In this document: positions 1-64,000 of the stretch, in pieces
How positions within the stretch are numbered: the first letter of the stretch is position 1
How the letters are laid out: each line of letters opens with the position of its first letter
NCBI RefSeq assembly: GCF_036030735.1
Contig: NZ_CP107928.1
Location: forward strand, 1 to 64,000
Length of the DNA stretch: 64,000 bases
From: Streptomyces sp. NBC_00425
GTDB lineage: Bacteria; Actinomycetota; Actinomycetes; Streptomycetales; Streptomycetaceae
Reading direction: 5' to 3'
The notes under the pieces: generated by a model
Database searches by the model: none
What the model was told of the DNA's origin: nothing
Seen by the model: only the letters and a program-made list of their open reading frames with translations
Program-made: the position numbers and the translations under genes

Positions 1-280
1 GTACCACATCGCTGCGCGATGTGCAAGCGAACACCCGCGCTGCGCGCGGGTGTTGCGCTCCGCTCCGCGGGAGCGTTGGCGGGTGGCTGCGCCCCCCGCT
101 CACCCTGCTCGCTGCGCGAGCAGGGTGACGGTCCGTCCGCTGCGCTCCCGGACCGGTGGGACTCTGTCCCACTGCCAGGCTTCCGCTTCGCTTCAGCCTG
201 GCCGGCGGGTCCGCTGCGCTCCCCCGCCTGACGGTCCTTCCGGCTGCGCCTCCAGGACCGTTGGGGCCCGCTGGCGCGGG
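1..280. repeat. Streptomyces-type telomere (palindrome array), lacking its outermost bases
   Basis: A dense series of palindromes with short GCTGCGC-like loops: ACATCGC-TGC-GCGATGT (about 7-23), ACACCCGCGC-TGC-GCGCGGGTGT (about 31-53), a perfect 12-bp stem at 101-112/116-127, GTGGGAC/GTCCCAC (about 156-172), CCAGGCT/AGCCTGG (about 175-201) and ACGGTCCT/AGGACCGT (about 231-261). The first bases, GTACCACATCGCTGCGCGAT, match from memory the archetypal Streptomyces telomere just inside its first palindrome, so about 12 terminal bases are missing. Such palindromes fold in the 3' overhang during Tap/Tpg end patching. The helicase-tap-tpg genes that follow support this. Homology was not computed. 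Confidence 0.92.
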
Positions 281-326
281 CCGGGCTGGCTGTGAGGGGT
301 GGGCCTGTTCGGGGGTCTTGTGGCTC

Positions 327-485
327 TTAGTGTCGTCTTCTGAAGTAACCGCGCTGGTGCAGCTTGTAGATGATCACTGGGGCCAGGGCGAGCCACACGG
401 CCAGGAACGTCCATTTGACCCATGGAGGCCCGTCCGGCCTGGCGTCCTGGGCCAGTTCTGCGGCGGTCGCACTGAGTCGAGTCAT
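327..485 (-). CDS. Possible 52-aa single-pass membrane protein
   Basis: The reading frame extends upstream to 716, but the part that looks like protein begins at the ATG at 485. It encodes a polar N-terminus, then a hydrophobic segment around residues 25-45 (WVKWTFLAVWLALAPVIIY), and ends in a basic tail, the layout of a one-span membrane protein with positive-inside character. No clear Shine-Dalgarno is visible. It sits between the telomere palindromes and the helicase and points toward the telomere. No family is recognised. It could be a chance frame in GC-rich DNA. Confidence 0.35.
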   Translation of the reverse strand: MTRLSATAAELAQDARPDGPPWVKWTFLAVWLALAPVIIYKLHQRGYFRRRH

Positions 486-848
486 GTCTGTCGAGTGCCC
501 AGCCCACCGGTCGACACGCAGTCCCTGCACGGGAGTTGCGAGGGCGGGGACTGCCCTGCGCTTCGAGGTGTGGTGGGTGTCGTTCGTTCGTGTGGGATCC
601 GCTGTACCGCGTGCATCAGATTGATGCAGCATGTACCGTTGGCGGAAACACGGAACACCCCAAGCCAGCCGTAATCTCCTCGGAATTCTGAGAGGAACGA
701 CCGCATATGAAGGCACCCAACGAATCTACAGGACCCGATCCCGTGCTGAGCGGCGGTTCTGTGCGCCGGGTGACGCAGTGCCAGACGGCGGGCGTGAACG
801 TTCGGTTGAAGGTGTTCGCGCTCCTGGGGGCGCAGGGTGTACCCGCGA

Positions 849-1399
849 GTGAGGTCGGACGACCTGGTGGCCGCGTTGGAGGCCGGGGCGGTCGCTGGGG
901 AGCAGTGCCAGGTGGTGGAGCTGGGCGGCATAGCGCCGGCCTCTCGGGGCGTGCTGTCCGCGGACGGGTGGGATGACGGCGGGAGGGCCGTGCTCGAGGC
1001 CCTGGTGGGCATCGCGGAGCGGGAGTGGTCCCGGCGCGGTGGCCGGTCGGCCGGGGTCGCTGAACTGGCCGTACATATCGCGGACGTGAGGCGGCGTGAG
1101 CGGGCCGACCTGGTGCGGCTGGAGAGGTTCGTCCGGGAGAACGTGCTGCCGCGCAGGCACCCGCACACCATGGCGCGGCGTCGGGTGCTGGAGGCGCTGG
1201 GCGAGGCTGGCGGTGTGTGCGGCTCGGAAGCGGAACGCGGACGGAGACGTCGTGCTCTGCACGCTCGATGCCGGGCGCCACGACCTGGACGACAAGCCGC
1301 CGTTCAAGGACGGAATGCCGGGCGGCCGGCACAAGGCGGATGCGTCGATCTGGAACGACTCGGGCGCGGCCACCATCCGCATGCGGCCCTCTGAAAGAC
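849..1399 (+). pseudogene. Frameshifted hypothetical gene upstream of the helicase
   Basis: Two protein-like stretches lie in different frames. The first runs from the GTG at 849 to about 1230 and reads as an acidic, helical protein (for example RRRERADLVRLERFVREN). The second begins about 1235 in another frame and contains HDLDDKPPFKDGMPGG and ASIWNDSGAA, then runs without a stop into the helicase frame. One continuous original gene with a frameshift near 1220-1235 explains this best. The family is not recognised. The alternative is two short unrelated genes. Confidence 0.35.
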
Positions 1400-1431
1400 C
1401 ACAGGAATTGACCGCTCGGGGAGGCGTGGAA

Positions 1432-4101
1432 ATGTCAGCGATTCAGCTCAAGGAACACCAGGTCGATCAGCGCTCCGCGTTCCGCAGGTGGGTCGGATTC
1501 CCTGAAAGGTCATCTGTGCCCCCGCAGGGTGCCCGGGGCACGATCGTGTCGGCGACCGGCTCGGGCAAGACGATCACGGCCGCCGCGTGCGCGCTGGAGT
1601 CGTTCGCAGACGGCCGGATCCTCGTCACCGTGCCCACCCTGGACCTGCTCGCGCAGACCGCCCAGGCGTGGCGTCTGGTGGGCCACCGGGCTCCGATGGT
1701 CGCGGTGTGCTCGCTGGAGAACGACGCGGTCCTCAAGTCGCTGGGGGTGCGCACCACCACCAACCCGATCCAGCTCGCCCTGTGGGCGGGCTCCGGTCCG
1801 GTCGTCGTGTTCGCCACGTACGCCTCTCTCGTGGACCGAGAGGACATCGACGCACCCGAGGGCCAGCGCAAGGTTCGCGGGCCGCTGGAGGCCGCCCTGG
1901 CGGGCGGAGACCGGCTGTACGGGCAGCGCATGGCGGGCTTCGACCTCGCGGTCGTGGACGAGGCGCACGGAACTGCCGGTGATCTTGGTCGTCCGTGGGC
2001 GGCGATCCACGACAACGCCCGCATCCCCGCCGACTTCCGGCTCTACCTGACCGCCACCCCCCGCATCCTCGCCGCGGCCAGCCCGCAGAAGGGCGCGGTC
2101 GGCCAGGAGGCGGAGATCGCGAGCATGGCCGACGACCCGGACGGGACGTACGGGTCGTGGCTCGCCGAGCTCGGGCTGTCGGAGGCGATCGAGCGGGAGA
2201 TCCTCGCCGGGTTCGAGATCGACGTCCTGGAGATCCGCGACCCCTCCCCCGTCCTCGGGGAAGCGGAGGAGGCGCGGCGGGGCCGACGTCTGGCGCTCCT
2301 GCAGACCGCTCTTCTGGAGCACGCGGCGGCGTATAACCTGCGTACGGTCATGACGTTCCACCAGAAGGTGGAGGAGGCCGCCGCGTTCGCACAGAAGCTG
2401 CCCGAGACGGCTGCCGAGCTGTACGTCAACGACGCCACGGGTGACGACCTGGCCGCCGCAGGCCGGCTCCCCGCGTCGTCGATCGATGCGGGGTTCTACG
2501 AACTCGAGGCCGACCGCCACGTACCCCCGGACCGGGTGTGGTCGGCATGGCTGTGCGGCGACCACCTCGTCAGCGAGCGGCGCGAGGTCCTGCGCCAGTT
2601 CGCAGACGGCATCGACGCGGCCGGCCGCCGGGTCCACCGCGCCTTCCTCGCCAGCTGCCGCGTGCTCGGAGAAGGCGTGGACATCACCGGCGAGCGCGGC
2701 GTGGAGGCCGTCTGCTTCGCCGACACCCGCGGCTCCCAGGTCGAGATCGTGCAGAACATCGGCCGCTCGCTCAGGTTGAACCGCGACGGCTCCACGAAGG
2801 TCGCGCGGATCATCGTGCCCGTGTTCCTGGAGCCCGGCGAGGATCCGACGGACATGGTCGCCTCCGCCTCGTTCCGCCCTCTTGTAGCCGTCCTCCAAGG
2901 ACTCCGCAGTCATGACGCCCGACTCGTCGAGCAGCTCGCCTCCCGCGCCCTCACCAGCGGCAAGCGCACGGTCCACTTCCGGCGCGATGAAGACGGCCGG
3001 ATCATCGGGACCGGCGGCGAGAGTGACGGCAAGGACCAGGAGGACGACACACAGGCCGCCGCCGAAGCCACCCTGCTCCACTTCTCCACCCCGCGCGACG
3101 CCGCGACCATCGCCGCGTTCCTGCGCACCCGGGTCTACCGGCCCGAGTCCCTGGTCTGGCTCGAGGGCTACCAAGCCCTCATCCGCTGGCGGGCCGAGAA
3201 CGAGATCACCGGCCTGTACGCCGTCCCCTACGACACCGAAACGACGGTGGGCGTCACGAAGGACTTCCCCCTGGGACGCTGGGTCCACCAACAGAGGAAG
3301 GCGCTGCGGGCCGGAGAACTGGAGGAACGGCGCAAGACCCTGCTGGACGCGCCGGAGGCCGGGATGGTCTGGGAGCCCGGCGAAGAAGCCTGGGAGAACA
3401 AGCTCGCCGCCCTCCGGTCCTACCGGCGGGCCACCGGGCACCTCGCGCCCCGCCAGGACGCCGTATGGGGCGAGAGCGAAGCCGCGGGCCTAGTGCCCAT
3501 CGGACAGCACATGGCCAACCTCCGCCGCACAGGCGGCCTGGGCAAGAACCCAGAACGGGCGGCACAGCGCGCGCAGCAACTGACCGCCATCGACCCCGAC
3601 TGGAACTGTCCCTGGCCACTCGACTGGCAACGCCACCACCGCATCCTCGCCGACCTCGCCGCCGACGAACCCCACGGCATCCTCCCGGCCATCGCACCCG
3701 GCGTGCTGATGGACGGCGACGACCTCGGACGATGGCTGCAGCGACAGTCCCGCGAGTGGTTTCAGCTCTCCGAGGAGCAGCAGCGGAGGCTCTCAAGCCT
3801 GGGTGTGAAGCCCGCCGAGCAGCTGGCACCGGCCGCCAAGGACGGCGCGAAGAGCGCTGGGGGAAAGACGTCGGCGGCCTTCCAACGGGGTATCCAGGCC
3901 CTCGCGCAGTACATCGCGCGCGAAGGCAGAACTGTCGTGGGAAGGACCCACGTTGAAGAGCTGCCGGACGGTTCGGTGGTCAGGCTAGGGGTGTTTCTGA
4001 GCAACCAGAAGACCAGGCGGGAGCGTCTGGATGCGGAGCAGCGAGGAGCCTTCGCCGAGCTGGGTTACGCCTGGGCCACGGAACAGCCCCCGCGCAGCTG
4101 A
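1432..4101 (+). CDS. ttrA: Terminal DEAD/DEAH-type helicase with helicase-associated repeats (TtrA-like)
   Basis: Superfamily 2 helicase of 889 aa. Walker A SATGSGKT is at residues 40-47, the DEAH box (VVDEAHG) at about 174-180 and motif III LTATPR at about 206-211. A second RecA-like domain follows with GEGVDITGERGVEAV and QNIGRSLRLN. The C-terminal third holds helicase-associated modules rich in W, L and G (WENKLAALRSYRRATGHLAP). The ATG at 1432 was chosen because GGGGAGG lies about 8 bases upstream and the helicase domain begins soon after; the open frame extends further upstream through the relic at 849-1399. Helicases of this kind next to telomeres are known in Streptomyces (ttrA of S. 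lividans) and have been linked to transfer of linear replicons. The symbol rests on domain type and position. Confidence 0.8.
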   Translation: MSAIQLKEHQVDQRSAFRRWVGFPERSSVPPQGARGTIVSATGSGKTITAAACALESFADGRILVTVPTLDLLAQTAQAWRLVGHRAPMVAVCSLENDAVLKSLGVRTTTNPIQLALWAGSGPVVVFATYASLVDREDIDAPEGQRKVRGPLEAALAGGDRLYGQRMAGFDLAVVDEAHGTAGDLGRPWAAIHDNARIPADFRLYLTATPRILAAASPQKGAVGQEAEIASMADDPDGTYGSWLAELGLSEAIEREILAGFEIDVLEIRDPSPVLGEAEEARRGRRLALLQTALLEHAAAYNLRTVMTFHQKVEEAAAFAQKLPETAAELYVNDATGDDLAAAGRLPASSIDAGFYELEADRHVPPDRVWSAWLCGDHLVSERREVLRQFADGIDAAGRRVHRAFLASCRVLGEGVDITGERGVEAVCFADTRGSQVEIVQNIGRSLRLNRDGSTKVARIIVPVFLEPGEDPTDMVASASFRPLVAVLQGLRSHDARLVEQLASRALTSGKRTVHFRRDEDGRIIGTGGESDGKDQEDDTQAAAEATLLHFSTPRDAATIAAFLRTRVYRPESLVWLEGYQALIRWRAENEITGLYAVPYDTETTVGVTKDFPLGRWVHQQRKALRAGELEERRKTLLDAPEAGMVWEPGEEAWENKLAALRSYRRATGHLAPRQDAVWGESEAAGLVPIGQHMANLRRTGGLGKNPERAAQRAQQLTAIDPDWNCPWPLDWQRHHRILADLAADEPHGILPAIAPGVLMDGDDLGRWLQRQSREWFQLSEEQQRRLSSLGVKPAEQLAPAAKDGAKSAGGKTSAAFQRGIQALAQYIAREGRTVVGRTHVEELPDGSVVRLGVFLSNQKTRRERLDAEQRGAFAELGYAWATEQPPRS

Positions 4102-4484
4102 CAGACATCGATACCGCCCTGTACTGGCTCAACCACCCCACCACCACACCCGGCACATACCAGCATTCAACGAACCTGATCAGCACGCAAGCGAACTGAC
4201 CACACCTGACCAACACCCACTCCACCTGACAAAGCGACAGCTCAGCACACAGCCAAAACGTCCACTCCTCCATCACCGAGCCAAAACCAGCCGCTCTGAA
4301 GCCCCCAGCACCACCGACACCAAACTGAGCAGCGCAGGCCACCCCACCACCCACTGATCAAAAAAACCGCTCCCGGACATCCAGGCGCTGGCCGGCCTCG
4401 GACTCTCCTGGGCGCAGGAAGGTTAAGGAGTGGGGTAAGTTTGTGGTTAAGTGATATCGGGTCCTGAGGTGAAGGTGGCAGGGC
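4102..4484. other. Intergenic region between helicase and tap
   Basis: 383 bases without a convincing gene. The first half is rich in CA/CCACC runs and is lower in G on the plus strand than its surroundings. The second half leads into tap, with GAGGTGAAGGTGG just upstream of the tap ATG as a ribosome binding site, so the tap promoter is presumably here. No clear repeat or hairpin was seen. Confidence 0.4.
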
Positions 4485-6584
4485 ATGGCTTCTGAGGAAG
4501 AGCTGTTCGCGTCCGTCGACGCTCTGTTGAACGAGGAGCCGCACCTGCCGCCTCCCGCGGAGCGGGCCCGGCTGCGTGAGGCTGCCGGTATCACGCAGGC
4601 CCGCCTGGCCACCGCGTTGAAGACGACGACCCAGTCGGTGAAGAACTGGGAGAACGGCCGCAGCGAGCCGAAGTCGCCGCGCCTGGACGCCTACCAGCGG
4701 CTGCTGAACGGATGGGCAGCGAAGTACCCCGTCCCCGGCGCGGCCCCGACAGCCTCGGCCTCCGCGACGGCGCCCGCGGCGTCTGGTGAACCGGCCACAT
4801 CCGCGGTGGAGACGGTAGACGCCCCGCAGGCTCCCGCCGCGGCGCCGGCGCGGCCCGCTCCCCGGCCCGCCGCGGCATCGCGGCGCCCGGCCACCAAGAA
4901 GGCGGCGCAGCCCGCTGCCGATCCGCGCTTCCCGCACGGGCCGCTCGCCGTGCTGGACGGTGACGGCTCCGCATACGGCGTCGACGGGCTCGTGCTGGAC
5001 TGCCCCGCGACCACGGTCGTGGAGCTGGTGGAGTGGACGCTGCGCGAGTCCGGCCTCGGCGCGCCCAGGCTCAACCGCTACGGCAAGGACTCCGACCCGC
5101 TGATCGTGCTCACCGCCGCGGCCGCCGTCAGGCTCGGCCTCCCCGAGCGCCTGGAAGGCCACGAGCAGCGCCGCTCCCTGCGCCTGCCGGAGGATCACCC
5201 GGTGGTCAAGCAGGTGGTGAAGGCGAAATGGCGTCTGACCCAGCGCGGGTTCGGGCCGTGGGCAAGGATCTACCGCAAGGCCCAGGGGCGCGAGCGGCAG
5301 TGCGTGCAGCTGGCGGTCCTGTCATGGGATGCGCTCGACGAGCGGTCCTGGCCAGGCGTTGCGGAGATGGAGCCGGCCGACGTCGCCCGCGTCCTCGGCA
5401 TCTACGCAACCCGCGTCATCACCCCACGCGGCTCCACCGCCGTATCGGGCCTTGAGCTAATGACGGCGCTGCGGCCACCCACACGCCCCACGCAGGACCC
5501 CGCCACCGGCAACTGGGTGCCCGGCCACAATCCCGGCAGCCTCGGGATGGAGCCGATGGACCCGGCGCCGCCGGAGGCCACCCCCGAGCACCCCGTCGTC
5601 GTGGAATCCGGCTGGACGGGCGGATTCCTCAACGAGGAGGCCTACCAGTGGGTGCGCGACGTCAGCCTGCTCACCGATGAGGAGTGCACGCTGCCGTATG
5701 CGGTCGGCCTGGACCTCAACACCGCGTTCCTCGCCGCCGCGGCCCGCCTGGTCGTCGGCCTGTCCGCACCCGACCACTTCCAGACGCCGACGTTCAACCC
5801 GAAGATCCCCGGCTCCTGGCTGGTCGACCTGTCCCACGTCGAGGTGGATCCGCGCCTGCCCTCGCCGTTCACCCCGGACGGCGTGCAACCGGCGGGACCT
5901 GCCTGGTACCAGACGCACACCGTCGCCTACGCCCAGGAACTTGGCCACAACGTCGCCCCGATCGAGGCGTACCTGCGCCGGGAGACCGGCGCCTACCTGG
6001 ACCCGTGGCACGACCGGCTCAAAGCGGCCTACGTCGACACCCTCGCCGACCTCGGCGTCACCCGGGAGCTGGACGACCGGGCCTTCCTCGCAGCGATGGA
6101 GCGGCACAAGCAGGCCGACCCGGCCCTGGCGGCCGTCCTGGCCGCCATCAAGGCCACGGTGAAGGGCGGGATCGGCAAGCTCCGTGAACGCCCGCAGGGC
6201 AAGAAGTACAAGGAGGGCGAGAGGTGGCCGGCCCTGCAGCGGCCGACCTGGCGTCCCGACATCCGCGCCGCCGTCATCTCCAAGGCGCGGGTCAACATGC
6301 ACCGCAAACTCACCAACATGGTCAAGATGACGGGCCTGTACCCGCTCGCCGTGCTGTCCGACTGCGTCGTCTACCCGAGCCCGGGCGACAGCCCCCTGGA
6401 CTTCCTGCCGTACGCCGCGTCCGGCAAGCCCCAGCCCGGCGGCTTCCGCCTCGGACCGACACCGGGCCTGGCGAAGCTGGAAGGCGTCCAGTCGATGCTC
6501 TGGGCGGTCGACCTGATGGAGAAGGACTACAACCCGGCCCGCCACATCAAGGGCGGCGACGCCGTCCTCGACGAAGGAGAGTAG
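4485..6584 (+). CDS. tap: Telomere-associated protein Tap
   Basis: A 699-aa protein. An N-terminal XRE-like helix-turn-helix occupies about residues 27-75 (REAAGITQARLATALKTTTQ, then SVKNWENGRSEP), followed by an Ala/Pro-rich linker to about 140 and a long conserved body (VLDGDGSAYGVDGLVLDCPA; PEDHPVVKQVVKAKWRLTQR; GLDLNTAFLAAA). This matches the known Tap proteins, which bind the telomeric 3' overhang and recruit Tpg and the end-patching machinery. The ATG at 4485 has a purine-rich site (GAGGTGAAGG). tpg starts 6 bases after the stop, so the two form one operon. The length fits known Tap proteins (about 700-740 aa). Confidence 0.93.
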   Translation: MASEEELFASVDALLNEEPHLPPPAERARLREAAGITQARLATALKTTTQSVKNWENGRSEPKSPRLDAYQRLLNGWAAKYPVPGAAPTASASATAPAASGEPATSAVETVDAPQAPAAAPARPAPRPAAASRRPATKKAAQPAADPRFPHGPLAVLDGDGSAYGVDGLVLDCPATTVVELVEWTLRESGLGAPRLNRYGKDSDPLIVLTAAAAVRLGLPERLEGHEQRRSLRLPEDHPVVKQVVKAKWRLTQRGFGPWARIYRKAQGRERQCVQLAVLSWDALDERSWPGVAEMEPADVARVLGIYATRVITPRGSTAVSGLELMTALRPPTRPTQDPATGNWVPGHNPGSLGMEPMDPAPPEATPEHPVVVESGWTGGFLNEEAYQWVRDVSLLTDEECTLPYAVGLDLNTAFLAAAARLVVGLSAPDHFQTPTFNPKIPGSWLVDLSHVEVDPRLPSPFTPDGVQPAGPAWYQTHTVAYAQELGHNVAPIEAYLRRETGAYLDPWHDRLKAAYVDTLADLGVTRELDDRAFLAAMERHKQADPALAAVLAAIKATVKGGIGKLRERPQGKKYKEGERWPALQRPTWRPDIRAAVISKARVNMHRKLTNMVKMTGLYPLAVLSDCVVYPSPGDSPLDFLPYAASGKPQPGGFRLGPTPGLAKLEGVQSMLWAVDLMEKDYNPARHIKGGDAVLDEGE

Positions 6585-6590
6585 GGCGCT

Positions 6591-7148
6591 GTGGGAGAGA
6601 TCGACGACGCCATCGAACGCGCCGACCGGGAAGCCTTCACCCGCCAGCCGCCCAAGACACTCCAGGCACGCATCAACTTCCTGATGAAGCAGCTCAAGAC
6701 GACCAAAGCCGTTGCCCAGGAGCTCGGAGTCACCCAGCGGTCAGTGGAGCGCTACCGCACAGGCGAACGCAAGCACCCGCCCAAAGCGATCGCGGACCGG
6801 ATCGACGCCGCCGTACGAGCCCGCTGGCAGCCCCAGGTGCGCAAACGCCGGCAGCAACAAGCTGCCACCGCGACCGGGATCACCGTAGAAACCAGGGCCC
6901 GGTTCGGCTACACCGCCCCCATCGGCACCACCGACGACGGACGCTTCCGCCGCCTCACCGTCCACCTCCCCCCCACCTACGCACAACGCCTCTTCCACGC
7001 CCGCAATACAGGCGCCAGCGACCAGGAGATGCGCCAGATCATCGCCGAAGGCTTCAAAGACGTGTACTTCCAGGACGGCGGAAGCCGCGCCATGGGGCTC
7101 TCCGACGTCACTCTCAACGACATCGACTACCTCGACCTCGACTACTGA
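6591..7148 (+). CDS. tpg: Telomere terminal protein Tpg
   Basis: A 185-aa protein, the usual Tpg size. The N-terminal half carries an HTH-like region (AVAQELGVTQRSVERYRTGE, residues about 44-63) followed by a basic stretch (RARWQPQVRKRRQQQ). The C-terminal part has RRLTVHLPPTYAQRLFHARN and ends in an acidic tail (DVTLNDIDYLDLDY). Tpg is covalently bound to the 5' end of Streptomyces telomeres and primes replication of the last Okazaki gap. The start is GTG, with AAGGAG overlapping the tap stop codon, so translational coupling is likely. With tap it shows that this replicon maintains archetypal telomeres. Confidence 0.95.
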   Translation: MGEIDDAIERADREAFTRQPPKTLQARINFLMKQLKTTKAVAQELGVTQRSVERYRTGERKHPPKAIADRIDAAVRARWQPQVRKRRQQQAATATGITVETRARFGYTAPIGTTDDGRFRRLTVHLPPTYAQRLFHARNTGASDQEMRQIIAEGFKDVYFQDGGSRAMGLSDVTLNDIDYLDLDY

Positions 7149-7365
7149 CCGCGCCGGCCGGGGCTACGGCCCGAACGCCCCGCTGAGCCGAAGCACGGTA
7201 GTTGTCGCATAGGCAGGCTGGTTGACACCAGCTGGTGTGACTGAACGCTCTCGGCACCCGAACCCGGGCGGTTCGGCCCCTTCGTTGGAGGTGGTCGCCT
7301 TGGAGGACGGTGCGCCCACCGATCCTGGTTGTCGGTCGGCCTGAACTGGGCGTTAGCCTCGGCAG

Positions 7366-8343
7366 ATGATTACTCTGCGGCCTCTGAAGGTGATCACGCG
7401 CCATCGCAACGGGCGGATCCATGCCTTCGTGATGGACTCCGGCGTGTTCGGGGCACTTGAGCCCGCCGCGGTGTTCCAGCCGCGGCCCGGCGACGAGGTT
7501 GTGGAGTCGGCGGTCTGGCCCGATCTGGAGCGAGTCGTGTACACGACGCTGAACGGCGTCGTCTGCCTCACGCGCGCTGGTGGCCTGGTGTGGACATCGA
7601 ACTTCGAGCCCTACTCCGACCAGCGCCATGGTCACCGGCCTGGCTGTGCGCTGTCCCTGGACGGCCGGACCGTATGGGTCTACCGGCCAGACGCGATGGC
7701 GGGACGCGGGAGCGGAGACCAGTGGGTCGTACACGACGCCGATAGCGGGGCGGTCCTTGTCCGCCGGGAACTGGAGACAGTCGGGCACGGCGCCGGCCAC
7801 TACGTGCACCCGGTGGACGGCAGCATCTACCTCGACATCGGTGAGGGTCAGGACGGCTCAGTCATTCTCAGGGCCACGGCTCGGGCCGACGGCGAGGCGG
7901 AGTTCGTGACGTACCCGTGGTCGGACCGCTGTCTGATCGACCTGGCGCCGGGCGGGCAGCAGTTCATGACCGTCGACCACGGGCAGGCAGATGTCGCCTT
8001 CCACCGCCACTCCAGCGGGGACGTGCTCTTCACTTTGCCCGTCGAAGCCTTCGGATACGACCCGGAGGAGACCTTCGTGGAATGGAGCGGCGGCTACCTG
8101 ACCCCAGACCTGGCCGTCGTCACATTGGGCGGTGAGGGCCAGGACGAGGAGGAGTGGTTCCGCTACCACCTGATCGACGTGCGCACGGGCACGCTCAGCG
8201 GCGAGATCGCCGTCGAGGTGACCAACCCGTACGAACTGGTGCCCCTAGGAGACGGCTCCTGGCTCACCAACGGCTCTGACGGCACCCCCGTCCGCTGGTC
8301 GCACTCTCCGCTGACCTCCGCACCGCCACATCCGGAAGGCTGA
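7366..8343 (+). CDS. Hypothetical protein, beta-propeller-like
   Basis: A 325-aa soluble protein with no signal peptide or membrane segment. It has repeated short blade-like units in which a Trp/Tyr-Val strand is followed by an acidic turn (VWVYRPDAMAG, WVVHDADSGAVLVRREL, EEEWFRYHLIDVRTGTLSG), typical of quinoprotein or WD-like propellers. The acidic, Gly-rich composition supports this. The 217 bases after tpg separate it from the telomere operon. The gene downstream is convergent. No enzymatic motif is seen, and the fold assignment is inference from pattern. Confidence 0.6.
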   Translation: MITLRPLKVITRHRNGRIHAFVMDSGVFGALEPAAVFQPRPGDEVVESAVWPDLERVVYTTLNGVVCLTRAGGLVWTSNFEPYSDQRHGHRPGCALSLDGRTVWVYRPDAMAGRGSGDQWVVHDADSGAVLVRRELETVGHGAGHYVHPVDGSIYLDIGEGQDGSVILRATARADGEAEFVTYPWSDRCLIDLAPGGQQFMTVDHGQADVAFHRHSSGDVLFTLPVEAFGYDPEETFVEWSGGYLTPDLAVVTLGGEGQDEEEWFRYHLIDVRTGTLSGEIAVEVTNPYELVPLGDGSWLTNGSDGTPVRWSHSPLTSAPPHPEG

Positions 8344-8413
8344 TGGGCGTTCACTAGCCTGGATTTGGGTCTCCACCGTCTTGTCGCAGCGCAGCCAGTA
8401 GAGTCCCGCGAGG

Positions 8414-9124
8414 CTACTGCTGATGGGCGGCTGGTCGCGCGTGAGTGAGTCCGCTCCACCGCTCCAGTTCGTCCGCATGGCTGCCGACCGCTGTTGCCCG
8501 GGCGACCTTTTCGGCTTCCTTCGGTGTCGGCTCACCATGGCGGAAGAGCAACGTCAGCGGCCAGGTCGGAGTGCCCGACTGCTCACCGTCGAAGGAGTGC
8601 CAGTTCCAGGCCGCATCGAACCGCCAGGCGCGCCCGTTCCGGTCAGCAACCTCATCACCCAGTTCGAGGAAGGCGTACGGACGGAAGAACAGCTCGATGC
8701 GTACGGGTTCGCCGCCGGCCGGATCGATCGTGTAGCCCTGGTCCTCGAGGGAAGGGTCATGGGTCTCACCCTGCTGCAGGACCTCGAGGTAGGACGCGGG
8801 CCGGGGCAGCATGCCGGTGACCAGGGGCGGATCGAAGCGGTGGACCGTCTGGACGTGCACCACGGTCGCGGGGATACCCACCAGGCAGGTATCGCCCGGC
8901 TTCAGTGCGGTCTCCACCGGTTCCGTTCGGAAGATCTCCCACTCACGGGCCGCAGGCGTTGGAAGCGCCCTTCGGCCGTTCCACCTGATGTTCTCAGCCT
9001 GCGGGGCCACTTCCAGCCACGGCCACTGCACGGACACGTAGTAACGGGTGACCCCGGTGACGGCGGTCTCAGTGAACGGGCACTCCAGCAACAGCACGTC
9101 ACCAGGCCTGTAGTCGTGACTCAT
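8414..9124 (-). CDS. Hypothetical protein, 236 aa
   Basis: A coherent soluble protein beginning MSHDYRPGDVLLLECPFTET, with alternating strand-like segments (RYYVSVQWPWLEV; RIELFFRPYAFLELGDEV) and a Trp-rich centre (GRAWRFDAAWNWHSFDG). An extended frame gives possible earlier starts (9139, 9220), but 9124 begins where the ordered region starts; no strong ribosome binding site decides it. It converges with the propeller gene. The family is not recognised. Plausible codon use and composition, together with little sign of protein on the other strand, support it as real. Confidence 0.6.
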   Translation of the reverse strand: MSHDYRPGDVLLLECPFTETAVTGVTRYYVSVQWPWLEVAPQAENIRWNGRRALPTPAAREWEIFRTEPVETALKPGDTCLVGIPATVVHVQTVHRFDPPLVTGMLPRPASYLEVLQQGETHDPSLEDQGYTIDPAGGEPVRIELFFRPYAFLELGDEVADRNGRAWRFDAAWNWHSFDGEQSGTPTWPLTLLFRHGEPTPKEAEKVARATAVGSHADELERWSGLTHARPAAHQQ

Positions 9125-9234
9125 GGACGCATTGTGCATGCCATCACTGAGGGTTTTCAGCGGTGCCGCTCCAGGGTGAGGACGGCCTTGGTGATTGACG
9201 TCATGCGATTTGGGCTGCATCGGGCTCTGCGGAA

Positions 9235-9424
9235 GATTCGCCAGCGAGGAGGCCGGTCAGACCGAGGTCCTGCCCGGCGTCACCGTCCATGGCATGGACA
9301 TCGGCACGTGGCTCACTCGGCAACGGAAACCCTTGGGGTATGGCGCAGCAACATGCGCAGTAGGCGGGACTCGCTGCCGGATACACAGCGCGGGCTGCTC
9401 GCGGACCTCGGTCTGTTCGAGTGA
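9235..9424 (+). pseudogene. Relic of a helicase-associated domain C-terminus
   Basis: One frame reads PGVTVHGMDIGTWLTRQRKP and, after a frameshift near 9330, another reads RRDSLPDTQRGLLADLGLFE to a stop at 9424. The joined pattern (G.DLG.WL..QR, then QR.LLA.LG) is that of a helicase-associated module like those at the C-terminus of the telomeric helicase at 1432-4101. No N-terminal helicase part is present, so this is a truncated, frameshifted remnant of a second terminal helicase-like gene. The frame joining was done by eye. Confidence 0.45.
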
Positions 9425-9521
9425 GGGATGGTCGGTGGCTGGTCGACGCGCTGCGTGGCCTTCAGGTGCTGCTGGGCGGGGTACGTCTGCCTGGTCGCGT
9501 GCTCTGCCTCGTCCCGCTCGC

Positions 9522-9716
9522 TCAGGAGACCGGCTCGGGTACTTCGCCAGGCCTGAGCGGCACGATCTCGACACGGGTGCAGCCCACGGCTTTGAGTTCG
9601 GTGCGGCGATGCTTCGCGGACCGTTTGTCGTACCTGCCGGCCGACGCCTGCGGGGTGCCGTCCGGGTCGGTCCACAGGAGACCGTAGTTCTGCATCACGC
9701 TCGTCATGGAGATCAT
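9522..9716 (-). CDS. Small hypothetical protein, 64 aa
   Basis: The protein begins MISMTSVMQNYGLLWTDPDG and ends VEIVPLRPGEVPEPVS. The start at 9716 has a strong ribosome binding site (GAGAGGGGAAG, 4 bases upstream), better than the alternative start at 9746. The text looks like a small acidic-basic alpha/beta protein, and similar short proteins seem familiar from Streptomyces genomes, but I know no function. No signal peptide or membrane segment is present. It stands alone, followed on its strand by the helicase-associated relic on the opposite strand. Confidence 0.6.
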   Translation of the reverse strand: MISMTSVMQNYGLLWTDPDGTPQASAGRYDKRSAKHRRTELKAVGCTRVEIVPLRPGEVPEPVS

Positions 9717-10201
9717 CACTTCCCCTCTCTCGACGACCGTAAGCACCCCCGCGATGGACGATCACACGGCCACCGGCCCCTCGGCAGGTTTGTGTTCTTC
9801 AGCGTCATGACGCCGTTCATCGCGCTGCTGGCCGTGCTGGTCCCTGCCATGAGGTGAGGCGGGGTGTATCGGGTGGCTGCCTGGATGCCGTGGCGGGACA
9901 GGTCGCAGATCATCAGCGAGGACGGGGTGCGCCCCTGCGCCCGGTGCCTCCTTCACACCACCGCGTCGTATACCCGCAGCACACTCACCGTGTCCGGGTC
10001 CCCGCGAGCGGGCTCAGCTCGGGCGGCTGGCGGTCGGCGTGTGGCCGATGAGTCGGCGGGTGTAGCGCAGCCAGGAACCCCGCCCGACAGGCCGACGATC
10101 GGGGTATGCGGCGTGCACGGCCGCGTCCCCGGCCTTCGTCGTAGAGACGATGTGGCCGGGAACCTGTCCGGGTGGTCTCACGGGCAGCGGCTTGCTCGCC
10201 T
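9717..10201. other. Gene-poor stretch before a GNAT gene
   Basis: 485 bases with no gene I can support. The only protein-like text is on the minus strand at 10014-10200, directly after the GNAT gene and in another frame (PGHIVSTTKAGDAAVHAAYP, then GSWLRYTRRLIGHTP). It has no start or ribosome binding site and may be a gene remnant. Confidence 0.4.
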
Positions 10202-10732
10202 TTATCGGGTGAGGGGGGACTTGTCGCTCGCAGTCAGGTGACGGGCCAGCACGCGGGTGGTGCTGCCGTCGTCCTCTGCGATGTCTCGGACATGTTCGAA
10301 ACCGATTCCGTCCAGCAGGGTCAGTGACGCCTTGTTCGGTGCGGCTACGGGGGCGTGGACCGTGGTCAGAGCGAGGGTGTCGAAGCCGTACGCGACGATC
10401 GCCTCTGCCACCTCGGTCCCCAGGCCGAGCCCCCATACGGCCGGGGCCAGAGCGTAGATGATCTCGTGGCCTGCGACGACGTCGGTCGACTTGATCTCGG
10501 CATGCCCGACCAGGAGTCCGTCCCGGCGGACAGCCCAGACGTCGAACAGGTCCTGGGCATAGACCTTCGTGAAGATCCGCCCGAACAGGGCTCGGTCCGC
10601 CTGTTCGGAAGCAGGGCCGTCGCCCATCCACTGCGACACTCTGGTGTCCTGGAGCAGAGCGACGAAGTCCTCTTCGTCCTCAGGGCCGTAGGGCTCGAGC
10701 AGCAGCCGCTCAGTGCGCAGCGTCGGGGTCAC
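10202..10732 (-). CDS. GNAT family N-acetyltransferase (RimJ/RimL-like)
   Basis: A 176-aa protein with the RimJ/RimL-type start (LRTERLLLEPYGPEDEEDF) and a central strand-turn (VWGLGLGTEVAEAIVAYGF, residues about 99-117) that corresponds to the acetyl-CoA pyrophosphate-binding loop, followed by the NKASLTLLDGIGFEHV motif near 135-150 typical of this subfamily. It likely acetylates an amine on a protein N-terminus or small molecule; the substrate cannot be told. It is monocistronic and flanked by gene-poor DNA. The length is normal for the family. Confidence 0.85.
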   Translation of the reverse strand: MTPTLRTERLLLEPYGPEDEEDFVALLQDTRVSQWMGDGPASEQADRALFGRIFTKVYAQDLFDVWAVRRDGLLVGHAEIKSTDVVAGHEIIYALAPAVWGLGLGTEVAEAIVAYGFDTLALTTVHAPVAAPNKASLTLLDGIGFEHVRDIAEDDGSTTRVLARHLTASDKSPLTR

Positions 10733-10968
10733 AGACGGCGACGCTGCTCACACGGCGTCCGGGCGGCAATCCGCTTTCACCTGCGCGGAAATCGCCCTCC
10801 CCGTCGGCATGCCGTGCATGGCCCGGCGCCAGAGACCGGGCCGTCGTGCGGAGTCGTTTACACGGTCGGCCATCCGAGCCGAGCCGGGCCACTGGTTGCT
10901 CTGTCTGTGGTCGTCGACGACTGTGCGGTCCCGTGTCGCCGGATCGGCCGACCCCCATCTCGGACAGG

Positions 10969-11457
10969 TCAGTCCCACTGCTCGTCCGCGAGCGAGCTGA
11001 CCGGCTGCGGCTTGCCGATGACAGCCAGGGCGATGAAGAAGTTGATCTGACCGATCGCGATGGTGAGGGTGGCCAGTGCCTTCTCGTCGTAGTGGTTCGC
11101 CACTTCGGCGTACAGCTCGTCGCAGACGCGTTCTGTGCCGTGCGGGGAGGGCTGGAGAGTGGCTTCCGTCAGGGCGAGGGCGGCGCGCTCGGCGTCGGTG
11201 AAGTAGGGGGCGTCCTGCCAGGAGGAGACGGCGGTGATGCGCTCCTCGGACTCCCCGGCCTTGCGCAGGAAGCCGGTGTTCAAAATGGTCAGGTAGGTGT
11301 TGCCGGCGATCTGCCCGGCGCGCAGGTGGACGAGGCTCATCGTGGTGCGGGGCACCGAGCGGTTGCCGGTGGCCCGGAAGAGGGCGGCGGTGATGTCGTT
11401 CAGCTCGGGCACGAACTGGGCCGGGTTGGGCATCCGGGAGATGGAGGTGTTCGTCAT
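10969..11457 (-). CDS. Carboxymuconolactone decarboxylase/AhpD-like protein lacking the redox CxxC
   Basis: A 162-aa protein with the CMD/AhpD layout: MSLVHLRAGQIAGNTYLTIL, GESEERITAVSSWQDAPYFT, AERAALALTEATLQ and GQINFFIALAVIG. In relatives the segment after the conserved Q reads G-C-x-Y-C-x-x-x-H; here both Cys are gone (AGNTYLTILNTGF) and the His is Asn, so peroxidase or disulphide reductase activity is unlikely. The ATG at 11457 is preceded by GAAGGAGA. The region 60 bases upstream in the longer open frame is non-conserved. The neighbours are degraded, so this may itself be a decaying copy, or a family member with another role. Confidence 0.75.
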   Translation of the reverse strand: MTNTSISRMPNPAQFVPELNDITAALFRATGNRSVPRTTMSLVHLRAGQIAGNTYLTILNTGFLRKAGESEERITAVSSWQDAPYFTDAERAALALTEATLQPSPHGTERVCDELYAEVANHYDEKALATLTIAIGQINFFIALAVIGKPQPVSSLADEQWD

Positions 11458-11956
11458 GGCTGCTCTCCTTCGCATCGGCCTTGTCGGCGTCTTCACAGCA
11501 CTGACGGCACGGCGCACGCGGATGTGACGGGGACCGACTCGCGAACGAGTCGGTGCCGGTCAGGCGGCAGGCGGCCGGCTGCTTGCGGAGCTGCCCGGGG
11601 GTGACGTCGGTGAGGTTGCGGGCGTCGGCGAGGCGGGACGGTGACCGCGGAGCGGGGCCGGTTGCGCGAGGGCTCGCCGGTGGTCGGGCAGGCGGATGGC
11701 CATCCAGTGGGCGGGCTGGCCGGTCAACGGCTCCGGCAGGCCCGCGGTGGCCCGCGCGAACCAGGCGTCGACGGCCGGGGTGCGGTCGTCCACGGCGAGG
11801 CAGCGGACGGTAGGGAACTGCTGCGGGAGGCGGGCCGGGAGCCCGGCGGGTCAGCTGGTCGCTCAGGGTCGCGGGGGCGGGGGCGTCGGGGGTGTCCTGC
11901 ATCCGCCAGGAGGATGTGCAGGGGCCGCGGCGGGCGGGTCGTTTCTCCTCGGCAGA
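11458..11956. other. Gene-poor stretch with degraded minus-strand coding text
   Basis: About 500 bases without an intact gene. On the minus strand near 11640-11800 there is a short protein-like run (DDRTPAVDAWFARATAGLPE, then PAHWMAIRLPDH) that breaks up through frame changes. It reads like the remains of a gene upstream of the CMD gene. Its family is not recognised. Confidence 0.35.
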
Positions 11957-12442
11957 ATGAGCCCCATGGCCGTAGACGAGGACGCAGCGTTCACATTGCC
12001 GCGAGGCGCCACGGGCTTCGTCCGGCCGAAGGACGGGCCGCTGCCGGAGACCGACCGGCGGACGTTCCGGGCGGCGCTGTATGCGGCCGCCCGGGCGGCC
12101 GGAGGTCAGGTGGGCGAGATGGAGGAACAGACGTACCCTCGTACGTTCCACACCGCGTCGGTCATCGGGGGCACCGGCGAGTGCGTCGTCCTGTGTCACG
12201 CCCACCACCCCTGGATCGCATTCGTCCAGGAACGCCGGGACTGGTACACCGAGGAGTTCCTCGCACCGCCATCGTGGGCCCACATCTTTACCGACCTGGG
12301 GTTCGTCGTGCTTGATCGCGCGCAGCTCACGCTGTCGCTCTCGGACGTCGACACCTCGGTCCTGACCCAGGGCGAGTGGCGCGGAGTTCGCTTCTACGGC
12401 ATCACCACCTTGGGCGGAGTGCTCTTCAACGCATGGGACTGA
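11957..12442 (+). CDS. Hypothetical protein, about 161 aa
   Basis: A soluble protein whose conserved-looking part begins at about AFTLPRGATGFVRPKDGPL and includes AALYAAARAAGGQVGEMEEQ, TGECVVLCHAHHPWIAFVQE and LTLSLSDVDTSVL. Two ATG codons, 11957 and 11966, are possible; neither has a good ribosome binding site. His-His and Cys residues in CVVLCHAHHPW might bind metal, but this is speculation. No family is recognised. It is flanked by degraded DNA upstream and by the convergent NIPSNAP gene downstream. Confidence 0.6.
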   Translation: MSPMAVDEDAAFTLPRGATGFVRPKDGPLPETDRRTFRAALYAAARAAGGQVGEMEEQTYPRTFHTASVIGGTGECVVLCHAHHPWIAFVQERRDWYTEEFLAPPSWAHIFTDLGFVVLDRAQLTLSLSDVDTSVLTQGEWRGVRFYGITTLGGVLFNAWD

Positions 12443-12616
12443 CGTCCGAGCGGGACTGCGTGCCCGGCGCTGGACGATGAACGTCACGGTGAGTGCCTGT
12501 TGTCGATCCTTTCTCTGCAGCTGACAGGACCCTCGGCACGTCCCGTCGTTGCACGCCAGCAGCACTCTCCACGTGTTTGGTCAAGCCTCGGCCAGGCCGA
12601 CTCGGAAAAGCGCGGG

Positions 12617-13165
12617 CTAAGGCTTCACGGGCTCCAGCCGCAGCAGCCGGGCCGGCCAGGGCGCCGGGGCGGCCGGGCCGAACCAGACCCGGACGTCCTC
12701 GCCGGTGCGGACGGGCAGGCGGGGGAAGTCGTTCTCGGCGTGCTCGGTGCGGTGCAGTGCGTGGCCCGGGCCCAGGTGCCGGGCGGCGTACGCGTCGAAG
12801 TGGGCAGCGTCGGCGGGATGGCAGACGGTCGCGAGCACCTCGCTCGTCCCCGGCTCCGGTGTGAATCCCGGGCCGCGCAGCAGCAGGACGTCGTCGCTGT
12901 CGAGCATGGCGGCGTTGGCGGTGTCGCGGTGCTCCCGCCAGACCGGGCCGGTGTAGAACGCCTCCAGCGCACGCCGGCGGTGCGCCATGTCGGGGAAGGA
13001 GCGCAGCCAGACGAAGCGGTCCGGGTCGTCCAGGTCGCGGAACCGGCCGCCGACGGTGATGCCGACCGCCTGCTGACCGGTCACGAACTCGCGCTCGAAC
13101 AGCTCGATCAGCGTCTCCCGGGCACCGGAGTGCAGGGTGTACTGCCGGAGTTCGACGATGCTCAT
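12617..13165 (-). CDS. NIPSNAP family protein
   Basis: A 182-aa protein that starts MSIVELRQYTLHSGARETLI, the standard NIPSNAP opening (ELRqYtlhpG), and continues with RFRDLDDPDRFVWLRSFPD and ALEAFYTGPVWREHRDTANA. It is a duplicated ferredoxin-like alpha/beta barrel domain of poorly known function, often found as small stand-alone enzymes in actinobacteria. It is divergent from a WYL-type regulator gene (13272), now frameshifted, which probably controlled it. The intergenic space of about 106 bases would hold both promoters. Confidence 0.85.
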   Translation of the reverse strand: MSIVELRQYTLHSGARETLIELFEREFVTGQQAVGITVGGRFRDLDDPDRFVWLRSFPDMAHRRRALEAFYTGPVWREHRDTANAAMLDSDDVLLLRGPGFTPEPGTSEVLATVCHPADAAHFDAYAARHLGPGHALHRTEHAENDFPRLPVRTGEDVRVWFGPAAPAPWPARLLRLEPVKP

Positions 13166-13271
13166 GCGGTGGCCTGCCCGGTGCGTGTGAGGTTCATGGT
13201 CCAGTTGTCGTCCATGCGCCGCAGGTTAGGGCCGGTCTGCTGACATCTTCTGTCAGCAGATACTGGACGGC

Positions 13272-14221
13272 ATGCGTGCGAGCCGGCTGGTCACCCTGCT
13301 TCTGCTGCTCCAGAACCGGGGCCGGATGACGGCCCGGCAGCTGGCCGACGAACTGGAGGTCTCCGTCCGGACGGTGTACCGGGACGTGGAGGCGCTCGGC
13401 GCCGTCGGTGTCCCGCTGTACGGCGCGTCCGGCCATTCCGGCGGCTACCGGCTGGTCGGCGGCTACCGGACCCGGCTCACCGGACTGACCGTGGACGAGG
13501 CGCAGGCCGCGTTCCTCGTCGCGCTGCCCGGCGCCGCCGCCGAGCTCGGCCTCGGCGAGGCGCTGGCCGCCGCCCGGCTCAAGCTGCGGGCCGCGCTTCC
13601 GGCGGAGCTGCGCGAGCACGCCGAGCGGATCCAGGAACGCTTCCTGCTCGACGCTCCCGGCTGGTACGGCGGCGTCGACCGGGTGCCTCACCTGGCGGCG
13701 GTCGCCGCCGCGGTGTGGGAGCGGCGGGCGGTGGCGCTGCGCTACCGGTGGTGGCGCTGCGCTACCGGCGGTGGCGGGCGCCGGAGGAGATCGAGCGACG
13801 GGTGGAGCCGTACGGGCTCGTCCTCAAGGCAGGCCGCTGGTACGTGGTCGCCGGCGGGCCGTCCGGGATCCGCACCTACCGTGTCGACCAGATCCTCGAA
13901 GTCCGGCCGCTGGACGAGGAGTTCGTCACTCCGGACGGGTTCGACCTGGCCGGGTACTGGAACGTCTATGCGGCCGACTTCCGAGCGCGGCTGCACACCG
14001 CGGACGCCCTGGTGCGGCTCACTCCGGAGGGCGCCCGCTGCCTCGGCGTGACACCCACGGGTGACGGGTGGACGGAGGCCCGCGTGCCCATCGAGTCGAT
14101 CGGCCACGCCCATAGAGACTTCCTGCGGCTGGGCGCCGACGTCGAGGTCCTGGCACCGGCCGAACTCCGCAACCGCATCGCCGAGACGGCACGCACCCTG
14201 GCCACCCGCTACGAAGGGTGA
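13272..14221 (+). pseudogene. HTH/WYL-domain transcriptional regulator, frameshifted by a 20-bp duplication
   Basis: The first frame encodes a DeoR-like HTH (MTARQLADELEVSVRTVYRD) and a linker up to about 13735. The second frame, from about 13750, encodes the WYL domain (EPYGLVLKAGRWYVVAGGPS) to the stop at 14221. The break is an 18-bp sequence, GTGGCGCTGCGCTACCGG, present twice at 13731-13748 and 13751-13768 (period 20 bp), so 20 extra bases shift the frame. Removing one unit gives a continuous regulator of about 309 aa. The YafY-like family commonly regulates the divergent gene, here NIPSNAP. It could be a recent mutation, phase variation or an assembly error. Confidence 0.85.
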
Positions 14222-14660
14222 CCCCCGGGCCGAAGGCTCTCCCGGCCCGGGCGCCGGCCACCCGCACACGCGTGCAGGACCCGGTATGCCTCTTCGCCTG
14301 AGGAGTGCAGTGTTCCTGACCGCGCCAAAGGCTCTGAGCAGGTCCCATCGCGCGCCAGGTCGGCGGCACTGCTCACGTCGTTGAACACGCGATCGTGAAG
14401 CGTGGCTTCGTAGGTTTCACGGCCGGCGGCCACGATGGCTGCGCGGGTGTGGAGGAAGCTGTCGCTGGACAGGTCGTGTCCGTACTCCTTGCGATCCAGC
14501 CGGTAGAGCGCCCATGACAGCTGTTCGGCGAACGCGTTGACGGTCGCCGGCGGTTCAGCGGAGAGCTGGCTCGTCAATGTCGCAGCCAGTTGTTCGGCTC
14601 CGGGTCGGACGTGGGCGGTGCGCAGTCGTCGATGAGCTGCCAGAAGGCGTTCTCGTTCAC
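14209..14660 (-). pseudogene. DUF4240 domain gene, frameshifted
   Basis: From the GTG at 14660 the frame reads NENAFWQLIDDCAPPTSDPE and then stops. In the next frame the text continues as AEPPATVNAFAEQLSWALYR, LDRKEYGHDLSSDSFLHTRA and AIVAAGRETYEATLHDRVF. Together these match the DUF4240 pattern (an N-terminal ENxFWxLID and a YRLD..EYG..LSSD.FLYTRAAVVAAGR.TYE core). A single-base frameshift near 14595 splits it, and the C-terminal third is unrecognisable, so it is probably dead. It converges with the broken WYL gene and is adjacent to an IS relic. Confidence 0.6.
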
Positions 14661-14734
14661 GGGCAGAGCATGCCGGGTGCCTGTGACAGCGGTGGAGCGG
14701 CGCCTGTCCACCGTTGCTCCGGGGCGCGCTCTGC

Positions 14735-15020
14735 CTTACTGGACGGTGATGGCAGATGAGAGCCGCTGTGGTGCCGGCGATGGCGAGGAAGTGGTCGGTG
14801 TTGCGTTCGTAGCGCCGGTGCAGGCGGCGGCATCCGGCCAGCCAGGACGGCGCCGAGCTCGTCGGGGAGCACGCGGTGGGGCCGGGCCCGGACACGGTCC
14901 CGGCTCCGCTGGGCGAAACGTCGGCGGACGGTGGGCCGGGCAGGGCCGAAGACTGGTGGCAGTTGCCGCCGGGTGCAGTCCGACGCCCTTGAGGCGCGCA
15001 GGGTTTCCAGGGGCGTACTT
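14735..15020 (-). pseudogene. IS5-type transposase C-terminal relic
   Basis: The minus strand reads LAGCRRLHRRYERNTDHFLA followed by IAGTTAALICHHR near 14740-14850, the usual C-terminus of one IS5 subgroup transposase (GW..GCRRLHRRYER...HFLAF..IA..LICYRRL). Upstream text up to about 15020 is too scrambled to align. No inverted repeats were found. It lies just beyond the broken DUF4240 gene, which suggests an old insertion and deletion event. Confidence 0.5.
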
Positions 15021-15187
15021 CCGCTCAAGACGCGCCCCCTTTATGTGTCATTTTAGCCTTTTTATTTAGATAGTTAAACTTAACCCAAGCGTCACATTTT
15101 CATCAAATGGTACGTCTGCGAACCAGCCCCGCCTTCCAGGTAGTTACATTTCGCATTACGTGCTGTGGCCTGGAAGAGGGGGATGTC

Positions 15188-16243
15188 ATGGCGCTCACCG
15201 CGATGCACGGGAATTCGCTCCGGGCGGCGACCGCGGTCGCCGTCGGAGGGCGAACGAAACACCTGGTCCGTTTGCGGACGCGGCACGGCAGCCGTCCCTG
15301 GCTGGCGATGCTGCTGTCCTTCACGCTCCTCACGGCGTGCGACAGCAACACCAAGGTGTCGTATCAACTGCCCGACCTGCCGCTCAAGTTCAGTGTCGAC
15401 CTGCACGGCAAGGTCAGTGTCAGCTACTCCAAGGACTTCGTCACTCCCCTGGGCACCTTCAGCGTGACCGAGGCGCTGGAGTCGTCCCCCGACGACTCTC
15501 ACACACGGGTCTACATCACCCGCCCCGTGGAGGGGGTGGACCAGACCGACGGATATGAGATCAAGGGGCGCGACGAACTCAAGCTGTGCGTCACGAACGC
15601 CGAAGCGATGATCACACAGGGGACCGTCCGCATCACGGCTCGCGACTCCTCCAGCGCCGTTGTCACAGAGCCCGAGGCGGTATGCAGTTCGGCCGCAGAT
15701 ACGCCGCGCGCCACGGCCGTGGTCTTCCAGCCCTTCGGGAACGGCTACGGCACATTCACGTTCACGCAGTCCGGCGACGCCGTGGACATCAGCTCGCCCG
15801 GCGGGGCCGACCGGTACGCACACCTGTACGGCGCGTGGGTGCCGGGCAGCGGGTGCTACGCCTCGACCGTTTCCTTCGACACCGTCGTCGACGCTCCTCC
15901 CACCGCTTCCGACGGCTACGGCTTCGCCGTCGGATTCGGTGACGTCGGCAACGACGACCAGCCGGTGGGCTCCACGCTCCAGGACGAGTGGCAAAACGAC
16001 GGCAGCTTCTACGCCCGCACGGTCCGACTCCCCAGCGGCGCCTGGATCGGATCCCAGCAGCAGCAAGCGGTCCCGGACATCACCCGGAGGCATCACGTCG
16101 TCGCAACCCGGAACGGCGACACGTACGACGTGACCATCGACAGCGCACCCGTCGGAACGTTCCCGGCGCCGGCGAGGTGCCGCGGCCTGCTGCTGCGGGT
16201 GTGGGGCGGCGCCGAGCTTCACGTCACCCATCTCGAAGTATGA
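15188..16243 (+). CDS. Putative lipoprotein of unknown function, 351 aa
   Basis: After an N-terminal region of about 40 residues, arginines precede a hydrophobic stretch and the lipobox LLTAC (SRPWLAMLLSFTLLTACDSN), so the protein should be exported and lipid-anchored at the Cys, with the mature part outside the membrane. The body is strand-rich with few charged clusters (DGYGFAVGFGDVGNDDQPVG; RHHVVATRNGDTYDVTIDS), like a carbohydrate-binding or lectin-type beta-sandwich. The ATG at 15188 has GAAGAGGGGG just upstream; a later start closer to the signal peptide is possible. An unusually AT-rich stretch precedes the gene and may hold its promoter. Confidence 0.65.
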   Translation: MALTAMHGNSLRAATAVAVGGRTKHLVRLRTRHGSRPWLAMLLSFTLLTACDSNTKVSYQLPDLPLKFSVDLHGKVSVSYSKDFVTPLGTFSVTEALESSPDDSHTRVYITRPVEGVDQTDGYEIKGRDELKLCVTNAEAMITQGTVRITARDSSSAVVTEPEAVCSSAADTPRATAVVFQPFGNGYGTFTFTQSGDAVDISSPGGADRYAHLYGAWVPGSGCYASTVSFDTVVDAPPTASDGYGFAVGFGDVGNDDQPVGSTLQDEWQNDGSFYARTVRLPSGAWIGSQQQQAVPDITRRHHVVATRNGDTYDVTIDSAPVGTFPAPARCRGLLLRVWGGAELHVTHLEV

Positions 16244-17045
16244 GCCGCCTCCCGCGTCGTCTCCTTGTCCCTGCCGGCCACCTGACGACCTGTGCGGAGA
16301 GACAGCGCACCTCCTGCAGCACCGCGAAGATTCCCGAACACGGCCGCGGCCCATAACGCGACAGGGAATCGAATCGCGAATGAGCCTGCCTGGTCTCCCA
16401 TCGCAGGGCCTCCGTACGGAAAGCGGGCCTGTGGCGCCACTTCGCCGGTTGTGGACATTCCTCTGCGAGCGGCTGTATTCCGAATAGCGCGGAGCCATGC
16501 GAACCGGAGGCGACGGTCCGGGATGGAGAATGACGAGGGGGCTCCAGCCGGTAACGGGAGCCCCCTCTGTGCCCTGTCGATGCGCTGCTGTGCCCAGGAA
16601 GGCGGTTCGGCATCTTGGGGGCGCGGCCGGAGCCGCTCATGGCACCAGGTCACCATCACCGCGGCTCTCTCGCAAGATCCTTGAGGCGTTCCGAAGAACC
16701 TGGACGGCGAATGCGCAGTTCAGGTGGCTCGTTCGGAAACCGGGCACGCCTCCCCGCTGGAGCAGCACACGGGCTTCGGGGTCGAGCGGGGAGTACAGCG
16801 GCGGCTCGGGGCCGGCCGGCAGGTGCTTGGAACGAGTCGCTTGAACGAGCGGAAAAAAGGAAGAAACGATCCACTAATCGAGCGTGCGAGTTCGGTTTAT
16901 TTCCGATGCCGCCAACTGGGTTGTTTCGGTTCCGCGGAGACAAACAATGAGATCCGGACACGTTGCTCCGCATCCCGGCCGGTAACCGGAAGTGGGGCTC
17001 TCATGCCGGCACTTGTGCCGCGCCCAGGAAGGCAGGTATCCCGTC
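16244..17045. other. Long gene-poor region with one strong hairpin
   Basis: About 800 bases. Open frames on both strands overlap and none has protein-like composition. It contains the 11-bp hairpin at 16535-16567. The last 60 bases hold a possible ribosome binding site (GGAAGG) for the small membrane protein gene at 17046. Confidence 0.4.
16535..16567. terminator. Hairpin, possible terminator of the lipoprotein gene
   Basis: Perfect 11-bp inverted repeat GAGGGGGCTCC (16535-16545) and GGAGCCCCCTC (16557-16567) with an 11-base loop. It has no U-tract, which is common for Streptomyces terminators. It lies about 290 bases after the lipoprotein stop, so the assignment is tentative. Confidence 0.5.
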
Positions 17046-17306
17046 ATGTCTGTGCACCTTCGTCGAAGGACACCCCCGCAGCCCGCACCCGCGTCTCAGG
17101 TTCTGTGCGGAACGTCTCTCACGCCCGGGCACCGGATCACCGTGTTCACCGTGATCTTGCTGGTGGTCGTCGTCTGCGTCTCGAGCGGGCAGTCCGTGAC
17201 GACCGCTCTCGGCATGGTCATGGCCGCCGGCGCCGCCGCGGCCCAGATCGGCTCCTGGCTCAGCGAGCAGCGTCTGGGCGCCTCGTCCCCGGGCGGCGCC
17301 CAGTGA
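17046..17306 (+). CDS. Small membrane protein, 86 aa
   Basis: From the ATG at 17046 the protein has a basic N-terminus (MSVHLRRRTPPQPAP), a strong hydrophobic helix (ITVFTVILLVVVVCVSS) and a second weak Ala-rich helix (ALGMVMAAGAAAAQIG). Its stop overlaps the GTG start of the next gene (GTGA at 17303-17306), so the two are co-translated. It probably works with the downstream membrane-bound ligand-binding protein, perhaps as a partner subunit. This is inferred from coupling only. Confidence 0.65.
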   Translation: MSVHLRRRTPPQPAPASQVLCGTSLTPGHRITVFTVILLVVVVCVSSGQSVTTALGMVMAAGAAAAQIGSWLSEQRLGASSPGGAQ

Positions 17307-19213
17307 CCGAGCAGACCCAGGACGGAGCGGGCGTGGGAGATGCGGGCGGCCAGGGGCCCGACCCGCTGCGGATCGCGGATCAGCGCGAGTTCCGTCAGGC
17401 GCTCAAGGAGTTACGCGAGCACAGGGGCATCACGCTGAAGCAGCTGGAGACGGAGACGGACCGGCCGGGTTCGAAGCGGCTGACGTCTCCGACGGTCAGC
17501 ACCACGCTGAAAGCGGATGCTCTCCCCGACTGGGATTTCGTGGCCGCCTACGTCACCGCCTGCGGTGTGACGGGCGAGGGGCTCAAGCGGTGGGAGCGGG
17601 CCTGGGAAGCCGTCAGGAAGGGAACGGCGCCGGTGGAACCCGACGGCGCCGCGGGCACTCCCCTACCGCCACCGCCGCCGCCTGGTCGGTGGTGGCAGCG
17701 GGCCGGCCGGTGGCTGAGGACCCGCCGGGGGCTGGTCGCCGGCGGCTCAGCGGTGACAGCGCTGTCGCTGGCCGCGGCCGTCGGCGGGTGGCAGATCCAC
17801 GTGCGGCACGTCCAGGCACAGCGCGACCACGACGAGCAGGTGCAGGCGGCCGAGGCATTCGCGCGAAGCCACTGCGGCAGCAGGAACACGGCCCTGATGG
17901 TGCATGCCGGGGAATGCACCGGTGTGACGGACGGCCAGGACGGCGCCGGGGTCTTCGGCAGCGGCCTGAAGCCGGTCCTGACCGCTCTCGGTGCGGAGAA
18001 CCGGCAGACGGTGAAGGACGGCGACTACGTCACGATCGGGTTCCTGGCGCCGCTGACGTCACAGGGCAAGCAGAAGGACCTGACGCTCGACCAGTTCGTC
18101 GGGGAGATCGAAGGCGCCTACACCGCCGTCGAACGGGCGAACGAGAGCGACAGCCATCCGAAGATCCGTCTCGTCCTGGCCAACATGGGCAGCGGCGAGG
18201 AACGGTGGGCACACGCCGTCGAGGGCCTCAAAGCCGAGAAGGGCCTCGTGGCAGTGGTCGGGATGGGCCTGAGCCAGCAGCAGTCCGTCGACGCCGCCCG
18301 GGCTTTGAGCAAGGCCGGCATTGCGATGGTCGCCGACCTCATCACCGCCGACGGATTCGACAGCACCGGCGCCATCGACCCCCACGGGCCGATCAACGGC
18401 CTCGTCCGCGTCGCCATGCCGAACAAGGACCAGCTCACCGCCCTCGGCAAAAAGCTCGACACCGGCCCGCACACCGTCGCCCTGATCGGAAGCGACGTGA
18501 CCCCCGCCGGCGGCAACGACCTCTACACGAAATCCCTCGAGAACGGCTTCCGCACCATCCCCTCCCTCAGCAAGTACCTGGACGACGACTCCCCCGACTT
18601 CCCCTTCAGCCCGCAGGGCGGAGCCGACGCCGCGATGCCCAGCATCGGCCAGAACCTCTGCCGCGGCGCCGACAGCATCGACGTCGTCTACTACGCCGCC
18701 CGGGCCAAATACCTGCCCACCTTCCTCGAAGCCCTCCGGCACCGCAGCTGCTACAAGAAACCGATCACCGTCGTCACCGGATCCGACGCAGCAGCACTCG
18801 ACCCCGCCATGAAAGCCCTCCACGACCCCGAGGCTCCCATCACCGTCATGTACGCGTCCTTCCCCTCCCCCGCCGGTCTCTCCGCCCCCGCCCACCGCGA
18901 CCACGGCCTCTACACCGGATTCGTCCAGGCCTTCACCTCCGACCACCACGGCCGGCACTTCCCCGCCGGCCACCTCGAACGCAGCTACTGGCCCGTCCTC
19001 GCCCACGACGCCGTCCTGACCGCCGCCACCGCCATCCACACCGCCGCCGCCAACGCCGCCGGCCACACCCCCAACCGCTACGACGTCACCAACCAGCTCT
19101 ACACCCTCGGCGACGAAGCCGTCCCCGCCGCGACCGGCCGCCTCGGCATCAACCGCCAGGGCAACCGCACCGACCTCCCCGTCACCATCCACACCCTGCC
19201 CGCCCCCGACTGA
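17303..19213 (+). CDS. HTH - transmembrane - periplasmic-binding-protein fusion, 636 aa
   Basis: Three parts can be seen. Residues about 22-100 form a cytoplasmic XRE/HTH-like domain (REFRQALKELREHRGITLKQ) of the kind found in many Streptomyces fusion proteins. A Pro-rich linker leads to one membrane helix near 150 (GLVAGGSAVTALSLAAAVGG). The outside part, about 190-630, resembles type I periplasmic ligand-binding (Leu/Ile/Val) domains (TIGFLAPLTSQG; VVGMGLSQQQSVDAARALSK; GRLGINRQGNRTDLPVTIH). It is likely a membrane sensor that binds a small extracellular ligand. Codon 37 (17411-17413) is TTA, the rare codon read by bldA tRNA, so translation may be tied to development. A strong terminator follows. 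A simple solute-binding role is the alternative. Confidence 0.75.
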   Translation: MTEQTQDGAGVGDAGGQGPDPLRIADQREFRQALKELREHRGITLKQLETETDRPGSKRLTSPTVSTTLKADALPDWDFVAAYVTACGVTGEGLKRWERAWEAVRKGTAPVEPDGAAGTPLPPPPPPGRWWQRAGRWLRTRRGLVAGGSAVTALSLAAAVGGWQIHVRHVQAQRDHDEQVQAAEAFARSHCGSRNTALMVHAGECTGVTDGQDGAGVFGSGLKPVLTALGAENRQTVKDGDYVTIGFLAPLTSQGKQKDLTLDQFVGEIEGAYTAVERANESDSHPKIRLVLANMGSGEERWAHAVEGLKAEKGLVAVVGMGLSQQQSVDAARALSKAGIAMVADLITADGFDSTGAIDPHGPINGLVRVAMPNKDQLTALGKKLDTGPHTVALIGSDVTPAGGNDLYTKSLENGFRTIPSLSKYLDDDSPDFPFSPQGGADAAMPSIGQNLCRGADSIDVVYYAARAKYLPTFLEALRHRSCYKKPITVVTGSDAAALDPAMKALHDPEAPITVMYASFPSPAGLSAPAHRDHGLYTGFVQAFTSDHHGRHFPAGHLERSYWPVLAHDAVLTAATAIHTAAANAAGHTPNRYDVTNQLYTLGDEAVPAATGRLGINRQGNRTDLPVTIHTLPAPD

Positions 19214-19230
19214 ACCGTCAGCCCGAGAAG

Positions 19231-19267
19231 CCGGTGGGGGGAGACCGATTCGGTCTCCCCCCACCGG
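19231..19267. terminator. Strong hairpin terminator
   Basis: A 17-bp perfect stem (19231-19247 with 19251-19267; CCGGTGGGGGGAGACCG and its complement) with a 3-base loop, 17 bases after the stop of the HTH-ligand-binding fusion gene. No other function is needed to explain it. Confidence 0.8.
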
Positions 19268-19312
19268 TCGACCAGGACGCGCCGTCACGGCCTCGTGCCA
19301 TCCGTTCCGGCG

Positions 19313-19480
19313 CCTTCGACGACGAATGCGCGCTCATCGAGCCCCCTGCTTCCCGTCCCGGCCTGCGAGACCCCCACCGGGGGACGGCCCGAAAAGCACC
19401 CCCGCCGCGAGATCGTCGACGCGATCCACTACGTCGTCGACACCGGCTGCACGTGGCGAGCCCTGTCCAGGACTCCCCGC
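19313..19480 (+). pseudogene. IS5-type transposase N-terminal relic
   Basis: The text FDDECALIEP in one frame and LLPVPACETPTGGRPEKHPR, then REIVDAIHYVVDTGCTWRAL, in another matches the first 60 residues of the intact transposase at 32755-33618 (ALLEPLLPVPAC, EKWPRREIVDGIRYIVDNG). A frameshift and loss of everything after WRAL show it is dead. The end abuts the DUF6193 gene. Confidence 0.7.
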
Positions 19481-19483
19481 CCT

Positions 19484-20239
19484 TTATGCGGAATCTGATG
19501 TGTCGAGATCGTCGGCAGTGCCGGCGACCGCCGGCCCGCAGCCGGCGGGAAGGTGGACGAGGACCAGAGCGACCGCGTCATGAGGGTTCTCAGTCTCTCC
19601 GATGTCCGCCGGGCCGTGCGGCGAGCGAGTCTTCCACCAGGTGACGCGGTATTTCCCGTCCACGGAGGTAATCACCGGAACATCGTGGGTGTAGGGGAAT
19701 CCGGTGCAGCGGCTGAAGTTCAGCGACCTGTGGCTGTGAAAGGGGAAGAGTGCTCGCAACCGCGGCTCAGCGTATGCAGCCTCGATAAGGTCGTGGTCGA
19801 CGTGAGTCGCCGTGGTCTGCCGGTAGATCGTCCACATGGTCTCGACGGCGGTGCCGCGCTCGTGGGCTTCGGCCAAAGGCCCGTAGTGGACGAACGGGCA
19901 TGCGGATCGCAGATCTTTCAGGTCAGCGCCGGCCTGCCAGACTCCGATGGCCGTGGCAGCCTCGTCCAAGCGTGTTGTGTCGCCCTTGGCCATCGTGACG
20001 CCGCGTTCCCGGAAACTCATGACGAAGCAGCGTTCCTGGACACCCAGGTGAACGTCCGTCGTCCGCGCGCGACCCTCCGCACGGGCTCCTGTTCGCCTCC
20101 ACCCCGGGGCTCGTTCGGGGAGTACGTCAATCCGATGTCCGGCCTGTTGGACGGCCCCTTGCAGAGCGATCTGGAGCGTTCCGTCCTGGCCGAGTTCGGG
20201 GTAGAGACTCTCCAGGTTCGGGGCAGGCTGAGACGTCAC
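19484..20239 (-). CDS. DUF6193 family protein
   Basis: A 251-aa protein with the pattern I know from Streptomyces DUF6193 proteins: FRERGVTMAKGDTTRLDEAA, AIGVWQAGADLKDLRSACPF, EAAYAEPRLRALFPFHSHRS, LNFSRCTGFPYTHDVPVITS and the C-terminal LPAGCGPAVAGTADDLDTSD. The function is not established; members sit near natural product genes and in accessory regions. It begins with GTG at 20239, about 7 bases after AAGGGTG. The IS relic abuts its 3' end without damaging it. Confidence 0.75.
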   Translation of the reverse strand: MTSQPAPNLESLYPELGQDGTLQIALQGAVQQAGHRIDVLPERAPGWRRTGARAEGRARTTDVHLGVQERCFVMSFRERGVTMAKGDTTRLDEAATAIGVWQAGADLKDLRSACPFVHYGPLAEAHERGTAVETMWTIYRQTTATHVDHDLIEAAYAEPRLRALFPFHSHRSLNFSRCTGFPYTHDVPVITSVDGKYRVTWWKTRSPHGPADIGETENPHDAVALVLVHLPAGCGPAVAGTADDLDTSDSA

Positions 20240-20360
20240 GCTTCACCCTTCGATCGGTGCCGCCGGTTTCTACAGGTCTTGAGCACTGCTCGGCCGACGT
20301 GGCAACCACGGCAGACGGTGAGCCTTTTCCCGCCTGCTTTTGAAACAGGTTGGGGGGCGC

Positions 20361-20903
20361 TCATGGCGTTCCGGGACGATGCTCGGTGCGGAGCAGACCG
20401 TAGACGAGCACATCGACATACGCGCCGTGTTGAAAGGACCTGCCGCGCATGACCCCTTCCCGGCAAAACCCCAGGCGTTCGAGGGCTTTCTGCTCTCCGA
20501 GGTTGCCGCCGTTGGTGAGGGCTTCGATTCTGTTCGCAGTCGTGCGGCCGAACAGGTAATCCACGAGCAGCTTCTGCGCCGCCGTGCCCACCCCCTGTCC
20601 ACGATGCTCGGGCAGCACCCCCACGCCGATCTCGTAGGTGACACCCGACGGGAAGCCGCGGGGCCTCCAGCCGGCGATGCCGACAACCGTGTCGTCGGCC
20701 AGCACGATCGCAACCGCCGCAGACTCGGCGGAGATGCGCCCGTCGATCTCCCACCGCTTGCGGCGTGCCCTCGGATCACCGAATCCGGGCCACTCGAACT
20801 CGCCGAGCGCATCGGGGTCCGTGCAGAGGCGGTCGAGGAAGCCGAGGTCGGCCTCGGTGAACGCCCTCAAGTGGACTGTGGCCGGCTGGTTCGCTGCGGT
20901 CAT
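20361..20903 (-). CDS. GNAT family N-acetyltransferase
   Basis: A 180-aa protein with a classical GNAT fold: VHLRAFTEADLGFLDRLCTD at the start, YEIGVGVLPEHRGQGVGTAA (motif A, the acetyl-CoA-binding RGQGVG) near the middle, and the C-terminal EALTNGGNLGEQKALERLGF, CREGVMRGRSFQHGAYVDV. The substrate is unknown; the pattern resembles RimJ/RimL-like and aminoglycoside-type small-molecule acetyltransferases. The ATG at 20903 is taken as the start although the open frame extends upstream through gene-poor DNA. It is monocistronic. Confidence 0.85.
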   Translation of the reverse strand: MTAANQPATVHLRAFTEADLGFLDRLCTDPDALGEFEWPGFGDPRARRKRWEIDGRISAESAAVAIVLADDTVVGIAGWRPRGFPSGVTYEIGVGVLPEHRGQGVGTAAQKLLVDYLFGRTTANRIEALTNGGNLGEQKALERLGFCREGVMRGRSFQHGAYVDVLVYGLLRTEHRPGTP

Positions 20904-21334
20904 GAAGGCCGGTATCGCGCCCGGAGCATCACCCGTCAGCCAATGAGGGCGCCCCAACGCGGCTGCTACAGGCAGGAGTTGGGCCGACCCCGGGCGGGGA
21001 ACGTGGCAGCGCTCCTGAAGGAAGGGATCACGACCACGATGTGGCGGCGTCGCGGAGCTGGAGGTCCCCCAGCGCCGCCTGGAGTGCAGCAGCACCGCCC
21101 GCGTACACGGCGAGCCGGGGACTGCGGGCCCCAGATCGCTACGCGGTGGTGTGGCGCTCGGTCCGGCAGTGATGATCTGCAGCGCTTCGGCGATGCGGTC
21201 GTGGCGGGTGCGGTGGGAGACCGTGCAGACGCGCAGGGCAGGCAGGACGGCTTCCCTGGCGTTCGGGCCGCGGGGCTCGTGCTGCTGCCGGCGGATGCCG
21301 GGCCGGCGTCGTGGCCGTGTGCCGCAGCGGCCGC
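20904..21334. other. Gene-poor spacer
   Basis: 431 bases between the GNAT gene and the thioredoxin-like gene, both on the minus strand. The minus-strand open frames here are low-complexity Arg/Pro/Gly text. A short run (EAVLPALRVCTVSHRTRHDR) could be a remnant but matches nothing I recognise. Confidence 0.35.
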
Positions 21335-21673
21335 TCAGAGGTGGCCCTCCAGGAGCTTCCGCAGCTCGGCGACGGTCGTGGGCCCTGTGCCGTGCGCCAC
21401 CGCCGCCCCCTCCTTCAGCAGGACGTAGGAGGGGGCTCCGGTGATCCCGTACCGCTCGGTTGCGGCCGGACAGCGCGTGATGTCGGTGCGGACGGCCGTC
21501 AGGCGGCCCGTGCAGTCGTCGGCGACGGCACTGACGACGAGGTCCATCTCCCGGCAGGGCTCGATGGCCTTGGGCCATGTCCCGGTGAAGTAGGCGAGGA
21601 CCGGGACTGCGCTCGTCCGGAGGATGAAATCGAACTCCGCGTCCTCACGGGGTCGGTGGACCCGCTTCGCCAT
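21335..21673 (-). CDS. Thioredoxin-like protein with an altered active site
   Basis: A 112-aa protein with the thioredoxin fold order: VPVLAYFTGTWPKAIEPCRE, VVSAVADDCTGRLTAVRTDI, ATERYGITGAPSYVLLKEG (the cis-Pro loop GAPS) and a C-terminal helix ELRKLLEGHL. The active site, normally W-C-G-P-C, reads W-P-K-A-I-E-P-C, so the first Cys is missing and the spacing is changed. It cannot be a normal disulphide reductase. Proteins with TWPKAxExC are familiar from Streptomyces, so this looks like a conserved variant rather than decay. Confidence 0.75.
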   Translation of the reverse strand: MAKRVHRPREDAEFDFILRTSAVPVLAYFTGTWPKAIEPCREMDLVVSAVADDCTGRLTAVRTDITRCPAATERYGITGAPSYVLLKEGAAVAHGTGPTTVAELRKLLEGHL

Positions 21674-21900
21674 GCAAGCTCCTGGCCTCGTGTTCCGTCA
21701 TTGCGTGCTCATCATCCCTCGCGCGGTGTGCCCGCCGGTCCGGTCGGCCGTCCGCCCCTGGTGATCGGGCCTGGCCGCGTCGTCGGTCAGCCGGCTGCAG
21801 CGCGCCGCACGGCCGTGGGTGGGTTCGTGCAGGGCGGCGTCCGCCTCCGCGCCGGCACGAAGGCCGTTCTCACCGCCCGGTTCCTGGACCGCTCGCGGAC

Positions 21901-21948
21901 GCGGTCGCGGATGCGGTGGTGGGCGCGGTCGCGGATGCGGTGGTGGGC
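21901..21948. repeat. 24-bp tandem duplication
   Basis: The 24-bp unit GCGGTCGCGGATGCGGTGG-TGGGC occurs twice without a gap (21901-21924 and 21925-21948). It lies 15 bases downstream of the PucR regulator stop codon, in a 289-base spacer that otherwise holds nothing I recognise. Confidence 0.85.
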
Positions 21949-21962
21949 GGTCGGGGTGTGCG

Positions 21963-23102
21963 TCAGCCGGTCCGCAGGCCGACCGCCAGTGTCAGTTCAA
22001 GGACCCGGTGGGGCGATGCGAGGTCGGGAAACAGCTCCCGCAGCTGGGACATGCGGTACCGGACGGTCTGGGGATGGACGAACAGCGCCGCCGCCGCCTC
22101 GTCCCGTCTGCCCTGGTGCAGCAGCCACGCCCGCAGCGTCTCCTCCAGCCGCCGTGCGGTCGCGACGGGCAGGGCCTGCAACGGTGCGAGGGCTCGGGCG
22201 CGCAGGTCTGCGAAGGCGTCCGCGTCGGCGCTCAGCACCAGCTCGGGCAGGTGGTCCTCGGTGTCGCGGATGTCGCAGGAGAGGGAGCGCGCGCGTGCGG
22301 CCCGTGCGTACGAGGCCGACGCGCGAATCCACGGGCGGGCCGGGCCGACCACGGCCGCGCGGTCGGTCAGCTGCCGCAGGAGATGTGACCGGTCGGCGTC
22401 GGGGACGAGGAGCACGCCGGTGGCGTCCGGGGAGTCGTCGAGGACGAGGGTGCTCGGGTCGAGCGTGCGGTAGGCGGGCCGGGCCTGGGCGGCGGGCAGC
22501 AGGACCGCGGTCAGCGAGACCGGAGGCTGCCATCCGGCGCGTTGGGCGGAGGCCAGCAGCATGTCCGGGCTCGCGCCGGCGAGGAGGTCGCGGGCCAGGT
22601 GTTCCAGGTGGCGCTCGTGGGCCCTGCCCCGGGCGGCCAGTTCGTCGGCGTGGCCCGCGGCGCTCGCGGCGGAGAGCTCGTCGATGTAGGCGAAGGTCAG
22701 CTCGGCGAACTTGGCGACCTCGGCGGCGGGCAGCCCTGCGGGTACGGCGCCCGCCGCCAGGCCTCGCCAGGCCACGCGTGCGCCGACGCGGTAGGCGCTG
22801 AGCAGGGCGTCCATCGAGCGGCCGTCGCGTACCTCGCCGCGGCCCAGCTCGTAGGCCGCGTCACCGGCGTCGCCGCCTGTGGCGTTCCCGCTCGCGAGGT
22901 CCAGGTAGTGCCCGAGGGCGGTGCGCACGGCCCGGCGGATGGTGGCGCCCATGTGTCCCGACAGGGCGTTGGCGTAGGGCGGGACCTCGTCGATGATCGC
23001 CTGGACGACCTCGTCGGCGGTGGTCCTCAGTGCGGCCCGCAGTGCGGTGACCGTCGTCTCGTCCAGGGCCAGCTCGCTGGCTCTGCGGATCACATGACTC
23101 AT
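21963..23102 (-). CDS. PucR-family transcriptional regulator
   Basis: A 379-aa protein with an N-terminal RsbR/PucR-like sensor region (residues about 10-190, all alpha) and the characteristic PucR C-terminal HTH near 315-375 (LEETLRAWLLHQGRRDEAAA, ALFVHPQTVRYRMSQLRELF, VLELTLAVGLRTG). It is divergent from the ferredoxin reductase/desaturase operon, with 86 bases between starts, so it most likely controls that operon, perhaps in response to a fatty acid or acyl-CoA. No operator could be defined by eye. Length and layout are normal for the family. Confidence 0.9.
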   Translation of the reverse strand: MSHVIRRASELALDETTVTALRAALRTTADEVVQAIIDEVPPYANALSGHMGATIRRAVRTALGHYLDLASGNATGGDAGDAAYELGRGEVRDGRSMDALLSAYRVGARVAWRGLAAGAVPAGLPAAEVAKFAELTFAYIDELSAASAAGHADELAARGRAHERHLEHLARDLLAGASPDMLLASAQRAGWQPPVSLTAVLLPAAQARPAYRTLDPSTLVLDDSPDATGVLLVPDADRSHLLRQLTDRAAVVGPARPWIRASASYARAARARSLSCDIRDTEDHLPELVLSADADAFADLRARALAPLQALPVATARRLEETLRAWLLHQGRRDEAAAALFVHPQTVRYRMSQLRELFPDLASPHRVLELTLAVGLRTG

Positions 23103-23188
23103 GCTTTGTTCCCTGCGAACAACTCTGTCGAGCAGATTTACGTCCTGCGGTCAGGACTTTACGCCCTGCGGCGCAGCAAGCTGGAGTC

Positions 23189-24244
23189 ATGACGAGTGCA
23201 GCGCTCCGCAGCAGGGCGTGGAAACTGCTGGAGATGGTCACGACGCCGCTGCTGCCGTCGGACTACCTCGACCTGGTCAGCCCGCTGCGTGCGGGCGCTG
23301 ACCTGCGTGGGCGCATCGAGGCGGTGCACCCCGAGACGGGTGACGCCGCGACTGTCGTGATCAGGCCGGGACGGGGCTGGCGCGGCCACACGGCCGGTCA
23401 GTACGTGCGGATCGGGGTCGACGTCGACGGGGTGCGCCTGTGGCGTGCCTACTCCATCACCTCGCCGACAAGCCGTGAGGACGGCCGCGTCACGATCACC
23501 GTGAAGGCGATCCCGGACGGCAAGGTCAGCAACCATCTGGTCCGCAGGGCGAGACCGGGCACGCTGATCCAGCTCGACCAGGCGACCGGTGACTTCGTGC
23601 TGCCGCAGGCCAAGCCGGCCAAGGTGCTCTATCTGACGGCCGGCAGCGGCATCACGCCGGTGATGGGCATGCTGCGCGACACCGGGTTCGACGACGTCGT
23701 CATGGTCCACTGCGCGCCACGGCCGCACGACGTGATCTTCCGCGACGAGCTGCACGGCCTGGCCGCGGAGGGGAAGCTGCGTCTCACCGAGGTGCACACC
23801 GACACGGACGGCGTGCTCGACATCGCCCGTCTCGACGAACTCGTGCCCGACTGGGCCGAGCGCGAGACCTGGGCCTGCGGGCCCGCGGGCCTGCTCGACG
23901 CCGCCGAACAGCACTGGAGCGAGCACGGCGTCGAGAAGCGCCTGCACACCGAGCGCTTCCGCCCGAGCATCGTCGTCGCCGGCGACGGCGGCGAGGTCAC
24001 GTTCAGCGCCTCCGGCAAGACGGTCGACGCGGACGGCGCCACGCCGTTGCTGGACGTCGGCGAGGAGGCCGGCGTGCTCATGCCCTCCGGGTGCCGCATG
24101 GGCATCTGCTTCGGCTGCATCACGCCGCTCAAGGCGGGCGCCGTCCGCGACCTGCGCACCGGCGAGATCACCGAGGCCGAGCCCGGCGTCCTCATCCAGA
24201 CCTGTGTGTCCGCCGCTGCGGGCCCCTGCGACATCGAACGGTAG
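23189..24244 (+). CDS. Ferredoxin reductase with 2Fe-2S domain, electron donor to the desaturase
   Basis: A 351-aa flavodoxin-reductase-like protein. The FAD-binding barrel shows RAYSITSPTSRED, the NADPH-binding domain AGSGITPVMGMLRDTGFDD, and the C-terminal plant-type 2Fe-2S ferredoxin domain has the Cys ligands in PSGCRMGICFGCITPL plus a late Cys in LIQTCVS. This is the arrangement of the reductases paired with acyl-CoA desaturases, such as mycobacterial Rv3230c with DesA3. It is followed after 7 bases by the desaturase gene, so electron transfer from NADPH to the di-iron desaturase is the obvious role. Confidence 0.9.
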   Translation: MTSAALRSRAWKLLEMVTTPLLPSDYLDLVSPLRAGADLRGRIEAVHPETGDAATVVIRPGRGWRGHTAGQYVRIGVDVDGVRLWRAYSITSPTSREDGRVTITVKAIPDGKVSNHLVRRARPGTLIQLDQATGDFVLPQAKPAKVLYLTAGSGITPVMGMLRDTGFDDVVMVHCAPRPHDVIFRDELHGLAAEGKLRLTEVHTDTDGVLDIARLDELVPDWAERETWACGPAGLLDAAEQHWSEHGVEKRLHTERFRPSIVVAGDGGEVTFSASGKTVDADGATPLLDVGEEAGVLMPSGCRMGICFGCITPLKAGAVRDLRTGEITEAEPGVLIQTCVSAAAGPCDIER

Positions 24245-24251
24245 GAGCACC

Positions 24252-25379
24252 TTGACCGCCATCGACCCCACCGCCCACCTGAGCGCGGAGCAGATCGAGG
24301 AGCTCGGCCGCGAGCTGGACGCGATCCGCGACGAGGTGATCGCCGGCCGCGGCGAGAAGGACGCCGCCTACATCCGCAAGGTCATCTCGGCGCAGCGCAA
24401 GCTCGAGCTGGTCAGCCGGGGCGTGCTGCTGTTCTCGCTCTTCCCGCCGGCGTGGCTGATCGGCACCGCCGGGCTGTCCGTGGCGAAGATCATGGACAAC
24501 ATGGAGATCGGCCACAACATCCTGCACGGCCAGTGGGACTGGATGCGGGACCCGAAGATCCACTCCACCACCTGGGAGTGGGATCACGTCTCGCCGTCCG
24601 AGCAGTGGAAGCACTCGCACAACGAGCTGCACCACACGTACACCAACGTGATCGGCAAGGACAACGACCTCGGCTACGGCATCATGCGCGTCGACGAGGA
24701 CCAGAAGTGGCACCCCTTCCACCTCGGCCAGCCGCTGTGGAACTTCCTCAACGCCTGCTTCTTCGAGTACGGCATCGCCGCGTACGACCTGGAGCTCGGC
24801 AAGAACCTGCACAAGCGCCGCCGGGGGAACCCGGAGTTCCGGGCGCGGGCCCGGGCCGTGGGCCGCAAGATCCGGGGGCAGGTCCTCAAGGACTACGTGA
24901 TCCACCCGCTGCTGTCGGGGCCGTCGTTCCTGCCCACGCTCGCCGCCACGTTCACCGCGAACCTGGTCCGCAACGTCTGGACCCACTCGGTGATCATGTG
25001 CGGGCACTTCCCCGAGGGCGTGCAGGTCTTCGAGCGCCGGTCGATCAGGGGCGAGACGCGCGGCCAGTGGTACCTGCGCCAGATGATGGGCTCGGCGAAC
25101 ATCAGCGGCAGCAAGGCCATGCACTTCATGACCGGCAACCTCTCGCACCAGATCGAGCACCACCTGTTCCCGGACCTGCCGAGCAACCGGTACGCCGAGG
25201 TCGCGGTGAAGGTGCGCGCGCTGTTCGAGAAGTACGAGCTGGAGTACGTCACCGGGCCGCTGCCCAAGCAGGTGTTCTCCGCGTGGCACAAGGTCTTCCG
25301 GCTCTCGCTGCCGAACAAGAAGAAGCCCGCAGTCAAGACGCCGGACCGTGAGCGGGAGCAGGAGCTCGTCGCCGCCTGA
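24252..25379 (+). CDS. Membrane fatty-acid (acyl-CoA) desaturase
   Basis: A 375-aa protein with the three His boxes of membrane di-iron desaturases: GHNILHGQWDWM, HSHNELHHTYTN and HQIEHHLFPD. Hydrophobic segments flank the first box (LVSRGVLLFSLFPPAWLIG) and precede the third. It likely introduces a double bond in long-chain acyl-CoA at the membrane, using electrons from the reductase encoded upstream. The TTG at 24252 is chosen as start because AGGAG is 6 bases upstream and it sits just after the reductase stop (24242-24244). PucR is the likely regulator. Confidence 0.9.
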   Translation: MTAIDPTAHLSAEQIEELGRELDAIRDEVIAGRGEKDAAYIRKVISAQRKLELVSRGVLLFSLFPPAWLIGTAGLSVAKIMDNMEIGHNILHGQWDWMRDPKIHSTTWEWDHVSPSEQWKHSHNELHHTYTNVIGKDNDLGYGIMRVDEDQKWHPFHLGQPLWNFLNACFFEYGIAAYDLELGKNLHKRRRGNPEFRARARAVGRKIRGQVLKDYVIHPLLSGPSFLPTLAATFTANLVRNVWTHSVIMCGHFPEGVQVFERRSIRGETRGQWYLRQMMGSANISGSKAMHFMTGNLSHQIEHHLFPDLPSNRYAEVAVKVRALFEKYELEYVTGPLPKQVFSAWHKVFRLSLPNKKKPAVKTPDREREQELVAA

Positions 25380-25436
25380 TTGCCGGTATGCGGTCGGTCG
25401 TTCAGATCGTCCGGCCGGACGCGACGGCGCGGGACC

Positions 25437-25492
25437 ATAGGGCCGCGGCCGTCTGCGCGGCGCCTATAGGGCCGCGGCCGTCTGCGCGGCGC
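25437..25492. repeat. 27-bp direct repeat in the promoter region of the ADP-ribosylglycohydrolase gene
   Basis: The 27-bp unit beginning ATAGGGCCGCGGCCGTCTGC occurs at 25437-25463 and 25466-25492, separated by 2 bases. It ends 15 bases before the first ATG of the downstream gene, so it may be a promoter or operator duplication. Confidence 0.85.
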
Positions 25493-25507
25493 AGATAACC
25501 TGCGCGG

Positions 25508-26446
25508 ATGCAGCGGATGCAGCGGATGCAGCGGGCCGCCGGCGTGATCGTCGGCTCAGCGGTGGGTGACGCCCTGGGCGGCCCCTTCGAGTTCGGCCCC
25601 CGGGGAGCCTTCTCCGCGCGGTTCCCCTCCCCCGGCTCGGGTGGCGAGATGTGCGGAGGCGGCGGCTGGGATCCCGGCGAGGCGACCGACGACACGCAGA
25701 TGGCCGTCCTGGTCGCGGAGTCCCTGCTCGAGCGGGGCGGTCTGGATCTGCCGGACGTCTTCGCCCGCTTCCAGCGGTGGGCGGCATCAGAGCCCAAGGA
25801 CATCGGCCTGCAGACCGAAGACGTCCTGACCAACGGCATGCCCTGGGATCTCGCCGCCGCGATCCATTCCCAGGTCAACCGGAGAGCAGCCGGAAACGGC
25901 TCCCTGATGCGGGCGTCGACCTCCGCGGTCCACTTCGCAGCCGCCGGCCGGGAAGCCACCATGGACGCGGCCCGGCGCATCGCCGCCCTCACCCACGGCG
26001 ACCGCGCGGCCTGGGAAGGCACCGCGATCTTCCACGAGCTCATTCGCGTCGCGTTCGAGGGCAGCGACCCCCTCGCGGCGCTTCCGGACATCCTGGCTCA
26101 CGTCCACCCCGACCACCGTGATCGCTACGCCACCGTCCTCGCGGCCGACTGGCACCCCGACCAGGCGACCGAGTTCAACGGCGCCGTCTGGCCCTGCCTG
26201 GGCTCCGCCGTCTGGGCCCTGCGGACCACCTCCGGCTTCGAGGACGCGATGCGCGCGGCGATCGACCTCGGCGGTGACACGGACACCGTCGCCGCGGTGA
26301 CCGGAGGCCTCGCGGGGGCGTACTACGGGCTGGACGCCGTCCCCGACCGCTGGACCCGGCCGCTGCACGTTCCCCTCCCCGGATTCGACGGACGGGTGCT
26401 GCACCTGGAAGATCTGCTCCATCTTGCGCACCGGCTCGGAGGCTGA
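25508..26446 (+). CDS. ADP-ribosylglycohydrolase family protein (DraG-like)
   Basis: A 312-aa protein. It has AAGVIVGSAVGDALGGPFEF at the start, the metal ligands ATDDTQMAVLVAESLLERGG (first DDT motif, about residue 60) and AIDLGGDTDTVAAVTGGLAG (second, about 257) that bind two Mg/Mn ions, and GNGSLMRASTSAVHF in between. These are the signatures of DraG/ARH hydrolases that remove ADP-ribose from proteins or act on ADP-ribosyl compounds. The N-terminus has three in-frame ATGs in a 9-bp repeat (MQRMQRMQR), so the exact start is open. It stands alone between the desaturase operon and the tRNA-like region. Confidence 0.88.
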   Translation: MQRMQRMQRAAGVIVGSAVGDALGGPFEFGPRGAFSARFPSPGSGGEMCGGGGWDPGEATDDTQMAVLVAESLLERGGLDLPDVFARFQRWAASEPKDIGLQTEDVLTNGMPWDLAAAIHSQVNRRAAGNGSLMRASTSAVHFAAAGREATMDAARRIAALTHGDRAAWEGTAIFHELIRVAFEGSDPLAALPDILAHVHPDHRDRYATVLAADWHPDQATEFNGAVWPCLGSAVWALRTTSGFEDAMRAAIDLGGDTDTVAAVTGGLAGAYYGLDAVPDRWTRPLHVPLPGFDGRVLHLEDLLHLAHRLGG

Positions 26447-26569
26447 CCCGGGTGCTGCCGCGCACTCTCCACCGGCCCCGGCCCTCAGCCGCCGTCGCCC
26501 GACCGGTGGCTCCGCGAAGAGGACGACTCCCTCGCGTCGCACAGCACAAGCCGCGGGCCGGAACGTGAC

Positions 26570-26602
26570 GGAGCCCGGAAGCATGTCCAGCTCCCGGGCT
26601 CC
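26570..26602. terminator. Hairpin downstream of the ADP-ribosylglycohydrolase gene
   Basis: A 9-bp stem GGAGCCCGG (26570-26578) and CCGGGCTCC (26594-26602) around a 15-base loop, about 120 bases after the stop. It lies between that gene and the minus-strand tRNA-like region, so it could end transcription from either side. Confidence 0.45.
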
Positions 26603-26643
26603 AGCTTGCCACCCATTTGCGCACACCGACGGCGTTTAAGAAC

Positions 26644-26744
26644 CGCGGGTCATGTTGAGATCGACGTGTTCTGCCTTTGAACTACAGCGCCACGAGAGAG
26701 GCGCCGAGGGGACTTGAACCCCCATCCGTCGATGTTCGCCCACG
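26644..26744 (-). tRNA. Putative circularly permuted tRNA gene, anticodon CUC (Glu-like)
   Basis: On the minus strand the 3' half comes first: anticodon-stem strand CGACG (26731-26727), T-arm GGGGG-TTCAAGT-CCCCT, 3' acceptor strand CGGCGCC, discriminator T at 26699. After 7 bases comes the 5' half: acceptor GGCGCTG (26691-26685), TA, D-arm GTTC-AAAGGCA-GAAC, A26, anticodon-stem strand CGTCG, loop ATCTCAA with U33 and anticodon CUC. Acceptor pairs are 7/7 (one G-U), D-stem 4/4, anticodon stem 5/5. No CCA is encoded. The flanks CCCGCG (26649-26644) and CGTGGG (26744-26739) can pair as an outer helix. Read in normal order with its neighbour, the stems do not pair. All pairing was done by eye. 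Confidence 0.6.
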
Positions 26745-26789
26745 CTCGGTCGATCCGGTGTTCGGCGGCGAATACTGAGACTGGAGCGA

Positions 26790-26893
26790 GAATCTGAGTT
26801 TCACGGGGCCGCCTCTGCCAGGCTTGGGCCACCCCCGCACGTGGTGCGGGGAGAGGGATTCGAACCCCCAACTGACACCCCTTCATCAGCTTC
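26790..26893 (-). tRNA. Putative circularly permuted tRNA gene, anticodon GAA (Phe-like)
   Basis: Minus strand, 3' half first: anticodon-stem strand GGGGT (26881-26877), 7-base variable region, T-arm GGGGG-TTCGAAT-CCCTC, 3' acceptor TCCCCGC, discriminator A and encoded CCA (26844-26842). Only 3 bases later the 5' half begins: acceptor GCGGGGG (26838-26832), TG, D-arm GCCCAAGCCTGGCAGAGGC, then anticodon-stem strand GCCCC and loop GTGAAAC with U33 and anticodon GAA. Acceptor 7/7 and anticodon stem 5/5 pair (one G-U each). Beyond the loop, TCAG-A-TTC (26797-26790) can pair with GAA-G-CTGA (26893-26886). A7-base variable region is odd. It could be a decayed tRNA array, but the matched stems argue for permutation. 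Confidence 0.6.
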
Positions 26894-26924
26894 AACATCA
26901 GTTTCAGCTTGCGCTCATCGCGCA

Positions 26925-26945
26925 CCCTCCGCTCGCGACGGAGGG
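26925..26945. terminator. Hairpin between the conserved gene and the tRNA-like region
   Basis: A 7-bp stem CCCTCCG (26925-26931) and CGGAGGG (26939-26945) with a 7-base loop, starting 12 bases after the stop of the minus-strand gene at 26958. It could terminate that gene or mark a processing point of a joint transcript with the tRNA-like genes. Confidence 0.5.
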
Positions 26946-26957
26946 CGTGTGTGGAGG

Positions 26958-27689
26958 CTACCGGAACAGGTAGCCGAATACCGCGTCGCCGACCCGCTGG
27001 TCGGTGACCTCGGTGTTGTTCGCCTCCTCGCGGGCGAACTTGACGGACTGCTGGAGCTTCTCAACACGGTCGAGGAGCTCGTTGACCCGCCGGGCCGGCA
27101 GCGCGCCGGAGAACTTCACCGTGGTCCAGTAACCGACCGGGACGTCCTCGTAGTACACCTCGACCTGCGCCGGGTGCTTCTCCGTGGCCTCGGCCTTCAC
27201 GTGGTTGCGCGGAACCTTCTTCGTGCGGATGGTCCGCACCGGGTCCGTCTTCCACGAGTCCGTCGAGGGGTCCAGGTTCCAGGACTCGGAGGCGTCGAGC
27301 ACTGGCAGCTTGCGCACGAAGGTGTGCAGGTCGGTGAGTTGCTTCTCCAGGAACAACAGGTAGGGGACGGGCACCTGGGGCAACAGCACCGTACCGTCGA
27401 CCACCACGTCCGCGGCCGCGGACCGGTTCGCCCAGTCCTTCGTCGCGGTCACGTCGAAGAGCCGCGTCAGCGTCCCGGCGGTCGCCCGCAGAGCGTCCTC
27501 GGCCTTGATCTGCACCCGCGTGGACTCGGGCGGCAGCTGCTCGCCCTCCTCGTCCTTGGGCTGGTAGGTCCGGGAGATGCCGGCCAGCAGGGCGGGCTTC
27601 TGCACGTCCTGGTGAGCCTGGGTGAGCTCCTGAAGGGCCTTGGACTTGACGCCCTTTTCGACTGCGATGATCTGGTTCAGCTTCGGCAC
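26958..27689 (-). CDS. Conserved uncharacterised actinobacterial protein, 243 aa
   Basis: It begins MPKLNQIIAVEKGVKSKALQ and is rich in Lys, Glu and Thr, with few hydrophobic runs and no membrane segment. Conserved-looking blocks are LLAGISRTYQPKDEEGEQLP, GTLTRLFDVTATKDWANRSA, VPYLLFLEKQLTDLHTFVRK and PVGYWTTVKFSGALPARRVN, ending in a helical region. I recall close relatives across actinobacteria but no known function. It reads toward the two permuted-tRNA-like sequences, which begin 65 bases after its stop. Its GC and codon use look slightly less extreme than in neighbouring genes. A nucleic-acid role is possible but unsupported by any motif. Confidence 0.8.
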   Translation of the reverse strand: MPKLNQIIAVEKGVKSKALQELTQAHQDVQKPALLAGISRTYQPKDEEGEQLPPESTRVQIKAEDALRATAGTLTRLFDVTATKDWANRSAAADVVVDGTVLLPQVPVPYLLFLEKQLTDLHTFVRKLPVLDASESWNLDPSTDSWKTDPVRTIRTKKVPRNHVKAEATEKHPAQVEVYYEDVPVGYWTTVKFSGALPARRVNELLDRVEKLQQSVKFAREEANNTEVTDQRVGDAVFGYLFR

Positions 27690-27996
27690 ACGGCGAACCT
27701 AACAACCCCGCGCCGCACGCACATCCGATTAAACGCCTGCCCCGTCATTTCCGCCTGAGAGGGCGGGGCGGCGAGTGTGAGCCCGGACCGGGGCGCGAAG
27801 GTCACCGACCCTGCTTCCGCAGCGACGTGTGCGATCGGACGTCCGGCGTCGACCCGCAGGCAGAGGCGCAGCCGTCCTTCGGGGGCCGGCGGTGCGCTGC
27901 GGTGTCCTCTGCTGGTGGCGCTGCTGGACTCGGCGGCCGCGGCTCCGCGGGAGCCCTGGGGTCTCGGGGCTCCCGCGTGAGCGGCTGTGCGTGGTG
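27690..27996. other. Intergenic region with a hairpin
   Basis: 307 bases between two minus-strand genes. The half near 27690-27730 is comparatively AT-rich (ACATCCGATTAAACGCC) and should hold the promoter of the 243-aa protein gene. The other half holds the hairpin at 27946-27977. No gene is supported. Confidence 0.4.
27946..27977. terminator. Hairpin terminator of the VOC gene
   Basis: A perfect 11-bp stem CGCGGGAGCCC (27946-27956) with GGGCTCCCGCG (27967-27977) and a 10-base loop, 19 bases beyond the stop of the minus-strand VOC gene. Confidence 0.7.
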
Positions 27997-28395
27997 TCAG
28001 CGTGCGAACTTTTCGATGGCCGCCGGGGTGACGGGGGTGAAGAAGTTGACGAGGTTGCCGTCGGGGTCGCGCAACAGCAGCGAGCGGTTGCCCCAGGGCA
28101 TCGTGGTGGGCTCGTTGACGAAGTCGGTGACGAAGCCGGTCAGGTTCTGGTGAACGCGGTCCACGTCGTCGACGAGGAACTCGGTGATCACGCTGTGGTT
28201 GTCCGCCGGGCGGGCAGAGCCCGGGGCGAACAGCGGGACCGTGCGGGTGCCGGCGATCGCGAGGGTCGCGCCCGCGGTCCTGAGTTCGGCGAAGTCCTCG
28301 GTGACCCGTGTCGCCTGCATCCCTGTGGCTCGCTCGTAGAACTCGACGAGGCGTGCGACGTCGCTGGTGATGATGCGGATCGAGACGAAGTCCAT
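27997..28395 (-). CDS. VOC family (glyoxalase/bleomycin-resistance-like) protein
   Basis: A 132-aa protein with the VOC beta-alpha-beta-beta-beta pattern twice: MDFVSIRIITSDVARLVEFY, GATLAIAGTRTVPLF, then VITEFLVDDVDRVHQNLTGF and RSLLLRDPDGNLVNFFTPV. The DPDGNLVNFF motif, with a Glu/Asn position for metal, is typical. It could be a small-molecule enzyme or binding protein; the substrate is unknown. The start at 28395 has AAGGAGA upstream. The gene is divergent from the HTH-WYL regulator at 28489, which very likely regulates it. Confidence 0.85.
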   Translation of the reverse strand: MDFVSIRIITSDVARLVEFYERATGMQATRVTEDFAELRTAGATLAIAGTRTVPLFAPGSARPADNHSVITEFLVDDVDRVHQNLTGFVTDFVNEPTTMPWGNRSLLLRDPDGNLVNFFTPVTPAAIEKFAR

Positions 28396-28488
28396 GGGAA
28401 TCTCCTTGGCCGTGCTGGGGGCGTACATGTCGCAGGCTAGGAGAAATAGGGGACAGAATCGGTCCTGTATTCGCGTTAGGCTGCGAAC

Positions 28489-29478
28489 ATGCCACGACCC
28501 ACCGGCCGCGTACTGACGCTCCTGGAGCTGCTGCAGTCGGGCGGCACCCGGACTGTGGCCGAGCTCGCCGACCGTCTCGGCGTCGAAGGGCGCACGGTGC
28601 GGCGGTATGTGGGCCAGCTGATCGACCTGGACGTGCCCGTGGAGTCGGTGCGCGGCCGCTACGGCGGGTACCGGCTGGCTCCCGGGTACCGGTTGCCTCC
28701 GCTCATGCTCAGCGACGACGAGGCGCTGGCCGTGCTGCTCGGTCTGGTCGCCGGCCGCCGGGCGGGGCTGACGACGGCGGAGCGCACGGCGAACGAGACG
28801 GCGTCGGCGAAGATCCGGCGGGTGCTGCCCCAGCACATCGCGCGCCGGCTCGACGCCCTCCTGGAAGCTCTCGCCTTCACGGATCAGCCCGGCGAGCTGG
28901 ATCACCCGGGCACCGGGCTCCTGCTCACCGTCGCCGATGCGGTGCGCCACCGTCGGCCGGTCTCGATCCGCTACACCGACCGCGACGGACGGCGCAGCGA
29001 ACGCACCCTGCACGCGTACGGGATCGTCGCCCATGCGGGCCGGTGGTACGTCACGGGCAAGGACGCCCAGGTCGGCGAGGACCGGACCTTCCGGCTCGAT
29101 CGCATCGCGGACGCGAGGACCCTGCCCGGCTCATTCGAAGCGCCCGTGGGTGCCGATCCGGCGCAGCGCGTGTTGTCAGGGTTCGCCACGGCCGAGTACC
29201 AGCACGAGGTGACCTTGCGGATCCACGGGACAGTCGAGCAGATCCGCGCGCACCTGCCCGCCGGCGTCGCGAGCCTGGAGGAGCACGAGCCCGCGGCCGG
29301 CCAGGACGCGGCGGCCGAGCGCTGGCTGCGCGTCGAGCTGCGGGCGCAGCGGCTCGACTGGTTGCCTCGGACACTCGCCTCACTCGACCGGCCGTTTGTC
29401 ATCGAGCGGCCCGCTGAACTGCGCGACCTCGTCATCGCGCTCGCCGATCGCCTCACGTCCTGCGCCCGCCGAGCCTGA
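28489..29478 (+). CDS. YafY-type HTH and WYL-domain transcriptional regulator
   Basis: A 329-aa protein. The N-terminal winged HTH (VAELADRLGVEGRTVRRYVG, residues about 24-43) is followed by GRYGGYRLAPGYRLPPLML and a WYL domain (YGIVAHAGRWYVTGKDAQVG, TFRLDRIADARTL) and a C-terminal WCX-like region. WYL domains bind ligands or nucleic acid and control the HTH. It is divergent from the VOC gene with 93 bases between starts. It is the intact counterpart of the broken WYL regulator at 13272, and the two share family but not close sequence. Confidence 0.9.
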   Translation: MPRPTGRVLTLLELLQSGGTRTVAELADRLGVEGRTVRRYVGQLIDLDVPVESVRGRYGGYRLAPGYRLPPLMLSDDEALAVLLGLVAGRRAGLTTAERTANETASAKIRRVLPQHIARRLDALLEALAFTDQPGELDHPGTGLLLTVADAVRHRRPVSIRYTDRDGRRSERTLHAYGIVAHAGRWYVTGKDAQVGEDRTFRLDRIADARTLPGSFEAPVGADPAQRVLSGFATAEYQHEVTLRIHGTVEQIRAHLPAGVASLEEHEPAAGQDAAAERWLRVELRAQRLDWLPRTLASLDRPFVIERPAELRDLVIALADRLTSCARRA

Positions 29479-30049
29479 CGGCGAGGAACCCATGTCTTGA
29501 GACGGCACGGCCGGGGAGGTGATCGACGCGATCGCGTTCACGTGGCGTACCGGGATGCCGTGGACGGGATCCGGACCGGGGGGGGGAAGGTCGTGCTGCG
29601 GGGCCGTGGGCGTGGCCGGCCCGCGGGTCGGCCACGCCGGCGGCCGTTCAGGTCAGGGGCACAGGCCGCGGTCTCATGATGGTGTTCCCCCTGCTGGTCT
29701 CACGACGGGACGGCCGGTCGGCGCCGCCCACGCACAGTGAGACCGCACAGGGCCGCCGACCGTTGTGGGCTTCCTTGTCGCGGCCCTGTCGCTGCTGTCA
29801 CCACAGCCGTTACACCAACTGCGTGTCGTCCGGCCGTACTTGTGTCCCTCGCCGGGCTGGTCCGTCCGTTCGGCCGACGGGTTCGTCCTCTGCGACGGGC
29901 AGGACGGCGAGTATCCGGATGAGGACGCCGTCCCCGTCCACAGGACGAGGAGCCGGCCTGGGGCTGCAGTCCTCGCCCGGTCGCTCGCCGGCCCCGATCG
30001 GCCGGCCCGACGTGGTCCCGGGCACACGGCCGGGCACGGGACCGCGTCG
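29479..30049. other. Gene-poor stretch with a short transposase relic
   Basis: 571 bases. At about 29510-29575 on the plus strand the text GEVIDAIAFTWRTGMPW is a fragment of an IS5-like transposase N-terminus (the usual VIDAI.Y..RTG.PWRDLP). The rest, including several overlapping low-complexity frames on both strands, shows nothing else recognisable. It ends at the 3' end of the split peptidase gene. Confidence 0.5.
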
Positions 30050-30722
30050 TCAGGAGACCTTGTCGGCGGTGTTCGTGCGCGAGCAGCGGAGGGCGGTCTG
30101 CCAGTAGCAGGCGACCTGGACGAGTCCGTAGCGGTACTCGGTGCCGGTGCCGGCGATGGGCAGCGAGTCCCGGCCGAGTGTCCGCCGGATGTCACCGACG
30201 GCACCCCGGCAGTGTCCGGATGTCAGGCACAGCGCTGTCGCGGCGGAGACGAAGGGCGTGGCCATGCTCGTGCCGTCTTCGAAGCCGTAGTCTTCGCCCG
30301 GGGGCGTGGGGTGGGTGGGGAGGGTGGAGAGAATGCCGGCGCCGGGGGCCGCGATGTCGACCCAGGATGCTCCGTGGTTGGAGAAGCCGGCCTTCTGGTT
30401 GAACACGGTGGTGGCGGCCACGCTGATTGCTTCCGGGTAGGCAGCCGGGTAGTTCGGGGCGGTGGTGCCGTCGTTGCCCGCGGCGGCCACCAGGGTGACG
30501 CCTGCCCGGTCGGCCAGGCGGATCGCCTGGTGGAGCAGGAGGCTGTCCGGGGTCCTCAGACTCAGGTTGGCGACCCGGATGTTGTGGGCCTTGGCGTTCT
30601 GGACGAGCCAGTTCAGTCCGGCGATGAGGTCGGAGTTGAGCAGTGAGCCGTCGTCCTTGATGACTTTGACGTTCCACAGCCGGGTGCCGGGTGCGGCGCC
30701 TTCCGCTCCCACGCTGTTGTTG
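30050..30722 (-). pseudogene. Subtilisin-like (S8) peptidase, C-terminal fragment of a split gene
   Basis: This is the 3' part of a secreted S8 peptidase gene cut by the element at 30723-35535. It reads NNSVGAEGAAPGTRLWNVKV, VTLVAAAGNDGTTAPNYPAA (oxyanion Asn region) and FEDGTSMATPFVSAATALCL, where GTSMATP carries the catalytic Ser. Its continuation toward the N-terminus is at 35537-36207. The stop at 30050 gives a normal short C-terminus with two late Cys pairs. In isolation it lacks Asp, His and the signal peptide, so no active enzyme is expected. Confidence 0.9.
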
Positions 30723-30735
30723 AGTAGGTGTTTTT
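30723..30735 (+). repeat. Left terminal inverted repeat of the 4.8-kb element
   Basis: AGTAGGTGTTTTT, then GATCC. Exact inverse complement of 35523-35535. Confidence 0.88.
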
Positions 30736-30777
30736 GATCCCTGGCCGTGAGGTGGCTACGCCTGGATGATCTGAGTC

Positions 30778-31086
30778 GTGGGGGTTGGCGGGACGGCTCG
30801 GCGGTATTGCCGGGAGTGCGGTGATCCGCTTCCGCAGACGATGGCGGCGGAGGCGGTGTTCTGCTCGGGGCGGTGCAGGTCACGACGGTGGCGGAGGCTT
30901 CAGCAGACTCGCCAGCGGGTCATGGCGATGCAGCGGGGAGAGCAGGCGGAGTGCCCGGTCTGCGGGCGGTCGTGGACGGTAGGAGTGGAGCGGTCAAAGG
31001 CGGCGGTGTACTGCTCGGACCGTTGCCGGGTACGGGCCTGCCGCCAGCGGCGGGCGTCACGGAACGGCGTAACGGAAACGCCATAG
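30778..31086 (+). CDS. Small zinc-ribbon protein, 102 aa
   Basis: Two Cys-rich units: YCRECGDPLPQTMAAEAVFC-SGRC and CPVCGRSWTVG...VYCSDRC, each giving four Cys for one zinc, followed by basic stretches (RSRRWRRLQQTRQRV; RVRACRQRRASR) suited to nucleic-acid binding. The second ribbon resembles the end of the CGNR regulator at the other end of this element. The GTG at 30778 is the likely start; no strong ribosome binding site is seen. It begins about 40 bases inside the left repeat. It may be a regulator or accessory protein of the element. Confidence 0.6.
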   Translation: MGVGGTARRYCRECGDPLPQTMAAEAVFCSGRCRSRRWRRLQQTRQRVMAMQRGEQAECPVCGRSWTVGVERSKAAVYCSDRCRVRACRQRRASRNGVTETP

Positions 31087-31289
31087 CCGAACGCCTCGCC
31101 AACACCTCCAACACCCCAGGATTTGCAAGGTAGTTGGGAGCGACTGCCGAGCGCTTCGAGCGCCCCTGGTTCACGCCCTGCCCCGGCGTGTCGCGCGCGC
31201 GTCACGGTGGACAGTGACCGGGGCCGGCGCCCCTTTGATCGGTCCCGTCGTGGCGGCTGGGCCGGACCCGGGCGAGGACGGTGGTCATC

Positions 31290-32300
31290 ATGACCGACGT
31301 GACCGACCGAATCGGGAACGTCACCCGGCAGCGTTACGAACAGCTCGTCACCCGGGCGAAGGAACTGATCGCGCAGATCGCCCGCTCGCAATTTGCCCTC
31401 GGTGACATGGCGTTGGAGATTGAGCCGATGAGGGCGGTGGGCGGGTCGATGCCGAACGGCACGGACGACCTGTTCACCGTGACGGAGTCGTTGCAGATGT
31501 TCGCGGACGACATCGGGGTGGAGCGCCGGACGGTGGAGGACTGGCGCTACACCGCCAACCGGTGGCCGGCCAAGCGCCGCAGGGAGGGCGTGTCGTTCAC
31601 TGTTCATCGCATCCTCGCGTCGGTCGTGGACGAGGACGAGCGGTGGGCGGCGATCGAGGACGCGCCGTTCAACCCGCGCACGGGGGCGAGGCAGTGGACG
31701 CCGGACGGCGCGAAGCGGGCCGTCGGCCAGCGGGTCGACCGGCCGGTCACGGTGGATGAGAAGGTCCAGGCCGTGGCCGACCTGACCCGTGATGACGAGG
31801 TCGCCGCCCAGGTCGCCACCGACCTGCTGAAGCGGCCGGCGGTCACCGAGCACGTCACTCCGGCCGAACGGGTGCGGGTCGTCACGGAGCTGACCCGGGA
31901 CGACACCGTCGCGCAGGAGGTCACCAGCAGTCTGCTGCGCCGCCCGGATGTCGCCCGGAAGACGATGCGGGACGACACCACCCGGATGCTCGTCAACCGC
32001 GCCCAGTTCGACAACTCCAACGAGACACGTGACAGGATCCGGGAGCGCACCCCGGCCGTCCGCGCGATCGAGCACACCATCGAGTACCTCGACCTGGTCG
32101 GCTCCTGCCACAACTTCGTAGCCACCCTGGGCCGCCTGGTCCCGCAGCTGCGGGGGCAGGAGTTCACCGAGGACGAACGTGAGACCGTCCGCCGGCAGAT
32201 CGGCCGGGTCCGCGCCGCGGCGGACTGGCTCGAAGGAGCCCTCGACAACGGCGAGTTCACCCTTGATGAGCAGCTGGTCCAGCTGCTCAAGGGCGAGTAG
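31290..32300 (+). CDS. RacO-like / DUF6192 family protein
   Basis: A 336-aa protein beginning MTDVTDRIGNVTRQRYEQLV. It has an HTH-like segment in FADDIGVERRTVEDWRYTAN (about residues 70-90) and repeats with the phrases TRDDEVAAQVATDLLKRP and TRDDTVAQEVTSSLLRRP. I recall this family (DUF6192, annotated RacO in Streptomyces) from plasmids and other mobile elements, with no defined function; a DNA-binding or partition-like role is inferred from the HTH. It is followed after 3 bases by the RacP-like gene, so they are one operon. The ATG at 31290 is preferred over the GTG at 31281. Confidence 0.75.
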   Translation: MTDVTDRIGNVTRQRYEQLVTRAKELIAQIARSQFALGDMALEIEPMRAVGGSMPNGTDDLFTVTESLQMFADDIGVERRTVEDWRYTANRWPAKRRREGVSFTVHRILASVVDEDERWAAIEDAPFNPRTGARQWTPDGAKRAVGQRVDRPVTVDEKVQAVADLTRDDEVAAQVATDLLKRPAVTEHVTPAERVRVVTELTRDDTVAQEVTSSLLRRPDVARKTMRDDTTRMLVNRAQFDNSNETRDRIRERTPAVRAIEHTIEYLDLVGSCHNFVATLGRLVPQLRGQEFTEDERETVRRQIGRVRAAADWLEGALDNGEFTLDEQLVQLLKGE

Positions 32301-32303
32301 GCC

Positions 32304-32717
32304 ATGCCGCGACGCCGGGAGGCCCGGCCGCTGTCCGAGCACTACGGCGACCTGGTCCGCGTCGCCCTGATGGAAGCACGCCCCGCCGGCCTGCACACCT
32401 ACCAGCTCATGGCCGCCACCCGCCTGACCCGCTCGCAGATCGGCCGCGGCATCCGGCACGTCCGCGACGTCGTCGCCGCGGAGAACCTGACGCCGATCAC
32501 ATGGACACGCCGCGACGGGTTCATGTTCTCCGACGACCCCGCGGACTGGATCGAGTACGACAAGCGGCAATTCCGGCAGATCCTCGGCCGCCTCACCCGG
32601 GTGATCACGGGCACGCTCGATCCGCACCTGGCCCGCTACCCCGACGACGAATGGGCCCAGCTCGCCACCGCCCAACTCACCGGCGTCCGCGCCACTCTTG
32701 CCCAGCTCTCCAAATAG
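32304..32717 (+). CDS. RacP-like protein
   Basis: A 137-aa protein with a winged-HTH-like first half (AGLHTYQLMAATRLTRSQIG, RGIRHVRDVVAAENLTPITW) and a helical second half (FRQILGRLTRVITGTLDPHL, DDEWAQLATAQLTGVRATLA). This matches proteins annotated RacP in Streptomyces, which travel with RacO/DUF6192 on mobile elements. It starts 4 bases after the RacO-like stop and presumably acts with it. The downstream transposase begins 37 bases later. Confidence 0.75.
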   Translation: MPRRREARPLSEHYGDLVRVALMEARPAGLHTYQLMAATRLTRSQIGRGIRHVRDVVAAENLTPITWTRRDGFMFSDDPADWIEYDKRQFRQILGRLTRVITGTLDPHLARYPDDEWAQLATAQLTGVRATLAQLSK

Positions 32718-32754
32718 CCTCTGCCCACCGCCGATCACCCCTGCTGAGCCCTCC

Positions 32755-33618
32755 ATGCCCGCTGTCCCCCGTCGCCGCCGCTACCCGTCCGACACCTCCG
32801 TCGCCGAATGGGCACTGCTGGAACCCCTGCTGCCCGTCCCGGCCTGCCAGACCAAGACCGGCGGGCATCCGGAGAAGTGGCCCCGGCGGGAGATCGTCGA
32901 CGGCATCCGCTACATCGTCGACAACGGCGCGAAGTGGCGGGCCCTGCCTGCGGATTTCCCTCCGTGGGAGACGGTTTACGGGTTTTTCTGGCGGTGGAAC
33001 CGGGCCGGGGTCGTCACTTACATCCGTGACCAGCTCCGCCGCCGAATTCGTACCGGCAAGGGCCGCTGCCCGCACCCGGTCACGCTGATCGTCGACTCCC
33101 AGTCGGTCAAGGGCGCCTCCACCGTTGGCAGGAACAGCCGTGGCTACGACGCCGCGAAGAAGATCAACGGCCGCAAGCGACATATCACCGTGGACACCCT
33201 CGGCCTGCCCGTGATGATCACGGTGACGCCCGCCGATATCCAGGACCGCGACGCCGCCCGCGACGTGTTCTGGCGCTTGCGCCTCACTCAGCCGCAGATC
33301 ACCCAGGTCTGGGCCGACCGCGGCTACGCCGGTGAACTTGTGGGCTGGGCCCGCGAACGCCTCTGGCTCAGCCTCCGCATCGTCTCCCGGCCCAAAGGGG
33401 CCAAGGGCTTCGTCGTCCTGCCCCGCCGCTGGAAAGTCGAGCGCACGATCGGCTGGTGCATGAACGCCCGCCGCAACGCGCGCGACTACGAACGCCTTCC
33501 CCAGCACTCCGAAGCCCACCTGAACTGGGCACTCATCACCATGATGACCCGGCGCCTCACCCGAAAGAGCCCCCGCACCAGCCAGTGGACCAAGAAGCCT
33601 CCGGCAGCCCGCGCCTGA
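32755..33618 (+). CDS. IS5-type transposase, intact
   Basis: A 287-aa DDE transposase, full length. The N-terminal DUF4096-like part has VAEWALLEPLLPVPACQTKT and PRREIVDGIRYIVDNGAKWR. Catalytic residues fit D in LIVDSQSVKGAS, D in VWADRGYAGELVGWA and E in RRWKVERTIGWCMNARR, which is the usual IS5 ending. It has no obvious inverted repeats of its own close to the gene, so the 13-bp repeats at the ends of the 4.8-kb element may be its ends, or the IS may have lost them. Similar relics lie at 19313, 29510 and, in another subgroup, 14735. Confidence 0.9.
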   Translation: MPAVPRRRRYPSDTSVAEWALLEPLLPVPACQTKTGGHPEKWPRREIVDGIRYIVDNGAKWRALPADFPPWETVYGFFWRWNRAGVVTYIRDQLRRRIRTGKGRCPHPVTLIVDSQSVKGASTVGRNSRGYDAAKKINGRKRHITVDTLGLPVMITVTPADIQDRDAARDVFWRLRLTQPQITQVWADRGYAGELVGWARERLWLSLRIVSRPKGAKGFVVLPRRWKVERTIGWCMNARRNARDYERLPQHSEAHLNWALITMMTRRLTRKSPRTSQWTKKPPAARA

Positions 33619-34821
33619 TCAATCCGATCTCGCACGGTCCTCGGACGGGGTGGCAGATGCCGACGGGACAGCGAAGAATCCCAGTGCGGCGAGGACTGCC
33701 ACGCTCGCTGCGAGCGCCAAGGTGCCTGGAAGGGACCGGGTCGCGACCGGTCCGGCAACCGCCGCCCCCAGGGCGAATCCGGTGATCTTCAAGCTGGCGC
33801 CGGTGGTGAATATCTGCCCGCGCAGTCGTTCAGGGGCCTCCCGGTGGCGGACTGCGAACAAGGCAGCCAATTGAGGTCCCTCACCGATCCCGGCGATGAG
33901 TACGGCCACGATGAGCACGGCTGGTTGACCCCATATGGCCAAGGACAACGCGGCAGCCTGGACAAGGGCACTGACCCAGATAACCGTGTCGGGGGCGACC
34001 ACACGTGGAAACCGCGCGAGTACGGCGTTGGCCATCATCGCGGAGATCGCCGTGCAGGAGAGCAGCACCGCGCCGCGGCCGGCTCCGCCCAGGACGCGCT
34101 CGCCCAGGAGCGGAATACAGGCCGCCAGCATGCCCTGAGCAAAGCACGAGAGGACCGAGGTGAGGGTCGCTCGGGCCAATGACGGTCTCCCGACGACGAC
34201 TCGCAGACCAGCAGCGAGATCACTGACCACTGAGCTTGCCTGAGCACCCTGCGTCCGGCCGGAACGGGCGGGCAGCATCCAGGCAGCGGGCAGCGCCAAG
34301 CCGATGAGCACCGCGGAGACCACCACGGCCGTCGAGGCCCCCAGCGTCTCCGCAACGCCCCCTGCGAGAGCCGGACCGGCCAGACTCGCCACGCTGAACG
34401 TCATGGCATCGAGCGCGTTTGCCCGGGGCAGGCGGTCGCCCAGCACCACACGGGGCAGCTGGGCCGTCCATCCGCCCGACAGGGCCGGCCCCAGCAGCCC
34501 CGCCACCACAGCGATCACGATGGTGACACCGAACGGCAAGCGGCCCAGTCCCGCGAGAATCATCCCCAGCCCCGCCGCATACAGGACGAGGGCCCCGGTC
34601 AGCAGGCGTCCCGGCCGTCCGGCTCTGTCAAGGAGCGCTCCGAGCACCGGCCCACCCACCGCAGCAGAGATCGTGATGCCCGCGAGCAGCGACGACGCGT
34701 CGACGGCCGATCCGGCCAGGGCGAATGCTGCCAGCATCAGCGACGGTCCCGACATCTCGTCCCCCGCACGAGCTGCCACTGCTCCAGCGAGATAGAAGCG
34801 GAGTGAGTAACGCTTTGTCAT
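33619..34821 (-). CDS. MFS transporter, about 400 aa
   Basis: Twelve-helix major facilitator pattern with hydrophobic segments throughout (LLTGALVLYAAGLGMILAGL; VTIVIAVVAGLLGPALSGGW; TAVVVSAVLIGLALPAAWML) and the short basic loop LGALLDRAGRPGRLLTGA that stands for the conserved G-x-x-x-D-R-x-G-R/K-R motif. It is likely a proton-driven exporter in the membrane. Its stop lies directly after the transposase stop (convergent). It is divergent from a CGNR-type regulator with 38 bases between starts. ATG 34821 or TTG 34848 could be the start; neither has a good ribosome binding site. Confidence 0.85.
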   Translation of the reverse strand: MTKRYSLRFYLAGAVAARAGDEMSGPSLMLAAFALAGSAVDASSLLAGITISAAVGGPVLGALLDRAGRPGRLLTGALVLYAAGLGMILAGLGRLPFGVTIVIAVVAGLLGPALSGGWTAQLPRVVLGDRLPRANALDAMTFSVASLAGPALAGGVAETLGASTAVVVSAVLIGLALPAAWMLPARSGRTQGAQASSVVSDLAAGLRVVVGRPSLARATLTSVLSCFAQGMLAACIPLLGERVLGGAGRGAVLLSCTAISAMMANAVLARFPRVVAPDTVIWVSALVQAAALSLAIWGQPAVLIVAVLIAGIGEGPQLAALFAVRHREAPERLRGQIFTTGASLKITGFALGAAVAGPVATRSLPGTLALAASVAVLAALGFFAVPSASATPSEDRARSD

Positions 34822-34835
34822 CGACAAGACGTTAC
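34807..34835. promoter_or_regulatory. Candidate operator between the MFS and CGNR regulator genes
   Basis: Imperfect palindrome GTAACGCTTTGTC (34807-34819), ATC, GACAAGACGTTAC (34823-34835), matching at 11 of 13 positions. It overlaps the MFS start codon at 34819-34821 and ends 24 bases before the regulator ATG. Binding here by the CGNR protein would block both divergent genes. Inferred from symmetry and position only. Confidence 0.55.
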
Positions 34836-34859
34836 GGAGGTAACTCAAAACTCAGCAAG

Positions 34860-35456
34860 ATGCGTTACATTCCGCAGGTGTCCTTCAACAGCGACGACTG
34901 GTCCACTCGGCACTCCGTGCTGACCACGGCTCGGCGCACCGCCGCCCTGATCAACGCCCTCGCTGACGAGCACCCTGACCCAATCGCCGTCGCCGGCGTG
35001 CTTCGTGCATACGGTGAGGCTGACCCCATCGAACTCACGACTCGGGATGTTGCCGGGATGCGCGCAGCCGCTGACCTACTGCGGCAAGTCTTCGCGGCCG
35101 AGCACGCGGACGGCGCCGCGGCCACCCTCAACCGCCTTCTCTTGGACCACACCGGACCGCTCCGCCTGACCTCGCACGGCGGCAACACCCCCTGGCATCC
35201 TCACCTGGACCACGACGACAACGCCGCCTGGGACGAGTGGCTCCTCGCCTCCTCCTGCATGGCCCTGACCGTCCTCGTCTGGGACCGCCAACGCCCGCCG
35301 GGAAGGATCTGCGCCTCAACTAGCTGCCAGAACGTCTTCATCGCCCAAGGCAGCGGCCCGGAGCGCCGTTACTGCTCCCGCCGATGCGCCACCCGCGAAC
35401 GAGTCGCAACCCACCGGCACTCCCACTCCATCGAACAATCGAACGAAACCAAGTAG
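34860..35456 (+). CDS. CGNR zinc-finger regulator
   Basis: A 198-aa protein. The N-terminal ABATE-like domain (RRTAALINALADEHPDPIAV, TTRDVAGMRAAADLLRQVFA, AAATLNRLLLDHTGPLRLTS) is followed by the CGNR-type zinc finger near the C-terminus, here CASTSCQNVFIAQG-(x)n-RRYCSRRCATRERV, with Cys pairs that would bind zinc and bind DNA. Members regulate stress or efflux genes. It is divergent from the MFS gene. The ATG at 34860 is chosen because the ordered protein begins here. The zinc-ribbon gene at 30778 has a related ribbon. Confidence 0.8.
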   Translation: MRYIPQVSFNSDDWSTRHSVLTTARRTAALINALADEHPDPIAVAGVLRAYGEADPIELTTRDVAGMRAAADLLRQVFAAEHADGAAATLNRLLLDHTGPLRLTSHGGNTPWHPHLDHDDNAAWDEWLLASSCMALTVLVWDRQRPPGRICASTSCQNVFIAQGSGPERRYCSRRCATRERVATHRHSHSIEQSNETK

Positions 35457-35522
35457 GGGACTCGGATCAGAGCCCCACGAGGCATCACTCGACGAGCTGC
35501 TCGCCAACGCGGCATCGGGTTG

Positions 35523-35535
35523 AAAAACACCTACT
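35523..35535 (-). repeat. Right terminal inverted repeat of the 4.8-kb element
   Basis: AAAAACACCTACT, then GAGTGCC of the interrupted peptidase gene. Exact inverse complement of 30723-30735. Confidence 0.88.
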
Positions 35536-35536
35536 G

Positions 35537-36207
35537 AGTGCCTGGACGATGCCTGCGACGTGTGTCCCGTGACCGTAGAAGTCGTCCGCAGTGGCCGCGC
35601 CGGAGAAGTTCACGCTCCCGGCGACCCGGAGATCGGGGTGGTTGACGTCGATGCCGGTGTCCAGCACGGCGACCCCGACCCGGGCCGGGGAGGGCAGGGT
35701 GAAGCCGCGCTCGCCGCCGGCCACGGCACCGATCCGAAACAGGCCCCACTGCCCGGCCAGCAAGGGGTCGCCCGCATGCAGGACGCCGCCCTGCCCGGGC
35801 CTGCCCGTCCGCTGCTGCGGCGGCTTCGGCGCCGGACCGGCAACGGGCTCGGGCACGGATCCCTGCTCGTCACGTTCGACTGCGGCGACCTGGGGATCGG
35901 CGCGGATGGACGCGATCTGCTCCGCGGTCGCCTCCAGGGCGTAGCCCTTGAGGACCAGCCCGTCCGCGGCCGCGTTGTAGACGTGCCGGAGTCTGCTCCG
36001 GCCGTCGCGCGCCAGGCCTTTCGTCTGCTCCTCTGCGACCTTGCCCGGATCGGTGACGGTGTCCTTCAGCTGCACGATCCACCGCTGCGCCGGTGCGGGC
36101 TCGGCTGCCTGCGCAGGGCCGGTCACGGCCGCGGTGGCCGCGATCGCCGACAGCACGGCGCACGCGGCCAGCATCCTGTGGACGGATGTTCTTCCTGACA
36201 GTCCCAC
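35537..36207 (-). pseudogene. Subtilisin-like (S8) peptidase, N-terminal fragment of a split gene
   Basis: From GTG at 36207 (GGAGG 5 bases upstream) the frame encodes a signal peptide ([20 protein letters not shown]), an inhibitor-I9-like propeptide ([40 protein letters not shown]) and the start of the peptidase core with catalytic Asp in [15 protein letters not shown] and His in [13 protein letters not shown]. The gene then runs into the right repeat of the 4.8-kb element. The Ser half lies at 30050-30722. The original was a secreted protease of about 447 aa. As split, no functional peptidase can be made. Confidence 0.9.
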
Positions 36208-36570
36208 TCGATCCTCCGATAGACCCGGCAACCAAACCCGACAAGATAAGACATTAGGTATTTCGGAGCGTGTCCTCCTTGCCCTGGTAGACCAGACGTG
36301 CGTCAGCCGGCCGGAAATCCCACGACCGGGCGCAGGGCTCAGGAGCGCGCGTGGGCCACCAGCGGGCCTGGCCCGGCAGGCACAGGTCGGCGAACCGGCG
36401 CCGCCAGGCGCGCGTACTGCTCGGCGTGCCGCGCCTCTCGCGGCACGGCGGCGTCCCGGCCTGAGGCCGGTGGCCCTGCACGTGCACGGTCCTGGGCGTC
36501 GGCGGGCGCCCGGGAGGGGTGCGTCGGGGGCTTTGTCCGGGCTTAAGGGCGGTGGCGGAGGCTGCTGTTC
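36208..36570. other. Divergent promoter region of the split peptidase and the FAD monooxygenase
   Basis: 363 bases. The part next to the peptidase contains a relatively AT-rich stretch (AAGATAAGACATTAGGTATT near 36244) that is a likely promoter for the peptidase side. The part near 36550 precedes the monooxygenase ATG. One minus-strand frame (36254-36487) has some protein-like text ([20 protein letters not shown]) but no ribosome binding site, and I do not call it. Confidence 0.4.
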
Positions 36571-38040
36571 ATGTCTGATCCTGTGATCATCGTCGGTGGG
36601 GGTGCGGCCGGTCTGATGCTCGCCTGCGAGCTGGGGCTGGCCGAGGTTCCCACCGTTGTCCTGGAGCGCCGCGACGAGCTGCCCGAGCGTTCGGGCGGCA
36701 TGCTCCTCAACGCGCACATCGCGGACTTTCTGCGGATGCGGGGGCTGGCGGGCCGCTTCTTCGGCCCGGACACCCCCACGTGGGGCCGGTCGCACTTCGG
36801 TCTCGTCTACCGGGACATCGACGGTGAACTCGCCAAGACGGACTACGACTTGATCGTGCCGCAGTGGCGCAGTGAGCAGCTGCTGCGCGAGCGCGCGGTC
36901 GAGCTGGGGGTCGAGGTGCGTCTCGGCGCGGAGGTCGTCGGCCTCGAGCAGGACGCGGCCGGGGTGACGCTCACGGTGGCCGGGCGGGACGGCGCGGGCC
37001 GGATGCGCGCCCGGTATGTCGTGGGGTGCGACGGGCCCGGCAGCGCCGTGGCGCAGGCCGCCGGGTTCGACTTCGATGTGCTGGCCCCCTCCTATTACGG
37101 CGTCATCGCCGACGTCGTCGTGGACGACGAGTCCCAGGCGCTGTTCAGGGCCGGTTCGTATCCGGACGGCCAGTTCGGGGTGCTGCCGGTGAATCCGGCC
37201 GACCCCTGCGAAGTGCGGCTGATGACGGTCGAGTTCGACCGTGAGCCGCCGGGCGGCGCCGTGCCGGTGACGGTCCACGAGATCCGCTCCACCATCGAGC
37301 GGATCACCGGGCGGGCTCCGGACCTGCGGGCCGTGCGGTGGATGACACGGTACGGGAGTCCCACCCGGCTGGCGCGGCGCTACCGGGTCGGCCGGGTCTT
37401 CCTCGCGGGGGACGCAGCCCATCCGCATCCGCCGTCGTCCGGGCACGGGATGAACACCGCCGTGCACGACGCGGTGAACCTCGGCTGGAAGCTGGCCGCC
37501 GCCGTGCGCGGCTGGGCCCCGGCCGGGCTGCTGGACACGTACGACGACGAGCGCCGGCCGGTCGGTGAGCGGGCCTGTCGCCGGGCGCTCGCCCAGATTC
37601 CGCTGCAGACGCCGCTGGAGCAGGCCGCCCCGTTGCGTGAGATCTTCGCCGAGCTGATGCGGTCCGACGAGGTCAACGCGTTTCTCGTGCAGTACGTGAC
37701 CAAGGTCCGCTACCCCTTCGCGGGGGACGGCGGGCCGGCTCACCCGCTGCTCGGGGCGGTGTTGCCCGAGGTGTCCCTGAGGACGCCGGACGGGGTCGTC
37801 CCGGCCGGGCCCCTGCTGTCGTCTGGGCGTGGTCTGGTCCTGGGGCCCGGGCGGTCGGGCGAGGGCACTCTGCCGGATCTGTCGGCGTGGGCGGACCGGC
37901 TGGACGTGGTGGCGGCCGAGCCGTCCGCGGAGCTCGGCGCGCAGGCCGTGCTCGTGCGCCCGGACGGGCACATCGCCTGGCTCGGGCCGGCCGACGCCCA
38001 TGACCGGTTGCTGCTCGCCGTCAAGACCTGGTTCGGCTGA
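36571..38040 (+). CDS. FAD-dependent aromatic hydroxylase / monooxygenase
   Basis: A 489-aa class A flavoprotein monooxygenase. The N-terminal dinucleotide fold has [20 protein letters not shown], the mid-region motif [14 protein letters not shown] stands for the DG motif, and [39 protein letters not shown] is the second FAD-binding GD motif. The C-terminal thioredoxin-like part without Cys is usual for the polyketide hydroxylases of this group (PgaE or RdmE type). The substrate cannot be inferred. It is 190 bases from the convergent KorB gene, on the edge of the metabolite locus, and might tailor the product or stand apart from it. Confidence 0.88.
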
Positions 38041-38231
38041 AACCGGCGGCGGCGCCTTCGGCGCGGTGGGCGGGGGCGCTCCCCAGCGGGGCGCCGCGCC
38101 CGTGCGGTGGGCTCCTGCGCGAGTGCCGCGCGTGCCGCGTCGGCGGTGCGGCAGGTGGTGTGCGGGCCGCTGGGCAGCGTCGAGGGGGCACGGCGTTGTG
38201 CCTCCCGGCGGTGGTGAGGGGGTCTGCCGGT

Positions 38232-39314
38232 TCAGCCGGCGACGGTCCAGGTGTCGCCGCCGGCCAGCAGCGCGGCGAGGTCGCCCTTGCCGTGTTGTTC
38301 GACGGCGTCGTCGAGCTGGCGGGACATCTGGGTGTCGTAGACGGCTCGTTCGGTGCTGCGGAAGACGCCGATGGGCGTGTGGTGGAGGGTGTCGGGGTCG
38401 GCGAGGCGGGAGAGGGCGAAGGCGGTGGTCGGGGACGCGGCGTGCGCGTCGTGGACGAGGATGTCGGCCTTGTTGTCCTCGGTGACCGCGACGACTTTCA
38501 TCTCGCCCGTGGCCGGGTCGCGGACGACGCCCTGGCAGGCGTCGGCGCCGAAGGTGATCGGCCGGCCGTGTTCCAGGCGGATCACGGCCTCCTGCGCCTG
38601 CTGCCTGTCCCTGAGGACTTCGAAGGCGCCGTCGTTGAAGATGTTGCAGTTCTGGTAGATCTCGACCAGCGCGGTGCCGGGGTGGGCGGCCGCCTGGCGC
38701 AGCACGTCGGTGAGGTGCTTGCGGTCGGAGTCGACGGTGCGGGCGACGAAGGAGGCCTCCGCTCCGATGGCGAGGGACACCGGGTTGAAGGGTGCGTCGA
38801 GGGAGCCCATGGGGGTGGATTTGGTGATCTTGCCGATTTCGGAGGTCGGGCTGTACTGGCCTTTGGTGAGGCCGTAGATCCGGTTGTTGAAGAGCAGGAT
38901 CTTGAGGTTGACGTTGCGGCGCAGGGCGTGGATGAGGTGGTTGCCGCCGATGGAGAGGGCGTCGCCGTCGCCGGTGACGACCCAGACGGACAGGTCGCGG
39001 CGCGAGGAGGCCAGGCCGGTGGCGATGGCGGGGGCGCGGCCGTGGATGGAGTGCATGCCGTAGGTGTTCATGTAGTACGGGAAGCGCGAGGAGCAGCCGA
39101 TCCCGGAGACGAAGACGATGTTCTCCTTGGCCAGGCCGAGTTCGGGCATGAAGCCCTGCACGGCGGCGAGGATCGCGTAGTCGCCGCAGCCCGGGCACCA
39201 GCGCACCTCCTGGTCCGACTTGAAGTCCTTCATGGACTGCCGGGCCTCGGCCTTGGGCACGAGGGCGAGCGCGTCGGTCGTGCCGCCGGGGTGGTGTGTC
39301 GACGTCTCAGTCAT
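38232..39314 (-). CDS. korB: 2-oxoacid:ferredoxin oxidoreductase beta subunit
   Basis: A 360-aa protein with the Cys ligands of the 4Fe-4S cluster ([13 protein letters not shown] and GIGCSSR) and the thiamine diphosphate motif [20 protein letters not shown] plus [19 protein letters not shown]. It oxidatively decarboxylates a 2-oxoacid, such as 2-oxoglutarate, to acyl-CoA with reduction of ferredoxin. Its ATG (39314) overlaps the end of korA by 8 bases. Streptomyces usually has a core korAB pair elsewhere; whether this is that copy or an extra one next to the cluster cannot be told here. Confidence 0.93.
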
Positions 39315-41205
39315 CGATGGCCTCCTTGAGCGCCGCGGCGAGCTGCTCGGCTTTGAACGGCATGCCGTTGACCTGGTTGTGGGAGTGGGCGTCGACGAGA
39401 TAGCGGGCGCGGATGAGGGTGGCGAGCTGGCCGAGGTTCATCTCGGGGACGATCACCTTGTCGTAGCGTCCGAGGACCTCGCCCAGGTTCTGCGGGAAGG
39501 GGTTGAGGTGGCGCAGGTGGGCCTGCGCGATGGGCGTCCCGGCGGCGCGCAGCGTGCGGACGGCCGCGGTGATCGGGCCGTAGGTGGAGCCCCAGCCCAG
39601 TACCAGGGTCCGGGCGGCGTGCGGGTCGTCGACCTCGAGGTCCGGGACGTCGATGCCGTCGATCTTGGCCTGGCGGGTGCGGACCATGAAGTCGTGGTTG
39701 GCCGGGTCGTAGGAGATGTTGCCCGTGCCGTCCTGCTTCTCGATCCCGCCGATGCGGTGCTCCAGTCCCGGCGTGCCGGGGATCGCCCAGGGGCGCGCCA
39801 GGGTGTGCGGATCGCGCTTGTAGGGCCAGAACACCTCGGTGCCGTCGGCCAGGGTGTGGTTGGGGTGCTGGGCGAACTGGGTGCGCAGGTCGGGGAGTCG
39901 GCCGGTGTCGGGGACGCGCCAGGGCTCGGAGCCGTTGGCGAGGTAGCCGTCGGAGAGGAGGAAGACGGGGGTGCGGTAGGTGAGGGCGATGCGGGCGGCG
40001 TCCAGTGCGGCCTCGAAGCAGTCGGCGGGGGTGCGCGGGGCCACGATCGGCACCGGGGCCTCGCCGTTGCGGCCGTACATCGCCTGGAGCAGGTCCGCCT
40101 GTTCCGTCCTGGTGGGCAGGCCGGTGGAGGGGCCGCCGCGCTGGATGTCCACGATCAGCAGGGGCAGTTCGAGTGACACGGCGAGGCCGATCGTCTCCGA
40201 CTTGAGGGCCACGCCCGGACCGGACGTCGTGGTGACGGCCAGGCTGCCGCCGAAGGCCGCGCCCAGCGCCGCGCCGATCCCGGCGATCTCGTCCTCGGCC
40301 TGGAAGGTGCGCACGCCGAAGTTCTTGTGCTTCGACAGCTCGTGCAGGATGTCCGAGGCCGGCGTGATCGGATACGAGCCCAGGAACAACGGCAGATCCG
40401 CCTGCCGGGAGGCGGCGATCAGGCCGTAGGACAGGGCCAGGTTGCCGGAGATGTTGCGGTGGACGCCGGCCGGGAAGGCCTGCGCGGCCGGCGCGACCTC
40501 GTAGGACACCGCGAAGTCCTCGGTCGTCTCCCCGAAGTTCCAGCCCGCCCGGAACGCGGCGATGTTGGCGGCCGCGATGTCGGGCTTCTTCGCGAACTTC
40601 GACCTCAGGAACTTCTCGGTGCCCTCGGTGGGCCGGTGGTACATCCACGACAGCAGACCGAGCGCGAACATGTTCTTGCTGCGCTCGGCCTCCTTGCGTG
40701 AGAGGTCGAACTCCTTGAGCGCCTGGACCGTGAGGGTGGTCAGGGGCACCGGATGGGTGCGGTAGCCGTCCAGTGAGCCGTCCTCGAGGGGGGACGTCGC
40801 GTAGCCGGCCTTCGTCATCGCCCGTGGGGTGAACTCGTCGGTGTCGACGATGACTTCGGCGCCGCGGGGGACGTCGGCGATGTTCGCCTTCAGTGCGGCC
40901 GGGTTCATCGCGACCAGGACGTCGGGGGCGTCGCCGGGGGTGAGGATGTCGTGGTCGGCGAAGTGCAGCTGGAAGGAGGAGACGCCCGGCAGGGTTCCGG
41001 CGGGGGCGCGGATCTCGGCGGGGAAGTTCGGCAGTGTCGACAGGTCGTTGCCGAACGAGGCCGTCTGTGAGGTGAAGCGGTCGCCGGTGAGCTGCATGCC
41101 GTCGCCGGAGTCACCCGCGAACCTGATGACGACCCGGTGCAGACGTCGCACGTCCTTGTGCCGGGTCGCGGTCTGCGCGGCGGGTGCTTCGTTGACCGTG
41201 GACAT
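39307..41205 (-). CDS. korA: 2-oxoacid:ferredoxin oxidoreductase alpha subunit
   Basis: A 632-aa protein in the gamma-alpha fusion layout. The N-terminal gamma domain has VVIRFAGDSGDGMQLTGDRF (about residue 27) and PAEIRAPAGTLPGVSSFQLH. The alpha domain follows from about residue 240 with LPLFLGSYPITPASDILHEL, EIAGIGAALGAAFGGSLAVT and TTSGPGVALKSETIGLAVSL. The C-terminal domain ends with NPFPQNLGEVLGRYDKVIVP. It partners KorB, encoded directly after it. The ATG at 41205 is an accepted start. This pair would feed reduced ferredoxin and succinyl-CoA or other acyl-CoA. Confidence 0.93.
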   Translation of the reverse strand: MSTVNEAPAAQTATRHKDVRRLHRVVIRFAGDSGDGMQLTGDRFTSQTASFGNDLSTLPNFPAEIRAPAGTLPGVSSFQLHFADHDILTPGDAPDVLVAMNPAALKANIADVPRGAEVIVDTDEFTPRAMTKAGYATSPLEDGSLDGYRTHPVPLTTLTVQALKEFDLSRKEAERSKNMFALGLLSWMYHRPTEGTEKFLRSKFAKKPDIAAANIAAFRAGWNFGETTEDFAVSYEVAPAAQAFPAGVHRNISGNLALSYGLIAASRQADLPLFLGSYPITPASDILHELSKHKNFGVRTFQAEDEIAGIGAALGAAFGGSLAVTTTSGPGVALKSETIGLAVSLELPLLIVDIQRGGPSTGLPTRTEQADLLQAMYGRNGEAPVPIVAPRTPADCFEAALDAARIALTYRTPVFLLSDGYLANGSEPWRVPDTGRLPDLRTQFAQHPNHTLADGTEVFWPYKRDPHTLARPWAIPGTPGLEHRIGGIEKQDGTGNISYDPANHDFMVRTRQAKIDGIDVPDLEVDDPHAARTLVLGWGSTYGPITAAVRTLRAAGTPIAQAHLRHLNPFPQNLGEVLGRYDKVIVPEMNLGQLATLIRARYLVDAHSHNQVNGMPFKAEQLAAALKEAIDD

Positions 41206-41313
41206 GGTTGTTCCCCTACGTGTCGTTTGCGCAGATGGGGGCGGCGAGGGTGCGGGGGGCGCCGGTCCGGGCGACGGGTTTGCGGCGCGGGTCCGGGGCC
41301 GGGGGGCGTGGGG

Positions 41314-41565
41314 TCACGAGGCCCATGCCCCGGGGGCCCTGAAGTCCTCGCCGGGTCGCTGCCGGCGGGTGCGCGCCGTCGGGTCGGCCGGGCCTGCGGG
41401 GGTGTGCGGCCGGCGGCCGCCGCTCGCGGTGCGCGCTCGGGCCGCGAGGGCGGTGGCGAGCGCCGCGACCTCCTCCAGGGTGGGGTTGCCGCGCAGGATC
41501 CGCAGGGAGGCCTGGGCGAGCGCCTGCTCGGTGGCGGGTTCGGGGTTGTTCCTCCCGGCGCTCAC
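41314..41565 (-). CDS. Acyl-CoA carboxylase epsilon subunit
   Basis: An 83-aa protein with the short epsilon-subunit pattern: ASLRILRGNPTLEEVAALAT, ALAARARTASGGRR. The small hydrophobic beta-strand plus helix that stabilises the beta subunit comes early, followed by a disordered Arg/Pro tail with a terminal Trp (GAWAS). The GTG start overlaps the stop of the carboxylase beta gene by 4 bases (GTGA), which is how these pairs normally lie. It activates the beta-alpha complex that makes malonyl-CoA or methylmalonyl-CoA. It is too short to be identified by sequence alone; context decides. Confidence 0.8.
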   Translation of the reverse strand: MSAGRNNPEPATEQALAQASLRILRGNPTLEEVAALATALAARARTASGGRRPHTPAGPADPTARTRRQRPGEDFRAPGAWAS

Positions 41566-43175
41566 AGGGGCAGGTTCCCGTGCTTGCGTCCCGGCAGCGG
41601 CACGTGTTTGGAGCGCAGCATGGACAGGGCGGTGATGAGCCGGGAGCGGGTGTCGGCGGGGTCGATCACGTCGTCCACGAGGCCGCGCTCGGCCGCGTAG
41701 TAGGGGTGCATGAGTTCGGTCTCGTAGTCCTTGATCTTCTGTGCGCGGACGGCGTCGGGGTCGTCGGCGGCGGCGATCTCCCGGCGGAAGATCACGCCTG
41801 CGGCGCCCTCGGCGCCCATCACGGCGATCTCGTTGGAGGGCCAGGCCAGCGCGATGTCGGCGCCGATCGAGCGGGAGTCCATCACGATGTACGCGCCGCC
41901 GTAGGCCTTGCGCAGGACGAGGGAGATGCGGGGCACGGTGGCGTTGCAGTAGGCGTAGAGGAGTTTGGCGCCGTGGCGGATGACTCCGCCGTGTTCCTGG
42001 TCGACGCCCGGGAGGAAGCCGGGCACGTCGACGAGGGTCACCAGCGGCACGCTGAAGGCGTCGCAGAACTGGACGAAGCGTGCGGCTTTCTCGGAGGCGT
42101 GGATGTCGAGGACGCCGGCGAGGGCGGCGGGCTGGTTGGCGACGATGCCGACGACCTGCCCGTCGAGGCGGGAGAACGCGCAGACGACGTTCTGCGCCCA
42201 GCCGGCGTGGACTTCGAAGTACTCGCCGTGGTCGACGACTTCGGCGATCACCTCGCGCATGTCGTACGACTGGTTGGGCTGGGCGGGGACGAGGTCGAGG
42301 AGGCGGTCGCAGCGGCGGTCCGCGGGGTCGTCGGCGTCGGCCGGCGGGGGCAGTTCGCGGTTGTTGGACGGCAGGTACGACAGCAGGTAGCGGACGTCCT
42401 CGAGGCAGCTCTCCTCGGTGTCGTAGGCGAAGCCGGCGACGCCGGAGACGGCGGCGTGGCTGTCGGCGCCGCCGAGTCGTTCCTGGGTGACGTGTTCGCC
42501 GGTCACGGCCTGCACCACGTCCGGTCCGGTGATGAACATCTGTGAGGTGCCGCGGACCATGAACACGAAGTCGGTGAGGGCGGGCGAGTAGGCGGCGCCT
42601 CCGGCGCAGGGGCCGAGCACGACGGAGATCTGGGGGATGACTCCGGAGTTGCGGACGTTGCGGGTGAAGATGCCGCCGTATCCGGCGAGTGCGGTGACGC
42701 CTTCCTGGATGCGGGCGCCGGCGCCGTCGCACAGGCCGACGACGGGGGCGCCGGCGGCCTCGGCGAGGTCCATCACCTTGTGGATCTTCGCTGCGTGGGC
42801 TTCGCCGAGTGCGCCGCCGAAGATGCGGAAGTCGTGGGCGTAGGCGAAGACGGTGCGCTCGTGCACCCGGCCCCAGCCGATGACCACGCCGTCGCTGTGC
42901 GGTTTTTTGAACTCCAGGCCGAATCCGGTGGCCCGGTGCCGGCGCAGTCCTTCGATCTCGACGAACGTCCCTTCGTCGAAGAGGAGCCGCAGGCGTTCGT
43001 GGGCGGTCAGTTTGCCTTTGTCGTGCTGGGCCCGGGTGGCCTGCTCGCTGGGTCCGCGGGCCACCTGCTCGCGCAGGGCGACGAGTTCGGCGGTGCGCTC
43101 GCGCAGCGAGGTGGGGCGGGTCGTCGCGGGTTTCGGCGGCGCCTGCGCACCCCTCACCGGCCTTTCGTCGGTCAT
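41562..43175 (-). CDS. Acyl-CoA carboxylase beta subunit (carboxyltransferase)
   Basis: A 537-aa carboxyltransferase of the PccB/AccB type. It has GKLTAHERLRLLFDEGTFVE, LCDGAGARIQEGVTALAGYG and VLGPCAGGAAYSPALTDFVF (the first acyl-CoA-binding loop, oxyanion G-G-A-A), and later ITLVDVPGFLPG-like VTLVDVPGFLPGVDQEHGG, AYGGAYIVMDSRSIGADIAL and GAEGAAGVIF. It carboxylates acetyl- or propionyl-CoA with a biotinylated alpha subunit encoded elsewhere. It gives malonyl-CoA for the PKS at 54173-57133, whose AT looks malonyl-specific. The start at ATG 43175 is the likely one. Confidence 0.92.
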   Translation of the reverse strand: MTDERPVRGAQAPPKPATTRPTSLRERTAELVALREQVARGPSEQATRAQHDKGKLTAHERLRLLFDEGTFVEIEGLRRHRATGFGLEFKKPHSDGVVIGWGRVHERTVFAYAHDFRIFGGALGEAHAAKIHKVMDLAEAAGAPVVGLCDGAGARIQEGVTALAGYGGIFTRNVRNSGVIPQISVVLGPCAGGAAYSPALTDFVFMVRGTSQMFITGPDVVQAVTGEHVTQERLGGADSHAAVSGVAGFAYDTEESCLEDVRYLLSYLPSNNRELPPPADADDPADRRCDRLLDLVPAQPNQSYDMREVIAEVVDHGEYFEVHAGWAQNVVCAFSRLDGQVVGIVANQPAALAGVLDIHASEKAARFVQFCDAFSVPLVTLVDVPGFLPGVDQEHGGVIRHGAKLLYAYCNATVPRISLVLRKAYGGAYIVMDSRSIGADIALAWPSNEIAVMGAEGAAGVIFRREIAAADDPDAVRAQKIKDYETELMHPYYAAERGLVDDVIDPADTRSRLITALSMLRSKHVPLPGRKHGNLPL

Positions 43176-43252
43176 GCTCAATGGAAGGCCCCTCTTCGAC
43201 ACGGGTGCGCCGGCTCGGGTGGGTGGCGCGGCACCGAGCGTCGATCCGCCGC

Positions 43253-44662
43253 CTAAAGCCGGGGTTGTGCGAGCTCGCCGGTCGTCTGCGCGATGGTCGG
43301 GGCGGGTGTGCCGGGGCGCCGGTCGCGCAGGAGGAGCAGTGCGGCGGCGGTGAGCAGGGCCGGGAGCAGTGACATCGCGGCCAGGACGCCCCATTGGGCG
43401 GTGGCGCTCTGGTGGGCCGCCTGCCCGGTGGTGGAGGGGGTGTAGCCGAAGGGCTGGAGCGCTACGAGGGCGACCAGGAAGGGTCCGGCGGCGATGCCGA
43501 GGGCCTCGGCTGCGCTGAACAGTCCGGACAGCGCGCCGACGCGGTTGCGGCCGGTGTGCGCGCTGTCGTGGGCCGTGGTCTCGGCCAGCATCGCGTAGAG
43601 GAAGAGGAGTTGGCCGGCGTGTGCCGTGCCGATGATGAGCAGCACGGCGGGTGCGTACGGTGCGGGCAGGGCGGGCGCGGCGGCCAGCAGCAGGCAGCCG
43701 CCGGCGAAGAGGGCGCAGGCCGTGCGGAGTCCCGCGCGGTGTCCGTGGCGGGCGGCGAAGCGGGTCCACAGGGGGACGACGAGCAGGTTGGGCAGGACGA
43801 ACGCGGCGACGAGCAGGGGTGTCAGGTCGGGGTCGTGCAGGATGTGTTCGGCGAAGTACGGTCCCGCGGCGAGCAGGCAGCCGGTGGCGGCCATCTGGAG
43901 GGCCGTGGTGCGCAGCAGGGCGGCGAAGGCGGGGATCTCGCGCAGCAGGGCGAGCCGGCGTGCGGGGTGGGCGCCGTCCGCCGTGCGGGGTGGGGCGGGG
44001 GGTGCGGGCGGGGCCGCGGGGCGTGTGTGGGCGGGGCGGGTGTGGGCGGGGCGGGTGTGGGCGGGGCCGAAGGCGACGGCCAGGGCTCCGGCGGCCATGA
44101 CGGCGGCGCCGAACAGGCCGGCCCAGCGGTGTCCGGCGAGGCTGCCGCCGTCCGCGTCGGCGATGGCGGGTCCGGCCGAGCCGATGGTCAGGGCGGCCAC
44201 GGCGATGCCCGCCACCCGGCCGCCGACCAGCCGGGTCCGTTCGCGCGGGCTGTCCGCGAGGTCGGCGGGGAGCGCGGCGTAGGCGGCCTGGAAGAAGGCG
44301 AAGGCTGTCGCGGTGAGGAGGAATCCGAGGCCTGTCCAGGCCGCGCCCGCGGCGCCGTCGGTGACGCCCGCGAGCATCGCGGCGAATCCGGCGGCGGCGC
44401 CGAGGCCGCCGGTCAGGATGTGGCGTCGTCTGCTGCCTCGTCTGGCGTGGGTGCGGTCGCCGGCGCGGCCGGCGAGGGGGGTGAGCAGCACCGCCCACGC
44501 TTTGGGGATCAGGACGACGCATCCGGCGAGGGCCGCGCCCACGCCGAGGGTGTCGGTGAGGTAGGGGAGCAGCAGGAGCCCTGGGAGCGTCGTGAACGCG
44601 CCAGTCACCAGGGCCCCGCAGGCATAGCCGATTCGCAGCCGGACGCTGCTGGGGGTGGGCAC
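43253..44662 (-). CDS. MFS transporter (exporter)
   Basis: A 469-aa twelve-helix transporter with hydrophobic segments along its whole length (VTGAFTTLPGLLLLPYLTDT; AAVMAAGALAVAFGPAH; PALLTAAALLLLRDRRPG). The pattern resembles the glycoside-pentoside-hexuronide/MFS_2 family, with AGRAGDRTHARRGSRRRHIL as the basic loop between helices 2 and 3. The central cytoplasmic loop holds three copies of HTRPA encoded by a 15-bp repeat. The GTG at 44662, with GGAG 7 bases upstream, is chosen over the nearby GTG at 44668. In its context, divergent from a LuxR-type regulator, it may export the cluster's product. Confidence 0.85.
   Translation of the reverse strand: MPTPSSVRLRIGYACGALVTGAFTTLPGLLLLPYLTDTLGVGAALAGCVVLIPKAWAVLLTPLAGRAGDRTHARRGSRRRHILTGGLGAAAGFAAMLAGVTDGAAGAAWTGLGFLLTATAFAFFQAAYAALPADLADSPRERTRLVGGRVAGIAVAALTIGSAGPAIADADGGSLAGHRWAGLFGAAVMAAGALAVAFGPAHTRPAHTRPAHTRPAAPPAPPAPPRTADGAHPARRLALLREIPAFAALLRTTALQMAATGCLLAAGPYFAEHILHDPDLTPLLVAAFVLPNLLVVPLWTRFAARHGHRAGLRTACALFAGGCLLLAAAPALPAPYAPAVLLIIGTAHAGQLLFLYAMLAETTAHDSAHTGRNRVGALSGLFSAAEALGIAAGPFLVALVALQPFGYTPSTTGQAAHQSATAQWGVLAAMSLLPALLTAAALLLLRDRRPGTPAPTIAQTTGELAQPRL
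44025..44068. repeat. 15-bp minisatellite inside the MFS gene
   Basis: The 15-bp unit GTGTGGGCGGGGCGG is present nearly three times in tandem (44025-44039, 44040-44054, 44055-44068). Because the unit is a multiple of 3, it keeps frame and gives HTRPA repeats in the loop of the transporter. Confidence 0.85.
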
Positions 44663-45035
44663 TTTCACTCTCCGCGGGATAAGGAATCGGGCACGCAAGA
44701 ACGCGACCGAGGGTGTGCGCGGGGCGGCCGGTGCGCCAGTCGGGGTTTCCCCTGAGAGGAACTCCAGGAGCGCGGGTGGGGCGGAGAGCGTGAAAGGTTC
44801 AGGTAAAGCATGCCCGCATCTGTTCGCATCTGTTCTCCCTTCAGATGTCAAAGCATTCGGGAGACCTTCGCTGTCCGTGTCGTGGGGCCGTTCAGGGTTC
44901 TCCCCGACATTTCGGCAGGGCTCCGCGCCCGGGGCGGACTTTCTGCCAGGCAAGGTGTGGACAGCGGCCGCGACTTGGCCGGCTCCTCGGGGCGGGGCAC
45001 TCTTTCCTGGCGGATATTCGCGCAAGGAGGTTGTC
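44663..45035. promoter_or_regulatory. Divergent promoter region between MFS transporter and LuxR regulator
   Basis: 373 bases. The centre (about 44810-44880) is less GC-rich and should carry the promoters. The right end has AAGGAGG 6 bases before the GTG at 45036. No clear operator repeat was seen. Confidence 0.45.
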
Positions 45036-47444
45036 GTGCCGGAAGCGGCGCCAGTGCCTGGAGCAGCGGCCCGGCTCGGGGGTCCGGTGTTCCTGCGGGA
45101 TGCCGAACTGGGCCTGTTGCGTGGGTGGTTGACCCTGTCGGGGCAGAGCCCGCAGGTGGTGCGGGTCAGCGGTGAGCCGGGGGTCGGCAAGTCCCATCTG
45201 CTGCGTCGCCTGGTCCGCTCGGCCCGGCGGGACGGCTGGACGGTCGCGGCGGGCCGGATCCCGCGCGGCGGCGGAACGCGTCCGCTGGAGGTGGTCGTGG
45301 ACGCGCTGGACGACGTCCTGGCCCGGGCCGACGGCTCGCTGTTCGAGCAGCTCGGCGCGGCGGCCACCGGGCGGCTGGCGGCGGTCTTCCCCTCGCTGCA
45401 CGGCCCGCAGGCGGCCGACGGGACGGCCCACGCGATGACCGGCGGGATGGCCGACGGGGCGGCCGGCCACTACGGCCTGTTGCGGGCGCTGCGCGCCGCC
45501 GTCGCCCAACTGGCCTCGGGCCGGGGCCTGTTGCTGGTCCTGGACGACGCGCACCGGGCCTGCGCGCTCACCACGGACTTCATCGAGTACCTGGTGCGCT
45601 GTCCGCCGAGGGCTCCGGTGCTGACCGTCTTCGCGCACCGTGCGGTCCCCGCGGACCGGCATCTGACGGCCCTGGCCTACGAGGCCCCGAACCTGCACCA
45701 TCTGCGTCTCGCGCCGCTGTCCGACGACCGGATGCGGGCGCTGCTGCCCGCGGGGCCGGGCCCGGTGGCGGTGGCCGTGGCGCTGCGTGACGCGGGCGGG
45801 GTGCCGGGGCTGCTCGGCGGGGCGGGCGCGGGCGGGCCGTCGTGCGGAACGGGCGGCGGCGCGGGTGCCGGCGGGGCGGGCGGCGGCGTGTACGGCGTGC
45901 TCGAAGTGGCCACCGGTGTACCGCCGTCGGCCGCCGCGGCGCGGGGGCTCGATCTGCACTGCCTGTCGTCGCTGGGCTGGCGCACCGCGTGTGCGGCCGC
46001 CGTGGTCGGCGACTCGTTCCTGCCGTCGGTGGTCGCCGCGACGGCCCAGCTTCCCGAGTCCGACGTGCTGTGCGCTCTGGACGCGCTGCACGCCGAGAGT
46101 CTGGTGGTGCCGGACGCGCACGGGCGGCGTTTCCGCTTCGTCCGGCCGGCCGTCCGGGCCCGGATCCACCATGCGTCGGGGGCGGGCTGGCGGCACGCGG
46201 CCCGCCTGCGGGCGGTCGCGGCGCTGCGCGCGGCCGGGGAGACGCTCGCGCTGGCGGCGCATCTCGTCGACTGCGACGCGCTGACGGCGGACGACGCGGG
46301 GGTGCTGGCCCAGGCGGCGCGCGAGACGCTGTGGCGCCAGCCGGCCCGGGCGGCCCGGGCGCTGGCCCGGGCCGGTGCGGTGCTGGGCGATCCGGTGGAG
46401 CCGGCGCTGTGGCGGGCCGAGGCGCTGGTGCTGGCCGGGCAGCCGGGTGCGGCCGAGCGGCTGTACGCCGCGACGTGGCACCGGCTGCCGGCCGCCGCGG
46501 ACGCGACCGCCGCGGACGCGGTGCTGTGGCGGGTGCGCGGGCTGCGCGGGCTCGGCAGGTACGCGCAGGCGGGGGCGCTGCTCGACGCGCCCCCGCGCGG
46601 CATGGAGGCGGGCGACGGAGGGCGGGGGGTGCGGGCCGAACGGCTGGCGCTGGCCGTGGAGATGGCTCAGCTCGGCGTGAGCGCCGGGGCGGGAACGGTG
46701 GAGCGCGCCGTGCGGGCGGTGTCCGAGGACGTCGAGGCGGGGCCGGGGCTCGCGGTGGCCGCCCTGCTCGGCGCCGCGCACGTGCTGGGCGGCGCGACCG
46801 CCGCGGCGCGCGATGCGGCCGATCGCGTGGACCGGGCGCTGGGCGCGGGCGCGGCGGGAGCGGACGCGGGCGCAGGGCCCGCCGGGGGGACGCCGGGCGG
46901 CGCGGCGGAGGGCGCGCACTGGGTCGACCGTCTGGAGGCCTGCCGGTGGCTGGGCGAGACGGAACTGCGTCTGGGCATGCCCGGGCGGGCCGCTCCTCGA
47001 TTCGAGCGGGGACTGCGCGCGGCTCTTTTCCTCGGCCACGGGCATGCCATTGCCCCGTTGGCTCTCGGGCTCGCGCGCACCCGCAGGGAATGCGGAGACC
47101 AGGACGCCGCACAATTCCCGGGCGAACTCGCGGCCGCCGTCTCGGCCGGCCACGGGAATTCATGGATGCTTTCCTTCGCGAACGGGATCGCCGAGGAAAA
47201 GAAAGGCCGCTCTTCCGGTCGGCCCGCCAATTCTCCGCTCGCGGCGGCGAGTGCCCGGGAGACGGAGATCGCCCATCTGGTTTCCGCCGGATACACGAAC
47301 CAGCGCATTGCCGCTCACCTCGGCATCAGCACGAAAACCGTCGAAACGCACATGAGCCGCATATTCAAGAAACTCGGAGTAAATTCTCGGGCAGAAGTCG
47401 CTCATGCGGTCGGCCGCAGCGGGACCGGGCCGGGCGCCCCGTAG
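45036..47444 (+). CDS. Large ATP-binding LuxR-family (LAL-type) regulator
   Basis: An 802-aa protein. Walker A GEPGVGKS is at residues 46-53 and Walker B LLLVLDDAHRAC near 165-176, typical of an AAA/STAND ATPase. The long helical centre follows, and the LuxR HTH is at the C-terminus (about 735-795): ASARETEIAHLVSAGYTNQR, IAAHLGISTKTVETHMSRIF and KKLGVNSRAEVAHAVGR. Many pathway activators in Streptomyces have this layout. The GTG at 45036 has AAGGAGG in an ideal position, although the open frame begins further upstream. It likely activates the locus that includes the divergent MFS and the downstream operons. Confidence 0.88.
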   Translation: MPEAAPVPGAAARLGGPVFLRDAELGLLRGWLTLSGQSPQVVRVSGEPGVGKSHLLRRLVRSARRDGWTVAAGRIPRGGGTRPLEVVVDALDDVLARADGSLFEQLGAAATGRLAAVFPSLHGPQAADGTAHAMTGGMADGAAGHYGLLRALRAAVAQLASGRGLLLVLDDAHRACALTTDFIEYLVRCPPRAPVLTVFAHRAVPADRHLTALAYEAPNLHHLRLAPLSDDRMRALLPAGPGPVAVAVALRDAGGVPGLLGGAGAGGPSCGTGGGAGAGGAGGGVYGVLEVATGVPPSAAAARGLDLHCLSSLGWRTACAAAVVGDSFLPSVVAATAQLPESDVLCALDALHAESLVVPDAHGRRFRFVRPAVRARIHHASGAGWRHAARLRAVAALRAAGETLALAAHLVDCDALTADDAGVLAQAARETLWRQPARAARALARAGAVLGDPVEPALWRAEALVLAGQPGAAERLYAATWHRLPAAADATAADAVLWRVRGLRGLGRYAQAGALLDAPPRGMEAGDGGRGVRAERLALAVEMAQLGVSAGAGTVERAVRAVSEDVEAGPGLAVAALLGAAHVLGGATAAARDAADRVDRALGAGAAGADAGAGPAGGTPGGAAEGAHWVDRLEACRWLGETELRLGMPGRAAPRFERGLRAALFLGHGHAIAPLALGLARTRRECGDQDAAQFPGELAAAVSAGHGNSWMLSFANGIAEEKKGRSSGRPANSPLAAASARETEIAHLVSAGYTNQRIAAHLGISTKTVETHMSRIFKKLGVNSRAEVAHAVGRSGTGPGAP

Positions 47445-47501
47445 GCGGCCGGGAACGGCCGGATACCGCCGCCGCCGCGGGCCGGCGGCGGCAGAGGCAG
47501 C

Positions 47502-47539
47502 GCCCCGCCGCACGGCACACAGGTGCCGCACAGCGGGGC
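47502..47539. terminator. Bidirectional hairpin terminator
   Basis: Nested stem: GCCCCGC (47502-47508) with GCGGGGC (47533-47539), and inside it CGGCAC (47513-47518) with GTGCCG (47523-47528) around ACAG. It lies between the plus-strand LuxR gene and the minus-strand small peptide gene, so it may serve both. Confidence 0.6.
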
Positions 47540-47661
47540 GTCATGAGCGGCGTCGCGCGGAGGGGGGTCCGGGAGCCGGCCTCGGACTCCACCGTCTCCC
47601 CCATGCCCGGCGGCCGCCTGGAGCCACGCCGTTCAGGGTGTCGTGCACCGGACCGCGCCGG

Positions 47662-47856
47662 TCACGGGCAAGCGGAACCCCACTGGTCGTCTTCCGGGCA
47701 CATCGAGGTGTCCCCCGTCAGCACCACGATGAGAGGCGAGAGACCGACCGACACATCCGGAGTTGACGCCTCCGCCAAACCTGAACCAAGACTTCCCAAA
47801 ATCACAAACGACGCGCACACGGCCGCTGCCGTTTTGGCGAACATGCCCTTGTTCAT
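47662..47856 (-). CDS. Small secreted peptide, 64 aa
   Basis: The start MNKGMFAKTAAAVCASFVIL gives a signal peptide (basic start, hydrophobic run to LGSGLAEA) with a cleavage site after AEA around residue 30. The mature part would have about 34 residues, STPDVSVGLSPLIVVLTGDT then SMCPEDDQWGSACP, with two Cys that could form a disulphide. AGGGGG sits 7 bases before the ATG. It diverges from the HTH regulator gene at 47990 with 133 bases between starts. Precursor-type peptides next to regulators can be signals or small structural peptides; no RiPP enzyme is nearby. Confidence 0.65.
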   Translation of the reverse strand: MNKGMFAKTAAAVCASFVILGSLGSGLAEASTPDVSVGLSPLIVVLTGDTSMCPEDDQWGSACP

Positions 47857-47989
47857 CGTTGCCCCCTATTTATGCTTGGCTTCTCCACGCAGAAGACTGC
47901 CCTGCCGCTCCAGCCGCTTCCAAGCGATTCTCGATGACGTAAAGTTGCATGACAGCTTTTCTCTTTGCGTACGGGGGTGCGACAACGTA

Positions 47990-49027
47990 ATGCAAGAAGG
48001 TTCTCTTTCCGGGCCGAACTCCAACGAACTCGACGGCATATGCGCGACCGCTTACCAGAAGGCGGTCACACTCGGGCGGTTCGACCGCGAGCAGATCGCC
48101 CGTGCGCTGGGCACGTCGCTCGAGGTGGCCGTGCGGGTCGAGCAGACCCTGACGGAGTTCAGCCTGCTGCATCCGATGCCGGGCGAGCCCGAGACCCTCA
48201 TGCCGGTCAGCCCCGAGGCCGCCGCGGCCGATCTGGTGGGGCCGACCGAGCAGCAGATCCACGAGCTGCAGCAGGCGGTCACCGACGTGCGCACCCGGAT
48301 GCGCTCGCTGCAGCCCGCCTACTTCGAGAGCCGCAGACGCCGCAACCAGGCCGAGGCGTTCGACGTGATCAGCGACATCCGGGTCCTGCAGGCCATGCTC
48401 GACGACTGGGGGGCGCGCTGCCGCACGGAGATCCTCACCGCGCAGCCGGGCGGCCCCCGCCCGCCCCGGTATCTGGAGAACGCGCGCCCGCTCACCCTGG
48501 CCCGGCTGGCGCGCGGCGTGCGGGTGCGGCATCTCTACCAGCACACCGTGCGCAGCGACCTGACCACGACGTCGTACATCCGCGCGGTGGCCGCGGCGGG
48601 CGCCGAGGTGCGCACCACGGACGAGCTGATCGACCGCATCATCATCTACGACCGCGAGGCGGTGTTCCTGCCCGAGCACGTCGAGGACCGGCCGCCGGGC
48701 GCCGTCGTCGTGCGGGAGCCGACCCTCGTGGCGTTCCTGTGCAAGGTGTACGAGCATCTGTGGGACACCGGCACGGCGTTCACCCCGGGCTCCACGGCGC
48801 AGACCCCCGTCGCCGACGACCTGAAGCGGTCGATCATCAAGCTGATGGCCCAGGGCCACAAGGACGAGCTGGTCGCGCGCCGGCTGGGCATGTCGGTGCG
48901 CACCTGCCGGCGGTACATCTCGGAGATCATGGAGCAGGTGGAGTCCTCCAGCCGGTTCCAGGCGGGCGTCAACGTGGCGCTGGCCGGGCTCCTCGACGAG
49001 GGCGGGCCCGGCCTGCCGGCGGAGTAG
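47990..49027 (+). CDS. LuxR/TrmB-type HTH transcriptional regulator
   Basis: A 345-aa protein. The N-terminal region reads as a TrmB/PadR-like wHTH (GRFDREQIARALGTSLEVAV, RVEQTLTEFSLLHPM), the middle is a helical/PLD-like sensor (VRVRHLYQHTVRSDLTTTSY; DREAVFLPEHVEDRPPGAVV), and the C-terminus is a LuxR-type HTH (KLMAQGHKDELVARRLGMSV, RTCRRYISEIMEQV). Such regulators occur in natural product clusters. It diverges from a small secreted peptide gene and is followed by the AfsA-family gene. The ATG at 47990 begins the ordered domain; the frame extends upstream without gene character. Confidence 0.8.
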   Translation: MQEGSLSGPNSNELDGICATAYQKAVTLGRFDREQIARALGTSLEVAVRVEQTLTEFSLLHPMPGEPETLMPVSPEAAAADLVGPTEQQIHELQQAVTDVRTRMRSLQPAYFESRRRRNQAEAFDVISDIRVLQAMLDDWGARCRTEILTAQPGGPRPPRYLENARPLTLARLARGVRVRHLYQHTVRSDLTTTSYIRAVAAAGAEVRTTDELIDRIIIYDREAVFLPEHVEDRPPGAVVVREPTLVAFLCKVYEHLWDTGTAFTPGSTAQTPVADDLKRSIIKLMAQGHKDELVARRLGMSVRTCRRYISEIMEQVESSSRFQAGVNVALAGLLDEGGPGLPAE

Positions 49028-49133
49028 GTGCCGCGCAGCAAGCTGTCAGCGGGCGGGGCTGGCCGGGCGTGGCCGAATCCGTGCACCCTCGACGCATCGT
49101 GTTGCGAGCACGGTCCGTACAGAAGGGGGAAGT

Positions 49134-50096
49134 ATGGAGCGCGCGCCCGGCGCAGGCCGGCGGCGGACGGCGGGGACCGTCCGGCACCTCGTCCACCGCC
49201 CGCGGTCCTGGCTGCATCCCGTCGCCGCGGCGCCGGACGTCGAGGAGGAGTTCGTCCTGGCCGGCGAGCTGGCCGACGGGCTGGGGCCGTTCGGCGAGCG
49301 GGCCGGCCGTCACCACGATCTGCGGGCGGCCGCCGAGATGGTCCGCGAGGCGGGCGAGTTCATCGGGCACACGCACTTCGGTGTGCCCGCGGCCCGCGTC
49401 GGCGTCTTCTACCGCTTCGACCTGCGCGCCGACGACGTCACGCCCTGGCGGGTGCGGTCCTCCCCCGCCCCCCTGGACCTGCATCTGCGCGTGCGCCCCG
49501 ACAAGGTGGTCGACGGCGTGCCCCGGGTCCTGGAGTTCGCCATCGCCCCGCGCATCGACGACGTGCCGTGCGGCAGCGGGAGCGCGAGCGTGGTGTTCCT
49601 GGCGCCGACGGTGCACCGCGGCCACCGGGAGCGCTCCCGGGCGGCCCTGGCCGCCGCGGCGGACGCCGCCTCGGCCACGCCGGCCGCGCCCGGGCCGGGC
49701 GCCCGCGTCGCCCCGGCCGACGTGGGGCGCCACCTCGTCGGCGACGTCCTGCTGCGCCGGCCGGTGACGCCGTGCCCGGGACAGCTGGCCGTGGACGTGG
49801 CGCTGCCGCCCAGCACAGTCCCCGCGCACGCGCTGCTCCTGGAGGCGGTCCGCCAGACGGCGCTGCTGACCGCCTGGCGGGCGTACGCCCTCAAGCCGGC
49901 GCACAGCACTCTGGGCGCCCTGCGCGTGCACTTCCGCGGCTACGCGGACCCGGAGCTGCCGATGCGCTGCACGGCCGTGTGGGACCGGCTCGGCAAGGAC
50001 GCCGACGGGCGGCGTCTGACGCCGGTCACGCTGAGCCTCGTCCAGGCCGGCAGCGCCGTCCTGGAGGCCACGGCGTCGGTGGTGGAGGACCTGTGA
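49134..50096 (+). CDS. AfsA-family protein (gamma-butyrolactone/butenolide biosynthesis type)
   Basis: A 320-aa protein with the two hot-dog-like AfsA repeats. The first has VRHLVHRPRSWLHPVAAAPD, REAGEFIGHTHFGVPAARVG, and the second has GDVLLRRPVTPCPGQLAVDV, LLLEAVRQTALLTAWRAYAL. AfsA condenses a beta-ketoacyl-ACP with dihydroxyacetone phosphate to start gamma-butyrolactone signal synthesis. GAAGGGGGA is just before the ATG at 49134. Identity to AfsA seems low, so another acyl/glyceryl-type condensation linked to the tetronate pathway cannot be excluded. No TetR-type receptor gene is present in the window. It converges with the PPTase gene at 50104. Confidence 0.8.
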   Translation: MERAPGAGRRRTAGTVRHLVHRPRSWLHPVAAAPDVEEEFVLAGELADGLGPFGERAGRHHDLRAAAEMVREAGEFIGHTHFGVPAARVGVFYRFDLRADDVTPWRVRSSPAPLDLHLRVRPDKVVDGVPRVLEFAIAPRIDDVPCGSGSASVVFLAPTVHRGHRERSRAALAAAADAASATPAAPGPGARVAPADVGRHLVGDVLLRRPVTPCPGQLAVDVALPPSTVPAHALLLEAVRQTALLTAWRAYALKPAHSTLGALRVHFRGYADPELPMRCTAVWDRLGKDADGRRLTPVTLSLVQAGSAVLEATASVVEDL

Positions 50097-50103
50097 CCGG
50101 GAG

Positions 50104-50967
50104 TCAGCCGTGCGGGCGCACCCCGCTGAGCGCCTCGTTGAGGGCGGCGACGGCGTCGGCGTCGAGCATGGTGGTGATCTCGGCGTCCAGGGTGCGGCCG
50201 AGCCCCGCGTCGTAGACGGCGGTGCTGACGCAGAACTCGAGGCCGTCGCTGCCGAGCACATAGGTGCAGAACGTCCACTCGTCGCCGGTGCCCGGGGTGC
50301 CGTCGGGGCGGTGCACCTGGGTCGGCCGGCCGTCGGCGCCGAACCCGAACTCCGTGAACCGGAACTGCAGCCCCTGGCCGATCGCCTTGCTGTACGCCTC
50401 CTTCAGGGTCCACAGCCGCACCAGGCTCGGGTCGCGCTCGGCCAGCGGCAGCCGCGACACGGTGAGGCGTTCGTGCGGGGTGCAGATCTGCCGGTCCAGG
50501 CCGCGGCTGTAGATACGACGGTCCGAGCGCTCCGCGTCGACGCCGATCAGGCCCCGTGTCGTCAGCCCGACCAGCAGCAGGTCGTCGGTGTGGCTGAGGC
50601 TGATGTCGATCTGGTCGCAGCCGCGCAGATAGGGCCGGCCGGTCGGCCCGTACATGAGTTCCAGGTCGCGGGCGTCGGCGCGCAGCGCGGCGGCGGCGGC
50701 GTACTTCAGCAGGCGGCGGGAGGCGGCGTACCGGCCGCGCATGTCCTCGTGCGTGATGTCGCGGTAGCGGGCCCAGTCCCGGCCGAGCACGGCGCGCAGT
50801 TCGGGGCCGTCGGGGTCCTTGGGCCGCCAGTCGGCGAGGCGCCCGTGGACCAGCGCGGTGCCGTGCGTGCGCAGGTCCGCGCGTACGTCGGACCAGTCGG
50901 TGTGCACCGTGGTCGACGCGATGGGCTCGCCCAGCGACCGCGTGGCGGGGCCTGTCGGGGCGGTCAT
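50104..50967 (-). CDS. Sfp-type 4'-phosphopantetheinyl transferase
   Basis: A 287-aa protein with the Sfp motifs ISLSHTDDLLLVGLTTRGLI-GVDAE (GVDxE, Mg binding) and LWTLKEAYSKAIGQGLQF (W-T-x-K-E-A). It transfers the phosphopantetheine arm of CoA to carrier proteins; the three carrier domains of the operon (two stand-alone ACPs, one in the PKS) are the obvious targets. It is the last gene of the minus-strand operon, its ATG overlapping the ACP stop by 4 bases, and converges with the AfsA-like gene. Confidence 0.92.
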   Translation of the reverse strand: MTAPTGPATRSLGEPIASTTVHTDWSDVRADLRTHGTALVHGRLADWRPKDPDGPELRAVLGRDWARYRDITHEDMRGRYAASRRLLKYAAAAALRADARDLELMYGPTGRPYLRGCDQIDISLSHTDDLLLVGLTTRGLIGVDAERSDRRIYSRGLDRQICTPHERLTVSRLPLAERDPSLVRLWTLKEAYSKAIGQGLQFRFTEFGFGADGRPTQVHRPDGTPGTGDEWTFCTYVLGSDGLEFCVSTAVYDAGLGRTLDAEITTMLDADAVAALNEALSGVRPHG

Positions 50968-51224
50968 GGCCGGTCCTCGCGGTCGGGGCGGGTGAGGGCG
51001 TGGACCTCGCGCAGTCCACGGGCCTGCAGCACGCGGGCGACGGGCACCCGCCGGCCGGTCTCGCGCTCGATGAGCGTGACGAGGCGCAGCAGGTGGACGG
51101 AGTCCCAGGAGGGCAGGGCGTCGAAGTCGGCCGCCGCCTGCTGTTCGCTCAGGTCGAGGCCGAGCTCGTCGCGGAGCAGGGAGACGAAGCCGGCGAACTC
51201 ATCCCAGGGGCGTGTGGTGCTCAT
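50964..51224 (-). CDS. Acyl carrier protein, likely glyceryl-ACP partner of the FkbH-like protein
   Basis: An 86-aa carrier protein with the phosphopantetheine site D-S-V in LPSWDSVHLLRLVTLIERET, residues about 38-57. Its ATG lies within the 3' end of the FkbH-like gene (26-base overlap), and its stop overlaps the PPTase start. In tetronate clusters the ACP next to FkbH is the one loaded with the glyceryl unit from 1,3-bisphosphoglycerate, so this is the likely glyceryl carrier (AbyA3/RkF-like in role). A general carrier role cannot be excluded from sequence alone. Confidence 0.88.
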   Translation of the reverse strand: MSTTRPWDEFAGFVSLLRDELGLDLSEQQAAADFDALPSWDSVHLLRLVTLIERETGRRVPVARVLQARGLREVHALTRPDREDRP

Positions 51225-53124
51225 CGGCCGTTCCTCCCAGTCGGACCTCGAGGGTCAGGTGGCCCGGCCGGTCCGGGAGCCGGCCGAGGTCGTGCCGGAA
51301 CCATCGCTCGCGGCCGGCGCCCGGCTCCTCGGTGAAGCCCAGCGAGGGGTAGAAGCCGCGGGCCGCGGCGTTGGCGGGCGTGGCCCGGTAGCGGGCCCTG
51401 ACCCGGGGCAGGCCGCGGGAGCGGGCGTGTTCGAGGACGGCGGCCAGGCAGCCGTCCTCGACGCCGCGGGCCAGGGCCCGGCAGCTGAGCATCATGTTGT
51501 CGATGTACAGGCCGTCGTCCTCGTCGCGGGTGAGCAGCGCGCCGACCAGGCCGCTGTCGCCGAAGCGGTCGCGTACCCGTACGGCGAGGACCCGGCGGGC
51601 CGGGTCGGCGGCCATCTCGGCGAGTTCGGCGGCCCGGAGCCGCTCGCCGGTGAGGTTGAACCGGTTGGTGCGCAGGGAGAGCTGGCACACGCGGGCGGTG
51701 TCGGCCGGGCCCGGCGGCGCGACGTGCACGACGATGCCGAGGTCGTGCAGGTATTCCTCGTACGTGCCCGCGCCCTGGCGCAGTTCGTCGCGGGCGGCGG
51801 CCTGGCGGTAGCGGGCGGTGCGGCGCCGGTCGTCGTCGGTGACGTGCGGGGTGTCGAACCAGGCGTCGCGCAGCAGTGCCTCGGTGTGCAGTGCGGGTTC
51901 GCGGCCGAGGGCGACGACGGGGGTGGCGGGCAGGCTGCGGCGGATCAGGGCGCGTTCCTGGGGCGAGTCGTCGGCGAAGACGAGGGCGTCGGTGGCGATG
52001 CCGAGGTGGTGGGCGATGTCGCGGAGGTTGGCGTCCTTGGGTTCCCAGTTGGCGTTGATCCGTGCGAAGTCGTCGGGGCGCAGCGTCATGTCCGGGTGGT
52101 CGCGCAGTGCCTGTACGGCCGGTTCGGCGTCGTTCTTGCTGCTGACGGCGAGCAGGACGCCCTGGGCGGCGAGTTGCCGGGCGGTGCGCTGCATCTGGCG
52201 GTAGGGCTCGCCGAGCAGGTCGTCGCCGACGCCGAGGCCGTCGGCGCCGACTTCTTCCAGGACGCCGCCCCACAGGGTGTCGTCGAGGTCGAGGACGAGG
52301 CACTTCTTGGTCAGGCCGCTGCGGGCCCGCAGGATGTGGGCCGCCTCGCGGGCGTAGGCGCCTAGGAGCTGTTCGGTGAAGGGCGAGCGGGTGTAGAGGG
52401 CCAGTCGTGGGTCGCTGGCCGGGCCGAGGTCGGCGATCAGGGGGTCGAGGTCGACGACCGTGACGGCGGGGTGGTCGGCTGTCAGGCGCAGCAGGCGGGC
52501 GTTGAACTCGCGCCACAGGGCGCCGAGCAGGGCGCGCCGGCGCTGGTCGATGATCTGCTGGGTGTGGCGGCGCAGCAGCGGCAGGGTGTTGAGGACGAGG
52601 GTGCCGGTTCCGGTCGCGGTGTGGGCGGCGGCGATGGCGGCGACGCGTTCGCCGAGCCGGGCGCAGGCCGTTTCGGCGTCGTCGGTGGTCCAGGGTGTGC
52701 CGAGTCGGTCGAAGACGGCGTCCGCGTCCAGCAGGCACAGTGTCAGGTCCGGTTGTGGGGCGCGCAGTTCGCTGTCGGGGTCGGTGAGGTCGCGCAGGTA
52801 GGCGCCGTGTGTGCCGACGAGGAGGCGGGCGAGGAGTCCGTGCCGGGCGAGTTCGGCGGTGAGGGCGTCGGGGAGCTGGGCGAGGGTGGAGTGCCCGGTG
52901 ACGGCGACGGTGACGAGGGGGGTGTCGGGGTGGTGGGCGAGGACGTCGGGGGCGGCGAGGCCGCGCAGCAGGTGGCCGCAGCGCGCCAGTTCGGCGAGGA
53001 CGGCGGCGGGCTCGCGGTCGCCGGCGTCGGTGATCTCCGCGAGGAGCGGGGCCACCTGCGGGTGGGCGCGGGCCAGCTGTCCGGAGGCGGACAGTTCGCG
53101 CAGGCGCTGGAAGGGTGTCGTCAT
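51199..53124 (-). CDS. FkbH-like glyceryl transferase/phosphatase (HAD IIIC)
   Basis: A 641-aa protein. The HAD active site DLDDTLWGG is at residues about 279-287, inside CLVLDLDDTLWGGVLEEVG, with the following HAD motifs LLAVSSKNDAEPAVQALRD and DALVFADDSPQERALIRRSL. The C-terminal part carries a GNAT-like domain (VCQLSLRTNRFNLTGERLRA, DNMMLSCRALARGVEDGCLA). FkbH-type enzymes take D-1,3-bisphosphoglycerate, dephosphorylate it and load the glyceryl group on an ACP. Here the neighbours are a KASIII gene and an ACP, the order KASIII-FkbH-ACP of tetronate clusters. Start and stop both overlap neighbours, so the operon is tightly coupled. Confidence 0.9.
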   Translation of the reverse strand: MTTPFQRLRELSASGQLARAHPQVAPLLAEITDAGDREPAAVLAELARCGHLLRGLAAPDVLAHHPDTPLVTVAVTGHSTLAQLPDALTAELARHGLLARLLVGTHGAYLRDLTDPDSELRAPQPDLTLCLLDADAVFDRLGTPWTTDDAETACARLGERVAAIAAAHTATGTGTLVLNTLPLLRRHTQQIIDQRRRALLGALWREFNARLLRLTADHPAVTVVDLDPLIADLGPASDPRLALYTRSPFTEQLLGAYAREAAHILRARSGLTKKCLVLDLDDTLWGGVLEEVGADGLGVGDDLLGEPYRQMQRTARQLAAQGVLLAVSSKNDAEPAVQALRDHPDMTLRPDDFARINANWEPKDANLRDIAHHLGIATDALVFADDSPQERALIRRSLPATPVVALGREPALHTEALLRDAWFDTPHVTDDDRRRTARYRQAAARDELRQGAGTYEEYLHDLGIVVHVAPPGPADTARVCQLSLRTNRFNLTGERLRAAELAEMAADPARRVLAVRVRDRFGDSGLVGALLTRDEDDGLYIDNMMLSCRALARGVEDGCLAAVLEHARSRGLPRVRARYRATPANAAARGFYPSLGFTEEPGAGRERWFRHDLGRLPDRPGHLTLEVRLGGTADEHHTPLG

Positions 53125-54176
53125 GGGCGGGGCTCCGCGGCGTGCGTGCGCTCCAGGACGAGGCCGGCCCTGATCCATTTGCTGGACTCCACGACGAGGG
53201 CGAGGGCCCGCCCGGTGTCCGGCAGCCGGTCCAGGAGCCTGTCGAGCTGGAGCAGGGGCAGTGCGTTGCCGGTGTTGCCGGTGTCCACGACGCAGGACAC
53301 CTCGTGCGCGGTGGACGCCCCCAGGCTCTCGGTGATGCGCCGGGTCATCCGGGCGGACAGCTGCGGCGGCAGCAGGAAGTCGACGTCGGCGGGGGTCCAG
53401 CCGACGGAGTCGAGCAGTTCCCAGTAGATCTCGCCCGCGAGGACGGGCACGCCCTCCTCGACGGCCTTGTAGTCCTCGGACAGCATCTGCCGGCCGGCGT
53501 CGCGGCGCACCGGGCCGTCCCAGTCGATGATCTGGCCCGGTGTCCGGCCCCGGCCGCTGAAGCGGTGCAGCAGTGTGCGGACGGCGAGGGCCTCGCCGAG
53601 GGGTTCGGCGCTGACGACGGCGGCGCCCGCGCCGTCGCCGAACAGGACGTAGTTGACGAGTTCCTGGGTGGGCAGGTCGGTGGGGGTGCGGCTCGGGTCG
53701 AGGAAGCGGGCGGTGGTGTCGCCGCCGATGACGAGTCCGCTGCGGTGCCCGGCGGCGAGCAGGGCCCGGGCCAGGTCGAGGGCCTGGACGGCGCCCGAGC
53801 AGCCTGCCTGGATCTGGTAGGTGGGCAGGTGGTCCAGGCCCAGCCGGTCGGCGACCTCGTTGGCGGTGGTGGGCAGCAGCCGGTCCGGTGTGGTGGTGGC
53901 CAGGACGAGGAAGTCCAGGTCCTGCAGGCGGGCGCCGGCCGCGTCGGCGGCGCGGGCGGCCGCCTCGGCGCACAGGTCGGTGAGGCTGTGCCGGATCTCG
54001 CCGGTGGCGAGGTCCCAGCCGAAGTGGCGGGTGCGGGTGCCGACGAAGAGGTCGATCCACTCCTCGTCGATCCCGAAGGTCTTGCCCAGGCGCGCGTTGT
54101 CGACCGGGTCGCCGGGCAGGGCGGTGCCGGTGCCGGCGATGTGCAGGGGTGCGCCGGGCGCGTCGTGAGGGGTCAT
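53121..54176 (-). CDS. KASIII-like enzyme, probable tetronate-forming ketosynthase
   Basis: A 351-aa FabH-like protein. The nucleophile Cys is at about residue 126 in YQIQAGCSGAVQALDLARAL, and the GNTGNA loop with Asn is near 301 (VVDTGNTGNALPLLQLDR). The usual active-site His is missing: where FabH has P-H-Q-A-N, this has L-L-P-P-Q-L-S-A-R (about 268-276), so Pro takes the place of His. In tetronate clusters the KASIII-like protein joins the beta-ketoacyl-ACP with glyceryl-ACP. That position, next to FkbH and ACP, supports the role here. The altered residue may mean a different mechanism. The ATG overlaps the PKS stop by 4 bases. Confidence 0.85.
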   Translation of the reverse strand: MTPHDAPGAPLHIAGTGTALPGDPVDNARLGKTFGIDEEWIDLFVGTRTRHFGWDLATGEIRHSLTDLCAEAAARAADAAGARLQDLDFLVLATTTPDRLLPTTANEVADRLGLDHLPTYQIQAGCSGAVQALDLARALLAAGHRSGLVIGGDTTARFLDPSRTPTDLPTQELVNYVLFGDGAGAAVVSAEPLGEALAVRTLLHRFSGRGRTPGQIIDWDGPVRRDAGRQMLSEDYKAVEEGVPVLAGEIYWELLDSVGWTPADVDFLLPPQLSARMTRRITESLGASTAHEVSCVVDTGNTGNALPLLQLDRLLDRLPDTGRALALVVESSKWIRAGLVLERTHAAEPRP

Positions 54177-57133
54177 GTCCTGGCTCCTACGCTGTTCCAG
54201 TCGCTGAGGAAGTCGGCGAGGGAGCCCACCGAGCGCAGGGCGGGCAGCAGTTGCTGCACGGTGACTCCTTCCGTCTGCGGCAGCCGGGCTTCGAGGCGGT
54301 CCTTGAGCTGCATGATCATCACTGAGTCGAATCCGAGGTCCGCGTAGAGCCGGGTCTGGCGTCCGACGCGCTGCGGGTCGTACTCCCCCACCTCCACCAC
54401 CGTCTCGATCACCGCGGCGAGCACGGGGTCCGTCTCCTCGTCGGTGTGCGGGCCGGTGTGCGCGCCGGCCGGTGGGGGGGCGGTGGCGGGCGGCGGGGCG
54501 GCGGGTGGTTCGGGCCGGTCGGTGCGGCGCGGCGCGGGCTGCCAGAAGGTGTGTTCGGTGGAGAAGGCGTAGGGGGCGAGCTGTTCGGTGGTGCGCTGGG
54601 CGGGCTCGTACAGTTCGCGCCACCTGGGTTCGAGTCCCGAGCGGTAGAGGGCGGCGACGGTCTCGGCGAGGTCCCTCACGCTCGCCTCGCGGCCGGGGAC
54701 GGGGTGCAGCAGCCGGACCCCGCAGGGCAGTCCGGCGCGTCCTGCGAGCTGTACGAGGTGGGGGCTGGGCCCGATCTCGATGAGGCAGGCGGGCATGGTC
54801 TCCGTCATGAGGGCGTTCAGGGCGTCGGCGAAGAGCACGGGGCCCGCGGCCTGCTCGCGCCAGTACGCGGCGTCCAGGGGGCGGTCGTCGAGCATGGCGC
54901 CGTAGCGTGTGGAGGCCATGGGCAGGGCGGGCGGCGTCGTTCGCAGGCCGGCGGCGGCTTCGGCGAGGCCGTCCAGGGCCGGCGCCATCTGCGGGGAGTG
55001 GAAGGCGTGCGAGACGCGCAGGCGGTCGGTGCGCACCCCCTGTCCGTGCAGGGCGGCGGCGATCCGGTCGAGTGCGGTGCGCTGTCCCGAGAGCACGGTG
55101 CGGTCGGGGCCGTTGACGGCGCCGACGCACACGTCGGGTTCGTCGGCGAGGAGCGCGGCCAGGTCGGCGCGGGCCGCGCGGACGCCGAGCATGCCGCCGC
55201 CGTCCGGGAGGCGCTCCATGAGCGCGGCCCGCGCCGACACCAGCCGGGCCGCGTCGTCGAGGGTGAGCGCGCCCGCCGCGACGGCGGCGGCGAACTCGCC
55301 CACGCTGTGCCCGAGGACGGCGTCGGGCTCGATGCCGAGGTCCCCCAGGGTGCGGAAGAGGGCGTACTCGACGGCGAACAGGGCGGGCTGGGCCCAGCCG
55401 GTGCGGTGCACGGCCGGGTCCTCGTCCAGGATCATGTCCCGTACGGAGGCGCCGAGATGGGGCCGCAGCACGTCGTCGGCGGTGTCGAGGTGGCGGCGGT
55501 AGGAGGCGCTGTCGCGGTAGAGGGCGCCGGTCATGCCGGGTTCCTGGGCGCCCTGGCCGCTGAAGAGGAAGCCGATGGCCGGCGGGTGCAGGGCCCGGTC
55601 GGCGATGCCGGCGCGCAGTTGTTCGTCGTCGGCGGCGGCGCTCAGCGCGGCGGCGAGTTCGACGGTGTCGCGGGCGGTGAAGGCGGCCCGGTAGGACTGG
55701 CCGGTCTTGACCAGGTTGCTGCTCCAGCACAGGGGGGCCGCGGCGCCGCGCGGGCGGCGGGCGACGGCGTCGGCCTGCACGGCGAGGTTGCGGCGCAGCG
55801 CCTCGGGGGTGTTGGCGGAGACGGTGAACACGCCCACGGCGCGGGCGGCGGGGCGCGGGGCGCGTGCGGTCGGGGTGCGGCGGGGGCGCGGGGCGCCGGC
55901 GAGGACGGCGTGGGCGTTGGTGCCGCCCATGCCGAAGCTGCTGACGCCGGCCCAGACGTCGTCGGCGGGCAGTCGTATGGGCGCCTTGATGAGCCGCAGT
56001 CCGCGTTCGGCGAGCCGTAGTTGGGGGTTCTCGCGGTCGGCGAAGCGGCTGGCGGGCACGATGCGGTGGTGCAGCGCGAGCGCGACCTTGATGAGGCCCG
56101 CGATGCCGGCGGCGCCCTCGGTGTGGCCGAGGTTGCCTTTCACGGATCCGATGGCGCAGGGCTCGTCCCGTTGCACGGCGTGCAGTTCGCCGAGGGCGGC
56201 GCACTCGATGATGTCGCCGAGCGCGGTCCCGGTGCCGTGCGCCTCGATGAACCTCACCTGTGCGGGGGTGATGCGGGCGCGCCGGCAGGCGGCGGCGACG
56301 ACTTCGCGCTGCGACCACCGGTTGGGGGCGGTGAGGCCGTTGCTGCGGCCGTCCTGGTTGACGGCGGTGCCGTGGACGACCGCGTAGATCCGCTGGCCGT
56401 CGGCCAGGGCGTCGGTCAGGCGCCGCAGTACCACGACGCCCACGCCGTCGCTGCGGCCGATGCCGTCGGCGTCGGTGCTGAAGGGCTTGCAGCGGCCGTC
56501 CCGGGCGGCCAGGCCCATCCGTTCGTAGACGAGTCCGGGTGCGGGGGTGAGGACGAGGTTGACGCCGCCCGCGACGGCGGTGGAGGACTCGCCGGCCAGC
56601 AGTGAGTTGACTGCGAGGTGCACGGCCACCAGGGAGGACGAGCAGGCGGTGTCGACGGCGAGGCTCGGGCCCTTGAGGTCGAGGTGGTAGGAGATGCGGT
56701 TGGCGGTCATCGCCGCGCTGCTGCCCGCCCCGAGCTGGGGGGTGACCCGTGTGGGGTCGGTGAGGTGGAGCTGGGCCCATTCGCTGCCCATGACGCCGAC
56801 GAAGACGCCGGTGTCGCCGCCCGCCAGTGCGGCCGGCGACTGCCCGGCGTCCTCCAGGGCCCGCCAGGCGCACTGCAGGAGCAGTCGCTGCTGGGGGTCC
56901 ATGGCGGCGGCCTCGCGCGGCGCGACGGTGAAGAAGTCGTTGTCGAAGGTGGCGATGTCGTCGATGAAGCCGCCGCGCACCGTGTCGTCGAAGCCGTGCC
57001 CGTCGCGGCGTTGCGCGGGCAGTTCGCCGATCGCGTCACCGGCGCGCATCAGCAGGTTCCAGTAGGCGTCGGCGTCGGGCGCGCCGGGCAGGACGCAGTC
57101 CAGGCCGACGATGGCGACGGCGTCCGCGCTCAC
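54173..57133 (-). CDS. Type I polyketide synthase, single module KS-AT-ACP
   Basis: A 986-aa protein. KS: Cys164 in DTACSSSLVAVHLA, His299 in EAHGTGTALG, His337 in KGNLGHTEGAAG. AT, residues about 515-810: Ser610 in GHSVGEFAAAVAA, and HAFHS at 709-713, the motif usual for malonyl-CoA. The carrier domain has Ser at about 937 in LGFDSVMIMQLKD. There is no KR, DH, ER or TE, so one round gives a beta-ketoacyl-ACP, the substrate needed for tetronate formation. GTG (57133) overlaps the stop of the ACP gene (GTGA). KS starts immediately, so the starter comes from the separate ACP and fatty acyl-AMP ligase. Confidence 0.93.
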   Translation of the reverse strand: MSADAVAIVGLDCVLPGAPDADAYWNLLMRAGDAIGELPAQRRDGHGFDDTVRGGFIDDIATFDNDFFTVAPREAAAMDPQQRLLLQCAWRALEDAGQSPAALAGGDTGVFVGVMGSEWAQLHLTDPTRVTPQLGAGSSAAMTANRISYHLDLKGPSLAVDTACSSSLVAVHLAVNSLLAGESSTAVAGGVNLVLTPAPGLVYERMGLAARDGRCKPFSTDADGIGRSDGVGVVVLRRLTDALADGQRIYAVVHGTAVNQDGRSNGLTAPNRWSQREVVAAACRRARITPAQVRFIEAHGTGTALGDIIECAALGELHAVQRDEPCAIGSVKGNLGHTEGAAGIAGLIKVALALHHRIVPASRFADRENPQLRLAERGLRLIKAPIRLPADDVWAGVSSFGMGGTNAHAVLAGAPRPRRTPTARAPRPAARAVGVFTVSANTPEALRRNLAVQADAVARRPRGAAAPLCWSSNLVKTGQSYRAAFTARDTVELAAALSAAADDEQLRAGIADRALHPPAIGFLFSGQGAQEPGMTGALYRDSASYRRHLDTADDVLRPHLGASVRDMILDEDPAVHRTGWAQPALFAVEYALFRTLGDLGIEPDAVLGHSVGEFAAAVAAGALTLDDAARLVSARAALMERLPDGGGMLGVRAARADLAALLADEPDVCVGAVNGPDRTVLSGQRTALDRIAAALHGQGVRTDRLRVSHAFHSPQMAPALDGLAEAAAGLRTTPPALPMASTRYGAMLDDRPLDAAYWREQAAGPVLFADALNALMTETMPACLIEIGPSPHLVQLAGRAGLPCGVRLLHPVPGREASVRDLAETVAALYRSGLEPRWRELYEPAQRTTEQLAPYAFSTEHTFWQPAPRRTDRPEPPAAPPPATAPPPAGAHTGPHTDEETDPVLAAVIETVVEVGEYDPQRVGRQTRLYADLGFDSVMIMQLKDRLEARLPQTEGVTVQQLLPALRSVGSLADFLSDWNSVGART

Positions 57134-57417
57134 CGCTGCGGCCCGCTGTCGGGGAGCCGGACGCCGCGGGCGGTGAGATGCCCGGCGAGCGCCGCGACCG
57201 TGGGGTGGTCCCAGGCCAGTGTGGGCTCCACGGCGATCCCGAGCTCGTCCTCGACGTCGCCGCACAGGCTCAGCGCGCACACGGAGTCCATGCCGTATGC
57301 GGCGAGCGGCACCGTGGGGTCGATGCTCTCCGGCGCCCGGTCCATATAGACCGCGAGGCGGTCGGTGAGCCAGCGGTACAGGGGGGCTGCCGCCTTCGGC
57401 GGCGCGGAGAGGGTCAT
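57130..57417 (-). CDS. Acyl carrier protein, likely starter ACP
   Basis: A 95-aa carrier protein with the phosphopantetheine site in YGMDSVCALSLCGDVEDELG (about residues 41-60). GGAGA is about 9 bases before the ATG. It overlaps the PKS start by 4 bases and follows the acyl-CoA dehydrogenase gene by 63 bases. The fatty acyl-AMP ligase two genes upstream most likely loads a fatty acid onto this ACP, and the dehydrogenase may act on the loaded chain before transfer to the PKS. Confidence 0.9.
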   Translation of the reverse strand: MTLSAPPKAAAPLYRWLTDRLAVYMDRAPESIDPTVPLAAYGMDSVCALSLCGDVEDELGIAVEPTLAWDHPTVAALAGHLTARGVRLPDSGPQR

Positions 57418-57480
57418 GGCCGGGTCTCCTCGGGAGTAGGGGCCGTTGCGGGAGAAGGGGGGTGGTGGCTCGGTCGGCGG

Positions 57481-59229
57481 TCAGCCGGGGAGCGGCGTGT
57501 TGTACAGGTCGTAGCTGCGGCGGTCGCCGAAGCGGGCCAGCACCTCCTGGTGCACGCGGGCCATGCACTGGGGGGGCAGGTCCGCGGCGGGGGCGCCGAG
57601 GCGGCGGGCGATGCGGTGCAGGGCGGCCGTCGCCCAGGCCGGGTCGGCGAGGAAGGGGTCGCGGTCGTCGCGGCTGTGCCGCCACACGCCGAGGACGGCG
57701 GCGGCGGCCAGGACGAGGACGTAGCGGTCGGTCAGGGCGAACCAGGCGGGGCGCACCGGCGTGTGCTCGTTCACCGGGGGCAGCGCGAGGATTCTGGCGC
57801 GCAGGTCGTCGAGTTCGTCGACGAACTGTCCGGCCAGGGCGCGCAGGGCGCGTTCGACGGGGTTGCGGGCGGGGAGGGTGGCGGCCGTGTCGATCAGGGT
57901 GGCGCTGAGGCTGTCGCGTCCGCCGGCGAGGACCAGGGCGGTGTAGTCGAAGGGGGGCAGCGGTGCGGCCGGGCGGAACAGGCCGGGGCCTGCGCCTTCG
58001 CCGGAGAACCAGCTGCGGGCCAGGCTCGGGAGCTGGGGGATGATGGTGGCCTGGCAGGCGACGGTCCCGGCGTGGCCGAGGCTGATGACCGGCACGTCCC
58101 TGATGTGTTTCTGGAACACGCCGATCGTGCCGGCGCGGGTGTAGATCTGCGAGCCGAGGACGGTCGCCAGGTCGTACATCGTCTCGCTCAGGACGCGGGG
58201 CAGCAGTGCCTTGACGGCGGCCGAGTAGACGCTGGTCTCGGCCGGGTACAGGTGCAGGGCGCGGGTGGCGACGACGGCGAGGCAGTCGTAGAAGAGCAGG
58301 TTGACGAAGGAGTTGGCGAGGGTGGCGGCGGTGGCCTCGGGGTCCATGGGTGACAGGCCGCCGTCGCCCGGGCCCTGGATGCGGTCGACGAGGACCGCGG
58401 TGCGCAGGCTGGTGTCGACGGCCGCGGCCACCATGGCGGCGGTGAGGGTGCGGCTGACCTGGAAGGAGCGCAGTGCGGTGGGGACGCCGCTGCCGGCCGG
58501 CCCGAGCAGGGCGTCCTCGGGCAGCGGGCAGTCGTCGAACTCGATGCTGTCCAGGTGGGCGCCGCGCAGTCCGACGGAGGGGCGGCGCGAGCCGGCCCGG
58601 TAGCGGTCGGCGGGCAGGGTGCGGGGGTCGAGCAGGAGTGCCGAGTGGCTGGCGCTGCCGACGCGGTCGTCGGTGCGGCAGAACAGCACCAGGGCGTCGG
58701 CGCGGCGCGCGTTGTTGACGATGGTCTTGGCGCCGGTGACGTGGAGCCGGCCGTCCGCGTGCACGGCGCGGACCTGGCTGCGGACGAAGTCGTTGGTGTG
58801 GGCCGTCTCGTGCTGGGCGATGGCGGCCTTGGACCGCCCGATGAGCAGCCGGGCCAGCCAGTCCTGCTGGTGGCGGCTGCCGGCCAGCCACACGTCGGAT
58901 GCGGCCATGAAGGTGCTCATGCCGTAGCCCATGCCGAGGCTGACGTCGCGGCGGAAGACCGGACGCATCACGCGCAGCAGCGTCTCCGCGCAGGTGAAGC
59001 GGCCGCCCAGGGCGCGGGGCACGTACTCCAGGTGCATGCCGAAGTCGTCGAGGAGGTCCTCGGCGTCGGCGGACAGCGCGGCCCGCCGGTCGGCGGACAG
59101 CAGTGCGGCGTAGCCGACGGGGTTGCCGGGGGCGGCGGGGTCCCCGAACCGTTTCTCCAGTTCGGCCGCCCGGTCCTCGGGCGCGGCGGGCCGGACGGGG
59201 GGCCGCGGCGCGGTGGTGAGCCCGTTCAC
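57481..59229 (-). CDS. Acyl-CoA/acyl-ACP dehydrogenase-like protein
   Basis: A 582-aa protein, longer than ordinary acyl-CoA dehydrogenases (about 380-400). The core has RSKAAIAQHETAHTNDFVRS, HVTGAKTIVNNARRADALVL, SIEFDDCPLPEDALLGPAGS and TVLGSQIYTRAGTIGVFQKH, the order and style of flavin-dependent dehydrogenases of the ACAD family. The additional C-terminal segment (residues about 440-580, helical) is unusual. Likely substrate: the acyl chain on the ACP encoded just downstream, giving a 2,3-unsaturated chain; alternatively an oxidase role. GTG 59229 overlaps the ligase stop by 4 bases. Confidence 0.85.
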   Translation of the reverse strand: MNGLTTAPRPPVRPAAPEDRAAELEKRFGDPAAPGNPVGYAALLSADRRAALSADAEDLLDDFGMHLEYVPRALGGRFTCAETLLRVMRPVFRRDVSLGMGYGMSTFMAASDVWLAGSRHQQDWLARLLIGRSKAAIAQHETAHTNDFVRSQVRAVHADGRLHVTGAKTIVNNARRADALVLFCRTDDRVGSASHSALLLDPRTLPADRYRAGSRRPSVGLRGAHLDSIEFDDCPLPEDALLGPAGSGVPTALRSFQVSRTLTAAMVAAAVDTSLRTAVLVDRIQGPGDGGLSPMDPEATAATLANSFVNLLFYDCLAVVATRALHLYPAETSVYSAAVKALLPRVLSETMYDLATVLGSQIYTRAGTIGVFQKHIRDVPVISLGHAGTVACQATIIPQLPSLARSWFSGEGAGPGLFRPAAPLPPFDYTALVLAGGRDSLSATLIDTAATLPARNPVERALRALAGQFVDELDDLRARILALPPVNEHTPVRPAWFALTDRYVLVLAAAAVLGVWRHSRDDRDPFLADPAWATAALHRIARRLGAPAADLPPQCMARVHQEVLARFGDRRSYDLYNTPLPG

Positions 59230-61067
59230 CACGACAGGTCCCGCGGTCCGCCGGCGACGGCGGACAGGGCGTCCTCGTCCGCGGGCCGGGGCCGCACCAG
59301 GTTCTCGACCTGCGGGTCGAGGACCTCGAACAGGGGGGACAGCCGGTCCTCCAGGAACAGTCTGCGCATCAGGGTGCGTTGTGTCTTGCCGCTGGTGGTG
59401 CGGCGCAGGGTGCCGGGGCGCACCAGCACCACGTTGCCGACGGGCACGTCGAAGTCCCGGCCGATCAGGGCCTGCATCCGGCAGGCCAGGGCGTGCAGGC
59501 GGCTCTGGTCGGCGTGCGGGGCGCGCACCTCCTGGACGACGACGAGCTGTTCGCGGTCGGCGCCGACGGTGAACACGGCGCCGTGGCAGGCGCCGAGGGC
59601 GGGGCTGACCTCGCGCAGGGCCCATTCGACGTCCTGCGGGTAGATGTTGCGGCCGTTGAGGATGATGACTTCCTTCAGCCGTCCGGTGACGTAGAGTTCG
59701 CCGCCGTCGAGGGCGCCGAGGTCGCCGGTGCGCAGATAGCCGCCGTCGCCGCCGGCGCCGGCGAGGACGGCGTGGAAGGTCTCGGCCGTCTCCAGGGGTT
59801 TGCGCCAGTAGCCCTGGGCCACGCTGTCGCCGCGCAGCCAGATCTCGCCGACGCGGCCCGCGGGCAGTTCGCGGCCGTCGACGGGGTCGACGATGCGTAC
59901 GTCGAAGCCGTCGGCGCGGCCGCTGCTGACGAGGATGCGGGCGGCGGCTCGGGGGGCGGGGGCGCGCAGCGCGTCGTGTTCGAGGCCCGGCTGGTCGACG
60001 GTGAGCCGGCCGTAGGGGCGGCCGGGGGCGCCGCCGGACACCATGAGGGTGGCTTCGGCGAGTCCGTAGGCGGGGTAGACGGCGGCGGCGTCGAGGCCGG
60101 CGGCGGCGAAGCGGCGGGTGAACGCCTCGAGGGTCTGGGCGCGTACCGGTTCGGCGCCGTTGAGGGCCAGCCGCCAGCGGGACAGGTCCAGGCCGGCGAC
60201 CTGTTCGTCGGTGATCCGGCGCAGGCACAGGTCGTAGCAGAAGTTGGGGCCGCCGCCGATCGTCACCCCGTGTTCCTCGATCATCCGCAGCCAGCGGACG
60301 GGGCGTTTGATGAAGGCGCTCGGGGCCATCTGCACGGACGCGCTGCCCAGCCACAGGGGGTGCAGGAGATGGGCGATGAGGCCCATGTCGTGGTAGTGGG
60401 GCAGCCAGCCGCCGAACCGGTCGGCCGCTGTGGTGCCGAGGGCGCGGCGCATCACCTCCTGGTTGGCGAGGAGGTTGCGGTGGCTGACCATGACGCCGCG
60501 CGGCTGTGAGGTGGATCCGGAGGTGTACTGCAGGAACGCCAGGTCGTCGGGGCCGGTGGTGGGCGGGCGCCAGTCGTCGGGGCCGTCGTCCTCGTCGACG
60601 TCGGTGGCCAGGCACACGACGTCGCCGCGGCCCGCGGTGGCGAGCCACAGCGACACGTCGGGGGCGTGGGCGATGTCGGTGAGGACGAGCTGGGCGCCGG
60701 TGTCCTTGATGATGCCGGTCAGGCGGTGCAGCCGCTCGCCGCGGTCGCCGGGCAGCGGGGCCGGGACGGCGATGGCTCCGGCGTACAGGCAGCCGGCGAA
60801 CGCCTTGAGGAAGTCGGGGCCGGGCGGGTGCAGCAGCAGGACGGGCCGGCCCTGGGCGCCGCGTTCGTGCAGCCGCAGCGCCAGGGTCCGGGCCGTCCGG
60901 TCGAGTTCGCCGTAGGTGAGGTGTTCCGCGGCGGTCGCGGCGCCGGTGTCGCGTACGAAGACGTGCGCGGTGGTGTCGCCAAGGGCCTGCGCCCGGTCGA
61001 GCAGCAGCCGGGTGAACGTGCCGTACTCGTCGTTTCGCGTGATGTCAGCGGCGGTCTCGCCAGTCAC
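59226..61067 (-). CDS. Fatty acyl-AMP ligase (FAAL)
   Basis: A 613-aa adenylating enzyme. The ATP-binding loop is FLQYTSGSTSQPRGVMVSHR (181-191 region). Further motifs are GWLPHYHDMGLIAHLLHPLW (the HYHDMGL motif typical of FAALs), AVYPAYGLAEATLMVSGGAP and GELYVTGRLKEVIILNGRNI (Y-x-T-G-R-x-K). It activates a fatty acid as acyl-AMP and hands it to an ACP rather than to CoA, so it sets the starter unit. First gene of the minus-strand operon; the GTG at 61067 has GAGGGGGCGAA just before it. Confidence 0.92.
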   Translation of the reverse strand: MTGETAADITRNDEYGTFTRLLLDRAQALGDTTAHVFVRDTGAATAAEHLTYGELDRTARTLALRLHERGAQGRPVLLLHPPGPDFLKAFAGCLYAGAIAVPAPLPGDRGERLHRLTGIIKDTGAQLVLTDIAHAPDVSLWLATAGRGDVVCLATDVDEDDGPDDWRPPTTGPDDLAFLQYTSGSTSQPRGVMVSHRNLLANQEVMRRALGTTAADRFGGWLPHYHDMGLIAHLLHPLWLGSASVQMAPSAFIKRPVRWLRMIEEHGVTIGGGPNFCYDLCLRRITDEQVAGLDLSRWRLALNGAEPVRAQTLEAFTRRFAAAGLDAAAVYPAYGLAEATLMVSGGAPGRPYGRLTVDQPGLEHDALRAPAPRAAARILVSSGRADGFDVRIVDPVDGRELPAGRVGEIWLRGDSVAQGYWRKPLETAETFHAVLAGAGGDGGYLRTGDLGALDGGELYVTGRLKEVIILNGRNIYPQDVEWALREVSPALGACHGAVFTVGADREQLVVVQEVRAPHADQSRLHALACRMQALIGRDFDVPVGNVVLVRPGTLRRTTSGKTQRTLMRRLFLEDRLSPLFEVLDPQVENLVRPRPADEDALSAVAGGPRDLSW

Positions 61068-61286
61068 TTCGCCCCCTCGTGGTGCCCTCGGGACCGGAGC
61101 GGGACGCGCCGTGCCCCCTTGTGGCCAAGGCCTCCGCATGGTCATCGCCGGTGCTAAAGCAGGGCTTGCAGAGCTCTCATGCGCGGACCGGCTCGGGGTG
61201 GGAGGACCGTCGCGGATAGGGGGGTGCCTGTCCGAAAACAGGGGTGGGGCCCGGCCTATCGTGGCTCGTCTAGGACAGGGGGCGCC
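61068..61286. promoter_or_regulatory. Divergent promoter region between the FAAL operon and the SARP gene
   Basis: 219 bases. It must contain the promoters of both the operon and the regulator. GAGGGGG and AGGGGG ribosome binding sites lie at the two edges. No clear heptameric SARP repeat could be defined by eye; the TGTCC-GAAAACA-GGGG area near 61228 is a possible site. Confidence 0.5.
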
Positions 61287-63893
61287 ATGCGATTCAGGAT
61301 TCTGGGTCCGCTGGAGGTACGGGGAGCGCCGGGCACGTCCGAGGCTCTGACGCCGCGCGCGGCGAAGATACGGGTCGTCCTCGCCACGCTGCTGGTGCGG
61401 GCGAACGAGATCGTGTCGGTGGACAGCCTGATCGACGAGCTGTGGGGCGAGGACCCGCCGCGCACCGCGACGACGACGCTCCAGGTGTACATCTCGCAGC
61501 TGCGCAAGCTGCTGCACGAGGTGGACGCCGAGCTGGGCCGCGACGCGCTGGTGACGCGGCCGCCGGGGTACGAACTGCGGCTGGACCCGGCGCAGTTGGA
61601 CCTGGCGGTGCTGGAGGAGCTGCACGGCCGGGGCCGGGAGCTGATGGACCGGCAGGACTACCGGGGCGCGGCAGATCTGCAGCGCCGGGCCCTCGGTCTG
61701 TGGCGCGGGCCGCTCCTGTCGGACACCCCGCACGGACCGCTGCTGGACGCCACGGCGGTGCGGCTGTCGGAGATGCGCACGTCGGCGCTGGAACAGTGCA
61801 TCAGGGCCGAGCTGCATCTGGGCCGTCATCGGGGGCTGATCGGCGAGCTGCAGGCGGTGACCGCGGAGCTGCCGCTGCGCGAGGAGTTCCACGCGCATCT
61901 GATGGTGGCGCTGTACCGGTCGGGGCGGCAGGCCGACGCGCTGCAGGTGTTCGCGCGGCTGCGCCGGGGGCTCGTGGAGGAGCTGGCCATAGAGCCCGGC
62001 CGGGCGTTGCAGGCGCTGCACCAGCGCATCCTGGTGGGCGATCCCCTGCTGCTTCGGCCTGCGGGGCGGGCCGAGCGGACCGAGCCGTCGCCGCCGGCCG
62101 CCGTGACGCGGCCCGCCGGCGGCGGGGCTGCGTGGGCGGTGAGCGGTGGACTTCCCTCCGGCGACCTGCTGTTCACCGGCCGCGAGGAGGAACTGGCGGT
62201 TCTGGGTGAGGCGTTGGGGCCGCCCGGCGGCGGGCTCGTCGTCCTTTCGGGCCCGGCGGGCGTCGGCAAGAGCGCGCTGGCCCTGGCCGCGGCGCACCGC
62301 GCGGGCGACGGCTTCGACGGTTCGGCGCTCGTGCGGCTGCGCACCGGGGGCGGGCGTCCGCTGGACGCGGCGCAGGTGCTGGCGCAGCTGCTGCGCCGGT
62401 TCGCGGCGCACGGTGCGGCGCCGGCGGGCGGCGGGGAACCGGCCGCCGTGCTGCGGCAGTCGACGGCCGGCCGGCGGTGTCTGCTGGTCCTGGACGACGC
62501 GGTCTCGGCCGACCAGGTCCGTCCGGTGCTCGCGGCCATGCCGGACAGCACGGTGCTGGTCACCTGCCGGGGCGTGCCCGAGGGGCTCGAGGGGCGGGTC
62601 GTCGCGCTCGGCGTGCCCTCGGCGCGGGACGCCCGGGCGCTGCTGCTGGCCGCGGCGGGCGGGACGGCGCCGGACGCGGGCGCGGGGACGGGGGCGGCGG
62701 ACGTCGTGGCGCTGTGCGGTGCTCTGCCGCTGGCGCTGCGGGCGGCGGGAAGCCTGCTGGCGGGCCGGCCGCGGCAGACGTGCGCGGCGCTCGCCGCGCG
62801 GCTGCGTGAGGAGCGCACCCGGCTCGCGGAGCTGGGCGCGGCGGACCCCGCACTGCGCCCGCGGCTGCGGCAGGCCGCGGACGAGCTGAGCGATCCGCGG
62901 CGGCGGGCCTTCCTGCTGTGGGGGCTGCTGCCCGCCGGGCCGTTCGGGCTGCGTGCGGCGGCGGCCCTGCTGGAGACGGACCTGCAGGCGGCGCGGGAGA
63001 CGGCGGACGCGCTGGTGCGGGCGCAGGTCCTGCAGACGGAGCCGGCCCGGGCCGGTGGCACGGTCGGGTACCGCATGCCGGAGCTGTTGCGGCTGCTGGC
63101 CGGGGAGCTGCTCGCCGCCGAGGTGGACGCCGACGTCCGGCGGGCCGCGCTGAACCGGCTGTGCGGCGCGGCGGCCGACGAGGTCGAGGCGGTGGGCGTG
63201 TTCGCCGGGGAGCCGGTCGAGGGGCGCCATCCGCTGGACTGGTTCCGGGGGCGGCGGCCGGTGCTGCTGGCGCTGGTGCGGCAGGCGCACGCGGCGGGGC
63301 TGTGGTCGGCGACGCTGCGCCTGGTGGACGGCATGGCGGGGTTCCTGGAGTCGCTGGCGGCGTGGGAGGAGCGTTCCGTCTGCCACGATCTGGCGCTGGA
63401 CGCGGCGCAGCGCACGGGCGATCTGGCGGCGCAGGCGCGGCTGTTGCGGGCCATGGGCGATCTCGCCTGGCAGCGGCGGCGGGTCGCCGTGGCGGAGGAC
63501 CTGTTCGAGCGTGCCCTGCTGACGGCCGACGCGGCGGGCGCCGACGAGGAGCGCGTGCGGGCGTTGACGGGCCTGGCCGATCTGCGGCTGGACAGCGGCG
63601 CGACGGACGCGGCGGCGGCGCTGGTGCCGGGCGCGCCGGACGCGCCGGCGCCCGACCGCCGCGGCCGCTTCGAGAGCCACCGTCTGCGGGGCCTGCTGGC
63701 GCTGGAGTCGCACGACCGGGACGCGGCCCGGGCCCACTTCGTGCGGTGCCTGACCCAGGCGACGGAGCTGGCGGACGCCCGTCTGGAGGCCTACGCCCGC
63801 CGCCGCCTCGCCGACCTCGTCGGCCCCCGGGTGCCGGCGTCGGGCTGGTCGGAGGTGCGGCCCGGGGTGTGGAGGAAGGAAGCGGTGGCCTGA
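61287..63893 (+). CDS. SARP-family regulator with ATPase domain (AfsR-type)
   Basis: An 868-aa protein. The OmpR-like winged helix (residues 1-95) starts MRFRILGPLEVRGAPG and has ALTPRAAKIRVVLATLLVRA. The BTAD domain (about 100-250) includes ALEQCIRAELHLGRHRGLIG, ELPLREEFHAHLMVALYRSG. The NB-ARC ATPase carries Walker A GPAGVGKSALAL at 322-333 and LLVLDDAVSADQVRPVL as Walker B. A C-terminal helical-repeat region (TPR-like, LLRAMGDLAWQRRRVAVAED) follows. SARPs activate biosynthetic operons by binding direct repeats near the promoter; the divergent FAAL operon is the expected target. AGGGGG is 7 bases before the ATG. Confidence 0.92.
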   Translation: MRFRILGPLEVRGAPGTSEALTPRAAKIRVVLATLLVRANEIVSVDSLIDELWGEDPPRTATTTLQVYISQLRKLLHEVDAELGRDALVTRPPGYELRLDPAQLDLAVLEELHGRGRELMDRQDYRGAADLQRRALGLWRGPLLSDTPHGPLLDATAVRLSEMRTSALEQCIRAELHLGRHRGLIGELQAVTAELPLREEFHAHLMVALYRSGRQADALQVFARLRRGLVEELAIEPGRALQALHQRILVGDPLLLRPAGRAERTEPSPPAAVTRPAGGGAAWAVSGGLPSGDLLFTGREEELAVLGEALGPPGGGLVVLSGPAGVGKSALALAAAHRAGDGFDGSALVRLRTGGGRPLDAAQVLAQLLRRFAAHGAAPAGGGEPAAVLRQSTAGRRCLLVLDDAVSADQVRPVLAAMPDSTVLVTCRGVPEGLEGRVVALGVPSARDARALLLAAAGGTAPDAGAGTGAADVVALCGALPLALRAAGSLLAGRPRQTCAALAARLREERTRLAELGAADPALRPRLRQAADELSDPRRRAFLLWGLLPAGPFGLRAAAALLETDLQAARETADALVRAQVLQTEPARAGGTVGYRMPELLRLLAGELLAAEVDADVRRAALNRLCGAAADEVEAVGVFAGEPVEGRHPLDWFRGRRPVLLALVRQAHAAGLWSATLRLVDGMAGFLESLAAWEERSVCHDLALDAAQRTGDLAAQARLLRAMGDLAWQRRRVAVAEDLFERALLTADAAGADEERVRALTGLADLRLDSGATDAAAALVPGAPDAPAPDRRGRFESHRLRGLLALESHDRDAARAHFVRCLTQATELADARLEAYARRRLADLVGPRVPASGWSEVRPGVWRKEAVA

Positions 63894-63975
63894 GCGGGGC
63901 CTTCCCTGAACGGGGCTTTCGCGGGCGGGGCTTCGGCGGCGGCTCGAAGCGCGGGCTCGTCCCAGCAGGCGCGCA

Positions 63976-63996
63976 GCCCCCGCTTTAGCCGGGGGC
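63976..63996. terminator. Hairpin downstream of the SARP gene
   Basis: A 7-bp stem GCCCCCG (63976-63982) with CGGGGGC (63990-63996) and a 7-base loop, 83 bases after the SARP stop. Window end is 4 bases away. Confidence 0.5.
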
Positions 63997-64000
63997 GGAT

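Follow-up and report, generated by a model that had tools for sequence, protein, structure and literature searches.

Two tRNA-shaped sequences in the genome of Streptomyces sp. NBC_00425 are predicted to be modules of one conserved structured RNA of about 376 nt that lies directly 3' of a DUF7873 gene. We consider it likely that this RNA works like a bacterial Y RNA, as a scaffold held by the DUF7873 protein whose two arms, shaped like permuted tRNAs, bind tRNA-recognising proteins. The stretch analysed, 64 kb of contig NZ_CP107928.1 (the window), carries all elements of the RNA on its minus strand. The DUF7873 gene (26958-27689, minus strand; 243 aa; Pfam PF25283, 402.7 bits) is directly 5' of the RNA and encodes its proposed partner.

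The first element of the RNA, as read from the sequence, is a 5' hairpin, CCCTCCG/CGGAGGG (26925-26945), 12 nt past the DUF7873 stop codon; comparable 5' hairpins with TTGAGC-like loops were seen by eye in phage loci. The outer stem of module 1 (26775-26907) pairs CTGAAACTG (26907-26899) with CAGTCTCAG (26783-26775), and its inner helix pairs CTGA (26889-26886) with TCAG (26797-26794). The tRNA-like module 1 itself (26798-26881) consists of a T-arm, an acceptor, a D-arm and an anticodon-like stem and loop. Its T-stem is GGGGG/CCCTC with the T-loop TTCGAAT, U8 and the D-loop GG are present, and the 3' acceptor strand TCCCCGC (26852-26846), followed by ACCA (26845-26842), pairs 7/7 with the 5' strand GCGGGGG (26838-26832). 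The anticodon-like stem, CCCC/GGGG plus one G-U pair, closes the loop GUGAAAC with the triplet GAA at 26802-26800. A conserved linker, TTCTCGCTCCAG (26781-26792), joins the two modules and is a candidate protein-binding element; a TTCTCGCTC-like motif was found in all 80 named loci (the best 80 of 491 relatives) versus 6 of 237 control stretches.

The outer stem of module 2 (26608-26769) pairs GCCGCC (26769-26764) with GGTGGC (26613-26608), CACCGG (26760-26755) with TCGGTG (26629-26624), and GAGC (26747-26744) with GTTC (26643-26640). Two conserved internal loops, GATCGACCG and CTTAAACG, lie within the same interval. The tRNA-like module 2 (26655-26731) has the same four parts as module 1 and is without CCA. 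Its acceptor pairs CGGCGCC (26706-26700) with GGCGCTG (26691-26685), again 7/7, its T-loop is TTCAAGT, and its anticodon-like stem CGACG/CGTCG closes the loop AUCUCAA with the triplet CUC at 26659-26657. The predicted 3' end is a hairpin, GGAGCCCGGGAGC-TGGACAT-GCTTCCGGGCTCC (26570-26602), for which a generic terminator scan gave no match. Hairpins with a GGAYA loop occur in 42 of the 80 named loci (best 80 of 491 relatives) versus 4 of 237 controls, and viral loci show the GGATA form in 11 of 29 cases versus 13 of 620 windows. The conserved hairpin looks like more than a plain terminator. Its apical loop, of the GGAUA type, is kept from Streptomyces to phages (for example L055, L061 and L062). 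A gene of the ADP-ribosylglycohydrolase family (25508-26446, plus strand) converges on the RNA. An identical second copy of the locus lies close to the opposite end of the 9.8-Mb chromosome (26600-26960 and 9778353-9778713), as expected of a terminal repeat.

A first-pass annotation of this DNA had described two minus-strand tRNA 3' halves, each followed by a complementary 5' half, with canonical T-loops, U8, D-loop GG and the triplets GAA and CUC, and all of this can be read in the window. ARAGORN called no tRNA gene there in linear order, and Rfam gave no match at gathering level. We composed a strict descriptor after the modules had been seen (4 or more of 5 T-stem pairs, T-loop TTCRANY, an acceptor that pairs 7/7 with the 5' half after it, U8, D-stem 3/3 and GG). 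On both strands of the 64 kb it matched exactly twice, at modules 1 and 2, and it did not match in 30 mononucleotide shuffles. Every match listed over loci L001-L074 falls no more than about 800 nt downstream of a DUF7873 gene or else upstream of a TROVE (Ro60) gene.

The first-pass annotation had proposed a look for compensatory base changes in homologous loci. We aligned 29 loci, omitting a duplicate (L001) and a locus in which part of module 1 is deleted (L020). The stems covary. In a structure of 73 pairs, 93.8% of the cells are paired and 38 pairs show double changes; the 245 double-change cells compare with 79.2 in shuffles, and none of 500 shuffles reached 245. Controls in which the partner strand was slid were 41.9-47.4% paired. 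RNAalifold alone returned 60 pairs, 34 of them with double changes, and a separate alignment of 33 of 58 modules was 93.7% paired. The anticodon stem of module 2 is only 61.4% paired as aligned. Extra helices beyond the anticodon loop had also been suggested, and these are real as well: long outer stems are kept in all 29 loci, with clear compensation for module 2 (helices 7-11, 93-100% of cells paired, both-side changes in 11 of 20 pairs) but partial compensation for module 1, whose outer and inner helices are 81.6% and 93.1% paired over the 29 sequences and covary less than the other helices. The structural case rests on this covariation, since minimum free energy folding of two single sequences improved little on shuffles (z -1.22 and -1.61). 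Our model R1, in whose construction these sequences were used along with others, scored modules 1 and 2 at 78.5 and 79.9 bits. The loop that closes the acceptor is short, except in some phages and in genome G010, where it has at least 21 nt.

The covariation indicates that the permuted tRNA fold is under selection. It contradicts the alternative, offered with the first-pass annotation, that the sequences are remnants of a decayed tRNA array; some phage homologues do sit among tRNA genes, but with compensatory changes in 38 pairs and conservation that spans two actinobacterial families and many phages, we find decay hardly credible.

The RNA was found to travel with DUF7873. In a panel of 100 genomes (our genome and 99 relatives), 44 matched a 361-nt RNA query by blastn and 44 carried DUF7873; both were present in 42 and neither in 54. 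The two genomes with DUF7873 only by blastn (G010 and G069) in fact hold diverged versions of the RNA, and in two genomes without DUF7873 (G055 and G076) the query gave only a short T-arm-like match. At all 31 loci from RNA-query matches in our genome and its relatives, the 3' end of a DUF7873 gene is just upstream. The named-genome loci, the best 80 of 491 relatives, come from Streptomyces, Kitasatospora, Actinacidiphila and one unplaced actinobacterium. Behind DUF7873 the strict descriptor found at least one module in all of these 80 (two in 61, one in 19), and so did a relaxed descriptor (two in 69, one in 11). In control sequence the relaxed form matched 1 of 237 stretches from the named genomes and, in the viral loci with their tRNA arrays counted in, 20 of 466 other windows. 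On comparison of its surroundings, the cassette is free-standing in bacteria: among 2556 pairs of the 72 longest named loci (from the best 80 of 491), DUF7873 is common to 2556 and the RNA to 2187, and the left and right flanks to 77 and 157.

The same cassette is carried by phages. DUF7873 was found in 73 of 50,697 phage records and at 18 IMG/VR loci, and the viral set examined holds 31 loci (the 18 from IMG/VR and 13 named), among which L046/L047 and L048/L060 are near-duplicates. At least one module was found by the strict descriptor in 29 of the 31 (two in 12, one in 17, none in 2) and by the relaxed descriptor in 30 (two in 15, one in 14, none in 1, and three in 1, one of these probably false). 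In the viral locus without a relaxed match, from a Microcoleus phage, model R1 matches about 1.8 kb beyond the DUF7873 gene. The fetched viral stretches hold at least 8 tRNA genes in 9 of the 31, 1-6 in 10 and none in 12; since these 12 are without an ordinary tRNA gene, any argument from tRNA arrays is a partial one. In Rhodococcus phage NiceHouse (L064, 4374-5246) the annotation has a band-7-like membrane protein immediately after the cassette. Genes of this type are linked to RNA repair operons.

The position of the RNA directly 3' of the gene, with its first hairpin so close to the stop codon in the window, would also fit a role in cis, as a 3' UTR structure controlling or stabilising the DUF7873 mRNA, for example through RNase P cleavage or feedback of DUF7873 on its own message. 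We regard this as quite improbable, for two separate tRNA arms and conserved linkers are more than a stability element requires, and YrlA, as published, acts in trans (PMC8394870).

Circularly permuted tRNA genes occur in Cyanidioschyzon and Thermofilum. The modules resemble these in having the 3' half before the 5' half and complete pairing of the acceptor and anticodon stems. If they were two functional genes of this kind, RNase P and a cut-and-ligate step at the anticodon loop would have to mature them. To examine this reading we surveyed the 69 two-module named loci (from the best 80 of 491 relatives), placing the anticodon stem by best pairing with a script. Once joined in tRNA order, 132 of the 138 modules in these loci were called tRNA by ARAGORN, the 4-bp helix beyond the module 1 anticodon loop is conserved, and ACCA directly follows the 3' acceptor strand of module 1 in 35 of the 69 (best 80 of 491); by eye, phages L061-L064 have it as well. 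Because module 1 encodes ACCA, an opening of arm 1 by RNase P is conceivable. The ACCA goes beyond what a mere mimic would need and counts against our preferred reading, a Y-RNA-like scaffold. After the 3' acceptor strand of module 2, CCA was found in none of the 69 loci (best 80 of 491), though it could be added after processing. At that site module 2 shows NCT in 68 of the 69 (best 80 of 491), unlike the ACCA of module 1.

The triplets tell against decoding. Among these 69 loci (best 80 of 491) there are 9 different triplets in module 1 (CAA 29, GAA 15, AAT 7, TGA 5, TCA 5 and others) and 15 in module 2 (CTC 17, TGA 8, ATC 7, TTC 6, ATA 6 and others, including TTA and CTA), selenocysteine and stop triplets among them, and U33 is kept in 50 of the 69 for module 1 and in 29 of the 69 for module 2. 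In two genomes the tRNA part of module 1 has been lost and the scaffold kept: the T and acceptor arms are deleted in L020 (G027), where the surrounding strands remain, and in G010 (L126) a short stretch stands in for the tRNA part, with the outer strands and the linker still present. Conserved linkers, outer stems and a partner gene would also be superfluous for a tRNA. Compared with permuted tRNA genes, then, the anticodon here is not conserved, some acceptor loops are extended, module 1 can be lost, and the modules are part of a larger conserved RNA that has a partner gene. Neither anticodon identity nor U33 is stable among orthologues. We judge it very improbable that these are permuted tRNA genes. 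The first-pass annotation had the fold right, as the joined modules and the covariation indicate, but the scatter of triplets leaves the identity as tRNA genes unsupported.

In tmRNA, too, a tRNA-like domain is embedded in a longer RNA, and permuted two-piece forms exist. The present RNA differs in having two such domains, and the tmRNA model matches only a 17-nt T-arm. No tag reading frame of the tmRNA type was found; in relatives, a 1-nt indel interrupts the open frame that the window has.

A closer likeness is to the bacterial Y RNAs, which are known as partners of Ro60. The Rfam model of YrlA (RF02553) aligns end to end, over model positions 1-114, with both modules, scoring 24.3 bits (E 0.0051) for module 2 and 23.3 bits (E 0.010) for module 1 in a 401-base search. 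Neither reaches the Rfam gathering cut-off of 69 bits, and the Ro60-linked RNA of the same genome, at 42.5 bits, is likewise under it. In relatives the score rises to 35.4 bits, and 12 of 13 DUF7873-linked loci scanned have a match at E ≤1; L028 is without a YrlA match even at E 1. The score is double-edged, as one would expect a real permuted tRNA to score against YrlA too. According to PMC13355120, the structure of YrlA (6CU1) is a circular permutation with respect to tRNA, and the review cited above presents YrlA as a stem joined to a tRNA-like D/T/acceptor domain, tethering Rsr to PNPase (PMC8394870). The full-length alignment, the permutation of 6CU1 and the description in the review together identify the modules as YrlA-type; the first-pass annotation saw such a module without recognising it.

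YrlA (PDB 6CU1; partner Rsr/Ro60, effector PNPase) and our modules share the order of outer stem, anticodon-like stem, T-arm, closed acceptor, D-arm and return to the outer stem, with the outer stem closing a tRNA in circularly permuted order, and the Ro60-linked RNA of the same genome is likewise two-module. They differ in that the DUF7873-linked RNA is about 376 nt long with linkers of its own, is far under the Rfam cut-off, has DUF7873 as its neighbour instead of rsr, and is present where a TROVE gene was not found.

This likeness raises the alternative that the RNA is a Y RNA working in trans with host Ro60 (Rsr) and PNPase, with DUF7873 as a mere neighbour or accessory. The topology is that of YrlA, and two TROVE proteins are encoded in the genome; their genes are 1.4 and 2.4 Mb away from the distal copy of the RNA and at a greater distance from the window copy. 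No rsr/Ro60 (TROVE) gene lies beside the RNA in the window, where the neighbour is DUF7873. One of the two TROVE proteins, supported by Pfam and by TROVE chains in the PDB, has two modules directly upstream of its gene. In this Ro60 locus (L036) the two YrlA-type modules are at 2485-2573 and 2724-2812, about 240 nt apart; in L090 and L095 TROVE genes are likewise preceded by two modules. In the full panel of 100 genomes DUF7873 and TROVE show an association (32/12/20/36, p 0.0003), but within the genus they are independent (22/10/17/12, p 0.44). A TROVE gene was not found in 12 of the 44 DUF7873 genomes, nor in 24 of the 27 viral records searched (12 of the 13 named ones included), although some of these records are fragments and phages could use the Ro60 of the host. 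The two kinds of RNA also differ in a motif, ACTTC before the module, which we defined in the present analysis as a candidate stem motif and which is not an established Ro60 site: it is present in 17 of 19 Ro60-linked modules versus 3 of 191 DUF7873-linked ones (108 loci). Of the 23 TROVE loci scanned, 12 supplied these 19 modules and 11 gave none. Viral contig G450 (L054) holds both systems with separate RNAs, DUF7873 with two modules (5816-6054) and, about 1 kb further, three modules (7123-7577) just before a TROVE gene. An RNA serving host Ro60 is thus, in our estimation, unlikely. Judged from sequence data, a Ro60-independent RNP, Y-RNA-like and mimicking tRNA, is the likely identity of the DUF7873-linked RNA.

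The DUF7873 protein offers few clues of its own. By hmmscan, the window protein and four phage proteins matched PF25283 only, and no TROVE domain was found in these five. A confident structure model (pLDDT 92, pTM 0.75) predicts long helices and a long beta hairpin, on which a conserved lysine/arginine-rich stretch would sit. Comparison of the model with solved and viral structures gave no significant match, and no recognisable RNA-binding fold was found in it. We infer RNA binding by DUF7873 from its genetic linkage to the RNA only. The family is large: 7,536 database proteins matched at E ≤0.001 among 7,998 candidates scored.

For a DUF7873-held, Y-RNA-like scaffold we propose the following mechanism. 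The RNA would be transcribed as one piece, with or from the DUF7873 mRNA. DUF7873 would hold it by the long stems, binding the conserved linker and the internal loops, with UUCUCGCUCC or GAUCGACCG/CUUAAACG as the proposed contact sites. The two closed, circularly permuted arms would mimic tRNA and bind proteins that recognise it, and so may provide a docking site for a tRNA-binding enzyme or serve as a decoy that draws off tRNA-cutting enzymes. The docking and decoy ideas have the tRNA arrays of phages as their sole and circumstantial argument; the siting of the cassette inside some of these arrays could, speculatively, reflect protection from, or capture of, tRNA-acting enzymes. A more far-reaching version, which we offer as tentative and rather doubtful, is that DUF7873 and the twin-armed RNA are a new class of RNP, the Ro60-free counterpart of the Y RNA particle. 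Phages would carry it with their tRNA genes and Streptomyces would have captured the free-standing cassette, the arms would bait tRNA-cutting or tRNA-processing enzymes, and RNase P would open arm 1 at its ACCA end, leaving a nicked RNA whose 3' end resembles that of a tRNA.

The module is thus known, and what is new is its architecture, its partner and its distribution, although Ro60-free YrlA-like RNAs may have been described earlier. If the proposal is true, a second protein family besides Ro60 has taken up permuted tRNA mimicry, and DUF7873 would gain its first testable function. In three annotated phages it would also account for the gap of about 400-700 bp, free of annotation, that follows DUF7873.
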